DNA of 64,000 nt from Thermopolyspora flexuosa (GTDB taxonomy: Bacteria > Actinomycetota > Actinomycetes > Streptosporangiales > Streptosporangiaceae), in NCBI RefSeq assembly GCF_006716785.1, contig NZ_VFPQ01000001.1, positions 4,340,001 to 4,404,000 on the forward strand, in the 5' to 3' direction. Below are positions 1-64,000 of the stretch, one piece after another (position 1 is the first letter of the stretch; every line of letters starts with the position of its first letter). The notes under the pieces were generated by a model. That model saw only the letters and a list, made by a program, of their open reading frames with translations, did not search any database and was not told the DNA's origin. The translations under genes were made by a program, and so were the position numbers.

Positions 1-71
1 CCCGACGACATCCGTACGGCGCGCCGACGCGGCCGACGCGTCCCGCTCGCCGTACCCCGTGAAAGGACACC

Positions 72-950
72 ATGAAGAGATTCCTGGCGGTGCTCGCCGC
101 CACGCTCATCGCACCCACGCTGGTGGCCGCCGCGACCCCGGCGGCCGCCCAGGCCGCGCCGCGCAACCCGGTGGCCGCGGTCCAGAAGCAGGTCGCCAAG
201 AAGAGCGGCGTGCGGATCAACGAGACCACCCGGGTCACGGTCGACGGGAAGACCCTCCTGACCGCGAAGCAGGTCGGCGTGGTCAGGCTCGACCCCCGCC
301 GCAAGGAGTTCTACGACGTGACGGGCCGGATCGTCGTCGACAAGGAGAGCGTCAAGCTGCGCATCCTCCGCGCGGGCGGCAAGGAGCACTACCTGCAGAG
401 CCCGCTGCTCAAGGACGAGCTGCCCGAGGGCAAGACGTGGGTGAGCACCACGGAGTTCGCGTCCCTGCGCGGCCTGTCGACCGTCGACGGGACCAACCCC
501 AAGGTGCTGAAGGTCCTGCTGGCCGGCGCCAAGTCCAAGGTTTCCGGCGGCAGGCTGGACGGCGTGCGGACCGTGGCCTACCGGGGCACGATCCCGGTCA
601 GCCGGCTCGCCAAGGTCTCCCCGAACCTTCGCGACTTCGACACCGCGCTCAAGGGTGCCAAGGGCATCAAGCCGCCCTTCATCCGCTGGAAGCTCTACGT
701 CGGCGGCCGTGACGGGCTCCCCCGCCGGCTCTCCACGGAGCTCGTGCTGTTCGAGGACAAGAAGGTCGGCTCGGTGAAGCTCCTCGACGACGTCCGCTAC
801 AGCGGCTGGGGCACCAAGGTCAAGATCACGGCGCCGCCCGCCGACCAGGTGATCGACCTCAAGGAGCTGACGAGCGGGGACATCGAGGAGGTCCTCATCC
901 CGTTCGCCGACCCGTTCAAGGGCCTGAAGCTCGACACCATCGCGGAGTGA
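72..950 (+). CDS. Secreted protein, LolA/LppX-like fold suspected
   Basis: A 292-residue protein with a Sec signal peptide: the N-terminus MKRFLAVLAATL is followed by an Ala-rich stretch ending AQAAP near residue 30. There is no lipobox cysteine, so it is probably released or wall-associated rather than a lipoprotein. The mature part is rich in Lys and beta-strand-like segments, with no catalytic motif I recognise. Size and texture resemble actinobacterial LppX/LprG or LolA-like lipid-binding proteins, but that is a weak analogy. The ATG at 72 has a good Shine-Dalgarno (GAAAGGA, 61-67). It is followed by a strong hairpin and converges on pcrA. Real gene: confident. Function: unknown. Confidence 0.75.
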   Translation: MKRFLAVLAATLIAPTLVAAATPAAAQAAPRNPVAAVQKQVAKKSGVRINETTRVTVDGKTLLTAKQVGVVRLDPRRKEFYDVTGRIVVDKESVKLRILRAGGKEHYLQSPLLKDELPEGKTWVSTTEFASLRGLSTVDGTNPKVLKVLLAGAKSKVSGGRLDGVRTVAYRGTIPVSRLAKVSPNLRDFDTALKGAKGIKPPFIRWKLYVGGRDGLPRRLSTELVLFEDKKVGSVKLLDDVRYSGWGTKVKITAPPADQVIDLKELTSGDIEEVLIPFADPFKGLKLDTIAE

Positions 951-990
951 CGTCCCAGCGGTGACCGACCGCAGGTGACGAGTCACACCC

Positions 991-1024
991 GGGCCCCGGC
1001 GGCCGTTCCGGCCCGCCGGGGCCC
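991..1024. terminator. Bidirectional hairpin terminator
   Basis: A perfect 12-bp GC stem (991-1002 with 1013-1024) around a 10-nt loop lies between two converging genes. There is no T-run, as is usual for actinobacterial terminators. Confidence 0.75.
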
Positions 1025-1042
1025 GTCACGTTTCCGGGGCGG

Positions 1043-3304
1043 TCAGAGCTTCTCGATGGGCGCGTAGGCGAGCAGCAGGGTCTTCACCCCCAGGCTGCCG
1101 AAGTCGATCTTCGCGCTCGTCTTGTCCCCCGCGCCGTCCACGGACAGCACCGTGCCGAGGCCGAACTTGTCGTGGTTGACCCGGTCCCCGGGCGCGAGGT
1201 TCGGCACCGTCCGGCCGCCCCGCCGCGGCGGTGCCGCCGCCGGGGCCCGGGTCTCGCGGGCGGTCGCCGCCGTGGTGACGGTCTTGCCCGGGTCGGTACG
1301 CCACTCGATCAGCTCCTCGGGCACCTCGGCGAGGAACCGGGAGGCCGGGTTGAACGACGGCGCCCCCCACGCGCTGCGCACCAGGGCCCGGGACAGGTAG
1401 AGGCGGCGCCGCGCCCGGGTGATGCCGACGTAGGCGAGGCGGCGCTCCTCCTCCAGCTCCTGCGGCTCGCCGAGCGAGCGCAGGTGCGGGAAGACCCCGT
1501 CCTCCAGGCCGGTGAGGAACACCACGGGGAACTCCAGGCCCTTGGCGGTGTGCAGGGTCATCAGCGTGACCACGCCCTGCCCGTCGTCGTTGTCCGGCAC
1601 CTGGTCGGCGTCGGCGACGAGGGACACCTGCTCGAGGAAGTCGACGAGCCCGCCCTCGGGGTTCGCCTCCTGGAACTCCTGGGCGACCGCGATCAGCTCG
1701 TTGAGGTTCTCCAGCCGGCTCGCGTCCTGCGGGTCCTCGGAGTTCTCCAGCTCGGCCCGGTACCCGGTGGCGGTGAGCACCTCCTCGGCGAGCTCGGCGA
1801 CCGGCAGCTCCTTGCGGCGCAGCTCCTCGAGCAGCTCGGTGAACTCCCGGATCGCGTTGATCGAGCGGGTGGCGAGCCCGGGCACCTCCTCGGCGCGCCG
1901 CATCGCCTCCCAGAACGGGACGCGCTCCCGCGCGGAGAACGCCTCCAGCATCGCCTCGGCCCGCTCGCCGATGCCCCGCTTGGGCACGTTGAGGATGCGC
2001 CGCAGCGACACCGTGTCGTTGGGGTTGGCGAGCACCCGCAGGTAGGCGAGCAGGTCGCGGACCTCCTTGCGCTCGTAGAAGCGCACGCCGCCGACCACCT
2101 TGTACGGCAGGCCGGTGCGGATGAAGATCTCCTCGAACACCCGGGAGGCCGCGTTGGTGCGGTAGAACACCGCGACGTCGCCGGGCCGTACCCCCTCCTC
2201 GTCGGCGAGCCGGTCCACCTCCTCGGCGACGAACATCGCCTCGTCGTGCTCGTTGTCCGCGACGTACCCGACGATCTTCGGGCCCGGCCCCTGGTCGGAC
2301 CAGAGGTTCTTGGGCTTGCGCCCGGTGTTGTGGGAGATCACCGCGTTCGCCGCGTCGAGGATCGTCTGGGTGGAGCGGTAGTTCTGCTCCAGCATGATCG
2401 TGCGCGCGTCCGGGAAGTCGCGCTCGAACTCGAGGATGTTGCGGATCGTCGCGCCGCGGAACGCGTAGATCGACTGGTCGGCGTCGCCCACCACGCACAG
2501 CTCGGCGGGCTCCACCCCGTCGCCGCCGCCCTCGAGCACCGGCTCGCCGTCGGCGGTGCGCCGCTCCGGCCGCCCGACCAGCTCGCGGATGAGCACGTAC
2601 TGCGCGTGGTTGGTGTCCTGGTACTCGTCGACGAGCACGTGCCGGAACCGGCGGCGGTAGTGCTCGGCCACGTCCGGGAAGAGCTGGAACAGCGAGACCG
2701 TGAGCATGATCAGGTCGTCGAAGTCCATCGCCCCGGCCTCGGTGAGCCGCCGCTGGTAGGCCGCGTACGCCTCGGCGAGCGTCTTCTCCAGGTGGGTGCG
2801 GGCCCGGTTCGCCGCGGTCTCGTAGTCGACCAGCTCGTTCTTCATCGCGCTCACCTGCGCGGAGAACGAGCGCGGCGGGTAGCGCTTGGGGTCGAGGTCG
2901 AGCTCCCGGCAGACCAGCGCCATCAGCCGCTGGGCGTCGGCCTGGTCGTAGATGGAGAAGCCGCCGGGGAACCCCAGCCGCTTCGCCTCCCGGCGCAGGA
3001 TGCGCACGCAGGCGCTGTGGAAGGTCATCACCCACATCGCCTTCGACCGCGGGCCGACGAGCCGCTCGACGCGCTCCTTCATCTCCCGGGCGGCCTTGTT
3101 GGTGAACGTGATCGCGAGGATCTCCCCCGGATGCACGTCACGCTCGGCGAGCAGGTAGGCGATGCGGTGGGTGAGCACCCTCGTCTTGCCGGACCCGGCA
3201 CCGGCGACGATGAGCAGCGGCGAGCCCTGGTGGAGCACGGCCTCGCGCTGCTGCGGGTTGAGTCCGTCGAGGAGGGGCGAAGCGTGGGAAGTTCCGGTCG
3301 GCAC
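1043..3304 (-). CDS. pcrA: ATP-dependent DNA helicase PcrA/UvrD (SF1A)
   Basis: SF1A 3'-5' helicase acting in nucleotide excision repair, replication restart and removal of RecA or RNA polymerase from DNA. All motifs are present: Q motif LNPQQREAV, Walker A GAGSGKT, TFTNKAA, Walker B VDEYQDT, the GDADQSIYAFRGA motif, QNYRST, and LMTLHTAKGLEF near the C-terminus. The last ~45 residues (GDRVNHDKFGLGTV and on) form the Tudor-like domain that binds RNA polymerase in PcrA. I chose GTG 3304 (product starts VPTGTSHASP, 753 aa) because AGGGG lies just upstream and the open frame beyond it (to 3415) is not helicase-like. The SD spacing is short, so the start is uncertain. Divergent from the PIG-L gene. 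Confidence 0.95.
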   Translation of the reverse strand: MPTGTSHASPLLDGLNPQQREAVLHQGSPLLIVAGAGSGKTRVLTHRIAYLLAERDVHPGEILAITFTNKAAREMKERVERLVGPRSKAMWVMTFHSACVRILRREAKRLGFPGGFSIYDQADAQRLMALVCRELDLDPKRYPPRSFSAQVSAMKNELVDYETAANRARTHLEKTLAEAYAAYQRRLTEAGAMDFDDLIMLTVSLFQLFPDVAEHYRRRFRHVLVDEYQDTNHAQYVLIRELVGRPERRTADGEPVLEGGGDGVEPAELCVVGDADQSIYAFRGATIRNILEFERDFPDARTIMLEQNYRSTQTILDAANAVISHNTGRKPKNLWSDQGPGPKIVGYVADNEHDEAMFVAEEVDRLADEEGVRPGDVAVFYRTNAASRVFEEIFIRTGLPYKVVGGVRFYERKEVRDLLAYLRVLANPNDTVSLRRILNVPKRGIGERAEAMLEAFSARERVPFWEAMRRAEEVPGLATRSINAIREFTELLEELRRKELPVAELAEEVLTATGYRAELENSEDPQDASRLENLNELIAVAQEFQEANPEGGLVDFLEQVSLVADADQVPDNDDGQGVVTLMTLHTAKGLEFPVVFLTGLEDGVFPHLRSLGEPQELEEERRLAYVGITRARRRLYLSRALVRSAWGAPSFNPASRFLAEVPEELIEWRTDPGKTVTTAATARETRAPAAAPPRRGGRTVPNLAPGDRVNHDKFGLGTVLSVDGAGDKTSAKIDFGSLGVKTLLLAYAPIEKL

Positions 3305-3444
3305 GTCCCCTAGGTTATGGCCGCGGGCCACCGGGGTCGCGCCCGTCGCGCGAAAACCCTTTCGAATCCCTGTGATCATCCGCGCCGGACCACCGGAATT
3401 CCGGACGTAACGCACCGGTTATGGTGCGCAAAGAGGAGGTAAAG

Positions 3445-4161
3445 GTGCTGGATGACGCTGAGGTGCGCCGGGTGCTCGCGGTGACCGCCCACCCGGACGA
3501 CGTCGACTTCTCCGCCGCCGGGACGATCGCCACGCTCACCGGCAGGGGCGTCGAGGTGGTCTACCTGGTGGTGACCGACGGGGACGCCGGCGGCTTCGAC
3601 CGCGAGGTCGACAACGGCGGCATGGCCGAGCTGCGGCGGGCCGAGCAGCTCGCGGCGGCCGCGTGCGTCGGCGTGACCGACGTACGGTTCCTCGGCTACC
3701 CGGACGGCAGGCTGGAGCCGTCGCTCGCGCTGCGGCGGGACATCGCCCGGGTCATCCGGCAGGTGCGCCCGGACCGCGTCATCACGATGAGCCCGGAGCG
3801 GGACTACCGGCGCATCGGCCGCAGCCACCCCGACCACCGGGTGGTGGGCGGGGCGACGCTCGACGCCGTCTACCCGGACGCGCGCAACCCGTACGCCTTC
3901 CCCGAGCTGCTCGAGGAGGAGGGGCTCGAGGCGTGGACGGTACGCGAGGTGTGGCTGACCAGCCCGACCCCCGACCACGCCGTGGACGTCACCGAGACGC
4001 TCGACCGCAAGCTCGCGGCGCTGCGGGCGCACAAGAGCCAGACCGCCCACCGCCCGGACCTCGAGGACTGGGTCCGCCGCAACCTCGCGGCGAACGCCGC
4101 CGAGTTCGGGCTGCCCGAGGGCCGGTACGCCGAGCTGTTCCAGGTGGTCGACACGGCCTGA
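3445..4161 (+). CDS. PIG-L/LmbE-family N-deacetylase
   Basis: A 238-residue zinc-dependent deacetylase of the family containing MshB (mycothiol), Mca and GlcNAc-PI deacetylase. The metal motif AHPDD comes right after the first strand, and the distal histidine is in SHPDHR. Family members remove N-acetyl groups from sugars or amide-linked conjugates; the substrate cannot be told here, and an MshB-like or mycothiol-conjugate role is possible. GTG 3445 is preferred over the upstream ATG 3421 because AGGAGG (3434-3439) sits 5 nt before it. Divergent from pcrA and ends before a strong terminator. Confidence 0.85.
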   Translation: MLDDAEVRRVLAVTAHPDDVDFSAAGTIATLTGRGVEVVYLVVTDGDAGGFDREVDNGGMAELRRAEQLAAAACVGVTDVRFLGYPDGRLEPSLALRRDIARVIRQVRPDRVITMSPERDYRRIGRSHPDHRVVGGATLDAVYPDARNPYAFPELLEEEGLEAWTVREVWLTSPTPDHAVDVTETLDRKLAALRAHKSQTAHRPDLEDWVRRNLAANAAEFGLPEGRYAELFQVVDTA

Positions 4162-4199
4162 CCGCGGTACGGCGGGCGGCAGGGGCGGGAAAGGGAAAA

Positions 4200-4224
4200 C
4201 CCCGGCCGGGAAGCCCGGCCGGGG
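4200..4224. terminator. Hairpin terminator between converging genes
   Basis: A perfect 11-bp stem, CCCCGGCCGGG (4200-4210) with its complement at 4214-4224, has a 3-nt loop. AAAA precedes it on the + strand, which gives a T-run for minus-strand transcription. It serves both the PIG-L gene and the secreted-repeat gene. Confidence 0.8.
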
Positions 4225-4266
4225 CCCGTCAGGCGCGAGTGAAACCTGGGATCGCGCGGACGGTCG

Positions 4267-5418
4267 TCAGGCGTCCTTCGGCTGCGGGCAGCTGAAGGAG
4301 AACGACTCCGACGCGCTCGACGCGTTCGGCGAGGTGACCTCGAGCGTCACCGTGCCGTAGGTCTTCGACCCGTGCGGGTCACCGTCGATCGAGAAGGAGA
4401 CCGGGTAGGTCCCGGCGTGGTTCACCCTCATGCTGCCGCTCTTGGAGACGCCGTTGGCGGTCCAGCGGTAGGAGAACGTGCCGGGGCCGCTGATCGAGAT
4501 CCGACCCGTGAAGTTCACCCGCGGACCCTTGGTGCCCACGCAGGAGGAGTTGTCCGGGGACACGCTGATGCCCGCGACCTGCGCGGTCGTGGCCGGCGCC
4601 GGCTTGGGGAGGCGCGGCTTGGGGTGCTCGGGCCGCGGGTGGTGCGGCTTGCCCGGCTTGTGGTGGCCGCCCGGGCGGACGCAGTTCACCACGTAGGAGT
4701 CAGCGTCGCCCTTGGCGCGGCGCGGGTGAACGATGTCCAGCTTCACCCAGCCACGGTGGCTGCGCCCCGGAGCGAAGGAGTAGGACACCTTCTTGGCACC
4801 CCACACCTTGGTCCGGCCCCAGTCCACGACCTTGCCGTTGTGGATCCACCGGTACGTCACCGACGTCGGCCGGCTGACCCGGATCACACCCTCGGCCATG
4901 ACCCGCCGGGACGGCGTGCAGACGCCGTGGAAGTTCTCCACGTCCACGAAGGCCTTGGCGACGGCCGGCTTCTTGGCCCGCTTCGGCGCGCAGGCGACGG
5001 AGAAGTGGGTCTTGGCGGTGGTCGCCTTGAACGGGGCGAGCACCCGGAGGGCCTGCCAGCCCCGGATGCTGCGGGAGAAGGTGGCGTCCTCCTTGACGGT
5101 GATGGTCTTGACGCCGTGGCCGCGCACGGTCACGACCTTGACCTTGCTCTTCGAGCCGTCACCGTGCAGCCACTGGTAGGCCACCTTCGTGGTGCCCTTG
5201 ACCCGGACCTTGATCTTCGACTCGAAGGAGACCGTGGCCGGGCAGGCACCGACGTAGTGCTTGGGCGTCGCCTCGGGGGCGGTCACGAAGGCCTTGGGCG
5301 TGCGCCAGTCGGTGGTGCTCGCCGACGCGGGCGTGGCCGACAGGCCGATCAGCCCGGTGGTGAGCATCGCCGCACCGACGCCGGCCGCCGCGAACCTGCG
5401 GACGTTCGTCGACTTCAT
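4267..5418 (-). CDS. Secreted protein with three Cys-framed beta-sandwich repeats
   Basis: 383 residues. A signal peptide ends near residue 34 (ATPASAS). The mature protein has three related blocks of roughly 90-110 residues, each starting near a Cys, carrying a Y-[QR]-W pattern (YQWLHGDG, YRWIHNGK, YRWTANGV) and ending near a second Cys (FSVAC, YVVNC, FSFSC). This suggests three Ig-like domains, each closed by a disulfide. Blocks 2 and 3 are separated by a His/Pro/Lys linker of about 22 residues. No enzyme motif is visible; a structural or adhesive surface role is likely but inferred. The ATG at 5418 has the SD-like GGAG in its leader. An unusual AT-rich repeat array lies upstream (5505-5552). 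Confidence 0.75.
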   Translation of the reverse strand: MKSTNVRRFAAAGVGAAMLTTGLIGLSATPASASTTDWRTPKAFVTAPEATPKHYVGACPATVSFESKIKVRVKGTTKVAYQWLHGDGSKSKVKVVTVRGHGVKTITVKEDATFSRSIRGWQALRVLAPFKATTAKTHFSVACAPKRAKKPAVAKAFVDVENFHGVCTPSRRVMAEGVIRVSRPTSVTYRWIHNGKVVDWGRTKVWGAKKVSYSFAPGRSHRGWVKLDIVHPRRAKGDADSYVVNCVRPGGHHKPGKPHHPRPEHPKPRLPKPAPATTAQVAGISVSPDNSSCVGTKGPRVNFTGRISISGPGTFSYRWTANGVSKSGSMRVNHAGTYPVSFSIDGDPHGSKTYGTVTLEVTSPNASSASESFSFSCPQPKDA

Positions 5419-5504
5419 GAGGGTGCGAACTCCAATCGTCGAGTTGCAGTGCGAAGGGACGGTCGCCGTGCCGACAACTCCGGGCCGGACTCCGGCAAAG
5501 TCCC

Positions 5505-5552
5505 GGTAAAAGATTTTTACCAGAAAATTACCAGGGATGTGAGGCTTTTACC
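5505..5552 (-). promoter_or_regulatory. TTTTACC repeat array, candidate operator
   Basis: Upstream of the secreted-repeat gene, GGTAAAA (5505-5511) and TTTTACC (5515-5521) form a 7-bp inverted repeat with a 3-nt spacer. ATTACC follows closely and TTTTACC recurs at 5546-5552, 31 bp (three helical turns) from the first copy. The AT-rich patch stands out in 72% GC DNA. An operator or UP-like element is inferred. Confidence 0.4.
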
Positions 5553-5582
5553 TGTGATTGTCCCGTCGCAATGCGTGGCAAT

Positions 5583-6305
5583 TCAGTTGCGAGGCAACCT
5601 TCGGGCGATCCGGGACGTCACATACCCAAATGCGTTGGTGGCCGAATGCAGCATCGCCGGGGCGAGAAGCCCGTACCTCCGGCGCAGCTCGGAAAAGATC
5701 ACCCCGGCCCCGGCGGTGGCAAGCACCGTGCCAACGGTGCAATTAACCACACCCATTTTCATGGAGTTTTCATCCGCACCCGTGTCGCTTTTGCCCCGTT
5801 TGGGCGTTTTGGTGGCGAGGGTGGCGACCGCGGGATTGGCGCGGGCCATCGCGATCGCGGGCAGCACGTGCCACAGGCCGAACAGGCCGGAGGAGACCGC
5901 GGTGGCGGCCAGGCGCCCGCGCGAGCGCTCGACCAGCCCGTACACCACGCCGCGGAAGCCGACCTCCTCCAGCAGCACGGTGCCGACCGGCACCTGGAGC
6001 AGGATCTCCTCGGCGAGCCGGGCGCGGGAGATGCCGAGGGCGCGCTCGTCGTACAGCAGCGGCCGGACGCGCGGATGGGCCACGGCGGCGGCGTACCCGG
6101 CGGCGACACCGGCCGCGAGCGCCGCGCCGGCGAGGGCGCCGCGCCGCCCGTCGGTGAACCCCATGTCGCGCCAGGAGAGCCCGCGCCGGCGGGCGAGCGC
6201 GACCAGCGCGCCGGTGGCGGCGGCGGAGGTCAGCGGCGCGAGGCGCGGGGCGACCCGGTTGTTGAGCACGTTCGCGGCCGCCAGCACGGCGATGATCGGC
6301 AGCAT
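5583..6305 (-). CDS. CPBP-family intramembrane glutamic protease
   Basis: 240 residues with several hydrophobic segments and the CPBP/Rce1 signature motifs: EEVGFRG (the EExxxR motif with the catalytic Glu pair), FGLWH (FxxxH), and LHSATNAFGY at the C-terminus. The family comprises integral membrane proteases used in prenyl-protein processing, bacteriocin self-immunity and regulated proteolysis. The substrate here is unknown. ATG 6305 has GGAAGG close upstream. A hydrophilic Lys-rich insertion (TKTPKRGKSDTGADEN, about residues 163-178) interrupts the membrane domain and is probably a loop. It is co-oriented with the genes on either side but separated by more than 150 nt from each. Confidence 0.85.
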   Translation of the reverse strand: MLPIIAVLAAANVLNNRVAPRLAPLTSAAATGALVALARRRGLSWRDMGFTDGRRGALAGAALAAGVAAGYAAAVAHPRVRPLLYDERALGISRARLAEEILLQVPVGTVLLEEVGFRGVVYGLVERSRGRLAATAVSSGLFGLWHVLPAIAMARANPAVATLATKTPKRGKSDTGADENSMKMGVVNCTVGTVLATAGAGVIFSELRRRYGLLAPAMLHSATNAFGYVTSRIARRLPRN

Positions 6306-6481
6306 GCCTTCCAGTCAACATCGCCGCGCGCCGGAACGCGCGGACCCGCACGCGCCGATGTGGGCGGCGCCGTGCACGGCGCCCGTGTGCACGGCCACGC
6401 GTGCGGTCCTGCGCGCACGAACGAGACAGCGCCGGCCGGGCGTGCCGTGCGGACCGGCCGGCGGCGCGGGCGCCGGGCGGA

Positions 6482-7252
6482 TCAGGGCACCGGGTCGCCG
6501 AACTTCGCGCAGGCCGAGATGCCCTGGCTCTGACCGGCCTGGAAGGCCGCCTGCCGCTCCGGGCCGGTGCCGTGGGCGTCCGGGCGCCACCACTCGTCGG
6601 TGGGGTCGCCCGCCGCGGCGAGGTTCGCGAACAGCTCCTCGTCGTCGCCCTCCTCCTTGGTGAGCCGGCCGGCCTGCACCAGCCAGCCGATCACCGCGCC
6701 CGCGTAGCAGTCGGCCTGCAGCTCCCGGTTCTTGTTGAGCCGGAAGTCCGTGGTGAGCTGCGCCTGTACGGCGTGGCCGATCTCGTGCGGGATGATCACG
6801 TAGACCGCGCCGTCACCGATCTCGTCGTACAGCTCCTCGAGCCACCGCTCGTCGAAGGCGACGAAGTGCCCGATCGGGCAGTAGAAGGCGTTCTCCGGCA
6901 CGGCCTCCTGGTCACCGCAGGCGGGGCCGTTCCGGCCGACGTACGGGATGAAGCGCTGGATCGGCCGGTACTCGCGTCCGTCGGCGGCGAACTGCTGCTC
7001 CCAGTACTCCTCGGTGAGCGTGCGCGCCAGCACGACGTCCTCGGCGAAGTTGTCGCCCGCCAGGGTGGTCGACTTCCGCGTCAGCGAACCCCCCTCGCGG
7101 GCCGAGTTCGCCTCCTCGAACTCCCCCTCGTCGACCCGCGCGGCGTTGCGGGGGTCACCCAGGACGTCCTCGAAGCCGGGTATCGGAGCGCAGGCGACCG
7201 CGACGGCCGCGGCGAGCGCGGTCGCCAAGGGGGCTAAACCACGAGGCTTCAC
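6482..7252 (-). CDS. Neutral zinc metallopeptidase lipoprotein (YpfJ-like)
   Basis: 256 residues. The N-terminus ends in a lipobox-like AVACAP with Cys about residue 21, so this is a membrane-anchored lipoprotein facing outward. The protease core has HEIGH (zinc and catalytic Glu) followed by ELQADCYAG, the hallmark of the putative neutral zinc metallopeptidase family (YpfJ). The GTG at 7252 has no obvious Shine-Dalgarno; this start is used because it gives a complete signal peptide. Physiological substrates of the family are not established. The next gene on the same strand is the response regulator, beginning about 90 bp downstream of this leader region. Confidence 0.85.
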   Translation of the reverse strand: MKPRGLAPLATALAAAVAVACAPIPGFEDVLGDPRNAARVDEGEFEEANSAREGGSLTRKSTTLAGDNFAEDVVLARTLTEEYWEQQFAADGREYRPIQRFIPYVGRNGPACGDQEAVPENAFYCPIGHFVAFDERWLEELYDEIGDGAVYVIIPHEIGHAVQAQLTTDFRLNKNRELQADCYAGAVIGWLVQAGRLTKEEGDDEELFANLAAAGDPTDEWWRPDAHGTGPERQAAFQAGQSQGISACAKFGDPVP

Positions 7253-7343
7253 GGATCAATCGTGACCCATCCGTCTCGGACATGTCGTGCAGAACGCAAT
7301 ATTTGACTAGCGAACCACACGACGCGTACGGAACCGCGCGAAG

Positions 7344-7979
7344 CTAGACGAGACGGCGGGCGGTGGCCCAGCGGGACAGCTCGTGGCGGTTGGAGAGCTG
7401 GAGCTTGCGCAGCACCGAGGAGACGTGGGTCTCCACGGTCTTGACCGAGATGAACAGCTCCTTGGCGATCTCCTTGTACGCGTAGCCGCGCGCGATGAGC
7501 CGCAGCACCTCGCGCTCCCGCTGGGTGAGCGAGTCGAGCTCGGGGTCGATCGGCGGCGCCTCGGTGGAGGCGAACGCGTCGAGCACGAACCCGGCGAGCC
7601 GCGGCGAGAACACCGCGTCCCCGTCGGCGACCCGGAGGATCGCGTCGGTCAGCTCCCTGCCGCTGATCGTCTTGGTGACGTACCCGCGGGCGCCGGCCCG
7701 GATCACGCCGATCACGTCCTCGGCCGCGTCGGACACCGACAGCGCGAGGAACCGCACCGAGGAGCCCTTGCCGAGCACCCGGCGCAGCACCTCCACGCCG
7801 CCGCCGCCCGGCATGTGCACGTCGAGGAGCACGACGTCGGGCCTGTGCTCCTCGATCGCCGCGACCGCGGAGTCGACGTCCCCGGCCTCGCCGACGACCT
7901 CCACCTCCGGCCCCAGCTCGGCGCGCACGCCGGCGCGGAACAACCGGTGGTCGTCCACGATCAGCACCCTGGTCGTCAT
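7344..7979 (-). CDS. LuxR-family response regulator (LiaR-like)
   Basis: 211 residues. The N-terminal receiver domain has the acidic pocket VDDH, the phosphoacceptor Asp in VVLLDVHMPG, and Lys in VTKTISG. The C-terminal NarL/LuxR helix-turn-helix reads LTQREREVLRLIARGY with SVKTVETHVSSVLRKL. Its start overlaps the kinase stop by ATGA, so the pair is translationally coupled. The PspC-domain kinase and the divergent PspC/toast-rack protein suggest a LiaRS-type cell-envelope stress circuit. A TCAGGGG inverted-repeat element in the divergent region is a candidate binding site. Confidence 0.93.
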   Translation of the reverse strand: MTTRVLIVDDHRLFRAGVRAELGPEVEVVGEAGDVDSAVAAIEEHRPDVVLLDVHMPGGGGVEVLRRVLGKGSSVRFLALSVSDAAEDVIGVIRAGARGYVTKTISGRELTDAILRVADGDAVFSPRLAGFVLDAFASTEAPPIDPELDSLTQREREVLRLIARGYAYKEIAKELFISVKTVETHVSSVLRKLQLSNRHELSRWATARRLV

Positions 7980-9184
7980 GGCTCCTCCCGCTTCATCGTC
8001 AACGTCACCTCGGTGCCCTCGCCGGGAGCCGTCCGGATCCGGGCGGCCCCGCCGTTCCGCTCCATCCGCCCGATGATCGACTCGCGGATGCCCATGCGGT
8101 CCGGCGGCACCGCGTCGAGGTCGAACCCCTTGCCGCGGTCGCGGACGAAGACGGTGACCTCGTCGGGCTCCACCTCCGCGTACACCGAGACGACCGACGC
8201 CTCAGAATATTTCGCCGCGTTGACCATCGCCTGCCGGGCCGCCTGCACGAGCGCGTTCAGCCGGGGCGTCAGGTCGGCGTCGCCGACGCAGACCACCTCG
8301 ATCGGCACCCCGTGCTCGTCCTCGACCTCGGCCGCGACCCGCCGTACCGCGGCGGCCACGGTGCGGTCGGCGTCGGCCTTGGGCTGGTAGAGCCAGTTGC
8401 GCAGCTCCCGCTCCTGGGCGCGGGCGAGCCGCAGCACCTCGCGCGGATCGTGCGCGTTGCGCTGGATCAGGGTGAGGGTGTGCAGCACCGAGTCGTGCAC
8501 GTGGGCGGCGAGCTCCGCGCGCTCCTCCTGCCGGATGCGCTCACGGCGCTCGTTCTGCAGCTCCTTGACGAGCACGGTGATCCACGGCGCGGCGATCACC
8601 GCGATGCCGCCGACCACCACGCCGGTGAACATCAGCCCGGTCCGGGCGGCGGCGAGCTCGCCGCTCGCCGCGAGGAAGCCGATGGCGCCCACGACGACGA
8701 GGAGCAGCCCGAACGCGGTGCGCAGCCAGGAGCGGCGGACCTTGCGGACCGCGCCGCTCACCCAGCGCTGCCGCACCGAGTCGGCCTGCTGCCACAGCAC
8801 GAGGCCGCCGATGCCGACCACGGCGATCGCCCACGCGCCGAACCCCCGCAGGGTCCCGACGGTGAGCCAGGTGAACGCGGTGAGCGCCATGCCGATCGCG
8901 GCGTAGGCGGTGAGCTGCACCCAGTCGCGGGCGGGCTTGGGGCCGGTGTGCGGCACGCTGGGGGTGAACAGCCACAGCGCCGCGTACGCGACCACGCCCA
9001 CGCCCTGGACGACGGTGAGCAGCACGAAGGCGAGCCGCAGCACCACCGGGTCGAGCCGGAGGTGGTCGGCGACGCCCTGCGCGACCCCGGCGATCAGGCG
9101 GCCCTCGACCGGCCGGCGCAGCCGCGGGTACGGCGCGTCGGCGGCGGGAGGCGGTTTCGGCGTTTTCGGCGGCTTGTCGGGCAT
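7976..9184 (-). CDS. Sensor histidine kinase with N-terminal PspC domain
   Basis: 402 residues. An N-terminal PspC domain (about residues 20-85; RPVEGRLIAGVAQGVADHL) is followed by about four membrane helices, then a HisKA_3 dimerisation region (HVHDSVLHTL, phosphoacceptor His) and a HATPase_c domain (NAAKYSEA N-box, DRGKGFD G-box). It is a NarL/LiaS-type kinase that phosphorylates the adjacent regulator. ATG 9184 (MPDKPPK, with AGGGA upstream) is preferred to the open frame from 9223. Divergent from the second PspC protein. Confidence 0.92.
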   Translation of the reverse strand: MPDKPPKTPKPPPAADAPYPRLRRPVEGRLIAGVAQGVADHLRLDPVVLRLAFVLLTVVQGVGVVAYAALWLFTPSVPHTGPKPARDWVQLTAYAAIGMALTAFTWLTVGTLRGFGAWAIAVVGIGGLVLWQQADSVRQRWVSGAVRKVRRSWLRTAFGLLLVVVGAIGFLAASGELAAARTGLMFTGVVVGGIAVIAAPWITVLVKELQNERRERIRQEERAELAAHVHDSVLHTLTLIQRNAHDPREVLRLARAQERELRNWLYQPKADADRTVAAAVRRVAAEVEDEHGVPIEVVCVGDADLTPRLNALVQAARQAMVNAAKYSEASVVSVYAEVEPDEVTVFVRDRGKGFDLDAVPPDRMGIRESIIGRMERNGGAARIRTAPGEGTEVTLTMKREEP

Positions 9185-9221
9185 GGTCCCTGCATCGTCA
9201 CACGTCAGGCGGCGGTAGCGC

Positions 9222-9272
9222 ATCAGGGGACGCCCTGATCTGCTCCCTGGGTTCTCCGGGACGGCTCAGGGG
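9222..9272. promoter_or_regulatory. Candidate operator between PspC kinase and PspC protein
   Basis: ATCAGGG (9222-9228) and CCCTGAT (9233-9239) form a perfect 7-4-7 inverted repeat. TCAGGGG recurs at 9266-9272, 43 bp (about four turns) from the first copy. The position between divergent genes suits autoregulation by the LuxR-type regulator. This is inferred from sequence alone. Confidence 0.4.
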
Positions 9273-9318
9273 TCTCCCCGATGGTCCCGTCCCGTCCGGT
9301 CCGAGCAGGATAGGGGGC

Positions 9319-11052
9319 ATGATGAGCACGACCACGCCCGAACCGGACGTCCGGCCCGCCGAGACCGGCGAGGGCACCCTGCGGCGCGCCGGTGAGGGGC
9401 GCATGCTCACCGGGGTGTGCGAAGGGCTGGGCCGGTACGCCGGGATCGACCCGGTGCTGATCCGGGTGGGCTTCGCCGTGCTCGTCCTCGGCTCGGGCAT
9501 CGGGTTCTTCCTGTATATCGCGGCGTTCCTGCTGATGAGCCGCGACGACGGCGGCCCCGGGTACGCCGAGCAGTGGACCGGCCGCCGGTTCGACGCGCAG
9601 ACCGTGCTCGCCCTGCTCGCCGCGGTGCTCGCCTTCGGCCTGGTGATGAACCTGGTCTCCGACACCACCGGCCCGCGCACCGTCGTCGTCGGCACCGTGG
9701 TCGCGATCGCCCTGCTCACCGCGCGCGGCCGGGGCGTGGACCTGATCGCGGTCGCCCGCTCGCTGCCGACCCGCGCGGCCTGGCGCCGTGCCGGGCGCAT
9801 CCCGGACGCCGGGGTGGCCGCCGCGGCCCCGGCGGGTGCGGCCCAGGCGGGCGGGGGCACGACGACGCAGGACGCGGACCCGACCGCGGCGGCGGTCCCA
9901 CCGCGGCAGGCGTCCCCGCACCCGGCGGACGCGCCCGACGCCCCGGCCGCCGCCCCCGCGCCGGAGCACGGCGCGGCCCCGCGGCAGGAGCCCGGCGCAC
10001 CGGAGCCGGCCCGCTCCGGGACACCCGCCGAGCCCGTCCCGGGCGCGGCCCCCGAGGCGCCCGCCGGCACCGCTCCGGACCACCCGGGCGCACCCGGCGG
10101 CGCCGTACCGGACAGCCCGGACGCCGCGCCCGCGAGCTCCGCGGCCCGTACCGCGCCACCGCCGCCCGGCGCCACGGATCCGACCGTCGTGCTGCCCCCG
10201 CCGAGCCCGGCGGGCGCCACGGCCGGCGGCACCGGCGACGGTTACCGGCGGCTGAGGGACCTCGCCGACGAGGCGCGCTACGGGTACGCCGCGCACGAGC
10301 CGTTCGCGCCGCACGGCCCCTACCACTCCCCCGGCCGGTACCCCGACGACACCCTGCTCGACCTCGAGGCCGCCGGGCCGGGCCACGGCCTGGGTCCCGG
10401 GTACGGCCAGGCCGGGCCACCGGCACCCCCCGCCCCCAGGCGCCCGCGGTCCTTCGTGGGCACGATCACCATCCTTGTCGCGCTAGTCGTTGGAGGGATC
10501 ATGGCGGCCACGCAGCCGTCCGGGCCGACGGCGAACGTCGCCCTCATCGGCGGGGCCGTGCTCGTCACCATCGGCGCCGGGCTGCTCGTGACCGCGTGGT
10601 TCGGCCGCGGCGTCGGGCTGATCGCCGCGGGCACGCTCGTGTCCTGCCTGCTCATCGCGTCCACCGCGGTGGGCGGGGTGCCGCACCGCATCGGCAGCTA
10701 CACCTGGGTGCCCGCGACCACGGCCGAGGCGCTGATCGAGCGGTACGACATCGGCATCGGCGACGGCACGCTCGACCTGACCGAGATCGAGGCCGCGCCC
10801 GGCAGCCGTACCCGGTTCGACCTGCGGATCGCGGTCGGCGAACTGCGCGTGATCGTGCCGCCGGCCGCGCGGGCGGAGGTGGACGTGCGGGTCCGGATCG
10901 GCGACGTCACCGTGGGCCGCACCACGCGCGGCGGCACCGACCTCGCCGTGACCACCGTGCTCGAGCCCGAGGAGGATTCGGGCGGCCCGCCGCCGGTGTT
11001 CGAGCTGCACATCCGGGCCGACCTCGGGGACGTGGAGGTACGGCATGGCTAG
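9319..11052 (+). CDS. PspC/toast-rack membrane protein (LiaF-like partner)
   Basis: 577 residues. The N-terminal PspC domain (GRMLTGVCEGLGRYAGIDPV, about residues 29-80) includes its membrane helix. Two or so further helices follow, then a long Ala/Pro/Gly-rich linker (about 165-300) and another helix cluster around residues 375-450. The C-terminal beta-rich domain (DIGIGDGTLDLTEIEA and on) resembles the DUF2154/DUF4097 toast-rack domain of LiaF. It is probably the envelope-stress sensor or inhibitor partner of the divergent kinase. AGGGGG lies immediately upstream; ATG 9322 has better SD spacing than ATG 9319. The next gene overlaps its end by 8 nt. Confidence 0.85.
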   Translation: MMSTTTPEPDVRPAETGEGTLRRAGEGRMLTGVCEGLGRYAGIDPVLIRVGFAVLVLGSGIGFFLYIAAFLLMSRDDGGPGYAEQWTGRRFDAQTVLALLAAVLAFGLVMNLVSDTTGPRTVVVGTVVAIALLTARGRGVDLIAVARSLPTRAAWRRAGRIPDAGVAAAAPAGAAQAGGGTTTQDADPTAAAVPPRQASPHPADAPDAPAAAPAPEHGAAPRQEPGAPEPARSGTPAEPVPGAAPEAPAGTAPDHPGAPGGAVPDSPDAAPASSAARTAPPPPGATDPTVVLPPPSPAGATAGGTGDGYRRLRDLADEARYGYAAHEPFAPHGPYHSPGRYPDDTLLDLEAAGPGHGLGPGYGQAGPPAPPAPRRPRSFVGTITILVALVVGGIMAATQPSGPTANVALIGGAVLVTIGAGLLVTAWFGRGVGLIAAGTLVSCLLIASTAVGGVPHRIGSYTWVPATTAEALIERYDIGIGDGTLDLTEIEAAPGSRTRFDLRIAVGELRVIVPPAARAEVDVRVRIGDVTVGRTTRGGTDLAVTTVLEPEEDSGGPPPVFELHIRADLGDVEVRHG

Positions 11053-11344
11053 GCGGCGCCACCGGCCGGCCCGCCGCGCCGAGGCCGCGGCGGAGTGGGC
11101 GGCGTTCCACGAGTGGGGCCCGGAGTGGGCGTCCCCGGGCGAGCCGCGCGGCGAGCGGCGGCGGCTGCGGCACCGCACCGACTGGCTGTCGCTGCTCGGC
11201 GGGCTGCTCTTCATCGGCATGGGCGTCCGGTTCATCGCCGGGCCGCCCGCCGACCCGGTGACCATGCTCGCGGTGCTGCTCACCGGCCTCGCCTTCGCGG
11301 GCCTCGTCGCCGTGATCGTCACCGCGGCCCGGGGCCGCCGCTGA
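11045..11344 (+). CDS. Small two-helix membrane protein
   Basis: A 99-residue protein with an Arg/Glu-rich N-terminal half and two predicted membrane helices (LSLLGGLLFIGMGVRFI and MLAVLLTGLAFAGLVAVIV), ending in Arg-rich residues. It overlaps the PspC-protein stop by 8 nt, so the two are one operon, and it probably works with the envelope-stress module. The family is not recognised beyond similar small proteins next to PspC genes in actinomycetes. It is followed by an intrinsic terminator. Confidence 0.75.
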   Translation: MARRRHRPARRAEAAAEWAAFHEWGPEWASPGEPRGERRRLRHRTDWLSLLGGLLFIGMGVRFIAGPPADPVTMLAVLLTGLAFAGLVAVIVTAARGRR

Positions 11345-11374
11345 GCGCCCGGCCGCGACGACCACCGTCGTGCG

Positions 11375-11407
11375 GACGCCGGTTCCCCATCGGGACCGGC
11401 GTCTTTT
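11375..11407 (+). terminator. Intrinsic terminator after PspC operon
   Basis: GACGCCGGT (11375-11383) pairs with ACCGGCGTC (11395-11403) and is followed directly by TTTT. Confidence 0.85.
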
Positions 11408-11423
11408 CACATGCGTTCAGGGG

Positions 11424-11451
11424 TTGACGCTCTGCAACAGCTGAATACCGT
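11424..11451 (+). promoter_or_regulatory. Likely promoter of coxSLM
   Basis: TTGACG (11424-11429) and TACCGT (11446-11451) are separated by 16 nt. It lies between the preceding terminator and coxS and would give a leader of about 130 nt. No riboswitch is recognised in that leader. Confidence 0.5.
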
Positions 11452-11589
11452 TGGGGTGTTAGAAATCTCACATTCGCCACGGTTGGTGCGCTATGGGAGA
11501 GTTGCGCCCCACCTCCGGGTGGCAGATCCGGGGTCCGCCGTGCCGTGCCGTACGTCCGCGTCACCACCCATTGATCGCCTGGAGGACGT

Positions 11590-12075
11590 ATGCCCCAGAT
11601 CACCGTCACCGTTGACGGCATCACACACGAGGTGGAGGTCGAGCCGCGGCTTCTCCTCGTTCACCTGCTGCGCGACCGGCTCGGGAAGACCGGCACCCCG
11701 ATCGGCTGCGACACATCCAACTGCGGCGCCTGCACGGTCCTCATGGACGGCAAGAGCGTGAAGAGCTGCTCGGTGCTCGCCGTCCAGGCCGACCAGTCCG
11801 ACATCGTCACCATCGAGGGCCTGTCCACGGACGGGACCTGGCACCCCCTGCAGAAGGCCTTCCACGAAGAACACGCGCTCCAGTGCGGCTACTGCACTCC
11901 AGGCATGATCATGGCGTCGCTCGACCTGCTGCGGGAGAACCCCGACCCGTCCGACGACGCCATCCGCAAGGGCCTTGAGGGCAACCTGTGCCGGTGCACG
12001 GGCTACTGCAACATCGTGCGGGCCGTACGGCGCGCGGCCGCCGAGATGAGCGGGCGGGAGGTGAGCGCCACGTGA
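11590..12075 (+). CDS. coxS: 2Fe-2S subunit of CO dehydrogenase-type molybdenum hydroxylase
   Basis: 161 residues, the usual CoxS size. The N-terminal plant-type 2Fe-2S domain has [12 protein letters not shown] plus a later Cys in KSCSV. The C-terminal four-helix 2Fe-2S domain has CGYCTPG and CRCTGY. It carries electrons from the Mo site in CoxL to FAD in CoxM. ATG 11590 has GGAGG at 11581-11585. The S-L-M order and GTGA overlap with coxL show a single operon. It has its own likely promoter and is insulated upstream by a terminator. Confidence 0.95.
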
Positions 12076-14423
12076 CCGAGACGCTCGAGACCGTACCCGA
12101 GGTGGGCCGGGCGCGCCGCCGCAAGGAGGACACCCGGCTGGTCACCGGCCGTACCCGGTGGACCGACAACATCCAGCTCCCCGGGATGCTGTACGTGGCG
12201 TTCCTGCGCAGCCCGATGGCGCACGCCCGCATCACCCGGGTGGACGTGTCGGCGGCCCGCGAGAAGCCGGGCGTGGTCGCCGCGTTCAGCGGCCGGGACT
12301 TCGCCGAGGAGCAGGGCAGCCTGCCGTGCGCCTGGCCGGTCACCGAGGACATGGTGCACCCCGACCACCCGCCGATGGCGGTGGACACGGTCCGGTACGT
12401 CGGCGAGGCGGTCGCCTGCGTGGTCGCCACCGACCGCTACCGGGCCGCGGACGCCCTCGAGGCGATCGAGGTCGAGTACGAGCCGCTGCCGCCCGTGCTC
12501 GACATGAACGAGGCGCTCAAGCCGGAGTCGCCGAAGGTCCACGAGGCCGGGAACAAGGCGTTCACCTGGAAGTTCTCCAACGGTGACGTCGAGGCGGCGT
12601 TCCGCGACGCGCCCGTGGTGATCGACCGGCGTTACCGCCAGCAGCGGCTCATCCCGAGCGCGATGGAGCCGCGGGCGGTGGTCGTGGACACCGACGGCGA
12701 GACGTTCACGCTCTACTCGGCCACCCAGATCCCGCACATCCTCCGGGTGATGCTCGCCCTCACCACCGGTATCCCCGAGCACCGGTTGCGGGTGATCGCG
12801 CCCGACGTCGGCGGCGGCTTCGGCTCGAAGCTGCAGGTCACCGCCGAGGAGGTGCTGTGCCTGCTGATCTGCCGCCGGCTCGGCAAACCGGTGAAGTGGA
12901 CCGAGTCGCGCACCGAGGGCAACCTCACCGTGCACCACGGCCGCGACCAGCTCCAGCACATCGAGATCGCGGCCGAGCGGGACGGCCGGATCCGCGGCAT
13001 CCGGGTGAACCTGCTCGCCGACATGGGCGCGTACCTCATGCTCGTCACCCCGGGCGTGCCGCTGCTCGGCGCGTTCATGTACAACGGCATCTACAAGATG
13101 GACGCCTACGACTTCACCTGCACGGGCGTCTTCACCACCAAGATGCCGACCGACGCCTACCGCGGCGCGGGCCGCCCCGAGGCGACGTACGCATTGGAGC
13201 GCGCCATGGACGAGCTCGCCCACGAGCTCGGCATCGACCCGATCGAACTGCGGCGGCGCAACTGGATCCGGCACGAGGAGTTCCCGTACACCACGATCTG
13301 CGGGCTCACCTACGACTCGGGCAACTACGAGGCGGCGACCGAGAAGGCGCTCGCGCTGTTCGGCTACGACAAGCTCCGCGCCGAGCAGGCCGACCGCCGC
13401 GAGCGCAAGGACCCGGTGCAGCTCGGCATCGGCATCTCGACGTACACCGAGATGTGCGGCCTCGCGCCGAGCCGGGTGCTCGGCTCGCTGTCGTACGGCG
13501 CGGGCGGCTGGGAGCACGCGGACGTGCGCGTGCTGCCCACCGGCAAGGTCGAGGTGGTCACCGGCAGCAGCCCGCACGGGCAGGGCCACGAGACCGCGTG
13601 GAGCCAGATCGTCGCCGACCAGCTCGGCGTGCCGTTCGAGGACGTCACCGTGATCCACGGCGACACCGCCTCCTCGCACAAGGGCATGGACACGTACGGC
13701 TCGCGCTCGCTCGCGGTCGGCGGCATCGCGATCGTGCGGGCGTGCGAGAAGGTGCGGGAGAAGGCCAGGCAGATCGCGGCGCACCTGCTCGAGGCGTCCC
13801 CGGACGACATCGAGTTCGACCGCGGCGTCTTCCGGGTGCGCGGCACCCAGTCCGGCAAGACGATCCAGGAGATCGCGCTCGCCACGTTCGCCGCGCACAA
13901 CCTGCCCGACGGCGTGGAGCCGCGGCTGGACGCGAGCGCCACGTTCGACCCGGAGAACTTCTCCTTCCCGCACGGCACCCACCTGTGCGCGGTCGAGGTG
14001 GACACCGAGACCGGCGCGGTGAAGATCCGGTCGTACGTGGCGGTCGACGACGTCGGCCGGGTGGTGAACCCGCTGATCGTCGAGGGCCAGGTGCACGGCG
14101 GCATCGCGCAGGGCATCGGCCAGGCGCTGTTCGAGGAGGCGGTCTACGACTCCGAGGGCAACCTGATCACCACGACGATGGCCGACTACCTGCTGCCGTC
14201 CGCGGCCGACCTGCCCGACTTCGTCACCGACCGCACCGAGACCCCGGCGACCTCGAACCCGCTGGGCGTCAAGGGCGTCGGCGAGGCCGGCACGATCGCG
14301 TCCACGCCCGCCGTGGTGAACGCGATCGTGGACGCGCTCCGGCCGTACGGGGTCCACGACGTACCGATGCCGTGCACACCCGAGCGGGTGTGGCGGGCCG
14401 TACAGGAAGGGGCCGCCTCATGA
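12072..14423 (+). CDS. coxL: Molybdopterin-binding large subunit, form II CoxL-like
   Basis: 783 residues, xanthine-dehydrogenase/CoxL family, carrying Mo-pterin cytosine dinucleotide. GGGFGSK is present in the Mo-cofactor region, and the active-site loop reads AYRGAGR (residues 362-368). True aerobic CO dehydrogenases (form I) have AYxCSFR, with the Cys that binds Cu. The AYRGAGR form is form II, whose physiological substrate is often not CO. The molybdenum-hydroxylase call is certain, but CO as substrate is not supported by this motif; an aldehyde or N-heterocycle is equally possible. Starts at GTG 12072, overlapping the coxS stop, and overlaps coxM by ATGA. Confidence 0.9.
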   Translation: MTETLETVPEVGRARRRKEDTRLVTGRTRWTDNIQLPGMLYVAFLRSPMAHARITRVDVSAAREKPGVVAAFSGRDFAEEQGSLPCAWPVTEDMVHPDHPPMAVDTVRYVGEAVACVVATDRYRAADALEAIEVEYEPLPPVLDMNEALKPESPKVHEAGNKAFTWKFSNGDVEAAFRDAPVVIDRRYRQQRLIPSAMEPRAVVVDTDGETFTLYSATQIPHILRVMLALTTGIPEHRLRVIAPDVGGGFGSKLQVTAEEVLCLLICRRLGKPVKWTESRTEGNLTVHHGRDQLQHIEIAAERDGRIRGIRVNLLADMGAYLMLVTPGVPLLGAFMYNGIYKMDAYDFTCTGVFTTKMPTDAYRGAGRPEATYALERAMDELAHELGIDPIELRRRNWIRHEEFPYTTICGLTYDSGNYEAATEKALALFGYDKLRAEQADRRERKDPVQLGIGISTYTEMCGLAPSRVLGSLSYGAGGWEHADVRVLPTGKVEVVTGSSPHGQGHETAWSQIVADQLGVPFEDVTVIHGDTASSHKGMDTYGSRSLAVGGIAIVRACEKVREKARQIAAHLLEASPDDIEFDRGVFRVRGTQSGKTIQEIALATFAAHNLPDGVEPRLDASATFDPENFSFPHGTHLCAVEVDTETGAVKIRSYVAVDDVGRVVNPLIVEGQVHGGIAQGIGQALFEEAVYDSEGNLITTTMADYLLPSAADLPDFVTDRTETPATSNPLGVKGVGEAGTIASTPAVVNAIVDALRPYGVHDVPMPCTPERVWRAVQEGAAS

Positions 14424-15280
14424 TCCCGGCACCGTTCGACTACGTTCGGCCCGGCTCGCTCGACGAGGCGGTGGCCGCGCTCGCCGACGCGGGCGAGGAC
14501 GCCAAGGTCCTCGCGGGGGGCCAGTCGCTGCTGCCGCTGCTGCGGCTGCGCCTCGCCTACCCCTCCACCCTCGTCGACATCGGCCGGGTGCCCGAGCTGC
14601 GCGGCGTGCGCGACGCGGGCGACCACGTGTTCATCGGCGCGATGACCACGCACGACGAGGTGCTCCACTCGGAGGTCGTGCGGGCCGAGTGCCCGCTGGT
14701 CGCGCTCGCCACGGCCACCGTCGCCGACCCCGCGGTACGGCACCGCGGCACGCTCGGCGGCGCGCTCGCCCACGCCGACCCGGCCGGTGACCTGCCCGCG
14801 GTGGCGGTCGCGCTCGACATGCGCATGGTCGCCCGGTCCCGGGACGGCGAGCGGGTGATCCCGGCGTCCGAGTTCTTCGTCGACTACCTGGAGACGGCGC
14901 TCGCCCCCGGCGAGATCCTCGTCGGCGTCCAGGTGCCGAAGCTCGGCCCGGGCTGGGGCTTCCACTACGAGAAGTTCCACCGCACCGCCCAGGCGTGGGC
15001 GATCGTCGGCGTGGCCGCGGCGGTCCGGCGGTCGAACGGCACGGTCGAGGAGGCCCGCATCGGCCTCACCAACATGGCCACCCGGCCGGTGCGCGCCGCC
15101 GCCGTGGAGGAGGCCGTCCGCGGGGCCGCCGTCACCGACACCTCGGCGCTGCGGAGCGCCGCCGCCCACGCGGCCGAGAACACCGACCCGCCCTCCGACC
15201 TGCACGGTGGGCCCGACTACCGCCGGCACCTCGCGCAGGTCCTCACCCACCGCGCCCTCATGGCCGCGGCCGCCGCCTAG
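14420..15280 (+). CDS. coxM: FAD subunit of CO dehydrogenase-type hydroxylase
   Basis: 286 residues. It has the two FAD-binding motifs of the family: AGGQSLLPLLRLRLAYP near residue 33, and RGTLGGALAHADPAGDLP around residues 111-128. The C-terminal CO_deh_flav_C domain follows. It accepts electrons from CoxS and passes them to quinone or another acceptor. It starts inside the coxL stop (ATGA). A purine-rich repeat tract and then a 16-bp terminator stem follow. No maturation genes (coxD, coxE, coxF) are adjacent, which is unusual for form I CODH and fits a form II enzyme. Confidence 0.93.
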   Translation: MIPAPFDYVRPGSLDEAVAALADAGEDAKVLAGGQSLLPLLRLRLAYPSTLVDIGRVPELRGVRDAGDHVFIGAMTTHDEVLHSEVVRAECPLVALATATVADPAVRHRGTLGGALAHADPAGDLPAVAVALDMRMVARSRDGERVIPASEFFVDYLETALAPGEILVGVQVPKLGPGWGFHYEKFHRTAQAWAIVGVAAAVRRSNGTVEEARIGLTNMATRPVRAAAVEEAVRGAAVTDTSALRSAAAHAAENTDPPSDLHGGPDYRRHLAQVLTHRALMAAAAA

Positions 15281-15283
15281 CCC

Positions 15284-15375
15284 GGCACGGCAAAGAAAGG
15301 GTCAAAGGAGGAGAGGGCAAAGAGCAAGCAGCGGAAAACCGGGCAAAGAAGACGGCAAAGAGAACACACGGCGAG
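15284..15375 (+). repeat. Purine-rich tract with GGCAAAG repeats
   Basis: An A/G-dominated spacer after coxM contains four copies of GGCAAAG, starting at 15289, 15316, 15342 and 15354. The first three are 26-27 bp apart. It is non-coding on present evidence and strikingly AT-richer than its surroundings. Confidence 0.6.
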
Positions 15376-15395
15376 GGAAGCACGGCGCTGCGAGG

Positions 15396-15433
15396 ACGCG
15401 TGGTCGCGGCCAGGCCGCGACCACGCGTTCCTT
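15396..15433 (+). terminator. Strong terminator of coxSLM
   Basis: A perfect 16-bp stem (15396-15411 with 15413-15428) is followed by TCCTTTT. Confidence 0.85.
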
Positions 15434-15570
15434 TTCCCCGGCCGGTCTCCCCCGCCGGGGCCGCCCGCCGTACCCCGTGGCGGGCCGGGGCGCCGGTCCG
15501 GCACACCCCGGTGCCCAGGGCACCGATGCACAGACCGGGAGGGGACGTGGACGTTCCTAAGCTCGATGGC

Positions 15571-16191
15571 ATGGCCAGATACTTCGACGTGCATCCGGTG
15601 GACCCGCAGCCGCGGGCGATCCGCCAGGTGGTCGATCTGCTCAACGAGGACGGGCTGATCGCCTACCCGACGGACTCGAGCTACGCGCTGGGCTGCCGGC
15701 TGGGGAACCGCAAGGGCATCGAGCGCATCCGGGAGATCCGGCACCTCGGCAGCGACCACCACTTCACCCTGGTGTGCCGGGACTTCGCGCAGTTCGGGCA
15801 GTTCGTCCAGTTGAACAACTCGCGGTTCCGGATGGTCAAGTCGGTGACCCCGGGCGGCTACACGTTCATCCTCCCCGCCACCAAGGAGGTGCCGCGGCGG
15901 CTGCTCCACCCGAAGAAGAAGACGGTGGGCGTGCGCATCCCGGACCACCGGGTGGCCCAGGCGCTGCTCGCCGAGCTCGGTGAGCCGCTGGTGTCGAGCA
16001 CGCTGCTGCTGCCGGGCGAGTCCGAGCCGCTCACCCAGGGCTGGGAGATCAAGGAACGGCTCGACCACCTGCTCGACGCGGTGCTCGACTCCGGGGACTG
16101 CGGCGCCGAGCCGACCACGGTCGTCGACCTCTCCCGGGAGGAGCCGGAGATCCTGCGCCGGGGCACCGGGGACCCGGCACCGTTCGAGTAG
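15571..16191 (+). CDS. YciO-type Sua5/YrdC-family RNA-binding protein
   Basis: 206 residues of the YrdC/Sua5 fold. KRxTxxK-like nucleotide-binding features are degenerate, and the start MARYFDVHPVDPQPRAI matches YciO rather than TsaC/Sua5. IAYPTDSSYALGCR and VGVRIPDH are typical. Sua5/TsaC make threonylcarbamoyl-AMP for tRNA t6A; YciO-group proteins are related but their physiological role is less certain. ATG 15571 aligns with E. coli YciO but has no SD. TAAGCT (15558-15563) is 7 bp upstream, so the mRNA may be leaderless. GTG 15547, with GGAGG just upstream, would add eight residues. Confidence 0.85.
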   Translation: MARYFDVHPVDPQPRAIRQVVDLLNEDGLIAYPTDSSYALGCRLGNRKGIERIREIRHLGSDHHFTLVCRDFAQFGQFVQLNNSRFRMVKSVTPGGYTFILPATKEVPRRLLHPKKKTVGVRIPDHRVAQALLAELGEPLVSSTLLLPGESEPLTQGWEIKERLDHLLDAVLDSGDCGAEPTTVVDLSREEPEILRRGTGDPAPFE

Positions 16192-16213
16192 CCCGACGGG
16201 TACGGCCGGGCGG

Positions 16214-16876
16214 TCAGCCGGCCGGCGCGTCCGCCGCGGCGTCCCCGGCGGTGTGCGCGGTGCGCAGCGCGGAGAGCAGCACCTCGACCGGCTGCGCGCC
16301 GGATACCGCGTAGGTGCGGTCGAGCACGAAGAACGGCACGCCGCCGATGCCGTACACCCGGGCCTGGCGCACGTCGAGCTTGACGTCGCGGGCGTGGTCG
16401 TCGCCGGTGAGCGCGCGGCGCGCCTCCTCCTCGGGCACGCCGGCCTCGGCGCCGAGCCGTACCAGGGTGTCGATGTCGTCGAGCAGCTCACCCTCGGCGA
16501 AGTGGGCGCGCATCAGCCGCCGGTGGACCTGGTCGGCGACGCCGTGCGCCTTGGCGAGGTGGTACAGCCGGTGGGCGTCGACGGTGTTGACCACGACCGC
16601 GCGCTCCACGTCGTAGACGAGCCCCTCCTCGGCCGCGAGGCCGCGCACCCGGTCGGTCATCGCGCGCACGTCGTCGAGCGAGGCGCCGGTCTTCTCGGTG
16701 AGCATCTCGTGCACGCCCTTGCGGACGCCCCTGCGGTGCGTCGGGTCGAGCAGGAAGCTGCGCCACTCGACCTCCACCTCGTCCGCGCGTTCGTACTCGG
16801 CGAGCGCCCGCCGCAGCCGGCTCCCGGCGATGTAGCACCACGGGCAGACGAAATCGGACCACACCTCGACAAGCAC
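16214..16876 (-). CDS. DsbA-family oxidoreductase, FrnE-like
   Basis: 220 residues. A thioredoxin fold carries the CPWC redox motif near the N-terminus (VWSDFVCPWCYIAGSRL), a helical insertion, and the cis-Pro loop GIGGVPFFVLD towards the end. There is no signal peptide, so it is cytoplasmic, like FrnE/2-hydroxychromene-2-carboxylate isomerase-like DsbA proteins. Roles of the group include disulfide isomerase activity and polyketide tailoring; here it is unassigned. GTG 16876 is chosen because GGAGGGAG lies 6 nt upstream. The ATG at 16921 would add 15 unconserved residues. It converges on the YciO gene with a short gap. Confidence 0.88.
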   Translation of the reverse strand: MLVEVWSDFVCPWCYIAGSRLRRALAEYERADEVEVEWRSFLLDPTHRRGVRKGVHEMLTEKTGASLDDVRAMTDRVRGLAAEEGLVYDVERAVVVNTVDAHRLYHLAKAHGVADQVHRRLMRAHFAEGELLDDIDTLVRLGAEAGVPEEEARRALTGDDHARDVKLDVRQARVYGIGGVPFFVLDRTYAVSGAQPVEVLLSALRTAHTAGDAAADAPAG

Positions 16877-17331
16877 CGGCGTCTCCCTCCGCGCGGAGCC
16901 ATCAGCCCCGTTTTGCCGCATTTTGCGGCGACACTGACTCTAGGGGATCGTGCACCGCGCGACCGGACCGGGCCATCTTCACCATGCGAATCGGCACGGT
17001 TGACAGCGTGCACGGCCCGAACGGCACTAACCTTGCTCTATCGGCGCTCTATCGGCCGGTGCCGACGTGGCCGTCGCGGCCCGCGTCCCGCGACCCCGCG
17101 GCCGAGCGATCGAGGAGGCGCCCGCGCGGCGGCCGGTCCTCTCGCCTCGGACCCGCGGCGGGCGGTACGCCCGGAGGCCCGCGGCCATGCGCGCCGGCAC
17201 GCCGGTCAACGCCGTGGCCATCACACACCGACCGCGGACCACCGCACGACGAGCCGACCGGCGACCGCCCGCGCGCCGTCGCGCGAGCCTGCGGTCACGC
17301 CCGGGGGCGCGCACCCGGGCGGCCTGCGGGC

Positions 17332-17360
17332 TTGACGGCTGCTGGTTGGCATGTCATTGT
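17332..17360 (+). promoter_or_regulatory. Candidate rpoB promoter in 16.9-17.5 kb gap
   Basis: TTGACG (17332-17337), 17 nt, CATTGT (17355-17360). A second TTGACG at 17376 lacks a good -10. The rest of the gap from 16877 to 17524 holds no gene I can support; a leader of about 155 nt would precede rpoB. Confidence 0.4.
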
Positions 17361-17524
17361 GAGGTGGGGTCGAGGTTGACGAACATGTAGCGTGTGGACA
17401 GGCGCTTGCGTGGTGGCTTATGCTGCCTTTACGCGCCGTCCATTGATCGACCCATGTCCCTGTGATGGCTTGGCGTCGTCTGGCGTGCGTGTAGTCAGTC
17501 CGCGAGCCCTCGGAAGGACATCTG

Positions 17525-20500
17525 TTGGCAGCCTCGCGCAACGCCTCCGCCGTGATCACTGGCCCTCGCCGCGTGTCGTTCGCGCGGATCCAGGAGCCGC
17601 TCGAAGTTCCCGACCTTCTTGCGCTGCAGACCGAGTCGTTCGACTGGCTGCTGGGCAACGAAAGGTGGAAGGCCCGGGTCGAGGCGGCTCAGAAGCTCGG
17701 GCGCAAGGACGTACCGACCCAGTCCGGCCTCGAGGAGATCTTCGAGGAGATCAGCCCGATCGAGGACTTCTCGGGGACGATGTCGCTGTCGTTCCGGGAC
17801 CACCGGTTCGAGCCGCCCAAGTACTCGATCGAAGAGTGCAAAGACAAGGACATGACCTACTCCGCCCCGATGTTCGTGACGGCGGAGTTCATCAACAACA
17901 CCACCGGTGAGATCAAGTCCCAGACGGTGTTCATGGGCGACTTCCCGCTCATGACGCCGAAGGGGACGTTCATCATCAACGGGACCGAGCGGGTCGTGGT
18001 CTCCCAGCTGGTGCGCTCGCCGGGGGTGTATTTCGGCCGGTCGGTGGACAAGGGCTCGGACAAGGATCTGTTCGACTGCCGGGTGATCCCGTCGCGGGGG
18101 GCCTGGCTGGAGTTCGAGATCGACAAGCGGGACAGCGTCGGGGTGCGCATCGACCGTAAGCGCAAGCAGCCGGTGACGGTGCTGCTGAAGGCGCTGGGCT
18201 GGACCAATGACATGATCCTTGAGCGGTTCGGCCGGTATGAGACGATGCGGGCGACGCTGGAGAAGGATCACACCTCCGGCCAGGAGGACGCGCTGCTGGA
18301 CATTTATCGCAAGCTGCGTCCGGGTGAGCCGCCGACCAAGGAGTCGGCGCAGGCTCTGCTGGAGAATCTGTATTTCAACCCCAAGCGGTATGACCTTGCC
18401 AAGGTGGGGCGGTACAAGGTCAACAAGAAGCTTGGGCTGGATGTTGACATCAATCAGGGGACGCTGACCGAGGAGGACATCGTCGCGGTCATCGAGTACC
18501 TGGTGCGGTTGCACGCGGGTGAGACCTCGATGCCCGGCGTCAACGGCGAGGTCCCGGTCGAGGTGGACGACATCGACCACTTCGGCAACCGCCGCGTCCG
18601 TACCGTCGGCGAGCTCATCCAGAACCAGATGCGGCTCGGCCTGGCCCGGATGGAGCGGGTGGTCCGGGAGCGCATGACCACCCAGGACGTCGAGGCGATC
18701 ACGCCGCAGACGCTGATCAACATCCGGCCGGTGGTGGCGTCGCTGAAGGAGTTCTTCGGCACGTCCCAGATGTCCACCTTCATGGACCAGACCAACCCGC
18801 TGGCCGGCCTCACCAACAAGCGGCGTCTCTCGGCGCTGGGTCCGGGTGGTCTGTCCCGGGAGCGGGCCGGTATGGAGGTCCGTGACGTGCACCCGTCCCA
18901 CTACGGGCGGATGTGCCCGATCGAGACCCCCGAGGGCCCGAACATCGGCCTCATCGGCTACCTCGCCTGCCACGGCCGCATCAACGCCTTCGGGTTCATC
19001 GAGACCCCGTACCGCAAGGTCGTCAACGGCCGCGTGACCGACGAGATCGTCTACCTCACCGCGGACGAGGAGGACCGGTACGTCAAGGCGCAGGCGAACT
19101 CGCTGCTCAACCCCGACGGCACGTTCGCCGAGGAGCGCGTCCTCGTCCGGACCAAGGGCGGTGAGACCGAGCTCGCGCGGCCCGAGGACGTGGACTTCAT
19201 GGACGTGTCGCCGCGGCAGATGGTGTCGGTGGCGACCGCCATGATCCCCTTCCTCGAGCACGACGACGCCAACCGGGCCCTGATGGGCGCGAACATGCAG
19301 CGCCAGGCCGTGCCGCTGCTGCGCAGCGAGGCCCCGCTGGTCGGCACCGGCATGGAGTACCGCGCCGCCACCGACGCCGGCGACGTGATCATCGCCGAGA
19401 AGCCCGGCGTGGTGGAGGAGGTCTCGGCCGACTACATCACCGTCGCCAACGACGACGGCACCCGCATCACCTACCGGGTCGCCAAGTTCAAGCGCTCGAA
19501 CCAGGGCACCTGCTACAACCAGAAGCCGATCGTCGACGAGGGCGACCGGGTCGAGGCCGGCCAGGTCATCGCCGACGGCCCGTGCACCGACCGCGGCGAG
19601 ATGGCGCTCGGCAAGAACCTGCTGGTGGCGTTCATGCCCTGGGAGGGCCACAACTACGAGGACGCCATCATCATCTCCCAGCGCCTCGTGCAGGAGGACA
19701 TCCTCTCCTCTATCCACATCGAGGAGCACGAGGTCGACGCCCGCGACACCAAGCTCGGCCCGGAGGAGATCACCCGGGACATCCCCAACGTCTCGGAGGA
19801 GGTCCTCGCCGACCTCGACGAGCGGGGCATCATCCGGATCGGCGCCGAGGTGGTGCCGGGTGACATCCTGGTCGGCAAGGTCACCCCGAAGGGTGAGACC
19901 GAGCTGACCCCGGAGGAGCGGCTGCTGCGGGCGATCTTCGGTGAGAAGGCCCGCGAGGTGCGCGACACCTCGCTGAAGGTGCCGCACGGCGAGTCCGGCA
20001 AGGTCATCGGCGTGCGCGTGTTCTCCCGTGAGGACGGCGACGAGCTGCCGCCGGGTGTGAACGAGCTGGTGCGCGTGTACGTCGCGCAGAAGCGGAAGAT
20101 CACCGAAGGCGACAAGCTCGCCGGCCGCCACGGCAACAAGGGCGTCATCGCGAAGATCCTGCCGGTGGAGGACATGCCGTTCCTGGAGGACGGCACCCCG
20201 GTGGACATCATCCTCAACCCGCTGGGCGTCCCCGGCCGGATGAACGTCGGCCAGGTGCTCGAGACACACCTGGGCTGGGTGGCGTCACAAGGCTGGGACA
20301 TCACCGGCGTCGACGAACCATGGGCCGAGCGGCTCAAGGAGAAGGGCCACGAGCGCGCCGAGCCCTGGACCCACGTCGCCACGCCGGTCTTCGACGGCGC
20401 CCACGAGGACGAGATCACCGGCCTGCTCGGCAACACCCTGCCGAACCGGGACGGCATCCGCCTGGTCGGGGTGAACGGCAAGGCGCGGCTGTACGACGGC

Positions 20501-21001
20501 CGCACCGGCGAGCCGTACAAGCACCCGGTGGCCGTCGGCTACATCTACATCCTCAAGCTCCTCCACATGGTGGACGACAAGATGCACGCCCGGTCCACCG
20601 GTCCCTACTCCATGATCACCCAGCAGCCGCTGGGCGGTAAGGCGCAGTTCGGCGGCCAGCGGTTCGGTGAGATGGAGGTGTGGGCCCTGGAGGCGTACGG
20701 CGCGGCCTACGCCCTGCAGGAGCTGCTCACCATCAAGTCCGACGACGTGCCGGGACGGGTGAAGGTCTACGAGGCGCTCGTCAAGGGGGAGAACATCCCC
20801 GAGCCGGGCATCCCCGAGTCCTTCAAGGTCCTCATGAAGGAGATGCAGTCCCTCTGCCTCAACGTGGAGGTGCTCTCCAAGGACGGCATGTCCATCGAGA
20901 TGCGCGAGTCCGGCGAGGACGTGTTCCGCGCCGCCGAGGAGCTCGGCATCGACCTGGCCCGCCGCCCCAACGAGGGCGCGGTGAACGAGTCGTCCTCCTG
21001 A
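17525..21001 (+). CDS. rpoB: RNA polymerase beta subunit, RpoB(R)-type variant
   Basis: 1158 residues, full length. It is a complete beta subunit: GHNYEDAI and [16 protein letters not shown] catalytic regions are intact. TTG 17525 is the start (MAASRNAS, as in other actinomycetes) with AAGGA 6-7 nt upstream. In the rifampicin pocket the residues at E. coli positions 511, 513, 518, 522 and 526 are Met, Thr, Thr, Ala and Asn (codons at 18770, 18776, 18791, 18803, 18815), where normal sensitive proteins have Leu, Gln, Asn, Ser and His. Asn at 526 is the hallmark of Nonomuraea RpoB(R), a second beta subunit linked to rifampicin resistance and antibiotic production. No rpoC or ribosomal protein gene follows, which supports a paralogue. 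A compositional patch spans about 18026-18480. Confidence 0.95.
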
Positions 21002-21030
21002 CCTGACCCGGTCCCGTAGGACCGACCGAT

Positions 21031-21059
21031 CGGCCCGCCGGCCCCGCGCCGGCGGGCCG
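21031..21059 (+). terminator. rpoB terminator
   Basis: A perfect 12-bp stem (21031-21042 with 21048-21059) with a 5-nt loop lies 30 bp after the rpoB stop. It shows that this rpoB is monocistronic. Confidence 0.8.
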
Positions 21060-21522
21060 AACGCTTTCCGGCGTCCGGCGGCGCGGCGGCGGGGAAAGGC
21101 GACCTCTTCGCGGTTCGGTTTTCCGTGGCCGGGTGCACCGCGGTGAGGTCGCGGCGGTTTCCGCCGTTACGGCAAACGGCGCCGCCGACCACGGCGGCTC
21201 GTTTTCCCGTGCCGTTTCGGTAAATCGGGCTGGCAGTCGCGGTATTCGCCTTCGGACGGCCCGCCGGCCGTTTTCCTCCCGATATTCCACCGGCGGCCGG
21301 CCTCCAGCTGGCGGCGGTTTTCCCGGTCGTACGCAACGTGCGACAGGACGATGGGCGGAGGAAATCGACGCCCGGCCCGCGAGGCCGCCTGCCGCGGCAT
21401 CCGGACATCAGGCAGGCGTGGAGCCTCCGCGCGTGGCGGCGACACCGTTCGCCACCTCCGGCCCGCCCAGCCGGGCGATTCCACCGGCTTTCACAGGCGC
21501 CTCGCCGTATGTCCGTTTCTGG
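21060..21522. other. Intergenic gap, nothing recognised
   Basis: About 460 bp between the rpoB terminator and the IclR stop. Open frames here lack start context and protein-like composition. I see no RNA gene or repeat. Confidence 0.5.
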
Positions 21523-22305
21523 TCAGCGCGAGGCGGATTCCGGGGAGAGGCGGTGGGCCTCGCCGCCGCGGAGGCGGGACTGGGCGCGGGCGGCGGCCTG
21601 CAGCAGCGGACCGGCCATCTGCTCGACCTCGGAGCGCGTGCTGAGCCGGCCGCGCGGCATCACCACCGTGATCGCCGCGACCGGGTCGCCGCTCGCCAGC
21701 ACCAGCGGCGCGGCGATCGCGCTGATCCGCGGGTCGGTGTCGCCGATCGCGTAGGCCCAGCCGCGGTGCCGGATGATGTGGAGCTCGCGCTCGAAGTCCC
21801 GCCACGAGCGGCGGGTGCCGTCCGCGGCGACGCTGAGCTTCCGGTCCGGGAAGCGGCGCAGCAGCCGCTCGGGGCGCTCGACCGCGAGCATCGCCTTGCC
21901 GCCCGCGACCAGGTCGGCGGGGAACACCCGGCCGAGGCGGGGACCGATGGCGCGGGGCGGGGCCCCGGCCACGCTCTGCACGGTCCGGGCGTTGCGGCCT
22001 TCCAGGATCATCACGCCGATCGTCTCGCCGGTCTCCTCGTGCAGCTCGTGGACCACCTCGTCGACCGCGTCGCGCAGCCGTACCGGGCGGGAGGCGAGCA
22101 GGGAGATCTCGTGGAGCACGGGCCCGGGGACGTACGGCCCGCCGCGCACGTCCTGCCGGACGAACCCGGACCTGCGGCAGTTCGCCAGCACGCGGTGGGC
22201 GGTGGACGGCGCGACGTCGAGGGCGAGGGCGAGCTCGGTGACGCTGATCGAGCCACGCTGCGCGACGAGAAGAACCGTCTGCAGAGCGTACTCCGCCGAG
22301 TTCAT
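21523..22305 (-). CDS. IclR-family transcriptional regulator
   Basis: 260 residues from ATG 22305 (MNSAEYALQTVLLVAQRG). The N-terminal winged helix (ISVTELALALDVAPSTAHRVLANCRRSGFV) and C-terminal IclR effector domain (about residues 85-240) are complete. IclR proteins usually control adjacent aromatic or acid catabolism genes, and the gene is divergent from the dioxygenase/importer operon at 22449-30832, its likely target. The start is uncertain: no clear SD precedes 22305, and GTG 22323 or earlier codons remain possible. A perfect 9-bp inverted repeat and a CRP-like site lie in the divergent region. Confidence 0.9.
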   Translation of the reverse strand: MNSAEYALQTVLLVAQRGSISVTELALALDVAPSTAHRVLANCRRSGFVRQDVRGGPYVPGPVLHEISLLASRPVRLRDAVDEVVHELHEETGETIGVMILEGRNARTVQSVAGAPPRAIGPRLGRVFPADLVAGGKAMLAVERPERLLRRFPDRKLSVAADGTRRSWRDFERELHIIRHRGWAYAIGDTDPRISAIAAPLVLASGDPVAAITVVMPRGRLSTRSEVEQMAGPLLQAAARAQSRLRGGEAHRLSPESASR

Positions 22306-22362
22306 AGCGTCAGTTTTTTCCACATGCGGGAAAAGCCCTAGCTCTTTCTTGTCAGGCGGAAA

Positions 22363-22378
22363 TGTGACGTATATCACC
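22363..22378. promoter_or_regulatory. CRP/FNR-like site
   Basis: TGTGA-N6-TCACC at 22363-22378 differs at one position from the TGTGA-N6-TCACA consensus of actinobacterial CRP proteins. It lies in the IclR/dioxygenase divergent region. Confidence 0.4.
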
Positions 22379-22381
22379 TCT

Positions 22382-22410
22382 GTGTGTCCGAATTCACGTC
22401 CCGGACACAC
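22382..22410. promoter_or_regulatory. Candidate IclR operator
   Basis: GTGTGTCCG (22382-22390) and CGGACACAC (22402-22410) form a perfect 9-bp inverted repeat, centres 20 bp apart (two turns), 39 bp before the dioxygenase ATG. Position and symmetry suit the dimeric regulator next door; binding is inferred. Confidence 0.5.
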
Positions 22411-22448
22411 GGGGCTACCCGCTGTTGCCCGGGTGGCGAGGAGGTGTC

Positions 22449-23894
22449 ATGGTCTGGTTCCCGCCGCCGAAGGATCCGTTCGACGCCCCCATGCGGGTCG
22501 AGGCGGACATCCGCGGAGTCCAGGTGACCCAGGGCGAGGTGCCCGAGCACCTCGACGGCACCTACTACCGGTGCGTCTCCGACCGGCAGTGGCCGTCGTA
22601 CGTGGAGAACGACCTCGAGCTGTTCAACAGCGACGGCATGATCATCTCGTTCCGGTTCCACAAGGGCCGGGTCGACTTCAAGAGCCGCTACGTGCGCACC
22701 CCGCGTTTCGTCGCCGAGGAGAAGGCCGGGCGGGCGCTGTTCGGCGCCTACCGCAACCCGTTCGACGACGACCCGTCGGTCGCCGGCATCAGCCGCGGCC
22801 TGGCGAACACCAACGTGTTCTTCCACGGCGGCAAGCTGTACGCGTCGAAGGAGGACTCGCCGCCGATCCTGATCGACCCGGACACGCTGGAGACGATCGG
22901 CGAGTACGACTTCGAGGGCGCGCTCACCTCGCGCACCGCGACCGCGCACCCGAAGTTCGACCCGGTCACCGGCGAGATGGTGTTCTTCGGCTACGAGGCG
23001 AAGGGCCCGGGCACCCCGGACATCGCCTACTACGAGGCCGACCCGTCCGGGCGGATCATCCACGAGGCCTGGCTCGAGGCGCCGTACACGAGCATGGTGC
23101 ACGACTGGGCGGTCACCCAGAACTTCGTGATCTTCCCGATCATCCCGCTGCGCAGCGACATCGAGTGGATCAAGAAGGGGCAGTCCTACTTCCAGTGGGA
23201 CCCGTACGAGGACGTCTACCTCGGCGTGATGCCGCGCAAGGGCACCGCCAAGGACCTGCGCTGGTACCGCGGCTCGAACCGGTTCGCCAGCCACATCATG
23301 GGCGCCTACGACGACGGCCGGTACGTCTACATCGACACCCCGGTCGGCCAGACCAACTACTTCCCCTGGTTCCCCGACATCACCGGCGCGCCGTACGACC
23401 CGGAGCGGTCGAAGGGCTACCTGTCCCGGTGGACGATCGACACCCAGGGTGAGTCCGACGGCTTCACCGAGACCCGGCTGAGCGACCTGCCCGGCGAGTT
23501 CCCCCGCATGGACGACCGGCAGGAGACGCTGCCGTACCACTGGGGCATCATGCTCCTCACCGACGTGCCCGGCCGCAACGCCCCCGGCGGCGGGTTCCGC
23601 TGGCTCATGGGCATCGACCTGAAGACCGGGCGCAAGCAGATCTACTACCCCGGCGACCACTGCACCCTCGGCGAGGCGATCTTCGTCCCGGCGGCGCCGG
23701 ACGCCCCGCCCGGCGTCGGCTACGTGCTCACCGTGGTGGCCCGCCGCAAGGAGATGCGCAGCGACCTGGTGCTGCTCGACGCCCAGCGCCTCGACGGCGA
23801 GCCGGTGTGCACGCTCTCCCTCCCCATGCGCATCCGCATGGGCGTGCACGGCAACTGGGTCTCCGCCGCCGAGCTCGCCGGCCGTACCGACTGA
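22449..23894 (+). CDS. Carotenoid-oxygenase family, lignostilbene dioxygenase/isoeugenol monooxygenase-like
   Basis: 481 residues, one seven-bladed beta-propeller of the carotenoid cleavage oxygenase family. The four Fe(II)-binding histidines are His167 (TAHPKFD), His218 (VHDWA), His282 (ASHIMG) and His467 (GVHGNW). Segments such as LFGAYRNPF-DDPSV and TAHPKFDP-TGEM closely match bacterial isoeugenol monooxygenase and lignostilbene dioxygenases, rather than carotenoid or plant enzymes. These split the central or side-chain C=C of phenolic stilbenes or phenylpropenes to aldehydes. ATG 22449 has GAGGAGG at 22438-22444. First gene of the operon; the substrate is inferred to be a lignin-derived stilbene. 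Confidence 0.85.
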   Translation: MVWFPPPKDPFDAPMRVEADIRGVQVTQGEVPEHLDGTYYRCVSDRQWPSYVENDLELFNSDGMIISFRFHKGRVDFKSRYVRTPRFVAEEKAGRALFGAYRNPFDDDPSVAGISRGLANTNVFFHGGKLYASKEDSPPILIDPDTLETIGEYDFEGALTSRTATAHPKFDPVTGEMVFFGYEAKGPGTPDIAYYEADPSGRIIHEAWLEAPYTSMVHDWAVTQNFVIFPIIPLRSDIEWIKKGQSYFQWDPYEDVYLGVMPRKGTAKDLRWYRGSNRFASHIMGAYDDGRYVYIDTPVGQTNYFPWFPDITGAPYDPERSKGYLSRWTIDTQGESDGFTETRLSDLPGEFPRMDDRQETLPYHWGIMLLTDVPGRNAPGGGFRWLMGIDLKTGRKQIYYPGDHCTLGEAIFVPAAPDAPPGVGYVLTVVARRKEMRSDLVLLDAQRLDGEPVCTLSLPMRIRMGVHGNWVSAAELAGRTD

Positions 23895-23959
23895 GCCGGG
23901 CCGTACCGGCTCCCCCGATCCCCACGACCTCCCCACCGCCCCTATCGGAAGGATCTTCG

Positions 23960-24667
23960 ATGACCGAGGACGACCTCAGGGCCACCGTCGCCGACCTCGC
24001 CCACCGTGTGGCCGTGCTCGAGGCCCAGCAGGCGATCCGCCGGCTCCAGCACGCCTACGGCTACTACCTCGACAAGTGCCACTACCGCGAGGTGACCGAG
24101 CTGTTCAGCGACGACGGCGAGGTCTACTTCTGCGGCGGCCTGTACAAGGGCCGGGCCGGGATCGAGCGGCTGTACATCGGCCGGTTCGGGCAGCGGTTCG
24201 TGCGCGGGCACAACGGGCCGATGGTCGGCTTCCTGCTCGACCACCCGCAGCTCCAGGACGTGATCACGGTCTCCCCCGACCTGAAGACCGCCCGGGGCCG
24301 GTTCCGCAGCATCATGCAGGCCGGCGTGCACAAGTCCGTCCGCGACACCTTCCCCGGCAAGGTCACGTACGAGCAGTGGTGGGAGGGCGGCATCTACGAG
24401 AACCGGTACGTCAACGAGAACGGCGTGTGGAAGTTCCAGCGCCTGGAGTACCGGCCGGTCTGGCACGGCGAGTACGGCAAGGGCTGGTCGAACACCGACC
24501 CGGCGACCGCGGTGATCGCCACCGAGACCTACCCGGCCGACCCGCTCGGGCCGGACGAGATCGTCGGGGACTTCGCGCTGTTCCCCGCCACCGACACGAT
24601 CCCGTTCCACTACCCGCACCCGGTGACCGGGGCCGAGTGGGACCCGGCGGCGGGGAAGGCGATCTGA
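23960..24667 (+). CDS. NTF2/SnoaL-like protein, candidate diarylpropane deformylase
   Basis: 235 residues. The SnoaL/NTF2-like alpha+beta cone starts with a helix (QQAIRRLQHAYGYYLDK) followed by the usual LFSDDGEVYFCG strand. Cofactor-free lyases, isomerases and dehydratases share this fold. In sphingomonads an NTF2-like gamma-formaldehyde lyase (LdpA/LsdE) turns beta-1 diarylpropanes into stilbenes that a lignostilbene dioxygenase then cleaves. The identical partnership here makes that role an attractive inference, not a demonstrated one. SD GGAAGGA (23947-23953). Its stop overlaps the ATG of the decarboxylase gene. Confidence 0.75.
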   Translation: MTEDDLRATVADLAHRVAVLEAQQAIRRLQHAYGYYLDKCHYREVTELFSDDGEVYFCGGLYKGRAGIERLYIGRFGQRFVRGHNGPMVGFLLDHPQLQDVITVSPDLKTARGRFRSIMQAGVHKSVRDTFPGKVTYEQWWEGGIYENRYVNENGVWKFQRLEYRPVWHGEYGKGWSNTDPATAVIATETYPADPLGPDEIVGDFALFPATDTIPFHYPHPVTGAEWDPAAGKAI

Positions 24668-25755
24668 TGGCCGGGACCCCGCTCACCACCGGCGGCGAGG
24701 TCGGCTACCTGCGCATCGCCACCGAGGAGGCGTACGCGCCGGCCGAGATGCTCGACCTCTACCGCGAGCTGCTCGACGAGCCCGACATCGACCCCGGCTT
24801 CGCCAGCCTCATGGGCTTCTACCTGCGCAGCGACGCCGAACGGCCGGCCGCGGTACGGCGCAAGCTAGCCGACCTGGGCGAGGAACGGCTCGCCGACATG
24901 GACGCGGCCGGCGTCGACCACGCGATCCTCGCGCTCACCGCGCCCGGCACCCAGGTGTTCGACCCGGCCCGGGCGCGGGACGTCGCCCGGCTCGCCAACG
25001 AGCGCATCGCCGAGGCGTGCCGCGCCCACCCGGACCGGTTCTCCGGGCTCGCCGCGGTCGGCTTCGAGGACGCGCCGTCGGCGGTCGCCGAGCTGGAGCG
25101 CGGCGTGAAGGAGCTCGGCCTCAAGGGCCTGGTGTGCAACTCGCACATCCGCGGCCACTACCTCGACGAGGAACGCTTCTACCCGATCCTCGAGGCCGCC
25201 GAGGCGCTCGACGTGCCGATCTACCTGCACCCGCAGACCCCGCCGCGGGACATGATCCGGCCGATGCTCGAGGCCGGGCTCGACGGGGCGATCTTCGGGT
25301 TCGGGGTGGAGACCGGCATGCACCTGCTGCGCATGATCGTGCGCGGGGTGTTCGACCGGTTCCCCGGCCTGCGGGTCGTCGTCGGCCACCTCGGCGAGGC
25401 GTTGCCGTTCTGGCTCTACCGGCTCGACTACATGCACGCCGCGCAGCAGCGGGCGGCCCGGTACCAGGGCAATCCGCGGCTCGAGCTCACCGTGAGCGAG
25501 TACCTGCGGCGGAACGTCTGGGTCACCACGAGCGGCATGGCCTGGGCCCCGGCGATCATGTTCTGCCGCGAGGTGCTCGGCCCCGACCGGGTGATGTACG
25601 CGATGGACTACCCCTACGAGTACGTCCCGGACGAGGTGCGGGCCCAGGACGCGCTCCCGCTCCCGCTGCCCGAGCTGCGCCGGTTCTACGAGACGAACGC
25701 GATCGAGGTGTTCCGGCTCGACCTGACGGGCACGGCGGAGGCCGCGGATGGCTGA
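24667..25755 (+). CDS. LigW-like 5-carboxyvanillate decarboxylase (amidohydrolase family)
   Basis: 362 residues, ACMSD-type amidohydrolase TIM barrel performing nonoxidative decarboxylation. The metal ligands fall in RIATEEAY (Glu20 or Glu21), His188 (LHPQTPP), His241 (GHLGEALPFWLYRLD) and Asp314 (MDYPYE). The segments GYLRIATEEA, DGAIFGFGVETGMHLLR and GEALP-WLYRLDYMH are those of LigW, the 5-carboxyvanillate decarboxylase of the biphenyl lignin pathway. Related gamma-resorcylate and 2,3-dihydroxybenzoate decarboxylases are the main alternatives. It starts within the previous stop and overlaps livG by 8 nt, so it is co-translated with the importer genes. Confidence 0.85.
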   Translation: MAGTPLTTGGEVGYLRIATEEAYAPAEMLDLYRELLDEPDIDPGFASLMGFYLRSDAERPAAVRRKLADLGEERLADMDAAGVDHAILALTAPGTQVFDPARARDVARLANERIAEACRAHPDRFSGLAAVGFEDAPSAVAELERGVKELGLKGLVCNSHIRGHYLDEERFYPILEAAEALDVPIYLHPQTPPRDMIRPMLEAGLDGAIFGFGVETGMHLLRMIVRGVFDRFPGLRVVVGHLGEALPFWLYRLDYMHAAQQRAARYQGNPRLELTVSEYLRRNVWVTTSGMAWAPAIMFCREVLGPDRVMYAMDYPYEYVPDEVRAQDALPLPLPELRRFYETNAIEVFRLDLTGTAEAADG

Positions 25756-26517
25756 TCGGGCGCCCCTGCTGGACGTGCGCGGCGTGCACGTGCGGTTCGG
25801 CGGCATCACCGCGCTCGCCGGCGTCGACCTCACCGTCGGCGAGGGCGAGATCTGCGGCCTGATCGGCCCGAACGGCGCGGGCAAGACCACGCTGCTCAAC
25901 GTGCTGAGCGGCGTCTACCGGGCCGACGCGGGACGGGTGAGGTTCGCCGGGCGGGACCTGCTCGGCCTGCCGCCCCACCGCATCGGTCCCGCGGGCGTGG
26001 CGCGCACGTTCCAGAACCTGGCGCTCTTCCCCACCATGACGGTCCTCGAGAACGTCATGGTGGGGGCCCACCCGGCCTGCCGGGGCAACTGGCTCACGTC
26101 GCTCCTGCCGGGCTACACCGCCCGGTCGGAGCGGCGGGCCACCGCCGAGGCGCTCGGCGTGCTCGACCTGCTCGGCCTCGCCGACGTCGCGCTGCACCGG
26201 GTCACCGACCTGCCGTACGGCACGATGAAGCGGGTCGAGCTCGCCCGGGCGCTCGTGCTCCGGCCCCGGCTGCTGCTGCTCGACGAGCCCGCGGGCGGCC
26301 TCAACCACGACGAGGTGGCCGAGCTGGGCGAGCTGATCGTACGGCTGCGCGACACCTTCGGCGTCGCCGTGCTCCTCGTCGAGCACCACATGCGGCTCGT
26401 CATGGGCATCAGCGACACGGTGGTGGTGCTCGCCTCGGGCCGGCGGATCGCCGCGGGCCCGCCCGCCGAGGTGCAGCGCGACCCGGAGGTGATCGCCGCC
26501 TACCTGGGGAGCCCGGC

Positions 26518-26521
<4 letters not shown>
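25748..26521 (+). CDS. livG: Branched-chain-type ABC transporter ATPase, LivG-like
   Basis: 257 residues. Walker A GPNGAGKTT, a Q-loop region (ARTFQNLALF), signature LPYGTMKRVELARAL (LivG proteins have the YG variant instead of LSGGQ), Walker B LLLLDEPAGGL, and the H-loop in LLVEHHM. It couples ATP hydrolysis to import through LivH/LivM. HAAT-family importers also carry aromatic acids, urea and amides, so the substrate here may be a lignin-derived aromatic, judging from the linked catabolic genes. It overlaps both neighbours (8 nt upstream, ATGA downstream). Confidence 0.93.
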
Positions 26522-27234
<713 letters not shown>

Positions 27235-27299
27235 CCGCCGCCCTCGTCCCGTCCGCGCCCGCCGCGGACTCCGTGTCCTCCGCGCGTGAGGAGGAAGAC

Positions 27300-28226
27300 A
27301 TGTACGACACGATCACCAATCCGGCGTACCTGCTGCAGCTCGTGCTCAGCGGGCTGTCGATCGGATCGGTGTACGCGCTGTTCGCCGTCTCGTTCGCCAT
27401 CGCGTGGGCGAGCACCTCGCACCTCAACCTCGCCGCGGGCGAGCTGGGCTCGCTCGGCGTGTTCACGCTGGGCAGCCTGGTCGCGGCCGGGGCCGGGGCG
27501 CACCTCGCACTGCCGCTCGTGCTCGCCGGGGCGGCCGTGCTCGGCGCGGCCGTGCACCGCGGCCTGGTCCGGCACGTGGAGACCAAGGGCGTGTTCCCGG
27601 TCGTGCTGCTCACCCTCGCGATCTACCTGGTGGTGAACGCGGCGGTGGGCCTGGTCTGGGGCACCCAGCCGGTCCCCGCGCCGCGGCTCGTGCCGACCGG
27701 CCCGGACGCGCAGATCGTGCTGCTGCAGGGCCCGCCCCAGGCGTACCTCACGTACGGCGACCTCGCCTCGTTCGCGGTGCTCGCGATCGTGGTCGGGGCG
27801 CTCGCGGCCTTCCTGCGCGGCACCCGGTTCGGGCTCGCCTACCGGGCTGTCGCGGCGAACCGCGAGTCGGCCGCGCTCGCCGGCATCCCGCTGCCGCGCA
27901 TGGGGGCGCTCGGCTGGGCGCTCTCGACGGTGATCGCCACGCTCGCGGCGGTGCTGCTCGGGCTGCGCAACGGCACGCTCGACTACACGATGATGACGCC
28001 GCTGCTCGTGTTCGGGCTCACCGCCGCCACGGTGGGCGGGCTGGAGAGCCTCACCGGCGCGGTCGTGGGCGGGCTCGCCCTCGGCCTCGTCGTCAACCTC
28101 CTCCCCGGTCTGCTGCGGTTCGTCTCCGGGGACATGGGGCTGGTCATCGCCCTGGTGCTCGTGCTCGCGGTGCTGCTGCTCCGCCCCCAGGGCCTGTTCG
28201 GACGGACGCGGCTGGAGCGGGTATGA
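27300..28226 (+). CDS. livH: Branched-chain-type ABC permease, LivH-like
   Basis: 308 residues with about eight membrane helices. SIGSVYALFAVSFAIAW near the N-terminus and GGLESLTGAVVGGLALG near residue 265 are LivH family signatures. Forms the inner-membrane channel with LivM. ATG 27300 has GAGGAGGAAG just upstream. It overlaps livM by ATGA. Confidence 0.92.
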   Translation: MYDTITNPAYLLQLVLSGLSIGSVYALFAVSFAIAWASTSHLNLAAGELGSLGVFTLGSLVAAGAGAHLALPLVLAGAAVLGAAVHRGLVRHVETKGVFPVVLLTLAIYLVVNAAVGLVWGTQPVPAPRLVPTGPDAQIVLLQGPPQAYLTYGDLASFAVLAIVVGALAAFLRGTRFGLAYRAVAANRESAALAGIPLPRMGALGWALSTVIATLAAVLLGLRNGTLDYTMMTPLLVFGLTAATVGGLESLTGAVVGGLALGLVVNLLPGLLRFVSGDMGLVIALVLVLAVLLLRPQGLFGRTRLERV

Positions 28227-29338
28227 GGTCGCTGGTCGTGGCACGCGGCGGCGCGGTGCACCGCGCCTACCAGGCGGCCGGCGCGGCGGCCGCGGCCCTG
28301 TTCCTGCTGCTCGCGCCGGTGCTGCTCGAGGACTACCAGGTGACCCTGCTCGGCCAGGCCCTGGCGTACGCGGTGGCGCTGCTCGGGCTCACCCTGGTGA
28401 CCGGGATCAGCGGGCAGATCTCGCTGGGGCACGGCGCGATGTTCGGCATCGGCGCCTACACCACCGCGATCCTCGTCTCCGACCACGGCGTGCCGTTCCC
28501 GGTCGCCCTGGCCGCGTCCGCCGGGATCGGGATCGTCTTCGGCGTGGTGATCGGACTGCCCGCGCTGCGGCTCTCCGGGCTCTACCTCGCGATCGTGACG
28601 ATCACCGCGGCGACCGCGTTCCCGCTGGTCGTGGTGCAGCCGTTCGCGCAGGAGCTCGGCACCGGCGGGTCGAGCGGCAAGCCGGTGGCCCTCGACTGGG
28701 GCAAGCCGTCGTGGTTCCTGCTCGACGTGACGCCGGTCGGGTTCCGGTTCGTACTCGTCGGCGCGGTGTGCGCGGTGGTCTTCGCGCTCACCGGCATGCT
28801 GGTACGCGGCCGGGTCGGCCGGGCGATGACCGCGCTGCGCGACAACCCGACCGCGGCCGCGGCGGCCGGGATCCACCTCGCACAGGTGAAGGTGGGCGCG
28901 TTCGCGTTCAGCACGATGCTCGCCGGGATCGGCGGCTCGCTGTTCATGCTGATGGTGCCGATCGTCAGCCCGGACAGCGTCGGGTTCCCGCTCAGCCTGC
29001 TCTTCATCACCGCGATGATCATCGGCGGGGCGGCCCGGGTGGCCGGGGCGCTCGTCGGCGGGTTCGTCATGGTCTTCCTGCCGTTCCTCACCTCGGAGCT
29101 GGCGCTGCGGGTGCCGGTGCTCGCGGACCTGCCGCAGCCCGGGCTGCTCGCCACCGTGATCTACGGCGTCGTGCTCGTCCTGTGCATCTTCTTCCTGCCC
29201 CAGGGGGTGATGCCGCTCGTCACCGCGCAGCGGGAACGGCTGCTCCGCTTCGTGCCGCCCGGGGTGCACGCCCGCCCGGCCCACGGCAGGCCGGCGGTCG
29301 GCCGGACGGCCGGCGCCGGGCAGCCCGCGCCGCGCTGA
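28223..29338 (+). CDS. livM: Branched-chain-type ABC permease, LivM-like
   Basis: 371 residues, about ten membrane helices. TGISGQISLGHGAMFGIGAY and LRDNPTAAAAAGIHL are diagnostic of LivM permeases. The hydrophilic C-terminal tail (PARPAHGRPAVGR-like, about 30 residues) is longer than usual and Pro/Arg-rich. ATG 28223 overlaps the livH stop. A 130-nt pyrimidine tract separates it from the substrate-binding protein gene. Confidence 0.92.
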   Translation: MRSLVVARGGAVHRAYQAAGAAAAALFLLLAPVLLEDYQVTLLGQALAYAVALLGLTLVTGISGQISLGHGAMFGIGAYTTAILVSDHGVPFPVALAASAGIGIVFGVVIGLPALRLSGLYLAIVTITAATAFPLVVVQPFAQELGTGGSSGKPVALDWGKPSWFLLDVTPVGFRFVLVGAVCAVVFALTGMLVRGRVGRAMTALRDNPTAAAAAGIHLAQVKVGAFAFSTMLAGIGGSLFMLMVPIVSPDSVGFPLSLLFITAMIIGGAARVAGALVGGFVMVFLPFLTSELALRVPVLADLPQPGLLATVIYGVVLVLCIFFLPQGVMPLVTAQRERLLRFVPPGVHARPAHGRPAVGRTAGAGQPAPR

Positions 29339-29340
29339 TC

Positions 29341-29469
29341 CTCTCCGCCGTTCTTTCCGTTCTCTCCTCTTCCGTCTCCTCTCCCTCTCCGCCTCACCTC
29401 TCCGTTCCTTCTCCTCCTGTCTCCGTCTCCCTCTCCTCTCCTCGGTCCTCCCCTCCCCTCTCCTTCCTG
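29341..29469 (+). repeat. Polypyrimidine tract between livM and binding-protein gene
   Basis: About 130 nt of which roughly nine-tenths are C or T on the + strand, made of CTCC, TCTCC and TTCC units. Such mirror-like homopyrimidine DNA can form triplex structures, or leave an unstructured, SD-free mRNA segment. It is the longest such run in the window. Confidence 0.8.
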
Positions 29470-29506
29470 CGGGCCCGCCGCGGGTCCGGCACGAACAGGA
29501 GGTCGT

Positions 29507-30832
29507 ATGACCGCGAAAAAGCTGATCACGGCACTCTCGCTCGCCACCTGCCTCTCGCTGGCGCTCGCCGGGTGCGGCGACAGCCGGGCCGGGGGCGACA
29601 CGGCCGGCGGCGCCGCGCCGCGCGGCGGCACGATGGGCGCGGACGGCGTGTTCCGGGTGAACGCGGACGGCTGCCCGCCGGACGCCTCCGAGCCGCTCCC
29701 CGACGGCGCGCCGATCAAGGTCGGGGTGAGCATGGCGCTGAGCGGGCCGCTCGCCGCGGTCGGGGCCCCGAACATCGACGGCCTGCGCGCGGTGTTCGCC
29801 GCGGCGAACGACGAAGGCGGCATCGACGGGCACCCGATCGAGCTCGTGGTGAAGGACGACGCCTACGACCCGGCCCGGGCCACCGCGAACGCGCAGGCGT
29901 TCACCGGCCAGGACAAGGTGTTCGCCACCCTGCTGCAGATCAGCAACGCCTCGATCATCGCGACCCGGCCGATCTACGAGGCGGCCTGCGTGCCCCAGCT
30001 CGGCACGATCTCCCAGCACAAGGAGGCGGCCGACCCGGAGCGGCACGCGTGGACGACGGTGACCATCCCGCCCGCGGTCACCGAGGCGGAGGCCGCCGCC
30101 GAGTACCTCGCCAAGGTGCACCCGCAGGGCGCGGTGATGGAGTTCCGCCAGCAGGTCACGCTCGGCGAGGACTGGGCCCAGGTGTTCCCGGGCGCGGCGC
30201 AGCGGCGCGGCCTGCGGCTGCTCGAGGTGCAGCACATCGCGCCGACCGAGACCAACCTCGACGCCCCGGCCGCCAAGCTCACCGCCTCCGGCGCGGACGC
30301 GGTGATGGCCGAGGTGCAGGGCCCGATGTGCGTCTCCCTGCTGCAGAGTCTCGCCAAGGCCGGGTTCACGGGCAGCGTGGTGCTCACCTCGGCGTGCAAC
30401 GGCGCCAAGCAGTTCATGCAGCCGCTCGGCAAGGCCGCCGACGGGGTCGCCGCGCTCTTCTTCCAGAAGGACCCGAGCACGCCGAGCGCCCGCACCGACC
30501 CCGGCATGCGGCGGTACTTCGACGACCTGGCGAAGTACCAGCCGAAGGCCGACCCGACCGTGACCATGACCCTCAACGGGTACGAGGCGGGCAACCTGCT
30601 CGTGCACAACCTGCGGGCCGCCGCGCGCATGGAGGGCGGGCTCACCCGGGTCAACCTGATGAACGCCGCGTGGAACGCGCAGGTGGAGCGCACCACGTTC
30701 CTCCAGCCGAAGCAGAGCATGAACGGCCCGAAGGACCCGTACATCATCAACGACGTGACGGTGCAGACCTACGACGCGGCGACCGGCGACTGGAAGCCGA
30801 CCGGGGTCGTCTACACCTACCGCGCCGAGTAG
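29507..30832 (+). CDS. Substrate-binding lipoprotein of Liv-type importer
   Basis: 441 residues. The lipoprotein signal ends in LAGC (Cys about residue 23), followed by a Gly/Thr-rich spacer. The periplasmic-binding-protein type I fold starts at IKVGVSMALSGPLAAVGAPNIDG, the usual Leu/Ile/Val-BP or aromatic-acid-binding motif. Paired cysteines (EAACVP, GPMCVS, TSACNG) may form disulfides. It completes the importer at 25748-29338. Strong SD AGGAGG about 5 nt before ATG 29507, so it can be translated at a higher level than the permeases. The ligand is unknown; the catabolic neighbours suggest an aromatic. Confidence 0.9.
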   Translation: MTAKKLITALSLATCLSLALAGCGDSRAGGDTAGGAAPRGGTMGADGVFRVNADGCPPDASEPLPDGAPIKVGVSMALSGPLAAVGAPNIDGLRAVFAAANDEGGIDGHPIELVVKDDAYDPARATANAQAFTGQDKVFATLLQISNASIIATRPIYEAACVPQLGTISQHKEAADPERHAWTTVTIPPAVTEAEAAAEYLAKVHPQGAVMEFRQQVTLGEDWAQVFPGAAQRRGLRLLEVQHIAPTETNLDAPAAKLTASGADAVMAEVQGPMCVSLLQSLAKAGFTGSVVLTSACNGAKQFMQPLGKAADGVAALFFQKDPSTPSARTDPGMRRYFDDLAKYQPKADPTVTMTLNGYEAGNLLVHNLRAAARMEGGLTRVNLMNAAWNAQVERTTFLQPKQSMNGPKDPYIINDVTVQTYDAATGDWKPTGVVYTYRAE

Positions 30833-30979
30833 CCGCCGGCCGGACGCGCCCGGCTCCGCGAGGGTCCCCACCGGTACGGCACGCCACGTTTTCCCCCGGC
30901 GAGGGGTGGTGGCGGTTCGCCGCGGGCAGGTCATTAAGGTCGCAGGTGGGGACCCATACGGCAGAACAGGAGTTTTTCC

Positions 30980-31771
30980 ATGGCGATGCGGTTTGAGCAC
31001 GAGTTCACGGTTCCGGTCCCGGTCGAACAGGCCTGGCCGGTGCTGCTGGACGTGGAGCGGATTGCACCCTGTTTGCCGGGCGCGTCCATCGACGGGGTCG
31101 AGGGCAACACCTTCACCGGGAAGATGAAGGTCAAGGTCGGCCCGATCACCGTGGCCTACAGCGGCAAGGCGAGCTTCGAGGAGGTCGACAAGGACGCCCA
31201 CCGGGTCGTCCTCAAGGCCGCGGGACGGGAGACGCGGGGCTCGGGCACCGCGAACGCCACCGTGAACGCCCGGCTCCACGACGACGGCGGCAGGACCAGG
31301 GTGACCGTGGAGACCTCGTTCAACGTCACCGGGCGGCCGGCGCAGTTCGGGCGCGGCGTGATGAACGAGGTCGGCGCCAAGCTGATCGACCGGTTCGCGG
31401 AGAACCTCGCCGAGCTGCTGCGCGGCGACACCGAGGCGGCCACCGCCACGCAGCCCGCCGCGGAGACCGCGGCCGCCACCCCCGCCGCGGCCCCGGCCGA
31501 GCCCGCCGCCGCTGAGGCGCCCGCCGCCGGGGAGGCTCCCGCCGCGGAGGCCGCCAAGCCCGCCGCCGAGGCCGCCCAGGAGCCCGCCGCCAAGGCCGAG
31601 CCGAGCCGGCCCGCCGTACCGACGCGGTCCTCGCGCACCGCGGAGGAGGAGGCGCTCGACCTGCTCGAGGTCGCGGGCATGCCGGTGCTCAAGCGGGTGC
31701 TGCCGGCCGTGGGCGCGCTCGCCGCGATCGGCCTGGTCATCTGGCTGATCAGGAAGATCGCCAAGCGCTGA
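30980..31771 (+). CDS. coxG: CoxG-like SRPBCC protein with C-terminal membrane anchor
   Basis: 263 residues. The N-terminal SRPBCC/CoxG domain (about residues 1-150; EHEFTVPVPVEQAWPVLLDV, LPGASIDGVEGN) is followed by an Ala/Pro/Glu-rich linker (about 152-210) and a C-terminal transmembrane helix (VGALAAIGLVIWLIRKIAKR). CoxG proteins tie aerobic CO dehydrogenase to the membrane and its quinone pool. Here it lies about 15.7 kb downstream of coxSLM and just after an importer operon. SD AGGAG (30968-30972), ATG 30980. It could serve coxSLM in trans or act with a different partner. Confidence 0.85.
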   Translation: MAMRFEHEFTVPVPVEQAWPVLLDVERIAPCLPGASIDGVEGNTFTGKMKVKVGPITVAYSGKASFEEVDKDAHRVVLKAAGRETRGSGTANATVNARLHDDGGRTRVTVETSFNVTGRPAQFGRGVMNEVGAKLIDRFAENLAELLRGDTEAATATQPAAETAAATPAAAPAEPAAAEAPAAGEAPAAEAAKPAAEAAQEPAAKAEPSRPAVPTRSSRTAEEEALDLLEVAGMPVLKRVLPAVGALAAIGLVIWLIRKIAKR

Positions 31772-31847
31772 CCGCGTCGCCGTACCCGGCAAAGGTCTGG
31801 ATGACCACCGGTCAGAAGTAGCAAATAACGGACAAAACGCCCCGCCC

Positions 31848-34811
31848 GTGGGGCACGAAGCGGGCGTGGAACACCGCGTTGCCAGGTCCACCCGGCCCGC
31901 TTCGCCACATCGGTCCCGTCCGCGGGCATGGCCGCCCGACGCCGCGGGGCCCGTCACGGCCCCGCCCACCCCCCGGCGGACGGACCCGCCGCACCGCCCG
32001 GTCCCCGGTGCCCCCGAGCGCGCCGACGGCGCGGCGTCCGGCGTACGGCCGGCGACCGGGGTCGTCCCGGTCCCGGCCCGCCCCGCCGCCGACGCCGGCC
32101 CGGACGATCCGCTGGTCAGCGTCATCGTGATCTCCTACAACGACGCGGAACGGCTGGTCCGGGCCGTCCGGTCGGTGCTCGCGCAGACGCTGCGCGCGCT
32201 CGAGGTGATCGTCGTCGACGACGCCAGCACCGACGGCACCGCCGACGCGATCGCCGCGATCGACGACCCGCGGGTGCGCTACGTGCGGCGGCGGGCGAAC
32301 AGCGGGGGCTGCGGCGCGCCGCGCAACGACGGCCTCAGCCGGATCCGCGCGCCGTACGTGATGTTCCTCGACAGCGACGACGAGCTGCCCCGGCACGCCT
32401 GCAAGAGCCTGCTCGCCGAGATCGAGCGCACCGGCGCCGACTTCGTCACCGGGCAGCTCGCCCGGCTCTACGAGGAGAACGGCCGGACCCGGCGCTACTA
32501 CCCCGAGCTGTACCGGCGGCGGGTGGTGCACGGGGTGCGCGAGGACCCGGAGATGTTCCTCGACTGCTTCTCCACCAACAAGCTCTACCGGGCCGCGTTC
32601 CTGCGCCGGGAGGGGCTGTGGTTCCGGGAGGACCTGCGGTACGAGGACCACCTGTGGTCGACCCGGCTGCTGTGCGCCGCCCGCCGGTTCGCCGTGGTGC
32701 CGTGGGTGGTCTACCTGTGGCACCGGGCCCCCGAGGGCGGGCCGTACCGGGTGTCGATCTCGCGGGGCGTGCGCGACCTCGGCAACCTCGCCGACCGGGT
32801 GCGCATGGCGCGGCTGTGCGACCGGCACCTGGTGGCGGCGGGGTTCGCGGACCTGCTCGCCGCCCGGCAGCGCCGGTTCCTCCGCCAGGACCTGCGGGTC
32901 TACCTCAACGAGGCGGTGCCGGTGGCGCCCGTGTCCTGGATCGAGGGCCTGCAGCGGATCGTACGGCCCTACCTGGCGGAGATCAGGCCCGAGGCGTACG
33001 AGGGGATCGACCCGCTGATCCGGGTGTGCTGCCACCTCGTCGCGACCGGCACGCCGGAGGAGCTGCGGGAGGCGGCGCGCTCGCTCACCGGCCCGCGGGT
33101 GCCGCCGCGGCACGCGGTACGCGTGGGCGGGCGGACCTACTGGGGCACCGTGCCGGAGCCGGGCCGGGACATCACCGCCTGCCGCATGGCCGAGTTGCCG
33201 TTCTCGGCCGCGCGGCTGCGGCACGAGATCGAGCGGGTGACCGCCGCGGGCGGGCGGCTCGGCCTCGTGGTGCGCACGTACGACCCGTTCGGGGTGCTCG
33301 GCGACGGCGTCGGGGAGCGGTTCGACGTGCACCTCCGGGTGCGCGGGCTGCGCGTGCCGCTCGCGCCCGAGCGGCACCCGGACGGCGGCTACCTGTCCCG
33401 GGTCGAGCTCGACCTCGCCGAGGTGCCGCTCCCCCGCCACGGCTTCACCGGGCACTGCGTGCCGCGGGTCGTCGTCACCCGGCGCGCGGACGGGCACGCC
33501 ACCCGCGACGTGCTGCTGCTGCCGCCCGCCGCCGACCCGGCCGTGCTGCACGCAGCCAGCCACGAGGTGACCGTGCGGCCCGAGGGGCACGCCGGGGTGC
33601 TGCGGCTCGACTGGCGGTACGCGGGCCGGCCGCACCGGATGCACCGGCTGCGGCGGCGGGTGACAGCGGCGCTGGTGCGCCGGCTGGGGTCGGGCGAGGT
33701 GAAGCTCGCCGCCTACAAGGTGCTGATCCACGTGGTGCCGCGCCGCCGGGACCTGGTGCTGTTCGAGGCCGACTGCGGCCGGGGCTACACCGGCAACCCC
33801 CGCTACATCCACGAGGAGATCCGGCGGCGCGGGCTGCCGCTGCGCGCAGTGTGGTCGACCTCGCGCGGGCGGCGCGGCTTCCCCGACGGCGTGACGCTGG
33901 TACGGCGGTGGAGCTGGCGGTACGTGTGGACGCTCGCCCGCGCCGCGTACTGGGTGGACAGCCACAACCTTGCGCCCGCGTTCCCCAAGCCGCGCGGCAC
34001 CCGCTACCTGCAGACCTGGCACGGCCAGGGAATCAAGACGATCGGCTTCGACGCGCCCGAGCTGCGCGGCGACTTCGAGGAGCCGCGCCGCCGGTGGCGG
34101 GCCGCGGTCGCCCGGTGGGACGCGCTCGTCTCCCCCGGCGCGGAGTTCGAGCGGCTGTTCGTGCCGTCGAACGGCTACACCGGCCCGGTGCTCCGGTACG
34201 GCTCGCCGCGCTGCGACGTGCTCGTGCGCGGCGACGCCGAGACCGCCCGGCGGGTCCGGGCCGAGCTGGAGATCCCCGACGGGGTGCGGGTGCTGCTGTA
34301 CGCGCCGACCTACCGGGATGCGGGGAAGGGCCGGTCGGTGCGGGCCGACCTGCGGATGATGGCCGAGGCGCTCGCCGGCGAGTGGGTGCTCATCCTGCGC
34401 CCCCACCCGACCGAGAGGTACACGGTGCCGCAGGAGGTGCGGCACTTCGTCCGCCCGGCGGGCGGCCACCCGGAGATCAACGATCTCATCCTCGCCTCGG
34501 ACGCGCTGCTCACCGACTACTCGTCGGTGATGTGCGACTACGCGGTGACCGGCAAGCCGATGCTCTTCCTCATCGACGACTGGGAGGAGTACCGGCGGAC
34601 CGAGCGCGGCGTCTACCACGACCTGCCCGCGATCGCCCCGGGGCCCTGCCTGTACACCACCGAGGAGGTGATCGACGCGCTGCGCGACCTGGAGGCGGTG
34701 AGCGCGGCCTACGCGGCCCGGTACGCGGAGTTCCGCCGCACCTGGTGCGCGGACGAGAAGGGGGACGCGGCCGCCCGGGTGGTGGACGCGTTCTTCGGCG
34801 AGGGGAGGTGA
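31848..34811 (+). CDS. Bifunctional GT2 glycosyltransferase / TagF-like glycerophosphotransferase
   Basis: Up to 987 residues. The first ~85 are disordered Pro/Arg/Ala-rich and the start is uncertain: GTG 31848 is used, without an SD. A GT-A family 2 domain follows (VSVIVISYND, VVDDASTDGT, LDSDDE). The C-terminal third is CDP-glycerol:poly(glycerophosphate) glycerophosphotransferase-like (TWHGQGIKT, APTYRD, RPHPTE, DYSSVMCDY). The combination suggests assembly of a glycosylated teichoic-acid-type wall polymer, acting at the membrane's inner face. The stop GTGA overlaps the next gene's start region. Confidence 0.85.
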   Translation: MGHEAGVEHRVARSTRPASPHRSRPRAWPPDAAGPVTAPPTPRRTDPPHRPVPGAPERADGAASGVRPATGVVPVPARPAADAGPDDPLVSVIVISYNDAERLVRAVRSVLAQTLRALEVIVVDDASTDGTADAIAAIDDPRVRYVRRRANSGGCGAPRNDGLSRIRAPYVMFLDSDDELPRHACKSLLAEIERTGADFVTGQLARLYEENGRTRRYYPELYRRRVVHGVREDPEMFLDCFSTNKLYRAAFLRREGLWFREDLRYEDHLWSTRLLCAARRFAVVPWVVYLWHRAPEGGPYRVSISRGVRDLGNLADRVRMARLCDRHLVAAGFADLLAARQRRFLRQDLRVYLNEAVPVAPVSWIEGLQRIVRPYLAEIRPEAYEGIDPLIRVCCHLVATGTPEELREAARSLTGPRVPPRHAVRVGGRTYWGTVPEPGRDITACRMAELPFSAARLRHEIERVTAAGGRLGLVVRTYDPFGVLGDGVGERFDVHLRVRGLRVPLAPERHPDGGYLSRVELDLAEVPLPRHGFTGHCVPRVVVTRRADGHATRDVLLLPPAADPAVLHAASHEVTVRPEGHAGVLRLDWRYAGRPHRMHRLRRRVTAALVRRLGSGEVKLAAYKVLIHVVPRRRDLVLFEADCGRGYTGNPRYIHEEIRRRGLPLRAVWSTSRGRRGFPDGVTLVRRWSWRYVWTLARAAYWVDSHNLAPAFPKPRGTRYLQTWHGQGIKTIGFDAPELRGDFEEPRRRWRAAVARWDALVSPGAEFERLFVPSNGYTGPVLRYGSPRCDVLVRGDAETARRVRAELEIPDGVRVLLYAPTYRDAGKGRSVRADLRMMAEALAGEWVLILRPHPTERYTVPQEVRHFVRPAGGHPEINDLILASDALLTDYSSVMCDYAVTGKPMLFLIDDWEEYRRTERGVYHDLPAIAPGPCLYTTEEVIDALRDLEAVSAAYAARYAEFRRTWCADEKGDAAARVVDAFFGEGR

Positions 34812-34816
34812 CGCCG

Positions 34817-35881
34817 GTGCGGGCGGGCGGCCGGGATCCGGTGGTGTTCGTCGCCTGGGACGCGGAGGCGCTCGGCGGCGTGCAGCGGGTCACCCACACC
34901 CTCGCGCAGGGGCTCGCGGTGCGCGGCCACGAGGTGCACGTGGTCGGCATCCACCGCAGCGCCGCCCCGTTCCGGCATGTGGCCGAGCCCGGCTACCACC
35001 GGCACGTGCTGCAGGGCCGGCTCGGCCGCCCGTCCCGGCGGCGGCTCGCCGCGCTGCTCGGCGCGCTGCGCTCCGGGTACGTGGTCCTCACCTCGCCCGG
35101 GACGGTGGCCTGGGCCCGCGAGGCGATCCCCCGCCACCTGTTCACCGTGGGGCAGTACCACGGCTCGTACGAGCACGCCCGGTCCACCTGGCACCTGCGG
35201 TCGATCCGCCGCCACTACCCGGAGCTCGACCAGGCGGTGTTCCTCAGCCCGGAGGACGCGTGGCGCTTCACCGAGGACTGCCTGCTGCCGAACGCCGCCG
35301 ACGTGCCGAACCCGCTGCCGGTGTGGCCCGCCCGCACCTCGCCGCTCACCGCGCCGCGGGTGCTCGGCGTCGGGCGGCTCGCCGGGGTGAAGCGCTTCGA
35401 CCGGCTGATCTCCGCGTTCGCCGCGGCCTGCCGGGCCGTACCGGAGCGGTGGGAGCTGCACCTGGTCGGCGAGGGCGAGGACGAGCCGCGGCTGCGGGAG
35501 CACGCCGCCGCCGAGGGGGTCGCCGACCGGGTGACCTTCCACGGCCGGGTGCCCGCCGAGCGCATGCCGCTGCTCTACCTCCACGGCTCGATCCTCGCGC
35601 TCACCAGCGACCACGAGGGGCTGCCGCTCGCCGTGGCCGAGGCCGCGTCGTACGGCGTGCCCGCGGTGGCCTTCGACGTGTCGAGCGGGGTGCGGGCGGT
35701 CGCCGCGCGCACCGTGCCGCCCGGCGACCTGGCCGCGTTCACCGCCGAGCTCACCGCGCTCATGGCCGACCTCGCGGCCCGCCGCCGTCTCGGCGCCGCC
35801 GCCCGGGACCGGGTGGCCGCGTACCGGCCGGGGCACGTGCTCGACCGCTGGGAGGAGCTGTTCGCCCGGCTCCGCCTGTGA
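34817..35881 (+). CDS. GT4-family glycosyltransferase
   Basis: 354 residues, GT-B fold. The N-terminal Gly-rich loop is in DAEALGGVQRVTHTLAQG. The C-terminal donor domain has VGRLAGVKRFDRLISAF and the E-x7-E-type motif in SDHEGLPLAVAEAASYG, typical of retaining GT4 enzymes. It is translationally coupled to the TagF-like gene; GTG 34817 is preferred because AGGGGAGG lies 8 nt upstream, while GTG 34808 is in frame and overlaps the stop. Probably adds a sugar to the same surface polymer. Convergent with the next gene, 10 bp away. Confidence 0.85.
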   Translation: MRAGGRDPVVFVAWDAEALGGVQRVTHTLAQGLAVRGHEVHVVGIHRSAAPFRHVAEPGYHRHVLQGRLGRPSRRRLAALLGALRSGYVVLTSPGTVAWAREAIPRHLFTVGQYHGSYEHARSTWHLRSIRRHYPELDQAVFLSPEDAWRFTEDCLLPNAADVPNPLPVWPARTSPLTAPRVLGVGRLAGVKRFDRLISAFAAACRAVPERWELHLVGEGEDEPRLREHAAAEGVADRVTFHGRVPAERMPLLYLHGSILALTSDHEGLPLAVAEAASYGVPAVAFDVSSGVRAVAARTVPPGDLAAFTAELTALMADLAARRRLGAAARDRVAAYRPGHVLDRWEELFARLRL

Positions 35882-35891
35882 CCGGCGGTGG

Positions 35892-38800
35892 CTACTCGCC
35901 GGAGCGCACCTTGGCGCGCAGGGACGCGAACTCGGCGGTGAGCTCGGCGAGCCGGGCCCGGTAGCGGGCGACGTTGTCGAGCTTGACCTGCTCGTAGCCG
36001 CGCACCAGGTCGGGCAGCTCGGCGATGCGCACCGCGGTCTCGTGCGTGCCCGGGGTGAGCCCGGCGAGCAGCTCGTCGACCACGCCCAGGTACTCGGTGA
36101 TCAGCTCCCGCTCCACCCGGCGCACGTGGGCGCGGCCGAACGGGTCGAACGGGGTGCCGCGCAGCCGGCGCAGCCGTACCAGCAGGGCGAGGGCCGGGCG
36201 GAACCAGCGGCCGAGGCTGAGCTTGCGGCGCAGGCCGAGCGCGCGCAGCGTCGGCGGGTGGAGCCGGTAGTGGACGCGGGCGCCGTCCCCGAACCGGGCG
36301 CGCACCGTGGCCGCCAGCTCGGGGTCGAGCGACAGCCGGGCCACCTCGTACTCGTCCTTGTAGGCCATGAGCTTGTAGAGGTTGCGGGCGACCGCCTCGG
36401 CGAGCGCGGTCGACCCGGGCATGCGCTCGGCCTCGACCCGGCGCACCCGCTCCACCACCTCGGCGTACCGGCGGGCGTACGCCGCGTCCTGGTAGGCGAC
36501 GAGGTCGGGCACCCGGATGCGGACCAGCCGCTCCAGCTCGGAGCCCGGCTCGGCCGCCACCGGCGGCACGTCCGCGGGCCACTCCGCCGCGGCCCGCCGT
36601 ACCGGCTCCTCCTTGGCCGCGGTGAGCGGGGCGATCCGCTCCGGGTCGGCGACCGCGAGCCGGCCGAGCCGGAACGCGCGCAGGTTCGCCTCCACGCGCA
36701 CGCCGTTCAGCCGCAGCGCCTCCTCGATCGCCTCGGCGGGCAGCGGCAGCGCGCCCACCTGGTAGGCGGCGCCGAGGAGCAGCACGTTCGCGTACTGGTC
36801 GTCGCCGAACGCGGCCTCGGCGAGCTCCCGGGCGTCGAGGAACACCGCGTGCTCGCCGCGGGTCGCCTTGCGGATGCCGTCGGTGATCTCCGCCACGTCG
36901 GGGAACGTCGTCCCGGGGTCGACCACCATCTGGCCGGTGGGCACCTTCGTGGTGGACACCACCGCGATGGTACGGCCGGGGTCGGTCGCCTCGAGGTTGC
37001 GCGGGCTCGCCCCGACGAGCAGGTCGCAGACGAGGTAGAGGTCGCAGCCGCCCGCGGCGGCCTTGTTCGACTGCTCCACCGGCCGGTCGCCGATCTTGAT
37101 GTCGGAGACGACCGCGCCGCCCTTCTGCGCGAGCCCGGTCTGGTCGAGCGCGCGCACGTACCGGCCCGCGAGCGTGGCGGCCACGCCGAGCACCTGGGAG
37201 ACGGTGACCACGCCGGTGCCGCCGACGCCGGTGATCCGGGTGGTGTGCTCCTCGGCCGGGGTGAGCCGCGGCGGCGCCGGCAGCAGCGCCGGATCCGCCA
37301 GCTCCTTGAGGTCCTTGAGCAGCGGCGACTCCCGCACCGTGCGCCTGCCGCGCGTGCCGGACGCCGGGACCACGGTGAGGAACGCCGGGCAGTCCCCGGC
37401 CACGCAGGAGAAGTCCTTGTTGCACGACGGCTGGTGGATGCGGGTCTTGCGGCCGAACTCGGTCTCCACCGGCTGCACCGACAGGCAGTTCGACTTGGCG
37501 CCGCAGTCGCCGCAGCCCTCGCACACCCGCTCGTTGATCATGACGTGCTCGGCGGGCTCCGGGGCGAGCCCGCGCTTGCGGCGGCGGCGCAGCTCGGTGG
37601 CGCACTCCTGGTCGTGGATGAGCACGGTCACCCCGGGCACCTTGGCGAGCGTCTCCTGCGCCTCGACCAGCCGGTCCCGGCTCCACACCTCGACCCCCCG
37701 GGGCAGCCCGGCGCGCCGGTACCGCCGCACGTCGTCGGTGGTGATGATGATCCGCTTGACGCCCTCGGCGAGCAGCGAGCGCACGATCTCCGGCAGCGGC
37801 ATCACCCCGGCGGGCAGCTGGCCGCCGGTCATCGCCACCACCGAGTTGTGCAGCAGCTTGAAGGTGACGTTCACCCCGGCCGCGACCGCGGCCCGGATGG
37901 CGAGGCTGCCGGAGTGGTGGAAGGTGCCGTCGCCGAGGTTCTGCAGCAGGTGGCCGCGCTCCACGAACGGCGCCATGCCGATCCAGTGCGCGCCCTCGCC
38001 GCCCATCTGGGTGAGCCCGGTCACCTCGCCGACCTGCCGCCGGTCCATGAGCAGCACCATCGCGTGGCAGCCGATGCCGCCGCCGACGAGCGACCCCTCG
38101 GGAATCCTGGTGGTGGAGGAGTTGTGCGGGCAGCCCGAGCAGAAGTACGGCATGCGCGGCAGCAGCGGCAGGCTCACCCTGCGCCGCACCCGCCCCGCCC
38201 GGCCGCCCTCGTCCAGCCAGGCCCGCACCGAGGGGAAGTCCCCCAGCCCGGCGAGCACCGGCGCGAGCCGCCCCGCGATGAGGTCGGCGTCGAGCTCGCC
38301 GGTGCCGGGAAACAGCGCGGTGCCGTCCGGGTTGCGCTTGCCGCGCACCGCCGGGGCGTCCGGCCGGCCGTACAGCAGGTCCTTGATCGCGGTCTCGATG
38401 AGCGGGCGCTTCTCCTCGACCACGATGATCTCGCGCAGCCCGGCCGCGAACCGCGCGATGATCTCCGGCTCGATCGGGTGGAGTACGGCGAGCCGCAGCA
38501 GCCGTACCCCGCGCCGGGCGAGCTCGGCGTCGTCGAGGCCGAGGGTGCGCAGCGCCTGCCGCAGGTCGAGGAAGGTCTTCCCGGCCGCGACGATGCCGAT
38601 CCGGTCGCCGGGCGCGCCGCCGACGATGCGGTTGAGCCCGTTGAGCGCCACGTACCGGCGGGCCACGTCCAGCCGCACGCCCTCCCGGGTGCGCTCCATG
38701 CCGTCGAGCGCGGGCCCGAGCATGCGGATCTCCAGGTGGTGCCGGTACGGCTCGCCGCCGTTCTCGCCGGGGACCGGCACGGGCACCACGCGCTCGGGGT

Positions 38801-39449
38801 GCACCTCGACCCGGCCGGAGGCGTCGGCCACGTTGGTGGCGATCTTCATCGCGACCCACAGGCCGCTCGCCCGGGACAGCGCCACCGCGTGCAGGCCGAG
38901 GTCGAGCACGTCCTGCGGGTCGGCGGGGTAGAGCACGGGCATGCCGAGGTCCGCCAGCAGCGCCTCGGACGCGCTCGGCACGGTCGACGACTTCGCCGCC
39001 GGGTCGTCGCCGACGAACGCCACGGCCCCGCCGTCCGGGTGGGTGCCCATGAGGTTGGCGTGCCGGAGGGCGTCGGTGGCGCGGTCGAGCCCCGGCGCCT
39101 TGCCGTACCAGAAGCCGATCACCCCGTCGACCCGGCGGTCGGGGTAGGTGGGCGCGAGCTGGGTGCCCTGCACCGCGGTGGCGGCGAGCTCCTCGTTGAC
39201 GCCGGGGCGGAAGACGACGTCGTACTCGTCGAGCAGGGCGCGCTGCCGCTCCAGCTCCAGGTCGTAGCCGCCGAGCGGGGAGCCCTCGTACCCGGAGACG
39301 AAGGCGGCGGTGCGACGCCCGGCCCGCCGGTCGGCGCGCCGGGCGTCGATGGGGAGTCTGGCCAGTGCCTGAATCCCGGTGAGGTGGACCGTTCCGGCTT
39401 CCAGGAGGTAGCGGTCGGCCAGGCTCGGCCGCGCTTCCTTGTCACTCAT
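35892..39449 (-). CDS. Fused indolepyruvate ferredoxin oxidoreductase (IorA-IorB type)
   Basis: 1185 residues, the size of one-chain aerobic-bacterial IORs. The N-terminal alpha-part pyrimidine domain (SGYEGSPLGGYD), central TPP-binding region (GGGIGCHAMVLLMD, QMGGEGAHW), an iron-sulfur segment rich in Cys (CEGCGDCGAKSNC then CNKDFSC-GDC) and the beta-like gamma domain (GVGGTGVVTVSQVLG) are all there. It oxidises indolepyruvate or another arylpyruvate to the acyl-CoA, reducing ferredoxin. ATG 39449 has AAGGAGC upstream; the ATG at 39491 is less likely. No ferredoxin gene or aromatic transaminase is adjacent. Confidence 0.92.
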   Translation of the reverse strand: MSDKEARPSLADRYLLEAGTVHLTGIQALARLPIDARRADRRAGRRTAAFVSGYEGSPLGGYDLELERQRALLDEYDVVFRPGVNEELAATAVQGTQLAPTYPDRRVDGVIGFWYGKAPGLDRATDALRHANLMGTHPDGGAVAFVGDDPAAKSSTVPSASEALLADLGMPVLYPADPQDVLDLGLHAVALSRASGLWVAMKIATNVADASGRVEVHPERVVPVPVPGENGGEPYRHHLEIRMLGPALDGMERTREGVRLDVARRYVALNGLNRIVGGAPGDRIGIVAAGKTFLDLRQALRTLGLDDAELARRGVRLLRLAVLHPIEPEIIARFAAGLREIIVVEEKRPLIETAIKDLLYGRPDAPAVRGKRNPDGTALFPGTGELDADLIAGRLAPVLAGLGDFPSVRAWLDEGGRAGRVRRRVSLPLLPRMPYFCSGCPHNSSTTRIPEGSLVGGGIGCHAMVLLMDRRQVGEVTGLTQMGGEGAHWIGMAPFVERGHLLQNLGDGTFHHSGSLAIRAAVAAGVNVTFKLLHNSVVAMTGGQLPAGVMPLPEIVRSLLAEGVKRIIITTDDVRRYRRAGLPRGVEVWSRDRLVEAQETLAKVPGVTVLIHDQECATELRRRRKRGLAPEPAEHVMINERVCEGCGDCGAKSNCLSVQPVETEFGRKTRIHQPSCNKDFSCVAGDCPAFLTVVPASGTRGRRTVRESPLLKDLKELADPALLPAPPRLTPAEEHTTRITGVGGTGVVTVSQVLGVAATLAGRYVRALDQTGLAQKGGAVVSDIKIGDRPVEQSNKAAAGGCDLYLVCDLLVGASPRNLEATDPGRTIAVVSTTKVPTGQMVVDPGTTFPDVAEITDGIRKATRGEHAVFLDARELAEAAFGDDQYANVLLLGAAYQVGALPLPAEAIEEALRLNGVRVEANLRAFRLGRLAVADPERIAPLTAAKEEPVRRAAAEWPADVPPVAAEPGSELERLVRIRVPDLVAYQDAAYARRYAEVVERVRRVEAERMPGSTALAEAVARNLYKLMAYKDEYEVARLSLDPELAATVRARFGDGARVHYRLHPPTLRALGLRRKLSLGRWFRPALALLVRLRRLRGTPFDPFGRAHVRRVERELITEYLGVVDELLAGLTPGTHETAVRIAELPDLVRGYEQVKLDNVARYRARLAELTAEFASLRAKVRSGE

Positions 39450-39639
39450 GGCCCGCTCCTTCGCCCAAGGTTCCGCCGAAAAGCCTCCCAAAACACGGCA
39501 GAGATCGGCTTTATAGATGCGTCACAGACTTCGCCCGCAAAACGTGCGCGACAGCGCCAACGTGGGCGGGGAGCCGTACGCCCGGCGGAACCGGGTCATC
39601 GGCGGGCCGGGAGGGCGGAACGGAGCGGAAAGCGGCAGG

Positions 39640-40653
39640 TCAGACCGCCACGCAGTGCAGCCGCTGGTAGCGGGTGAGCATGGCGGCCACCGGGCCCGGC
39701 TCGCGCAGCCGGCTGATCCGGTCCCGGGCCTGCCGCTTCCAGCGGACGCGGCGGCGCCGCGCCGCGGCCGAGCGGTAGGCGGACAGGTGCTCGCGGGAGG
39801 CGCGCGGCGCGCCGGACAGCTCGTAGCCGAGGGCGGTCAGCCGCTCGCCGAGCACCGTCTCGCACAGCGAGATCTCCCACGGCTCGAGCCGGTTCGCCCA
39901 GCTGCCCACCCGGGAGCGGGTCACCTCGCGGTGGGTGTTGCGGTGCCACACCTTGTGCGGCGGCACCGCGATGCTCGCCACCTCGCGCGGGTCGCGCATC
40001 GCCGGGTCGTACTCCTCGCCGAGGAAGGTGCACAGCGCGCGCAGCGCGCCCTCCGGGTCGGCGGTGAGGTCCTCGTAGCGCAGCTCGAAGTAGGAGTCCT
40101 TGGGCAGCTCGGCCGCGTGCCTGCGGCCGAAGTCGATCGCCTCCGCCCAGTTCGCCACCGCGGTGTAGACGTTGCCGCGGTACCACGGCATCTCCTTGAG
40201 CGAGGCCACGCAGTCCCGCCCGTCCCGGATGAGGTGGATGAACTGGGCGTCCGGGAACATGCGCCGGAGCGTGCCGACGTGCTGGAAGTAGCTCGGCCGC
40301 TTGTCCCCCCAGCGCGGCTTGCCGAACCGCCGCGCGTAGGCGGCGAACGCGGTGCCGATCACCGAGCCGAGGCTGCCCGGCGCGTGCACCGCCTCCTCGA
40401 CGAACTCCTGCGGGTCGAGGCCGAGCTCGTGGAACTTCGTCCCCTTGCCGGTCGCGATCCACTCGGCGAGCCGCCGCCGGTTCTCCGGCTCCCGCATGTC
40501 CCCGTACACCTTGCGGTGGAAGTACGCCGGGATGACGAACCGGGTCTCCGGCGGCACCGCGATCCGCGGGTGGGAGTGCAGCATGAGCTGCAGCAGCGTG
40601 GTCCCGGAACGCGGACACCCGATGATGAAGATCGGCCGGTCGGATTCGAACAC
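39640..40653 (-). CDS. Sulfotransferase-family protein A
   Basis: 337 residues. PAPS 5'-phosphosulfate loop IIGCPRSGTTLLQ at the N-terminus, and the downstream 3'-phosphate motif (FIHLIRDGRDCVASLKEM). It transfers sulfate from PAPS to a hydroxyl or amine, most likely of a glycan or lipid here. Paralogous to the next gene; the shared order of motifs and sequences such as FPDAQFIHLIRD and ASLKEMPW shows a tandem duplication. GTG 40653 is favoured because GGGGGA is 7 nt upstream; TTG 40659 is possible. It directly follows the stop of protein B. Confidence 0.9.
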   Translation of the reverse strand: MFESDRPIFIIGCPRSGTTLLQLMLHSHPRIAVPPETRFVIPAYFHRKVYGDMREPENRRRLAEWIATGKGTKFHELGLDPQEFVEEAVHAPGSLGSVIGTAFAAYARRFGKPRWGDKRPSYFQHVGTLRRMFPDAQFIHLIRDGRDCVASLKEMPWYRGNVYTAVANWAEAIDFGRRHAAELPKDSYFELRYEDLTADPEGALRALCTFLGEEYDPAMRDPREVASIAVPPHKVWHRNTHREVTRSRVGSWANRLEPWEISLCETVLGERLTALGYELSGAPRASREHLSAYRSAAARRRRVRWKRQARDRISRLREPGPVAAMLTRYQRLHCVAV

Positions 40654-40655
40654 GA

Positions 40656-41678
40656 TCAATTCCCCCGTATGAGTTCTGGCTCGCGGTTCCCCGTGGTGAG
40701 CAGCGACGCGACCGGGTTCGGCTCCCGCAGCCGGATCAGCCGGTCGCGGATCGCGTCGTACCGCAGCCGCCGCCGGGCCCGCCCGGCCACCTTGCGGTAC
40801 TCGCGGCGCAGCGCCCGGTTCGGCCGGGGCGCGCCGCTCGGCGCGTAGCCGTACGCGGCCATGCGCTCCCCCAGCACCGCCTCGCACAGCCCGGCCTCCC
40901 ACGGCTCCAGCCGGCGGGTCCAGCTCCCGGCGCGCCCGGTCATCACCTCCCGGCGCACGTTGCGGTGCCAGTGCTTGTGGCCCGGCACGACGTCGGCGAC
41001 CTGGCTCGGCTCGAGCATCGCCTCGTCGAACTCCTCGCCGAGGAAGGCGCACAGCTCGGTGAGCGTGCCGCGCGGGTCGGCGGTGAGGTCCTCGTACCGG
41101 ACCTCGGTGTAGGCGTCGGCGGGCAGCCGGCGCGCCGCCCGGCGGCCGAGGTCGATCGCCTCCGCCCAGCGGTGCACCGCCTCGGCGGTGGTGCCGCGGA
41201 ACCACGGCATCTCCTTCAGCGAGGCCACGCAGTCCCGCGGGTCCCGGATCAGGTGGATGAACTGGGCGTCCGGGAACATCCGCACGATCGCGTCGATGTG
41301 CCGGATGTACGGCGGACGCTTGTCGCCCCAGCGCGGCTTGCCGTGCCGCTCGGCGTACATGCGGTAGACCGTCGCGACGACCGAGCCGATCGTGCCCGGC
41401 CCGTCGCCCGCCCGCTCGACGAACGTGGCGGCGTCGATGCCGAGGTCGCCGAACTGCCGCCGCGGCCGGCTGACGATCCACTCGGCGAGGGCCTCGCGGT
41501 TGCGCCGCTGGGACAGGTCGCCGAACCGCAGCCGCCGGTTGTAGGCGTGCACGAGGATGCGGGTCTCCGGCGGGATCGCGATGCGCGGGTGGGCGTGCAG
41601 CATGAGCTGGAGCAGCGTGGTGCCCGAGCGCGGGCAGCCCACGATGAAGATCGGCCGGTCGGATGCGTGCTCAGGCAC
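40656..41678 (-). CDS. Sulfotransferase-family protein B
   Basis: 340 residues, same family and motifs (IVGCPRSGTTLLQ; FIHLIRDPRDCVASLKEM) as protein A. GTG 41678 has GGGAGGG upstream and lies inside the 3' end of the CDP-alcohol phosphatidyltransferase gene, so the three genes are one operon reading 42846 to 39640. Divergence between the copies suggests different acceptor positions. No PAPS biosynthesis genes are seen in the window. Confidence 0.9.
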   Translation of the reverse strand: MPEHASDRPIFIVGCPRSGTTLLQLMLHAHPRIAIPPETRILVHAYNRRLRFGDLSQRRNREALAEWIVSRPRRQFGDLGIDAATFVERAGDGPGTIGSVVATVYRMYAERHGKPRWGDKRPPYIRHIDAIVRMFPDAQFIHLIRDPRDCVASLKEMPWFRGTTAEAVHRWAEAIDLGRRAARRLPADAYTEVRYEDLTADPRGTLTELCAFLGEEFDEAMLEPSQVADVVPGHKHWHRNVRREVMTGRAGSWTRRLEPWEAGLCEAVLGERMAAYGYAPSGAPRPNRALRREYRKVAGRARRRLRYDAIRDRLIRLREPNPVASLLTTGNREPELIRGN

Positions 41679-42846
41679 AGACGCCCTCCCTGTGGTCGGC
41701 CACGCGGCGCTGCGCGGTCCGTGCCCCGGCGTCCGGCCCCTCGCCGGACGGCAGGCCGGTGATCACATGGGTGGGGTACGGCGCGGCGGTGACGTTGGCG
41801 AGCTCCCGGGAGACGAGCCACATGCGGTAGACGAGCACCGCCTCGAACAGCAGGAGCAGCAGGCTGCCCGCGACCACGGCGGGCAGCAGCGCGGCCGGGC
41901 CGATGAGCGGCGCGATCACGAACACCAGCGCGTGGTACTCGATGCCGCTCACCACGTGGGTGCGCACCCGGTGCCGGGCGAGGGCCCGCCGGACCCGGTC
42001 GTACCAGGGGAACCGGGCGCGGAACCGGGCGTACAGGTCGATGAGCGGCCGCCCGTCGGGTGGCGTCGCCCCCGGGCGGATCCGGCGGACGGTGACCGAA
42101 CCGGCCGGCTCGCCGCACTCCGCGGGCTCGGCGTCCGCGCGTTCCGGGCCCGCCCCCGTGGCCCGGTCGCCGCGCGGATCGCGCGTCCCGTCCGATCGGT
42201 CGCCCGGCCCGCCGTCCCCCGGCCGCGTCGGCCGCGGCACGAGGCCGGACGGCAGCGTGCCGCCCGCGAGCAGGTCGCGCACCCCGGTCTGCGGGGCGCG
42301 GCTGAGGATGTCCTCGACGAACACGCACTCGGCCGACCAGCGGGCCTCCGCCGCGGCGCGGGCCTGCTGGCGGCTGGCCTCGCGCACCCGCTTGAGCTGC
42401 GGCCCGTTGATGTACCGGAACAGGTCGAGCACGATCACCGCGCCGCCCATGAGCAGGTACGCCGCCTCCCCCGTCGCGGCGTACTGCCCGTAGCCGAGGC
42501 CCGCGGCGCAGCAGGCCACCCGCAGCCGGTCGCCCACGTAGTCGAGCCACAGCCCGAACGGGGTGCCGTTCCCCTTGAGCCGGGCGAGCTTGCCGTCCAC
42601 GCAGTCCACCAAGAAGCTCAGGTAGAACAGCGCCGCCCCGGCGGCGAGCCATCCGGCGCCGAAGCAGGCGGCCGAGGCGAGGCCGAGGAGGATGGACAGC
42701 CGGGTCACCCCGTTGGGGGTGATCGTCGTGTGGTTGGCGAGGAGCAGGGTGAGCCGGCACGCCACGGGATCCACCAGGAACACCGTCCACCAGGAGTCCC
42801 GCGGTTTACGTACCGCCTTGACATCGTCGATCGTGAAGGCCGCCAT
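41671..42846 (-). CDS. CDP-alcohol phosphatidyltransferase family protein
   Basis: 391 residues. The CDP-OH-P signature DG-x2-AR-x8-G-x3-D-x3-D is complete in the segment VDCVDGKLARLKG to LDYVGD (about residues 80-105). Membrane helices surround it. A long hydrophilic Asp/Gly/Pro/Arg-rich insertion (about 185-245) splits the membrane part from two C-terminal helices. It joins a CDP-activated group to an alcohol, yielding a phospholipid or polymer head group. Start uncertain: ATG 42846 is used, GTG 42864 is possible. Heads the sulfotransferase operon and is divergent from the Stealth gene. Confidence 0.88.
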   Translation of the reverse strand: MAAFTIDDVKAVRKPRDSWWTVFLVDPVACRLTLLLANHTTITPNGVTRLSILLGLASAACFGAGWLAAGAALFYLSFLVDCVDGKLARLKGNGTPFGLWLDYVGDRLRVACCAAGLGYGQYAATGEAAYLLMGGAVIVLDLFRYINGPQLKRVREASRQQARAAAEARWSAECVFVEDILSRAPQTGVRDLLAGGTLPSGLVPRPTRPGDGGPGDRSDGTRDPRGDRATGAGPERADAEPAECGEPAGSVTVRRIRPGATPPDGRPLIDLYARFRARFPWYDRVRRALARHRVRTHVVSGIEYHALVFVIAPLIGPAALLPAVVAGSLLLLLFEAVLVYRMWLVSRELANVTAAPYPTHVITGLPSGEGPDAGARTAQRRVADHREGVCA

Positions 42847-43021
42847 GAAGGTAAGAATGGCCACCGTTCGTGGTCATGCGTCGACCTTCGGTGACGATCG
42901 GATGATCTCGTTGCGATCTCTTGACCCGCCCCTGACCGCCGGATCCGTTTTAGCTCAACCGCGGGACCGGCGGCGATCGCTCTAAGCTACATTCCTGTCA
43001 CTCACGGTTTTGGAGGGACAG

Positions 43022-44647
43022 ATGCGCAAAGCCGTGCGCCGGGCCCGCAGGATCTACCTCCGCGGGGCTAGGCCGGTCCGACGGCTGATCACCGATCTCC
43101 GCACCCGCAGGCTGCCCGACGGGCTGGTCCTGGTCCGGACCGCCGAGGGCATGCGTCCGGCGCGGGTTCGGCAGGACGCCTGCCCGCTGCAGGCGATGCG
43201 GGAGAACCTCGACCTCGTCTGCGCGACGCTGGACGCGGCGGGCGTGCCGTACTTCTGCGTCCGCCCGCTGCCCGGGCAGCCGCCCACGGTGGGCGTGCCC
43301 GCGGTGCACCGGTCCCGGGCCCTGGCCGCGCTCGCCGACGCCGCCGGGACCGGGGCGGGCGGCGCCGGGCCGCTGTTCGCCGGCACCGACCCGGAGGGGC
43401 CGACCCGGCCGCTGCGCCGGGCGCTGCCCTCCCTGCGCACCGTGCCCGCCGTACGGGTGGCCGCCTACTACGTCAGCCCGTCGCAGACCCTGGTGCTCGG
43501 CCCGGAGTACGGCTGCGAGCTGGAGTTCTGGCCGAGCGAGGGGCCGCACCTGCTCGTCGCGCCGCGGCCGAACCCGACCACGCGCACGCTGCCCGCCGAC
43601 GACACGCCGGTGGAGGGCACCGAGGAGCTGTTCAACCCGCTGGTGTCCCCGGTACGGCGGAGCGGGCGGCGGTACCGCACCCGGCGCGAGTTCACCGTGC
43701 GGCACGTGGACGACATCGACTTCCCGATCGACGCGGTCTACACCTGGGTGGACGGCGCCGACCCGGCGTGGCGGGCCCGGCGGGACGCGGCGCTCGCCGA
43801 GGCGGGGCGGCTCACCGAGTTCGCGGCCGGCGCGGCCCGGTACACCAGCCGGGACGAGCTGCGCTACTCGCTGCGCTCGCTGTACGCGTGCGCGCCGTGG
43901 ATCCGGCACGTGTGGATCGTCACCGACGGGCAGTGCCCGGACTGGCTCGACACCGGCCACCCGGACGTCACCGTCGTCGACCACAAGGAAATCTTCCGCG
44001 ACCCGTCGGTGCTGCCGGTGTTCAACTCGCACGCGATCGAGACCCAGCTCCACCACATCGACGGGCTGAGCGAGCACTTCCTCTACCTCAACGACGACTT
44101 CTTCCTCGGCCGCCCGCTGCCGCCGAGCACGTTCTTCGAGGCGAACGGGATCACCCGGTTCTTCCCCTCGGCGGTGCCGGTGCCGTTCGGCACGCCGGAG
44201 GCCGAGGAGTCGCCGGTGCACGCGGCCGGCATGAACAACCGGCGGCTGCTCGAGGACCTCACCGGGCGCACGCTGACGCTGAAGATGCGGCACGCGCCGT
44301 ACGCGCTGCGGCGCAGCCTGCTCGCGGAGCTGGAGGAGCGGTTCGCCGAGCAGTTCGCGGCCACCGCCTCCCACCGGTTCCGCGACTGCACCGACATCTC
44401 GGTGGTCTCCTCGCTCGCGCACTACTACGGCTACCTGACCGGCCGGGCCGTACCGGGGACGATCGGCTACACCTACGTGGACCTCGCGCTCCACCGCACC
44501 CGGCGCAAGCTGCGGAACATGCTCGCGCTGCGGCAGCACGACACGTTCTGCCTCAACGACACCGCGCCGACCACGCCGGAGCAGGACGCGCTGCTGCGGA
44601 GCTTTCTCGAGGCGTACTACCCGACGCCCGCTCCGTGGGAAAGGTAG
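43022..44647 (+). CDS. Stealth-family sugar-1-phosphate transferase
   Basis: 541 residues. Stealth CR1 (FPIDAVYTWVDGADPAW), CR2 (SRDELRYSLRSLYACAPWIRH through FLYLNDDFFLG), CR3 (HAPYALRRSLL with the DCTDISVVSSLAHYY segment) and CR4 (near the C-terminus) are visible. The family makes hexose-1-phosphate linkages in capsules and phosphoglycans. The N-terminal ~200 residues are an extra, uncharacterised region. ATG 43022 has GGAGGGAC upstream. It is divergent from the CDP-alcohol transferase and sulfotransferases, suggesting a common polymer. Confidence 0.9.
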   Translation: MRKAVRRARRIYLRGARPVRRLITDLRTRRLPDGLVLVRTAEGMRPARVRQDACPLQAMRENLDLVCATLDAAGVPYFCVRPLPGQPPTVGVPAVHRSRALAALADAAGTGAGGAGPLFAGTDPEGPTRPLRRALPSLRTVPAVRVAAYYVSPSQTLVLGPEYGCELEFWPSEGPHLLVAPRPNPTTRTLPADDTPVEGTEELFNPLVSPVRRSGRRYRTRREFTVRHVDDIDFPIDAVYTWVDGADPAWRARRDAALAEAGRLTEFAAGAARYTSRDELRYSLRSLYACAPWIRHVWIVTDGQCPDWLDTGHPDVTVVDHKEIFRDPSVLPVFNSHAIETQLHHIDGLSEHFLYLNDDFFLGRPLPPSTFFEANGITRFFPSAVPVPFGTPEAEESPVHAAGMNNRRLLEDLTGRTLTLKMRHAPYALRRSLLAELEERFAEQFAATASHRFRDCTDISVVSSLAHYYGYLTGRAVPGTIGYTYVDLALHRTRRKLRNMLALRQHDTFCLNDTAPTTPEQDALLRSFLEAYYPTPAPWER

Positions 44648-44731
44648 GATGCTGGGCTTACCAAAGTGAACAAAGTGCCGTAAAAACAGCAAAGCGTCCC
44701 GAGTTACCCCCGACTTGAGGAGTGTTCCGTC

Positions 44732-45565
44732 ATGCGACTGCCGATCAGGGCCGCGACATGTCTCGCGCTGATCGCCGCCGTCTGCGCACCCACCACCCCG
44801 GCGTGGAGCGTGGCCGCCGCCCCGGAGGCCGGCGCCGGAACCACCAAGGCGACCGAGAAGAAGCCGGCCGAGCAGGCGACCACGAAGAAGAAAAAGAAGG
44901 CGCGGCCGGTGGACTGCGCGAAGGTGAAGTGCATCGCGCTCACCTTCGACGACGGCCCGGGCAAGCGGGTGGGCACGCTGCTCGACACCCTCAAGAAGCA
45001 CAACGCCAAGGCGACGTTCTTCCTCGAGGGCCAGTACGTCAAGGCCCGGCCCGAGCTGGCCAAGCGCATCGCGAAGGAGGGCCACCAGCTCGGCAACCAC
45101 AGCTACCGCCACCCCGACTTCACCAAGATCGACGAGGAGCGGATCCGCTCGGAGATCGTCGAGACCCAGCGGCTGGTGCACAAGCTCACCGGCAAGTACC
45201 CGACCACGCTGCGGCCGCCGTACGGCCTCTACAACGACAAGGTCCAACAGATCGCCACCGAGCTCGGCCTGCCGATCATCCTGTGGAACACCACGTCGCA
45301 CGACTGGGCGAGCCGGAACCAGGACGCGATCTACCGGGAGGTGCTGAAGGGCGCCCGGCGTGACTCGGTCGTGCTGATGCACGACTGGGTGGACGCGACC
45401 GTCGACGTGATGCCCCGCCTGCTCACCGCGCTGAAGAAGCGGGGCTTCCACGTGGTGACCGTCGACTCGCTGCTGCGCGGCAGGAAGCTGAAGCCGGGCG
45501 AGGTGTGGCCGGCGGACGCCACGATCAGCCCCGAGGACACCCCGCTGGTCCAGCCCAACGACTGA
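44732..45565 (+). CDS. Secreted polysaccharide deacetylase 1
   Basis: 277 residues. Signal peptide, then a Lys/Thr-rich stretch (about 45-60), then a NodB-fold CE4 domain: DCAKVKCIALTFDDGPG (catalytic Asp, metal Asp), GNHSYRHPD (HxxxH metal), RPPYGLYN, and LMHDWVDAT (catalytic His). It removes N-acetyl groups from peptidoglycan or a wall glycan outside the cell. SD GAGGAG near 44717. It shares an identical 17-residue segment with the next deacetylase. Confidence 0.9.
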   Translation: MRLPIRAATCLALIAAVCAPTTPAWSVAAAPEAGAGTTKATEKKPAEQATTKKKKKARPVDCAKVKCIALTFDDGPGKRVGTLLDTLKKHNAKATFFLEGQYVKARPELAKRIAKEGHQLGNHSYRHPDFTKIDEERIRSEIVETQRLVHKLTGKYPTTLRPPYGLYNDKVQQIATELGLPIILWNTTSHDWASRNQDAIYREVLKGARRDSVVLMHDWVDATVDVMPRLLTALKKRGFHVVTVDSLLRGRKLKPGEVWPADATISPEDTPLVQPND

Positions 45566-45600
45566 CCCGGCGTACGGCGAGGCGCCGTGGCGCCGCACCG

Positions 45601-45640
45601 CCGCGACCGGCCGCCGGTTCCCCGGGCGGGCCGGTCGCGG
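45601..45640 (+). terminator. Terminator between tandem deacetylases
   Basis: A perfect 12-bp stem (45601-45612 with 45629-45640) with a 16-nt loop lies after deacetylase 1. No T-run. Confidence 0.65.
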
Positions 45641-45711
45641 CGCGCGATCCTCGCCGGCCGCGGTTCCGTTCCGGAAGCGGTCCCCTCCCCGCGCGCCATC
45701 GTGGAATGATC

Positions 45712-46473
45712 ATGATCATGGTCAAGCGTCCTGTCGCCGCCCTCGCGCTCGCCGCCGTCGCCTCGGCCCCCGCCGCCCTCGCGCTGCCCGCGCAGGCGTC
45801 CGCCGCGCCGGCCGCCTCGGCCAGTCCCGCGGCCGCCGCCTCGGCCAAGCCCGCGGCCGCCCGGGTGGACTGCGCGAAGGTGAAGTGCATCGCGCTCACC
45901 TTCGACGACGGCCCGGGGCCGTACACCGCCCGGCTGCTCGACACGCTGAAGAAGCACAAGGCCAAGGCGACGTTCTTCCTCGTCGGCAAGCGGGTCGAGG
46001 AACGGCGAAAGCTCGCGCGCCGGATCGCCCGGGAGGGCCACGAGATCGGCAATCACTCCTACAGCCACCAATCCCTGCCCGCGCTGCCCGACTTCGAGCT
46101 CACCGAGGAGCTGAGCCGTACCCAGGACGTCCTCCGCCGGGCGATCGGCAGGCGCCCGCGGCTCATGCGGCCGCCGTACGGCCACACCGACGCCCGGGTG
46201 CGCGCCGCCGCCGGGAGGCTCGGGCTCGCGCAGGTGCTGTGGACCGGCACCACCCTCGACTGGTCGCTGCGCGACACCCGCAGGATCGGCGACACCGTGC
46301 TGCGGCTCGCCAGGCCGAACGGGGTGATCCTCATGCACGACGTGGTACCGCAGACCGTCAAGGCGATACCGCGCGTGCTGCGCGAGCTGCGGAAGCGGGG
46401 CTATCACCTGGTGACGGTCTCGGCCCTGGCGGGCCCGGGCAGGCTCGCCCCGGGGGCGAGCTTCCCGCGCTGA
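45712..46473 (+). CDS. Secreted polysaccharide deacetylase 2
   Basis: 253 residues. Signal peptide with an Ala/Ser-rich end, then a CE4 NodB domain with DCAKVKCIALTFDDGPG, GNHSYSHQS, RPPYGHTD and LMHDVVP. Tandem paralogue of deacetylase 1, separated from it by a terminator. Three in-frame ATGs (45706, 45712, 45718) are possible; 45712 has GTGGA at a good distance. The last 70 nt overlap the acyltransferase gene antisense. Confidence 0.88.
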   Translation: MIMVKRPVAALALAAVASAPAALALPAQASAAPAASASPAAAASAKPAAARVDCAKVKCIALTFDDGPGPYTARLLDTLKKHKAKATFFLVGKRVEERRKLARRIAREGHEIGNHSYSHQSLPALPDFELTEELSRTQDVLRRAIGRRPRLMRPPYGHTDARVRAAAGRLGLAQVLWTGTTLDWSLRDTRRIGDTVLRLARPNGVILMHDVVPQTVKAIPRVLRELRKRGYHLVTVSALAGPGRLAPGASFPR

Positions 46474-47669
46474 GCGATCCGGGCGCCGATGCGGCGGCCG
46501 AGGCGCTGCATGGGCAGCTCGACGAGCCCGTAGGTGAGCCGGCTCAGCACGAGCACGACCGCCAGGTACCCGGCGATCACCGCGGCCTGCACGGCCGCGT
46601 CCGCGGTGCGCACGTCGCCCACGATCTCCGGCACCCACCGCAGCAGCGGGTGGTGCAGCAGGTAGACCGAGTAGCTGATCAGCCCCAGCCACACGAGCGC
46701 CCGCGGCACCCGCCGGCGCCGCAGCGCCATCGCGCCCGCGAACGTCGCCGCGGCCAGCGCGAGCGTGGTGAGCCAGGGGCCGGGCCGTACCCACCACCAG
46801 CCCGCCTGGGGCGCCCAGACCGGGGCGACGCCGACGAGCACCGCCACCGCGGCCACCGGCCAGAGCGAGCCCGTCCCCCGCTCCCAGCGGTGGATCGCGG
46901 TGCCCGCGAACATCACCGCGAGGATCGCCGCGCCGAACCAGATCACCCGGGCGCCGGTGAGCAGCAGCACCAGGGCCATGAGGCCGAGCAGGTACGCCGC
47001 CTGCACCCGCCACCGGCCGCCGATCAGGCAGGCGAGCCCGGCGACGAAGACCACGGCGGAGACCACGGCCGCGGGCGGGCCGGGCAAGAGCGGCGCGGTC
47101 ACCACCAATCCGGTGCCGACCGCGACGAGGCCGAAGGCGACCGCGATCGGCCCGCTGCGGCGGTGCAGCCCTGCCGTGAACAGGGCGGTGACGAGCAGGT
47201 AGAAGACCATCTCGTAGGAGAGGGTCCACATGGTGTCCACCACCCCGGCGCCGTTCACCACGTCCATGAGCATGGTGAGGTGGGCCGCGACCGCGGACGG
47301 GTCACGCTGCACCGCGGGCCGGATCGGCATCCAGTACGCCGTGGCGAGCACGGCGGCGATCACGAGCAGGTAGATCGGGTAGAGCCGGAACAGCCGGCTC
47401 ACCCAGAACGTCCGCACGTCGCCCCGGTGCTCCAGGGACGCGGGGATGATGTAGCCGCTGACGAGGAAGAAGACCAGGACGCCGTACATGCCGAGGTTGA
47501 ACCAGTACGGCCGCAGCGACGGCGCCGTCCACGGCAGCATGTGCTCGGCGACCACGGCCATCGCCCCGATCCCGCGCAACGCGTCCAGCCAGGCCATGCG
47601 CGGCTGCCCGGAGGCGGTCGCGACGGAGGGGGCGGTCTGAGTGGCGCCGCTGGGAGTCGTCTCAGGCAC
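46404..47669 (-). CDS. Acyltransferase-3 (OafA/YrhL) membrane protein
   Basis: 421 residues, about ten transmembrane helices. WLDALRGIGAMAVVAEHMLP is the AT3 N-terminal signature (R and catalytic-type His), and FFLVSGYIIPAS and LISYSVYLLHHPLL are typical. The family O-acylates surface glycans or lipids at the membrane. GTG 47669 is used; it leaves a disordered Thr/Ser/Pro start. The 3' end overlaps deacetylase 2 in antisense by 70 bp. With the deacetylases it would modify the surface glycan. Confidence 0.88.
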   Translation of the reverse strand: MPETTPSGATQTAPSVATASGQPRMAWLDALRGIGAMAVVAEHMLPWTAPSLRPYWFNLGMYGVLVFFLVSGYIIPASLEHRGDVRTFWVSRLFRLYPIYLLVIAAVLATAYWMPIRPAVQRDPSAVAAHLTMLMDVVNGAGVVDTMWTLSYEMVFYLLVTALFTAGLHRRSGPIAVAFGLVAVGTGLVVTAPLLPGPPAAVVSAVVFVAGLACLIGGRWRVQAAYLLGLMALVLLLTGARVIWFGAAILAVMFAGTAIHRWERGTGSLWPVAAVAVLVGVAPVWAPQAGWWWVRPGPWLTTLALAAATFAGAMALRRRRVPRALVWLGLISYSVYLLHHPLLRWVPEIVGDVRTADAAVQAAVIAGYLAVVLVLSRLTYGLVELPMQRLGRRIGARIAQRGKLAPGASLPGPARAETVTR

Positions 47670-47740
47670 CTGCCCCAACTTACCGCGACAAGGTGGATCA
47701 AACTCCACCTCTTGGCAAATCGGGCCGCCTTTGTGTCAAA

Positions 47741-49297
47741 TCACTCCCACTCGATGGTGCCGGGCGGCTTGCTCGTCACGTCGAGCACGACCCGGTTGAC
47801 CTCGCGGACCTCGTTGGTGATCCGGGTCGAGATGCGCTCCAGCACGTCGTACGGCACCCGCGCCCAGTCGGCCGTCATCGCGTCCTCGCTGGTGACCGGG
47901 CGCAGCACGATCGGGTGGCCGTAGGTGCGCTCGTCGCCCTGCACGCCCACCGAGCGCACGTCGGCGAGCAGCACCACCGGGCACTGCCAGATCTCCCGGT
48001 CGAGCCCGGCCCGGGACAGCTCCTCGCGGGCGATCGCGTCGGCCTCGCGCAGAATGTCGAGCCGCTCCCGGGTCACCTCGCCGACGATCCGGATGGCGAG
48101 GCCGGGGCCGGGGAACGGCTGCCGCCACACCATCGCCGGGGGCAGGCCGAGCTCCTCACCCGCCCGGCGCACCTCGTCCTTGAACATCGTGCGCAGCGGC
48201 TCGACCAGGGTGAACTTCAGGTCGTCCGGCAGGCCGCCGACGTTGTGGTGCGACTTGATGTTCGCGGTGCCGGTGCCGCCGCCGGACTCCACCACGTCCG
48301 GGTAGAGCGTGCCCTGCACGAGGAAGTCGACCGGCGCGTCCGCGGCGGCGATGATCGCCCGCTGCTCGTCCTCGAACACCCGGATGAACTCACGGCCGAT
48401 GATCTTGCGCTTCGCCTCGGGGTCGGTCACCCCGGCGAGGGCCTTGAGGAAGCGGTCGGCGGCGTCCACCACGCGCAGCTTCACCCCGGTGGCGGCGACG
48501 AAGTCGCGCTCGACCTGCTCGGCCTCGCCCTTGCGCAGCAGCCCGTGGTCGACGAACACGCAGGTGAGCCGGTCGCCGATGGCCCGCTGCACGATCGCGG
48601 CGGCCACCGCCGAGTCGACCCCGCCGGACAGCCCGCAGATCGCCCGGCCCTTCGGGCCGATCGTCTCGCGCACCTTCTCCACCGCGTCCTCGACGATGTT
48701 GAGCATCGTCCAGGTCGGGCGGCAGCCGGCCGCGTCGAGGAAGCGCTTGAGCACCGCGGTGCCGTGCTCGGTGTGCAGCACCTCGGGGTGGAACTGCACG
48801 CCGTACAGGCCGCGCTCGGGCGCCTCCATCGCGGCGACCGGGGTCGCCTCGGTGCTCGCGGTCACCGTGAACCCCTCGGGCGCGGTGGCCACGCTGTCGC
48901 CGTGCGACATCCACACCGTCTGCTCGGCGGGCAGCCCGGCGAACAGCACACCCTCGGTCGTCACCCGCAGCGGGGTGCGGCCGAACTCGGCGACGCCGGT
49001 CTTCGCCACCGTGCCGCCGAGCGCCTGCGCCATCGCCTGGAAGCCGTAGCAGATGCCGAAGATCGGCACGCCCGCGGCGAACAGCTCCGCGGGCACGCGC
49101 GGCGCGCCCTCGGCGTACACCGACGACGGGCCGCCGGACAGGATGATCGCCTTCGGGCGGCGGGCGAGCAGCTCCGACACGGGCATCGTCGACGGGACGA
49201 TCTCGGAGTAGACATGGCATTCGCGCACCCGACGCGCGATGAGCTGCGCGTACTGCGCTCCGAAATCGACCACCAGGACCGTGTCGAAATCAGACAC
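47741..49297 (-). CDS. guaA: GMP synthase (glutamine-hydrolysing)
   Basis: 518 residues. The N-terminal class I amidotransferase ([15 protein letters not shown], nucleophile Cys in [19 protein letters not shown]) is followed by an ATP-pyrophosphatase ([13 protein letters not shown]-loop) and the dimerisation domain with [12 protein letters not shown]. It converts XMP to GMP. GTG 49297 (VSDFDTV) is chosen because GGAAGGG lies upstream; ATG 49318 is alternative. guaB3 and guaB lie a few kb away on the same strand, so the de novo guanine branch is clustered here. Confidence 0.96.
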
Positions 49298-49366
49298 CGG
49301 GACGACCCTTCCATGCATCTCGGGGTGGAACCCTCAGTTTACGGGGCTCCGCCCGGTGCCCTGCGC

Positions 49367-51112
49367 TCAGCTTGCCGCTCGCCGCTCCGGCACCGCGACC
49401 GGGACGATCTCCGGCGCGCCGAGGCGGATCGCGTCGGCTGCCTGGTCGGTGTCCTGCTCCTGGGAGAGGCGCTCGGCCTCCACCCGCTTGGCGTAGTACT
49501 CCACCTCGCGCTTGATCTGGTCGCCGTCCCAGCCGAGCGGCCCGGCGAGCAGCTCGGCGACCTCCTGCGCCACCCCCGTCCCGCGGTGGAAGGTCTCGAT
49601 GGAGATCCGGGTACGGCGGGCGAGCACGTCCTCCAGGTGCCGCGCGCCCTCGTGGGTGGCCGCGTACACGATCTCGGCCCGCAGGTAGTCGTCCGCGCCC
49701 TCCAGCGGGCGGGCGAGCGTGCGGTCGGCCTCGATGAGCGCGAGCACCTCGTCGATGAGCGAGCCGTACCGCTGCAGCAGGTGCTCGATGCGGGCGACGT
49801 GCAGCCCGGCGCGCTCGGCGATGTGGTATCGGGCGTTCCACAGCGCCGGGTAGCCGTCCGCGCCGACCAGCGGGATGCGGTCGGTGCAGGACGGCGGCAC
49901 CCGCTGGTCGAGGCCGTGCGCCACCGCGTCGACCGCGTCGCGGGCCATCACCCGGTAGGTGGTGTACTTGCCCCCGGCGACCATCACCAGGCCGGGCACC
50001 GGGTGGGTGACCACGTGCTCCCGCGACAGCTTGGAGGTCTCGTCGGACTCCCCGGCGAGCAGCGGCCGCAGGCCCGCGTACACGCCCTCGACGTCGTCGC
50101 GGGTGAGCGGCACCGAGAGCACCGCGTTCACCCGGTCGAGCACGTAGTCGATGTCGGACCGGGACGCGGCCGGGTGGCTGCGGTCGAGGTCCCAGGGGGT
50201 GTCGGTGGTGCCGATGATCCAGTGCCGGCCCCACGGGATCACGAACAGCACCGACTTCTCGGTGCGCAGGATGATCCCGGTAGAGGAGTGGATGCGGTCG
50301 CGGGGCACCACGAGGTGGATGCCCTTGGAGGCGCGCACGTGGATGCTGCCCCGGCCGCCGACGAGCTGCTGGATCTCGTCGGTCCACACGCCGGTCGCGT
50401 TCACCACCTGGCGGGCCCGCACGTCGTACTCGCGGCCGCCCTCCAGGTCCCGCACCCGCACGCCGGTGACCCGCTCGCCCTCCCGGAGAAAGCCGATCAT
50501 CTGGGTGCGGGAGGCGACGTGCGCGCCGTACGCCGCGGCGGTGCGCAGCAGCGTCACCACGTACCGGGCGTCGTCGACCTGGGCGTCCCAGTAGAGCACC
50601 GCGCCGGTGAACGCCGAGCGCTTCAGCGCCGGGGCGAGGCGCAGCGCGCGGCGCCGGGACAGGTGGCGGTGGCCCGGCACGCCCCTGGTCATCCCCGGGG
50701 CGAAGCCGAGCGAGTCGTACAGCACCAGCCCGGAGCCGACGTAGAAGCGTTCCCACACGTGGTGGGTGAGCGGGAACAGGAACGGCACCGGCCGCACCAG
50801 GTGCGGGGCGATGCGCTGGAGCAGCAGCGCGCGCTCCTGCAGCGCCTCGCGCACCAGGTCGAAGTTGTACTGCTCCAGGTAGCGCAGGCCGCCGTGGATG
50901 AGCTTGGAGGAGCGGGACGAGGTGCCCGAGGCGAAGTCGCGGGCCTCGACGAGGCCGACGGTGAGGCCGCGGGTCACCGCGTCGAGGGCGACGCCGGCGC
51001 CGACCACGCCCCCGCCCACCACGACCACGTCGAGTTCCTCGGCCGCCATCCGCGCGAGCGCCGCCGACCGCTCCCCCGGGCCGAGCTTTGCCGTACCCAT
51101 GCGCACCGTCAT
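49367..51112 (-). CDS. glpD: Glycerol-3-phosphate dehydrogenase (FAD), GlpD
   Basis: 581 residues. Dinucleotide-binding VVVVGGGVVGAGVALDAV is followed by FASGTSSRSSKLIHGGLRYLE, the GlpD signature. The C-terminal DAO_C domain follows (residues about 410-540). It oxidises sn-glycerol-3-phosphate to dihydroxyacetone phosphate with electrons going to quinone. ATG 51112 has GGGGGG upstream. It sits 70 bp after guaA on the same strand and is divergent from nagA. No glpK or glpF is nearby. Confidence 0.94.
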   Translation of the reverse strand: MTVRMGTAKLGPGERSAALARMAAEELDVVVVGGGVVGAGVALDAVTRGLTVGLVEARDFASGTSSRSSKLIHGGLRYLEQYNFDLVREALQERALLLQRIAPHLVRPVPFLFPLTHHVWERFYVGSGLVLYDSLGFAPGMTRGVPGHRHLSRRRALRLAPALKRSAFTGAVLYWDAQVDDARYVVTLLRTAAAYGAHVASRTQMIGFLREGERVTGVRVRDLEGGREYDVRARQVVNATGVWTDEIQQLVGGRGSIHVRASKGIHLVVPRDRIHSSTGIILRTEKSVLFVIPWGRHWIIGTTDTPWDLDRSHPAASRSDIDYVLDRVNAVLSVPLTRDDVEGVYAGLRPLLAGESDETSKLSREHVVTHPVPGLVMVAGGKYTTYRVMARDAVDAVAHGLDQRVPPSCTDRIPLVGADGYPALWNARYHIAERAGLHVARIEHLLQRYGSLIDEVLALIEADRTLARPLEGADDYLRAEIVYAATHEGARHLEDVLARRTRISIETFHRGTGVAQEVAELLAGPLGWDGDQIKREVEYYAKRVEAERLSQEQDTDQAADAIRLGAPEIVPVAVPERRAAS

Positions 51113-51303
51113 CGTGCCCCCCTGTCGTGGCGGTCCGTCCTTAGCCCTTCTTCCGGTCTGTCCAGCTCGGCACCCTTGCCCCTCGGTCCAGGCTTGTCCG
51201 TACTGTCCTTTTACCCCGTCGCCGTAGTCGAATCCCGTTCTGCTCGCGGGCCTGGCGTGATCCCCCGCACACGTCCTGGCGCGGGTCTGTGATGCTTGGA
51301 CCC

Positions 51304-52440
51304 ATGGGCATGACACTCGCGAACGCCCGGCTCGTCCGCGCCGACGAGGTGCGGGAGGGCTGGCTGACGATCGAGGACGGGCGCATCACCCACGTCGGGT
51401 ACGGCACCGCCCCGGCCGGCGGCGTCGACCTCGGCGGCCGCTACCTGGTGCCCGGCTTCGTGGACATCCACAACCACGGCGGCGCGGGCGGCTCCTACCC
51501 GGCGGGGGACGCCGAGCAGGCGCGGCGGGCGGCCGATTTCCACCTGCGCCACGGCACCACCACGGGCGTGGCGAGCCTGGTCACCGGCGCGCCGGACGAC
51601 CTCGCCCGGGCCGTGGCCGTGCTCGCCGAGCTGTGTGACGACGGCGTGTTCGCGGGCATCCACCTCGAGGGCCCGTACATCTCCCCGGCCAGGTGCGGCG
51701 CGCACGATCCCGCGCAGCTGCGCCACCCGGACGCGGACGAGCTCGCCGCCCTCGTGGCGGCCGGGCGCGGGCACGTGCGCATGCTCACCATCGCCCCCGA
51801 GCTGCCCGGCGCGCTCGAGGCGATCCGGCGGGCGGTGGACGCGGGGGTGATCGCCGCCCTCGGGCACAGCGACGCGGACTACGCGCGGACGCGCGCGGGC
51901 ATCGAGGCCGGGGCCACGGTCGCCACCCACCTGTTCAACGCGCTGCCGCCGCTGCACCACCGCGAGCCCGGGCCGGTCGCCGCGCTGCTGGAGGACGAGC
52001 GGGTCACGGTCGAGCTGATCAACGACGGCGTGCACGTGCACCCGGCGATGCTGCGGCTCGCCTGCGCCGCGGCCGGGCCGGACCGGGTCGCCCTGGTCAC
52101 CGACGCGATGGCCGCGGCCGGGCTCGGCGACGGCGAGTACACGCTCGGGTCGATGGCGGTGCGGGTGACCGGCGGCGTGGCCCGGATCGTCGAGGGCGGG
52201 GCGATCGCGGGCAGCACGCTCACCATGGACGAGGCGTTCCGCCGTACCGTGCAGGAGGTCGGGCTCGGGTTGCCCGAGGCGGCGCGGGCGGCGAGCCTTG
52301 TGCCCGCGCGGGTGCTCGGCCTGGACGACCGCATCGGCTCGATCGACGCGGGCAAGGACGCCGACCTCGTCGTGCTCTCCCCCGACCTGGCGGTCGAGGG
52401 TGTGATGAAGCGCGGGACCTGGGTGGTGCCGCCGGCCTGA
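51304..52440 (+). CDS. nagA: N-acetylglucosamine-6-phosphate deacetylase
   Basis: 378 residues, amidohydrolase TIM barrel. Metal motif HNHGG (IHNHGGAGG), catalytic-region HLEGPYI, LGHSDAD, THLFNAL and the conserved Asp in VTDAMAAAG are present. It deacetylates GlcNAc-6-phosphate for entry into glycolysis and amino-sugar recycling. ATG 51304 and ATG 51310 are both possible; no strong SD. It stands alone, divergent from glpD and converging on guaB3, with a terminator between. Confidence 0.93.
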   Translation: MGMTLANARLVRADEVREGWLTIEDGRITHVGYGTAPAGGVDLGGRYLVPGFVDIHNHGGAGGSYPAGDAEQARRAADFHLRHGTTTGVASLVTGAPDDLARAVAVLAELCDDGVFAGIHLEGPYISPARCGAHDPAQLRHPDADELAALVAAGRGHVRMLTIAPELPGALEAIRRAVDAGVIAALGHSDADYARTRAGIEAGATVATHLFNALPPLHHREPGPVAALLEDERVTVELINDGVHVHPAMLRLACAAAGPDRVALVTDAMAAAGLGDGEYTLGSMAVRVTGGVARIVEGGAIAGSTLTMDEAFRRTVQEVGLGLPEAARAASLVPARVLGLDDRIGSIDAGKDADLVVLSPDLAVEGVMKRGTWVVPPA

Positions 52441-52449
52441 CCGTGCGCC

Positions 52450-52472
52450 GGGGCGGGCCGGCGGCCCGCCCC
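52450..52472. terminator. Hairpin between nagA and guaB3
   Basis: A 10-bp perfect stem (52450-52459 with 52463-52472) with a 3-nt loop lies between convergent genes. Confidence 0.7.
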
Positions 52473-52482
52473 CGTCCGGGTC

Positions 52483-53604
52483 TCAGGAGCCGTTGTGCGG
52501 GGCGACCACGACCTCGACGCGCTGGAACTCCTTCAGGTCGGAGTAGCCCGCGGTGGCCATGGTGCGCTTGAGCGCGCCGAGCAGGTTCATCGAGCCGTCG
52601 GCGAGCGTGCTCGGGCCGTACAGGATCTGCTCGATCGTGCCGATGGTGCCCACGTGCACCCGGGCGCCGCGCGGCAGCTCGGGGTGGTGCGCCTCGGAGC
52701 CCCAGTGGTAGCCCCTGCCGGGGGCCTCCACCGCCCGGGCGAGCGGGGAGCCGACCATCACCGCGTCCGCGCCGCACGCGATCGCCTTGGCGATGTCGCC
52801 GGACAGCCGCATGCCGCCGTCGGCGATCACGTGCACGTACCGGCCGCCGGACTCGTCGAGGTAGTCACGCCGCGCCGCGGCCACGTCGGCGATCGCGGTC
52901 GCCATCGGCACCGCCACGCCGAGCACGGTGCGGGTGGTGTGGCCGGAGCCGCCGCCGAAGCCGACGAGCACGCCGGCCGCGCCGGTGCGCATCAGGTGGA
53001 GCGCCGCGGTGTAGGTGGCGCAGCCGCCGACGATCACCGGGACGTCGAGCTCGTAGATGAACTGCTTGAGGTTGAGCGGCTCGGCCCGGCCGGACACGTG
53101 CTCGGCCGAGACCGTGGTGCCGCGGATGACGAAGATGTCCACCCCGGCCTCGATCACGGCCTTGTAGTGCTGCACCGTGCGCTGCGGGGAGAGCCGGGCC
53201 GCGGTGGTCACCCCGGCCTCGCGGATCTGCTCGATCCGGCGGCCGATCAGCTCGTCGCTGATCGGGGCGTTGTAGATCTCCTGGAGCCGCCTGGTCGCCT
53301 GCTCCTGGGGCAGCGTGGCGACCTCCTCGAGCAGCGGCGTGGGGTCCTCATAGCGGGTCCACAGCCCCTCCAGGTCGAGTACGGCGAGCCCGCCCAGCTT
53401 GCCGATCTTGATGGCGGTCTCCGGGGAGACCACGCTGTCCATCGGGCTGATCACGAGCGGCATGCCGAACCGGTAGGCGTCGATCTGCCAGGTGATCGAC
53501 ACCTCCTCCGGGTCGCGGGTGCGCCGCGCGGGCACGATGCCGATCTCCTCCAGGGCGTAGGCCCGCCGCCCGCTCTTGCCGCGCCCGATCTCCACCTGGC
53601 TCAT
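52483..53604 (-). CDS. guaB3: GuaB3, IMP-dehydrogenase-related protein
   Basis: 373 residues, IMPDH/GMPR TIM barrel without CBS domains. VISPMDSVVSPETAIKIG and [24 protein letters not shown] are typical of actinobacterial GuaB3. The loop holding the catalytic Cys in IMPDH (GSICTTR) reads GGGSGHTTR here, with His in the Cys position; actinobacterial GuaB3 proteins characteristically lack this Cys. Its physiological reaction is not settled by sequence. ATG 53604. It lies directly after guaB (58 nt) and is probably cotranscribed. Confidence 0.9.
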   Translation of the reverse strand: MSQVEIGRGKSGRRAYALEEIGIVPARRTRDPEEVSITWQIDAYRFGMPLVISPMDSVVSPETAIKIGKLGGLAVLDLEGLWTRYEDPTPLLEEVATLPQEQATRRLQEIYNAPISDELIGRRIEQIREAGVTTAARLSPQRTVQHYKAVIEAGVDIFVIRGTTVSAEHVSGRAEPLNLKQFIYELDVPVIVGGCATYTAALHLMRTGAAGVLVGFGGGSGHTTRTVLGVAVPMATAIADVAAARRDYLDESGGRYVHVIADGGMRLSGDIAKAIACGADAVMVGSPLARAVEAPGRGYHWGSEAHHPELPRGARVHVGTIGTIEQILYGPSTLADGSMNLLGALKRTMATAGYSDLKEFQRVEVVVAPHNGS

Positions 53605-53661
53605 CTGCTAGCTCTCCGATCTTCCGTCCGCGCCGCCGTACCGTCCCGTGGGCCCTGCCCG

Positions 53662-56382
<2,721 letters not shown>

Positions 56383-57036
56383 ATGAGGACATCGGCGATC
56401 GTGGCGGGCATCATGCGTATCGTGACCGAGGGATGCGTCACCGACGCCGTAACAGGGGTAGGGCTTGCGGCGAGTTCGGAGGAATCCGACCTCCGGGAAC
56501 TGACGAGTCTCGCCGTTCAGGGGGATCGCGCCGCGATCGAGTCATTGCTGGCGCAGCTGCGCCCGATGGTCGTGCGGTACTGCCGGGCACGCTTGGGGAG
56601 GATTTCCGGTCACTACCACATCGCCGACGACGTGGCGCAGGAGGTGTGCATCGCCGTCCTCGCCGCGTTGCCGCGGTACCGGGACATCGGCCGCCCGTTC
56701 GCGTCGTTCGTCTTCGGCATCGCGTCGCACAAGGTCGCCGACGCGTTGCGCAACTCGGTGCGCTCCGCCGTACCGACCCAGGACCTGCCCGACGGGCCGG
56801 ACGAGGGGCCGGGGCCGGAGGAGACCGTGGTACGGCACACCGAGGCGGCCCAGGCCCGCGAGCTGCTGTCGCGGCTCCCCGACAACCAGCGTGAGCTGCT
56901 CATGCTGCGCGTGGTGTCAGGGCTGTCCGCGGAGGAGACCGGGAACGTGCTGGGCATGTCGGCGGGCGCGGTACGGGTCGCACAGCACCGGGCCCTCGCC
57001 CGGCTGCGGCAGCTCGCCGATCAGTCGATCGCCTGA
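56383..57036 (+). CDS. SigD/ShbA-type ECF sigma factor
   Basis: Up to 217 residues. Sigma region 2 ([22 protein letters not shown]) and region 4 ([31 protein letters not shown]) are intact. Its setting next to guaB, guaB3, DUF5319 and groEL matches mycobacterial sigD (Rv3414c) and Streptomyces shbA (SCO4769), the latter needed to transcribe the principal sigma gene hrdB. ATG 56383 is used; ATG 56413 and GTG 56428 are in-frame alternatives with no better SD. An adjacent anti-sigma gene such as rsdA is not seen. Confidence 0.88.
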
Positions 57037-57050
57037 CCGGGCGCCGCCGC

Positions 57051-57072
57051 GCCGGGGCGGGCGCGCCCCGGC
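57051..57072. terminator. Hairpin between sigma gene and DUF5319 gene
   Basis: GCCGGGGCG (57051-57059) pairs with CGCCCCGGC (57064-57072) between convergent genes. Confidence 0.6.
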
Positions 57073-57211
57073 TGCCGCACCTCGGGTACGGCCCGCCGAA
57101 GGATTCCGCACCGCCGCGCGAGCAGCCCCGCCGGAGGCACGGCCCGCGGCGTCCGGGCCGCGGGCGCGCCATCGCCCCGGGGCCGTCCGCCGCCACGGGC
57201 GGCGACGCCGG

Positions 57212-57589
57212 TCAGCGGCTTTCCTCGGTGTCGATCACGCCGTCCACGTAGCCGCGGGCGTACTCCCAGCTCACGTAGGCGGACGGGTCGGGCTGGTAGG
57301 CCGGCTCGTGCACCTGGGGCCGGCCTTCGTCGATCATCTGGCGCAGGTTGCCGCGCAGCAGATCCCAGTCGAAATAGTGCTGCTCACCACACTCCGGGCA
57401 CTCCAGAACGAGGCCCTGGATCCCCTGCGGCTCCAGCAGGGCACGGAAGACCTCCACGTCGGCGAGGTCGGTGAGGGCCTCTTCGCGCTCCGCGGTGGTG
57501 AGCGGGTCGACACCGTCGAGCTCGCCCAGCATGGCGGCGGGGTCGTTGGGGTCGTCCGCGAACGGGTCGCGGGGGACATCGTCCAGCAC
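57212..57589 (-). CDS. DUF5319 protein, Rv3412-like
   Basis: 125 residues, acidic, no signal peptide. It contains a possible metal-binding LECPECGEQHYFDWDLL (two Cys and a His). This small family always seems to accompany guaB/sigD/groEL in actinobacteria; its function is unknown. The GTG at 57589 starts 7 nt after a TAGTGT (-10-like, 57596-57601), so its mRNA may be leaderless. Confidence 0.85.
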   Translation of the reverse strand: MLDDVPRDPFADDPNDPAAMLGELDGVDPLTTAEREEALTDLADVEVFRALLEPQGIQGLVLECPECGEQHYFDWDLLRGNLRQMIDEGRPQVHEPAYQPDPSAYVSWEYARGYVDGVIDTEESR

Positions 57590-57595
57590 GGATCC

Positions 57596-57601
57596 ACACT
57601 A
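57596..57601 (-). promoter_or_regulatory. Possible -10 element of leaderless DUF5319 mRNA
   Basis: TAGTGT on the minus strand followed by GGATCC and then the GTG start. This spacing would place transcription start on the start codon. The -35 is weak (GTCGAC). Confidence 0.35.
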
Positions 57602-57804
57602 CGACGCCCGAGGGGTGTCTCGTCGACCGTCCGGCCGATCGAACCGTCCTCTCGGCCGTCCGGGCCCGGGGTGCGCCGCCACGCGCGACGGAAATGATGT
57701 TGGAATCGCGGTGGGGGATGGAATACTGATCGGGCACGTTACGTTATTCCCTGGACACGGAAGGCGATAACCGCGGCCAGGGCACATCAAACACGGGGGA
57801 ACAC

Positions 57805-57990
57805 ATGGTGCGTCGCATTCTGCTCCTTTCGGCCTGCGCCGGGGCCGCCTTCCTGACCACACCCGCCGCCCACGCCGACATCCCCGGGCCGGGCACGCCG
57901 ACGCAGGCGAGCGTGCTCGCGGTCGACCCGCTCACGGGCCTGCTCAACGGCGTGCTGGGCGGGCTGCTCTCCCTCGGCGGCACAAGGTAA
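57805..57990 (+). CDS. Small secreted peptide
   Basis: 61 residues: signal peptide ending AHAD near residue 25, and a mature part of about 37 residues rich in Gly, Leu and Pro (VDPLTGLLNGVLGGLLSLGG). There is no Cys. Secreted small hydrophobic peptides of this kind are common in morphologically complex actinomycetes; a surface-active role is possible. ATG 57805 follows CGGGGGAA. It is between the divergent DUF5319 gene and the converging regulator. Confidence 0.65.
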   Translation: MVRRILLLSACAGAAFLTTPAAHADIPGPGTPTQASVLAVDPLTGLLNGVLGGLLSLGGTR

Positions 57991-58028
57991 GCCGGGACGC
58001 GCCCGCGGACGGGAGGACGCCCGGCGGT

Positions 58029-59084
58029 TCACGGACGTGACGCCGGGCGCCTCGCCCCGGTCACGGCCGCGCCCCCGTCCAGCCAGCCCTGCCGTACCGC
58101 CTCGACGCCCGCCTGGAAGCGGGACCGCACGCCCAGCTCGGCCATCGCCTCGGCGAACCTGCTGCGCACGGTACGCACGCAGACGCCCAGATGGCGGGCG
58201 ATCACCTCGTCCGGCAGCCCCTGGGCGGCGAGCCGCAGGACCGTGACCACCCCCTCCCTGCCGCTCGGCGGGGACATCGGCGCGGCGCGGGTCCACAGCT
58301 CCTCGAAGAGGGCGCGCAGCACGGCCACCATGAGCGGCGAGCGGACCAGCCGGAAGTGGTAGGCGCAGTCGGGCAGGTTGCCGCCCCACCGCACCGGCAG
58401 CCAGGACGTCTCGTCGCCCATCACCGCGTACCAGCCGGGCGGCCGGTCGAGGAACCGCACCCGCGCGCCCGCCTCGGCCAGCCGGGCGAACAGCTCCCGT
58501 GCCCCGGGGACGGCCGGCGCGCCCACCGGCATGATCACCCGCGAGGAGACGAGCCCCTCGCGCTGGGTCAGCACCCACTCGTCGCCGTAGGCGCACGCCA
58601 GGTCCCGTACCGTGCGCCGATCCGGGACCACGGCGATGAGCTCCGGCGACGACGTCTCCCCGGCGGCGGCGGCCATGGTGGCGCGGAGCGCCTCGGGTCC
58701 GCTGTGGGTCTCGATCGTCAACCGGCCGGAACGAAGGTCCTGGCCGGCGTCGTAGTCCTGGGCGAGCGTCCGGACCGAGCTGAGCAGTTCCTCGATCTGC
58801 CGGGTCTCCTGGGCGATCTTCTCGAGCCGCCGCGCGATCAGCGGGCTCAGCGCGGCGGCCGGATGCCGGGCGAGGTAGCGGCCGTCGTGGGAGTCGACGA
58901 CGCCGAGCCTCGTCAGGGCCTGCAGGTCCGGCTCGACCCGTTCCTCGGGCTGGTCCACGGCCGCGGCCACCTCCGGCGACCGGGCGAGCCGCAGGCGCAA
59001 CAGGGCGGTGTAGACGGCGGCCTGGGAGGTGTTCAGACCAAAAGGCCGCAGCTGCTCCTCCACCGGCGGGGTGTCCTGGCGCAT
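58029..59084 (-). CDS. TrmB-like/LuxR hybrid transcriptional regulator
   Basis: 351 residues. N-terminal winged helix (FGLNTSQAAVYTALLRLRLARSPEVAAAVD) of TrmB type, a central sensor domain, and a C-terminal LuxR HTH (GLPDEVIARHLGVCVRTVRSRFAEAMAEL). Such hybrids are abundant in actinomycetes and often sit by specialised-metabolism or development genes. Start ATG 59084 is favoured, with GGAG 6 nt upstream; ATG 59096 also possible. In Streptomyces the equivalent slot near groEL holds whiD and bldM. Confidence 0.85.
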   Translation of the reverse strand: MRQDTPPVEEQLRPFGLNTSQAAVYTALLRLRLARSPEVAAAVDQPEERVEPDLQALTRLGVVDSHDGRYLARHPAAALSPLIARRLEKIAQETRQIEELLSSVRTLAQDYDAGQDLRSGRLTIETHSGPEALRATMAAAAGETSSPELIAVVPDRRTVRDLACAYGDEWVLTQREGLVSSRVIMPVGAPAVPGARELFARLAEAGARVRFLDRPPGWYAVMGDETSWLPVRWGGNLPDCAYHFRLVRSPLMVAVLRALFEELWTRAAPMSPPSGREGVVTVLRLAAQGLPDEVIARHLGVCVRTVRSRFAEAMAELGVRSRFQAGVEAVRQGWLDGGAAVTGARRPASRP

Positions 59085-59181
59085 CACCGACTCCATGTGT
59101 CACAGAGAGTGTCGAGATGGTAACTCGGCATCCCCTGTTTGTCCGCCGGTCCGCGCCTTTGTGCTCGATCGGATACAGCTT

Positions 59182-59195
59182 GCTGCACTTGCAGC
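59182..59195. promoter_or_regulatory. Inverted repeat upstream of TrmB/LuxR gene
   Basis: GCTGCA-CT-TGCAGC is a perfect inverted repeat about 100 bp before the regulator start. The surrounding 59097-59421 holds no supported gene. Confidence 0.3.
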
Positions 59196-59421
59196 TTCTC
59201 ACGTTGCGCCCGGCCTGCGCACGATGGAGCATTACGGTACGTGTCCCCGGCCGTACGGTAAGCGGTCATTTGAGCGCGGAGGGGGTCTTATGACCGCCGA
59301 GCCCGTACGGCCGCCGGCACCAGGGGGCCGGGCGGGTCGTCCGCCCGGCCCTCCGTGCGTCCGGGCCCGGCCGCGAAGAGGGCGGCCGCCGGGCGCGCCG
59401 CCGGACCGGGCACCGGGAACG

Positions 59422-59460
59422 CGTACGGCTCGCACCCCGCGGCGGGATGCGAGCCGTACG
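59422..59460 (-). terminator. groEL terminator
   Basis: A perfect 13-bp stem (59422-59434 with 59448-59460) with an internal GC loop, 25 bp after the groEL stop. Confidence 0.75.
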
Positions 59461-59484
59461 TCAACGCATGCGCGGCCGGGCCGA

Positions 59485-61134
<1,650 letters not shown>

Positions 61135-61359
61135 TCACGTCGCGAACCCGGGCGCGGGAACCGGGGCGGTCCGGTGACCGCGTGAACACCGTGAGCCACC
61201 TGAGCAGAACAGCATCGCGGCGCTGATGGAACGGCGCTGATCGAACGCCGCCACGGCAGGTCTCGAACGCACTGTCGCCGGCATCCGCGGCGTTTTCCGA
61301 CTCCGCGGCGCGGACCCGGCCCCGGTTCACCTGGGCGCCGAGGTGATCGAGCGCATCAG

Positions 61360-61385
61360 AGCCCCGGGCACCGGCCCGGGGCTCG
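61360..61385 (-). promoter_or_regulatory. Hairpin between groES and groEL
   Basis: GAGCCCCGGGC (61360-61370) and GCCCGGGGCTC (61375-61385) with a 4-nt loop in the unusually long (307 nt) groES-groEL gap. It has no T-run: an attenuator or mRNA processing site is plausible. Confidence 0.5.
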
Positions 61386-61414
61386 ACACGTCATGGGGGT
61401 AAGGCCCGGCGGGC

Positions 61415-61726
61415 TTACTTCTCGATGATGGCGAGCACGTCCCGGGCGGAGAGGACCAGGTACTCCTCGCCGCCGTACTTGACCTCGGTGCCGCCGTACT
61501 TGCTGTACAGGACGATGTCGCCCTCCTTGACGTCGAGCGGGATCCGCTTCTCGCCGTCCTCGTCCCAGTTGCCGGGGCCCACCGCGAGCACCTTGCCCTC
61601 CTGGGGCTTCTCCTTGGCCGTGTCAGGAATGACCAGCCCGGAGGCGGTCGTCTGCTCGGCCTCGAGCGGCTGGACCACGATGCGGTCACCGAGCGGCTTA
61701 ACCGGAACCTTGGTGGCGGTCGTCAC
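61415..61726 (-). CDS. groES: Co-chaperonin GroES
   Basis: 103 residues. GroES fold with the mobile loop ([21 protein letters not shown]) and the [18 protein letters not shown] motif. It caps GroEL. GTG 61726 is preceded by GGGGAGG. The CIRCE operator and a TTGACT-17-TACTGT promoter lie just upstream, so the operon is HrcA-controlled and heat-inducible. Confidence 0.97.
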
Positions 61727-61816
61727 GATCGGACCTCCCCTTCAGAATTCGTTGCTCAGCTGAAGAGGCGACCAGCGGCCTGCCGTCGCGGGTGTCAGAC
61801 CTGCCTCGTCGCGTGG

Positions 61817-61843
61817 TTGGCACTCTCAGGCCGAGAGTGCCAA
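61817..61843. promoter_or_regulatory. CIRCE operator (HrcA site)
   Basis: TTGGCACTC-N9-GAGTGCCAA, a perfect 9-bp inverted repeat matching CIRCE (TTAGCACTC-N9-GAGTGCTAA) with one symmetrical substitution. It covers the transcription start of groES. Confidence 0.95.
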
Positions 61844-61848
61844 CAGGA

Positions 61849-61877
61849 ACAGTATGCAAGCCGGTCAGCACAGTCAA
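61849..61877 (-). promoter_or_regulatory. groES promoter
   Basis: Minus-strand TTGACT (61872-61877), 17 nt, TACTGT (61849-61854), directly upstream of CIRCE. Confidence 0.8.
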
Positions 61878-61960
61878 CCGAACCCGCCACGCAGGTCAGT
61901 GCTCGTGTACCCGCACCGTCCCTGCCGGCCTGCCCGGGCCGCGACGCCTCCCCGGTAATC

Positions 61961-62002
61961 AAAACGGCAAGAGGGCGGACCGGTGTCGCCGCCCTCTTGC
62001 CG
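61961..62002 (-). terminator. Strong intrinsic terminator
   Basis: A perfect 14-bp stem (61965-61978 with 61989-62002) followed on the minus strand by TTTT. Ends transcripts of the secreted-peptide gene before groES. Confidence 0.85.
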
Positions 62003-62084
62003 GCCGATTCCCGTCGGCCGCGGCCCCCTCGATCGAAGGTCCGATCGACCGGCCGCGTCCTGTGGACGTCGGCGTGAAGAGCGT

Positions 62085-62110
62085 GGGGGCGGCCGTCGCG
62101 GGCCGCCCCC
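62085..62110 (-). terminator. Hairpin after secreted-peptide gene 1
   Basis: A perfect 10-bp stem (62085-62094 with 62101-62110). First of two stacked terminators before groES. Confidence 0.6.
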
Positions 62111-62136
62111 GGTGGTACGTCTTACGCCCTCGTACC

Positions 62137-62451
62137 TCAGCGCCGGCCGCGGAACCGGTAGCCCGGCTTGGCGTCGGTCTCGTGCGAGTCCGTGTGCTGG
62201 TTGTTGTTGATCTGGTGGGTGACGTGGCAGTCCACGTTCACGTTGCGGTGGCTGAGGAGGTCGGAGAGACCGAGGCTGCCGATGAGGACGCCGAGGGCGC
62301 TCTCCGACCGGTTGCTGGTGTTGCCGGTGTCGACGATCACACAGTCGACGTTCTTGGCGAGGTCCTTGGGCTCATTGGCGTGGGCCGGGCTCGCCAGTCC
62401 CATGCCTGCGGCGGCGGCGACCGCGGTGAATGCCGCGAACTTCTTCAGCAT
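62137..62451 (-). CDS. Small secreted two-Cys peptide 1
   Basis: 104 residues. Signal peptide MLKKFAAFTAVAAAAGMGL to AHAN; the mature part has two Cys 45-50 apart, TGNTSNRSESALG, a hydrophobic GVLIGSLGLSDLLS, and RNVNVDC then QINNN. It is paralogous to the gene at 62902. The two-Cys, hydrophobic-centre design recalls chaplins, but the chaplin consensus is absent; a surface or aerial-hypha role is an inference. The leader is almost identical to that of the paralogue. Confidence 0.75.
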   Translation of the reverse strand: MLKKFAAFTAVAAAAGMGLASPAHANEPKDLAKNVDCVIVDTGNTSNRSESALGVLIGSLGLSDLLSHRNVNVDCHVTHQINNNQHTDSHETDAKPGYRFRGRR

Positions 62452-62474
62452 CGAAACTCCCGATCGATTTCGGT

Positions 62475-62488
62475 TGATCCTCGGATCA
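62475..62488 (-). promoter_or_regulatory. Conserved leader element, copy 1
   Basis: TGATCC-GA-GGATCA on the minus strand, 24 nt before the start codon. The surrounding about 38 nt is nearly identical to the leader of the paralogue at 63174. Confidence 0.5.
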
Positions 62489-62526
62489 GCCCGGCCGTCA
62501 TTTTCGTCCGGTCGAGCCGACAACAA

Positions 62527-62555
62527 TTAGAGCGAGGATCGCACGAAATAGCAAG
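62527..62555 (-). promoter_or_regulatory. Promoter of secreted-peptide gene 1
   Basis: Minus-strand TTGCTA (62550-62555), 17 nt, TCTAAT (62527-62532). Confidence 0.5.
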
Positions 62556-62649
62556 CACGACAAGTAAGTTCCGGTTAAAGCAATCGGGCGTCCGCGACCA
62601 GCATTTGCCAGGAAACCGGCCACAACACCCGATTTGCGCCAGAAAAAGA

Positions 62650-62669
62650 GGGCGGTAGGTGTACCGCCC
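62650..62669. terminator. Bidirectional intrinsic terminator
   Basis: GGGCGGTA (62650-62657) pairs with TACCGCCC (62662-62669), with CTTTT on one side and AAAAAG on the other, giving T-runs in both directions. Confidence 0.7.
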
Positions 62670-62846
62670 ACTTTTCCTGGGTTTCGGGACACCGTTCCGG
62701 TGCCCGCCGGGAAAACATCCTCCGCCGGCCGGGTGAACCGTTCTCCGGCCCACCGTGGCCCGCGGTCCACGGGCACGATCGGCGACCGCGCCCCGCCCGG
62801 GGCTCGGAAGCCCGCGGAGCCGGGCACCGGGTACGGCCTCCCGGCA

Positions 62847-62875
62847 AGGGGACGACGCGCGAGACGTCGTCCCCT
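62847..62875 (-). terminator. Terminator of secreted-peptide gene 2
   Basis: A perfect 11-bp stem (62847-62857 with 62865-62875), 27 bp after the stop. Confidence 0.65.
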
Positions 62876-62901
62876 CGTCACGGTCGACCTGTCAAACCCG
62901 C

Positions 62902-63174
62902 TCAGCGGCCGGTCTTGTGCGAGTCGACGTGGTGGTTGTTGTTGATCTGCTTGTCGACATCGCAGTTGACGTCGACGTTGCGGTTGCTGAGGAGGTCGTA
63001 GAGACCGAGCGCACCGAGAATGCCGAGGCCGTTCGCCGTGTGGTGGTGCGTGTTGCCGGTGTTGGTGAGCACACAGGCGACGTCGGCGGGACCGTTGGCG
63101 TACGCCGGAGTGGCGAGCCCGAGGCCGGCGGCCGCGGCGACCGTGGCGCTAGCCACTACAAGCTTCTTAAGCAT
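62902..63174 (-). CDS. Small secreted two-Cys peptide 2
   Basis: 90 residues. Signal peptide MLKKLVVASATVAAAAGL to AYAN, then ACVLTNTGNT, hydrophobic GLGILGALGLYDLLS, RNVDVNC, QINNN and a His-rich end. Same family as the gene at 62137. ATG 63174 has GGAG upstream (GGAGATCTAA). The His content (including HHH and NNNHH) might bind metal. Its codons near the start (CTT, GTA, AGC) are less GC-biased than neighbours. Confidence 0.75.
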   Translation of the reverse strand: MLKKLVVASATVAAAAGLGLATPAYANGPADVACVLTNTGNTHHHTANGLGILGALGLYDLLSNRNVDVNCDVDKQINNNHHVDSHKTGR

Positions 63175-63199
63175 TTAGATCTCCTGATCGATCTTGGAT

Positions 63200-63213
63200 T
63201 GATCCTCAGATCA
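63200..63213 (-). promoter_or_regulatory. Conserved leader element, copy 2
   Basis: TGATCTGAGGATCA on the minus strand, at nearly the same distance from the start as copy 1; the inverted repeat is 5 bp here. Confidence 0.5.
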
Positions 63214-63248
63214 GCTCTGCCCTCTTTCCTGGCGGCGAGCCGTCAATA

Positions 63249-63278
63249 AGTAGACCGAGCAAGCAGTCCACGGAACAA
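63249..63278 (-). promoter_or_regulatory. Possible promoter of secreted-peptide gene 2
   Basis: Minus-strand TTGTTC (63273-63278), 18 nt, TCTACT (63249-63254). The rest of the gap to 63748 shows no gene. Confidence 0.35.
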
Positions 63279-63748
63279 GGCCCGCCGGGTAAGAGCCTGA
63301 CAAAAGGGCTCTGCGCGAATCGCCAGCAAAGAACGAGCCGCTTTCCCGAAATTTCGAGTTTGCGGCAGAAAATCCCGCAAACGCGACAGACCTGACGATC
63401 CAGTGATTTTTCCTGGCTCGTCGGTTTGTTTCCTCCGCGCCTCGCGCCGAATGGCCCGCCGTCGTGCACCACATGGCCGTGGCCGGGCGCGGCGGGCGCA
63501 TGGGCGCGGCGACGCGGCTCGAAGCGGCCGGGACGCGTCCGGCCGCCCGGCCACACGGACCCGGCGAACCGGACGCTGACACAGGCCACCCGAGCGCCGC
63601 TCATCCCGCCGGGAGGCCGGGCGAGACGAGCGTCCTCAGGACGCGTCCGCGGACCACGTGCCCCACGCGTTCCGCGCAGGCCGCGAACGGGACCGCCCTT
63701 CCCCGGCGCGCTCCCGCCTGCCGCGGCGGACACGCCCTCGCCGACGCG

Positions 63749-64000
63749 CTACGCGGCGCTGCTCACCGAGGCGTCGCTCGCCGACGCGTCGGCGCCGCTC
63801 TCCGCCGGCTGCGCGTTCGTCGCCCCCGCTGCGCTCTCCGCGGCGGCGTCCTCCTTGGCCTCCTCGGCCTTGGCCGGCTCGGCCGCGTCCCCGGTGGTCT
63901 CCGCCTTCGCCGGCTCAGCCGCCGGGGCGGCATCGGTCGTGACCGGCTCGGCGTCCGCCGCGGTGGTCTCGGCCTTGGCCGGCTCCGCCGTCTCCTTCGC
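63749..64000 (-). CDS. 3' end of Ala/Glu/Pro/Lys-rich protein (partial)
   Basis: An open frame enters from the window edge and ends at TAG 63749-63751 (83 residues visible). The sequence is low complexity with repeated AEPAKAE units and TT-A/D-A spacers, ending in Ser/Asp/Ala. Such tails are found on ribosome-associated, wall or nucleoid proteins. The function must come from the missing N-terminal part. The third-position GC bias supports coding. Confidence 0.6.
   Translation of the reverse strand, partial: AKETAEPAKAETTAADAEPVTTDAAPAAEPAKAETTGDAAEPAKAEEAKEDAAAESAAGATNAQPAESGADASASDASVSSAA

Follow-up and report, generated by a model that had tools for sequence, protein, structure and literature searches.

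One end of the 64,000-nucleotide stretch of Thermopolyspora flexuosa DNA analysed here (the window) carries two small, similar genes beside groES, and the locus raises the question of what their products are, in what setting they occur elsewhere and whether they could form part of a coat on the cell surface. Peptide gene 1 (62137-62451, reverse strand) encodes 104 residues with a signal-like start, a Cys, a hydrophobic core, a second Cys, QINNN and a basic tail. The ORF finder offers an upstream TTG start that would give 129 residues; we prefer the ATG because GGGAG precedes it and family members start there. Peptide gene 2 (62902-63174, reverse strand) encodes 90 residues. The two peptides are 62% identical in a two-row alignment and share MLKK at the N-terminus, a hydrophobic stretch, an AxA motif and a two-Cys mature part. 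Both contain the order Cys, TGNT, hydrophobic core, DLLS.RNV, Cys, QINNN that a first-pass annotation of this DNA had described. Of a third gene, only the C-terminal part lies in the window (63749-64000, reverse strand); it extends to 64435, past the window end, and encodes 228 residues with a signal-like start, two Cys and a long tail rich in Ala, Glu, Lys and Thr. On the other side, groES (61415-61726, reverse strand) is the fixed neighbour of the peptide genes. Upstream of groES lies a perfect 12-bp inverted repeat, GTTGGCACTCTC-N5-GAGAGTGCCAAC (61816-61844), which we take to resemble the CIRCE heat-shock operator.

The pair had been called a new family, and the searches agree in leaving it unannotated: Pfam and NCBIfam gave nothing above cut-off for the two window peptides or for 21 members of the wider set described below. 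The lowest weak match, NF008665 (0.0017; 18.3 bits against a cut-off of 149), was judged unrelated. Among PDB sequences no match to peptide 1, searched alone, fell below E 1.4, and an AlphaFold model (pLDDT 39.7) was discarded.

Distribution and chromosomal setting

A pattern scan of GTDB genome contigs with peptide 2 found a single relative, a compost metagenome-assembled actinobacterium that gives the same two proteins as a second genome of the window's genus (G001) and is counted with it as one genome. G001 carries the pair, its peptides keeping only Cys, the LGL core, D(L/I)LS.R, Cys, QINNN and DSH, without TGNT and RNV. A two-row profile matched 5 of 100 relatives. A 16-row profile built from three of these, G010, G013 and G029, was then run on 297 family genomes. 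At E ≤ 0.001 it found 90, which fall into two clearly separate groups: eight genomes reach 6.5e-33 or better, and 82 do not get beyond 4.7e-8. Five of the eight, namely G103, G107, G137, G159 and G217, are absent from the profile. The profile search in relatives that had been proposed as a check on the family thus confines strong matches to eight array genomes. The same profile, applied to class-level relatives (296 genomes), gave 12 matches; the 4.7e-8 of the window's own genome was not surpassed by any of them, and none of the eight array genomes is among the matches listed.

From the eight genomes we fetched arrays with 38 members, 4-7 per genome, and G103 holds one further copy on another contig. 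All 42 members checked, the four of the window's genus included, combine an M(L/F)(K/R)(K/R/Q) start, an AxA motif and exactly two Cys. A signal-peptide-like start, assigned by motif and not by a signal-peptide predictor, is likewise present in 42 of 42 copies and agrees with the secretion proposed in the first-pass annotation. Since nine other genomes carry the set, it is more than a chance occurrence, and the comparisons support a so far unannotated peptide family in part of one actinobacterial family.

The whole-protein match between window pair and arrays (4.7e-8) includes the signal part. We compared mature-part profiles, with signal parts removed and 20 column shuffles per pair, against small reference sets. 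The window's genus scored 15.2 against the arrays with a shuffled maximum of 16.4, the second Cys and the tail being in register; as the mature parts did not beat the shuffles, we base the kinship of window pair and arrays on the signal part, the locus and the leader. The 82 weak genomes, two of which belong to the window's genus, were not counted as members, and the weak loci that we read (L038-L058, L082 and L085) held signal-part matches or other peptide types. Among the latter are 33 copies of tandem QNLQ..PVQLCN...SPQTTGDC.NGP peptides, for which we know of no family name. They resemble the array peptides as tandem exported-type proteins of 80-100 residues with two Cys and a similar start, whereas their genomes have no match to the leader model described below; compared with the mature parts of arrays and window genus, they did not rise above shuffles.

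Seven of the eight arrays sit, as does the window locus, between groES and a gene whose CCGIGGD motif we read as that of a methyltransferase. On the methyltransferase side tsaD comes next in six of seven fetched stretches and at the window locus; the G001 contig ends before a placement between groES and the methyltransferase gene can be judged. In all seven arrays at groES the far end is occupied by a large partner protein, which has two Cys, begins like a signal peptide and carries repeats of the ESFNKDSFN kind. We searched 297 genomes with a profile of the N-terminal 80-90 residues of this protein, and eight match, seven of them by construction, as they supplied the profile; because the other 290 genomes gave one weak match (1.4e-4), no strong partner without an array was found. 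The two genomes of the window's genus have no match to an ESFNKDSFN-type partner, and there the third gene, with a different low-complexity tail, occupies the partner's place. G103 encodes, at another site, a second partner-like protein (L135, G103:C25:39173-39439) with ESFNK repeats and a stretch rich in Ala, Glu and Thr that is reminiscent of the third-gene tail. Elsewhere, a 90-residue peptide between groES and the array (L027:5634-5906), with two Cys, an FNDTFNDS end and no array leader, resembles a very short partner protein.

The eighth array, in G217 (L063), is a moved or copied one: its six copies have the same leader among unrelated neighbour genes, and its 19-kb stretch contains no groES, methyltransferase or tsaD motif and no partner match. 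The methyltransferase motif lies about 1.0 kb from groES in G217 and about 0.2-0.7 kb from it in five more of 20 genomes; in the other 14 the simple motif found no methyltransferase within 1.5 kb of groES, and array absence there is read from the 16-row profile alone. The displaced array and the short intervals elsewhere show that the locus is one that is gained, lost or moved.

Promoter, leader and transcript

Upstream of the array genes the layout is TTTCTTTAC, GCTTGCT, about 17 nt, GGTCTACT, a hairpin, GATCGATCGGGAG and ATG. The putative promoter, the first hairpin and GATCGATCGGGAG are shared between the window's genus and the other genera. The promoter and leader of gene 1 (62452-62557, reverse strand) comprise TTGCTA (62549-62554), 17 nt, TCTAAT (62526-62531), a 5′ hairpin and GATCGATCGGGAG, and those of gene 2 (63175-63280, reverse strand) TCTACT (63249-63254), a 5′ hairpin and GATCGATCAGGAG. 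A sigma-70 consensus scan found no promoter, so that the −35 and −10 labels rest on conservation. A second promoter layout, in which TTTCTTTAC lies closer by about 12 nt, near one turn of DNA, is seen in some copies, chiefly those adjoining the partner gene and those of G013 at the shortest distance from that gene.

We built a sequence-only promoter-leader model (R1) from 31 leaders, none of them from the window's genus; partner genes, the outliers L026_1, L027_1, L062_1, L063_1 and L063_3 and three unextracted G217 copies were also omitted. On the whole T. flexuosa genome R1 matches two places at E ≤ 1, exactly upstream of the two window peptide genes (gene 2, 4.5e-8; gene 1, 3.6e-6), and other weak matches (E 0.14 and above) fell in other genomes. 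A local scan of 12 kb (L008) gave gene 2 at 1.1e-10, gene 1 at 7.6e-9 and the third gene at 6.3e-5, with the next match at 0.29. Across 341 family genomes, scanned with stricter filters at which weak matches are lost, ten match at E ≤ 0.001, namely the eight array genomes that supplied the leaders and the two of the window's genus, and 42 of the 42 matches listed sit at peptide genes. The match before the stray G103 copy is weak (0.28), and the upstream sequence differs in the six partner genes first compared. That a model built without the window's genus recovers both genes, and the third gene too, bears out the first-pass proposal of common control, and we regard control through a shared promoter-leader as supported at the level of sequence. 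The pair itself was rightly seen as two genes; as a description of the unit it falls short, since the third gene also has the leader and other genera have arrays of 4-7 with a partner gene.

We folded 40 leaders singly (L027_1, the partner-gene leaders and the same three G217 copies were left out). The promoter is followed by six bases, mostly GGCUCG, five or more of which open a helix in the best fold of 35 of the 40 leaders, where shuffles expect 11.9, and the arms of this leader hairpin co-vary with their partners (GGCUCG, GGCCCG, AGCCCA, GGUCCU). Each of the 40 is more stable than its shuffles are on average (mean z −1.63), a count over related and not independent leaders, and single-leader z-scores are modest (−0.07 to −3.76). 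RNAalifold predicted no pair on a MAFFT alignment of 36 leaders, probably because loop lengths are unequal; the common hairpin emerged from the leaders folded singly. Rfam gave only matches under gathering scores, the best of which (PrrB_RsmZ, 29 bits against 44) was judged to be chance.

The two window leaders had been described as almost the same and as sharing a TGATCC-type inverted repeat. They are similar, at 77% identity over 78 aligned positions, which is short of near-identity. The repeat is present in both, as the palindrome TGATCCGAGGATCA in leader 1 (62475-62488) and the near-palindrome TGATCTGAGGATCA in leader 2 (63200-63213), and with up to two mismatches it occurs at these two places of the window only (three hits counting both strands, against 0.53 expected); among aligned leaders it is confined to the window's genus and not common to other genera. 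In the RNA fold of leader 1 the first half of the repeat pairs into the first hairpin; since that half is taken up in this way, the repeat may be a DNA site rather than an RNA element.

Perfect stem-loops of 10 bp (62085-62110, reverse strand) and 11 bp (62847-62875, reverse strand) lie 3′ of gene 1 and gene 2, respectively. Neither is followed by a T run, and a terminator scan flagged neither. A bidirectional terminator-like stem-loop stands between gene 2 and the gene 1 promoter (62650-62669; L008 2651-2670); it is weak evidence, as the region has four such sites where shuffles have 1.9 (s.d. 1.2). We infer single-gene transcripts, and the small genes look like separate transcription units, each under its own promoter copy.

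The first-pass annotation saw in the likeness of the two leaders a recent duplication, which the distances argue against. Between the two species the leader of a given gene shows 92.3 or 95.0% identity, compared with 75-77% between paralogues, and whole-gene synonymous distances are 0.23 and 0.29 between species and 0.50 and 0.52 between paralogues; the pair thus predates the species split, with the caveat that the core may be homogenised. The informative nucleotide sites number 39, of which 29 favour grouping by gene and 10 grouping by species, the latter all in codons 39-88. The gene 2 mature part is 51.6% identical to its counterpart in the other species, while the mature parts of the two own peptides are 58.7% identical to each other. 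The position of these sites and the likeness of the mature parts make it likely that gene conversion has acted on the core within each species, and the apparent recency may in part be its product.

A candidate surface coat and its alternatives

We put at about even the probability that these are co-regulated surface-coat peptides, similar to chaplins and rodlins in design only, with the two window peptides and the third gene as one genus's version of a coat-peptide locus. The surfactant or coat that the first-pass annotation had suggested is to that extent a fair guess at a possible role. This reading builds on (i) a signal-like start, two Cys and a hydrophobic core in many separately controlled small genes, (ii) arrays of 4-7 copies, a leader confined to peptide genes and a repeat-rich partner and (iii) a parallel in design with the chaplins and rodlins of Streptomyces. 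Each of these alike units carries the same promoter and 5′ hairpin in a copy of its own, so that several could be fired together at a high level. The peptides would be exported via their signal peptides and each closed by one disulphide between its two Cys, and the hydrophobic core would drive assembly on the cell surface. The repeat-rich partner would probably serve as scaffold or spacer; in the window's genus its place would fall to the third gene, whose tail is rich in Ala and Glu. The best 11-residue mean hydropathy is 1.8-2.2 in the four peptides of the window's genus and averages 2.0 in the 38 array members. Against a coat, the mature peptides have on the whole a hydrophilic composition (GRAVY −0.48 to −0.83 in the window's genus, mean −0.14 in the arrays), which makes them less surfactant-like than a classic surfactant would lead one to expect.

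Between the two species the mature parts share 63 and 52% identity, with dN/dS of 1.01 and 1.19 (small counts); the stretch past the first Cys gives 0.92 and 1.79, the signal part 1.08 (gene 1) and 0.07 (gene 2), and the dS of GroES is 0.05. By these ratios, which conversion would disturb if it acts, the mature peptides of the window's genus show what may be weak constraint or diversification, either of which fits. Values near 1, with leaders still 92-95% identical, also count against the coat in that they would suit exported antimicrobial or competition peptides, a set of variants fired together and diversifying fast between species. We nevertheless think such a weapon set improbable: no immunity, transport or maturation gene was seen by eye among the array ORFs, the repeat-rich partner suits a structure better, and in another genus clearly diverged pairs of small peptides have a dN/dS of 0.32-0.53, that is, purifying selection.

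In the literature covered (PMC4255298, PMC5314377, PMC4125116), chaplins have an aerial-surface role in Streptomyces, and chaplins and rodlins are small surface proteins under joint control of sigma-BldN. Like chaplins, the peptides described here are small and exported-type, with two Cys, a hydrophobic core and several copies per genome; unlike them, they have a Cys spacing of about 27 residues in most array members and a wider one in the window pair. With the rodlins RdlA and RdlB of Streptomyces they share small size, an exported-type start, adjacent paired copies and, in the two rodlins compared, two Cys, and they differ in a mature part about half as long, a leader of their own and a repeat-rich partner. 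They could also be true chaplins or rodlins that have diverged past sequence detection, which we judge unlikely in spite of several likenesses (size class, a pair of Cys, a hydrophobic core, a signal peptide and tandem arrangement), a VCGN common to arrays and chaplins in the best local match and the very low-scoring rodlin hits that Chater and Chandra (PMC4255298) describe from a few other actinomycetes. The first-pass annotation had noted that the chaplin consensus is lacking, and indeed the chaplin model PF03777 (ChpA-C) matches neither window peptide at E ≤ 10 and 0 of 21 members at E ≤ 1. Mature-part profiles scored below shuffled maxima against four chaplin domains (arrays 20.2 versus 21.9; window genus 7.4 versus 14.6) and, in a weak test, against two rodlins from one genome (arrays 9.9 versus 18.4; window genus 11.2 versus 15.6). 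The T. flexuosa genome has eight chaplin-domain matches, the six listed sharing one 664-residue frame outside the window (G000:C1:4998255-4999448).

Envelope-stress peptides tied to the adjacent groES-groEL heat-shock genes are the least probable of the explanations, for although groES adjoins seven arrays and the locus of the window's genus, the peptide genes have their own putative promoter and stem-loops after them, the G217 array keeps the same leader away from groES, and groES does without peptide genes in six of 20 genomes checked, where the methyltransferase motif is only about 0.2-1.0 kb away.

A further point against the surface coat is that these genomes have chaplin-type domains elsewhere, to which it would be an addition. 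A more specific and more tentative form of the coat reading is that part of this actinobacterial family has a second, independently evolved aerial-surface system in which fast-evolving two-Cys monomers, expressed from many copies of one private promoter-leader, assemble on an Asn/Ser-rich repeat scaffold, and in which, in the window's genus, each unit is conserved most strongly in its leader, ahead of the protein. None of the titles and abstract openings listed in searches of the chaplin, rodlin and sporangial-envelope literature describes this peptide locus. Obvious rodlins are reported in streptomycetes only (PMC4255298), so that surface building in other spore-forming actinomycetes is less covered. 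The locus is a compact candidate here, having a leader that, across 341 genomes, occurs at peptide genes only and, at the arrays, one partner gene. It also provides a conserved non-coding leader beside a drifting or diversifying product.
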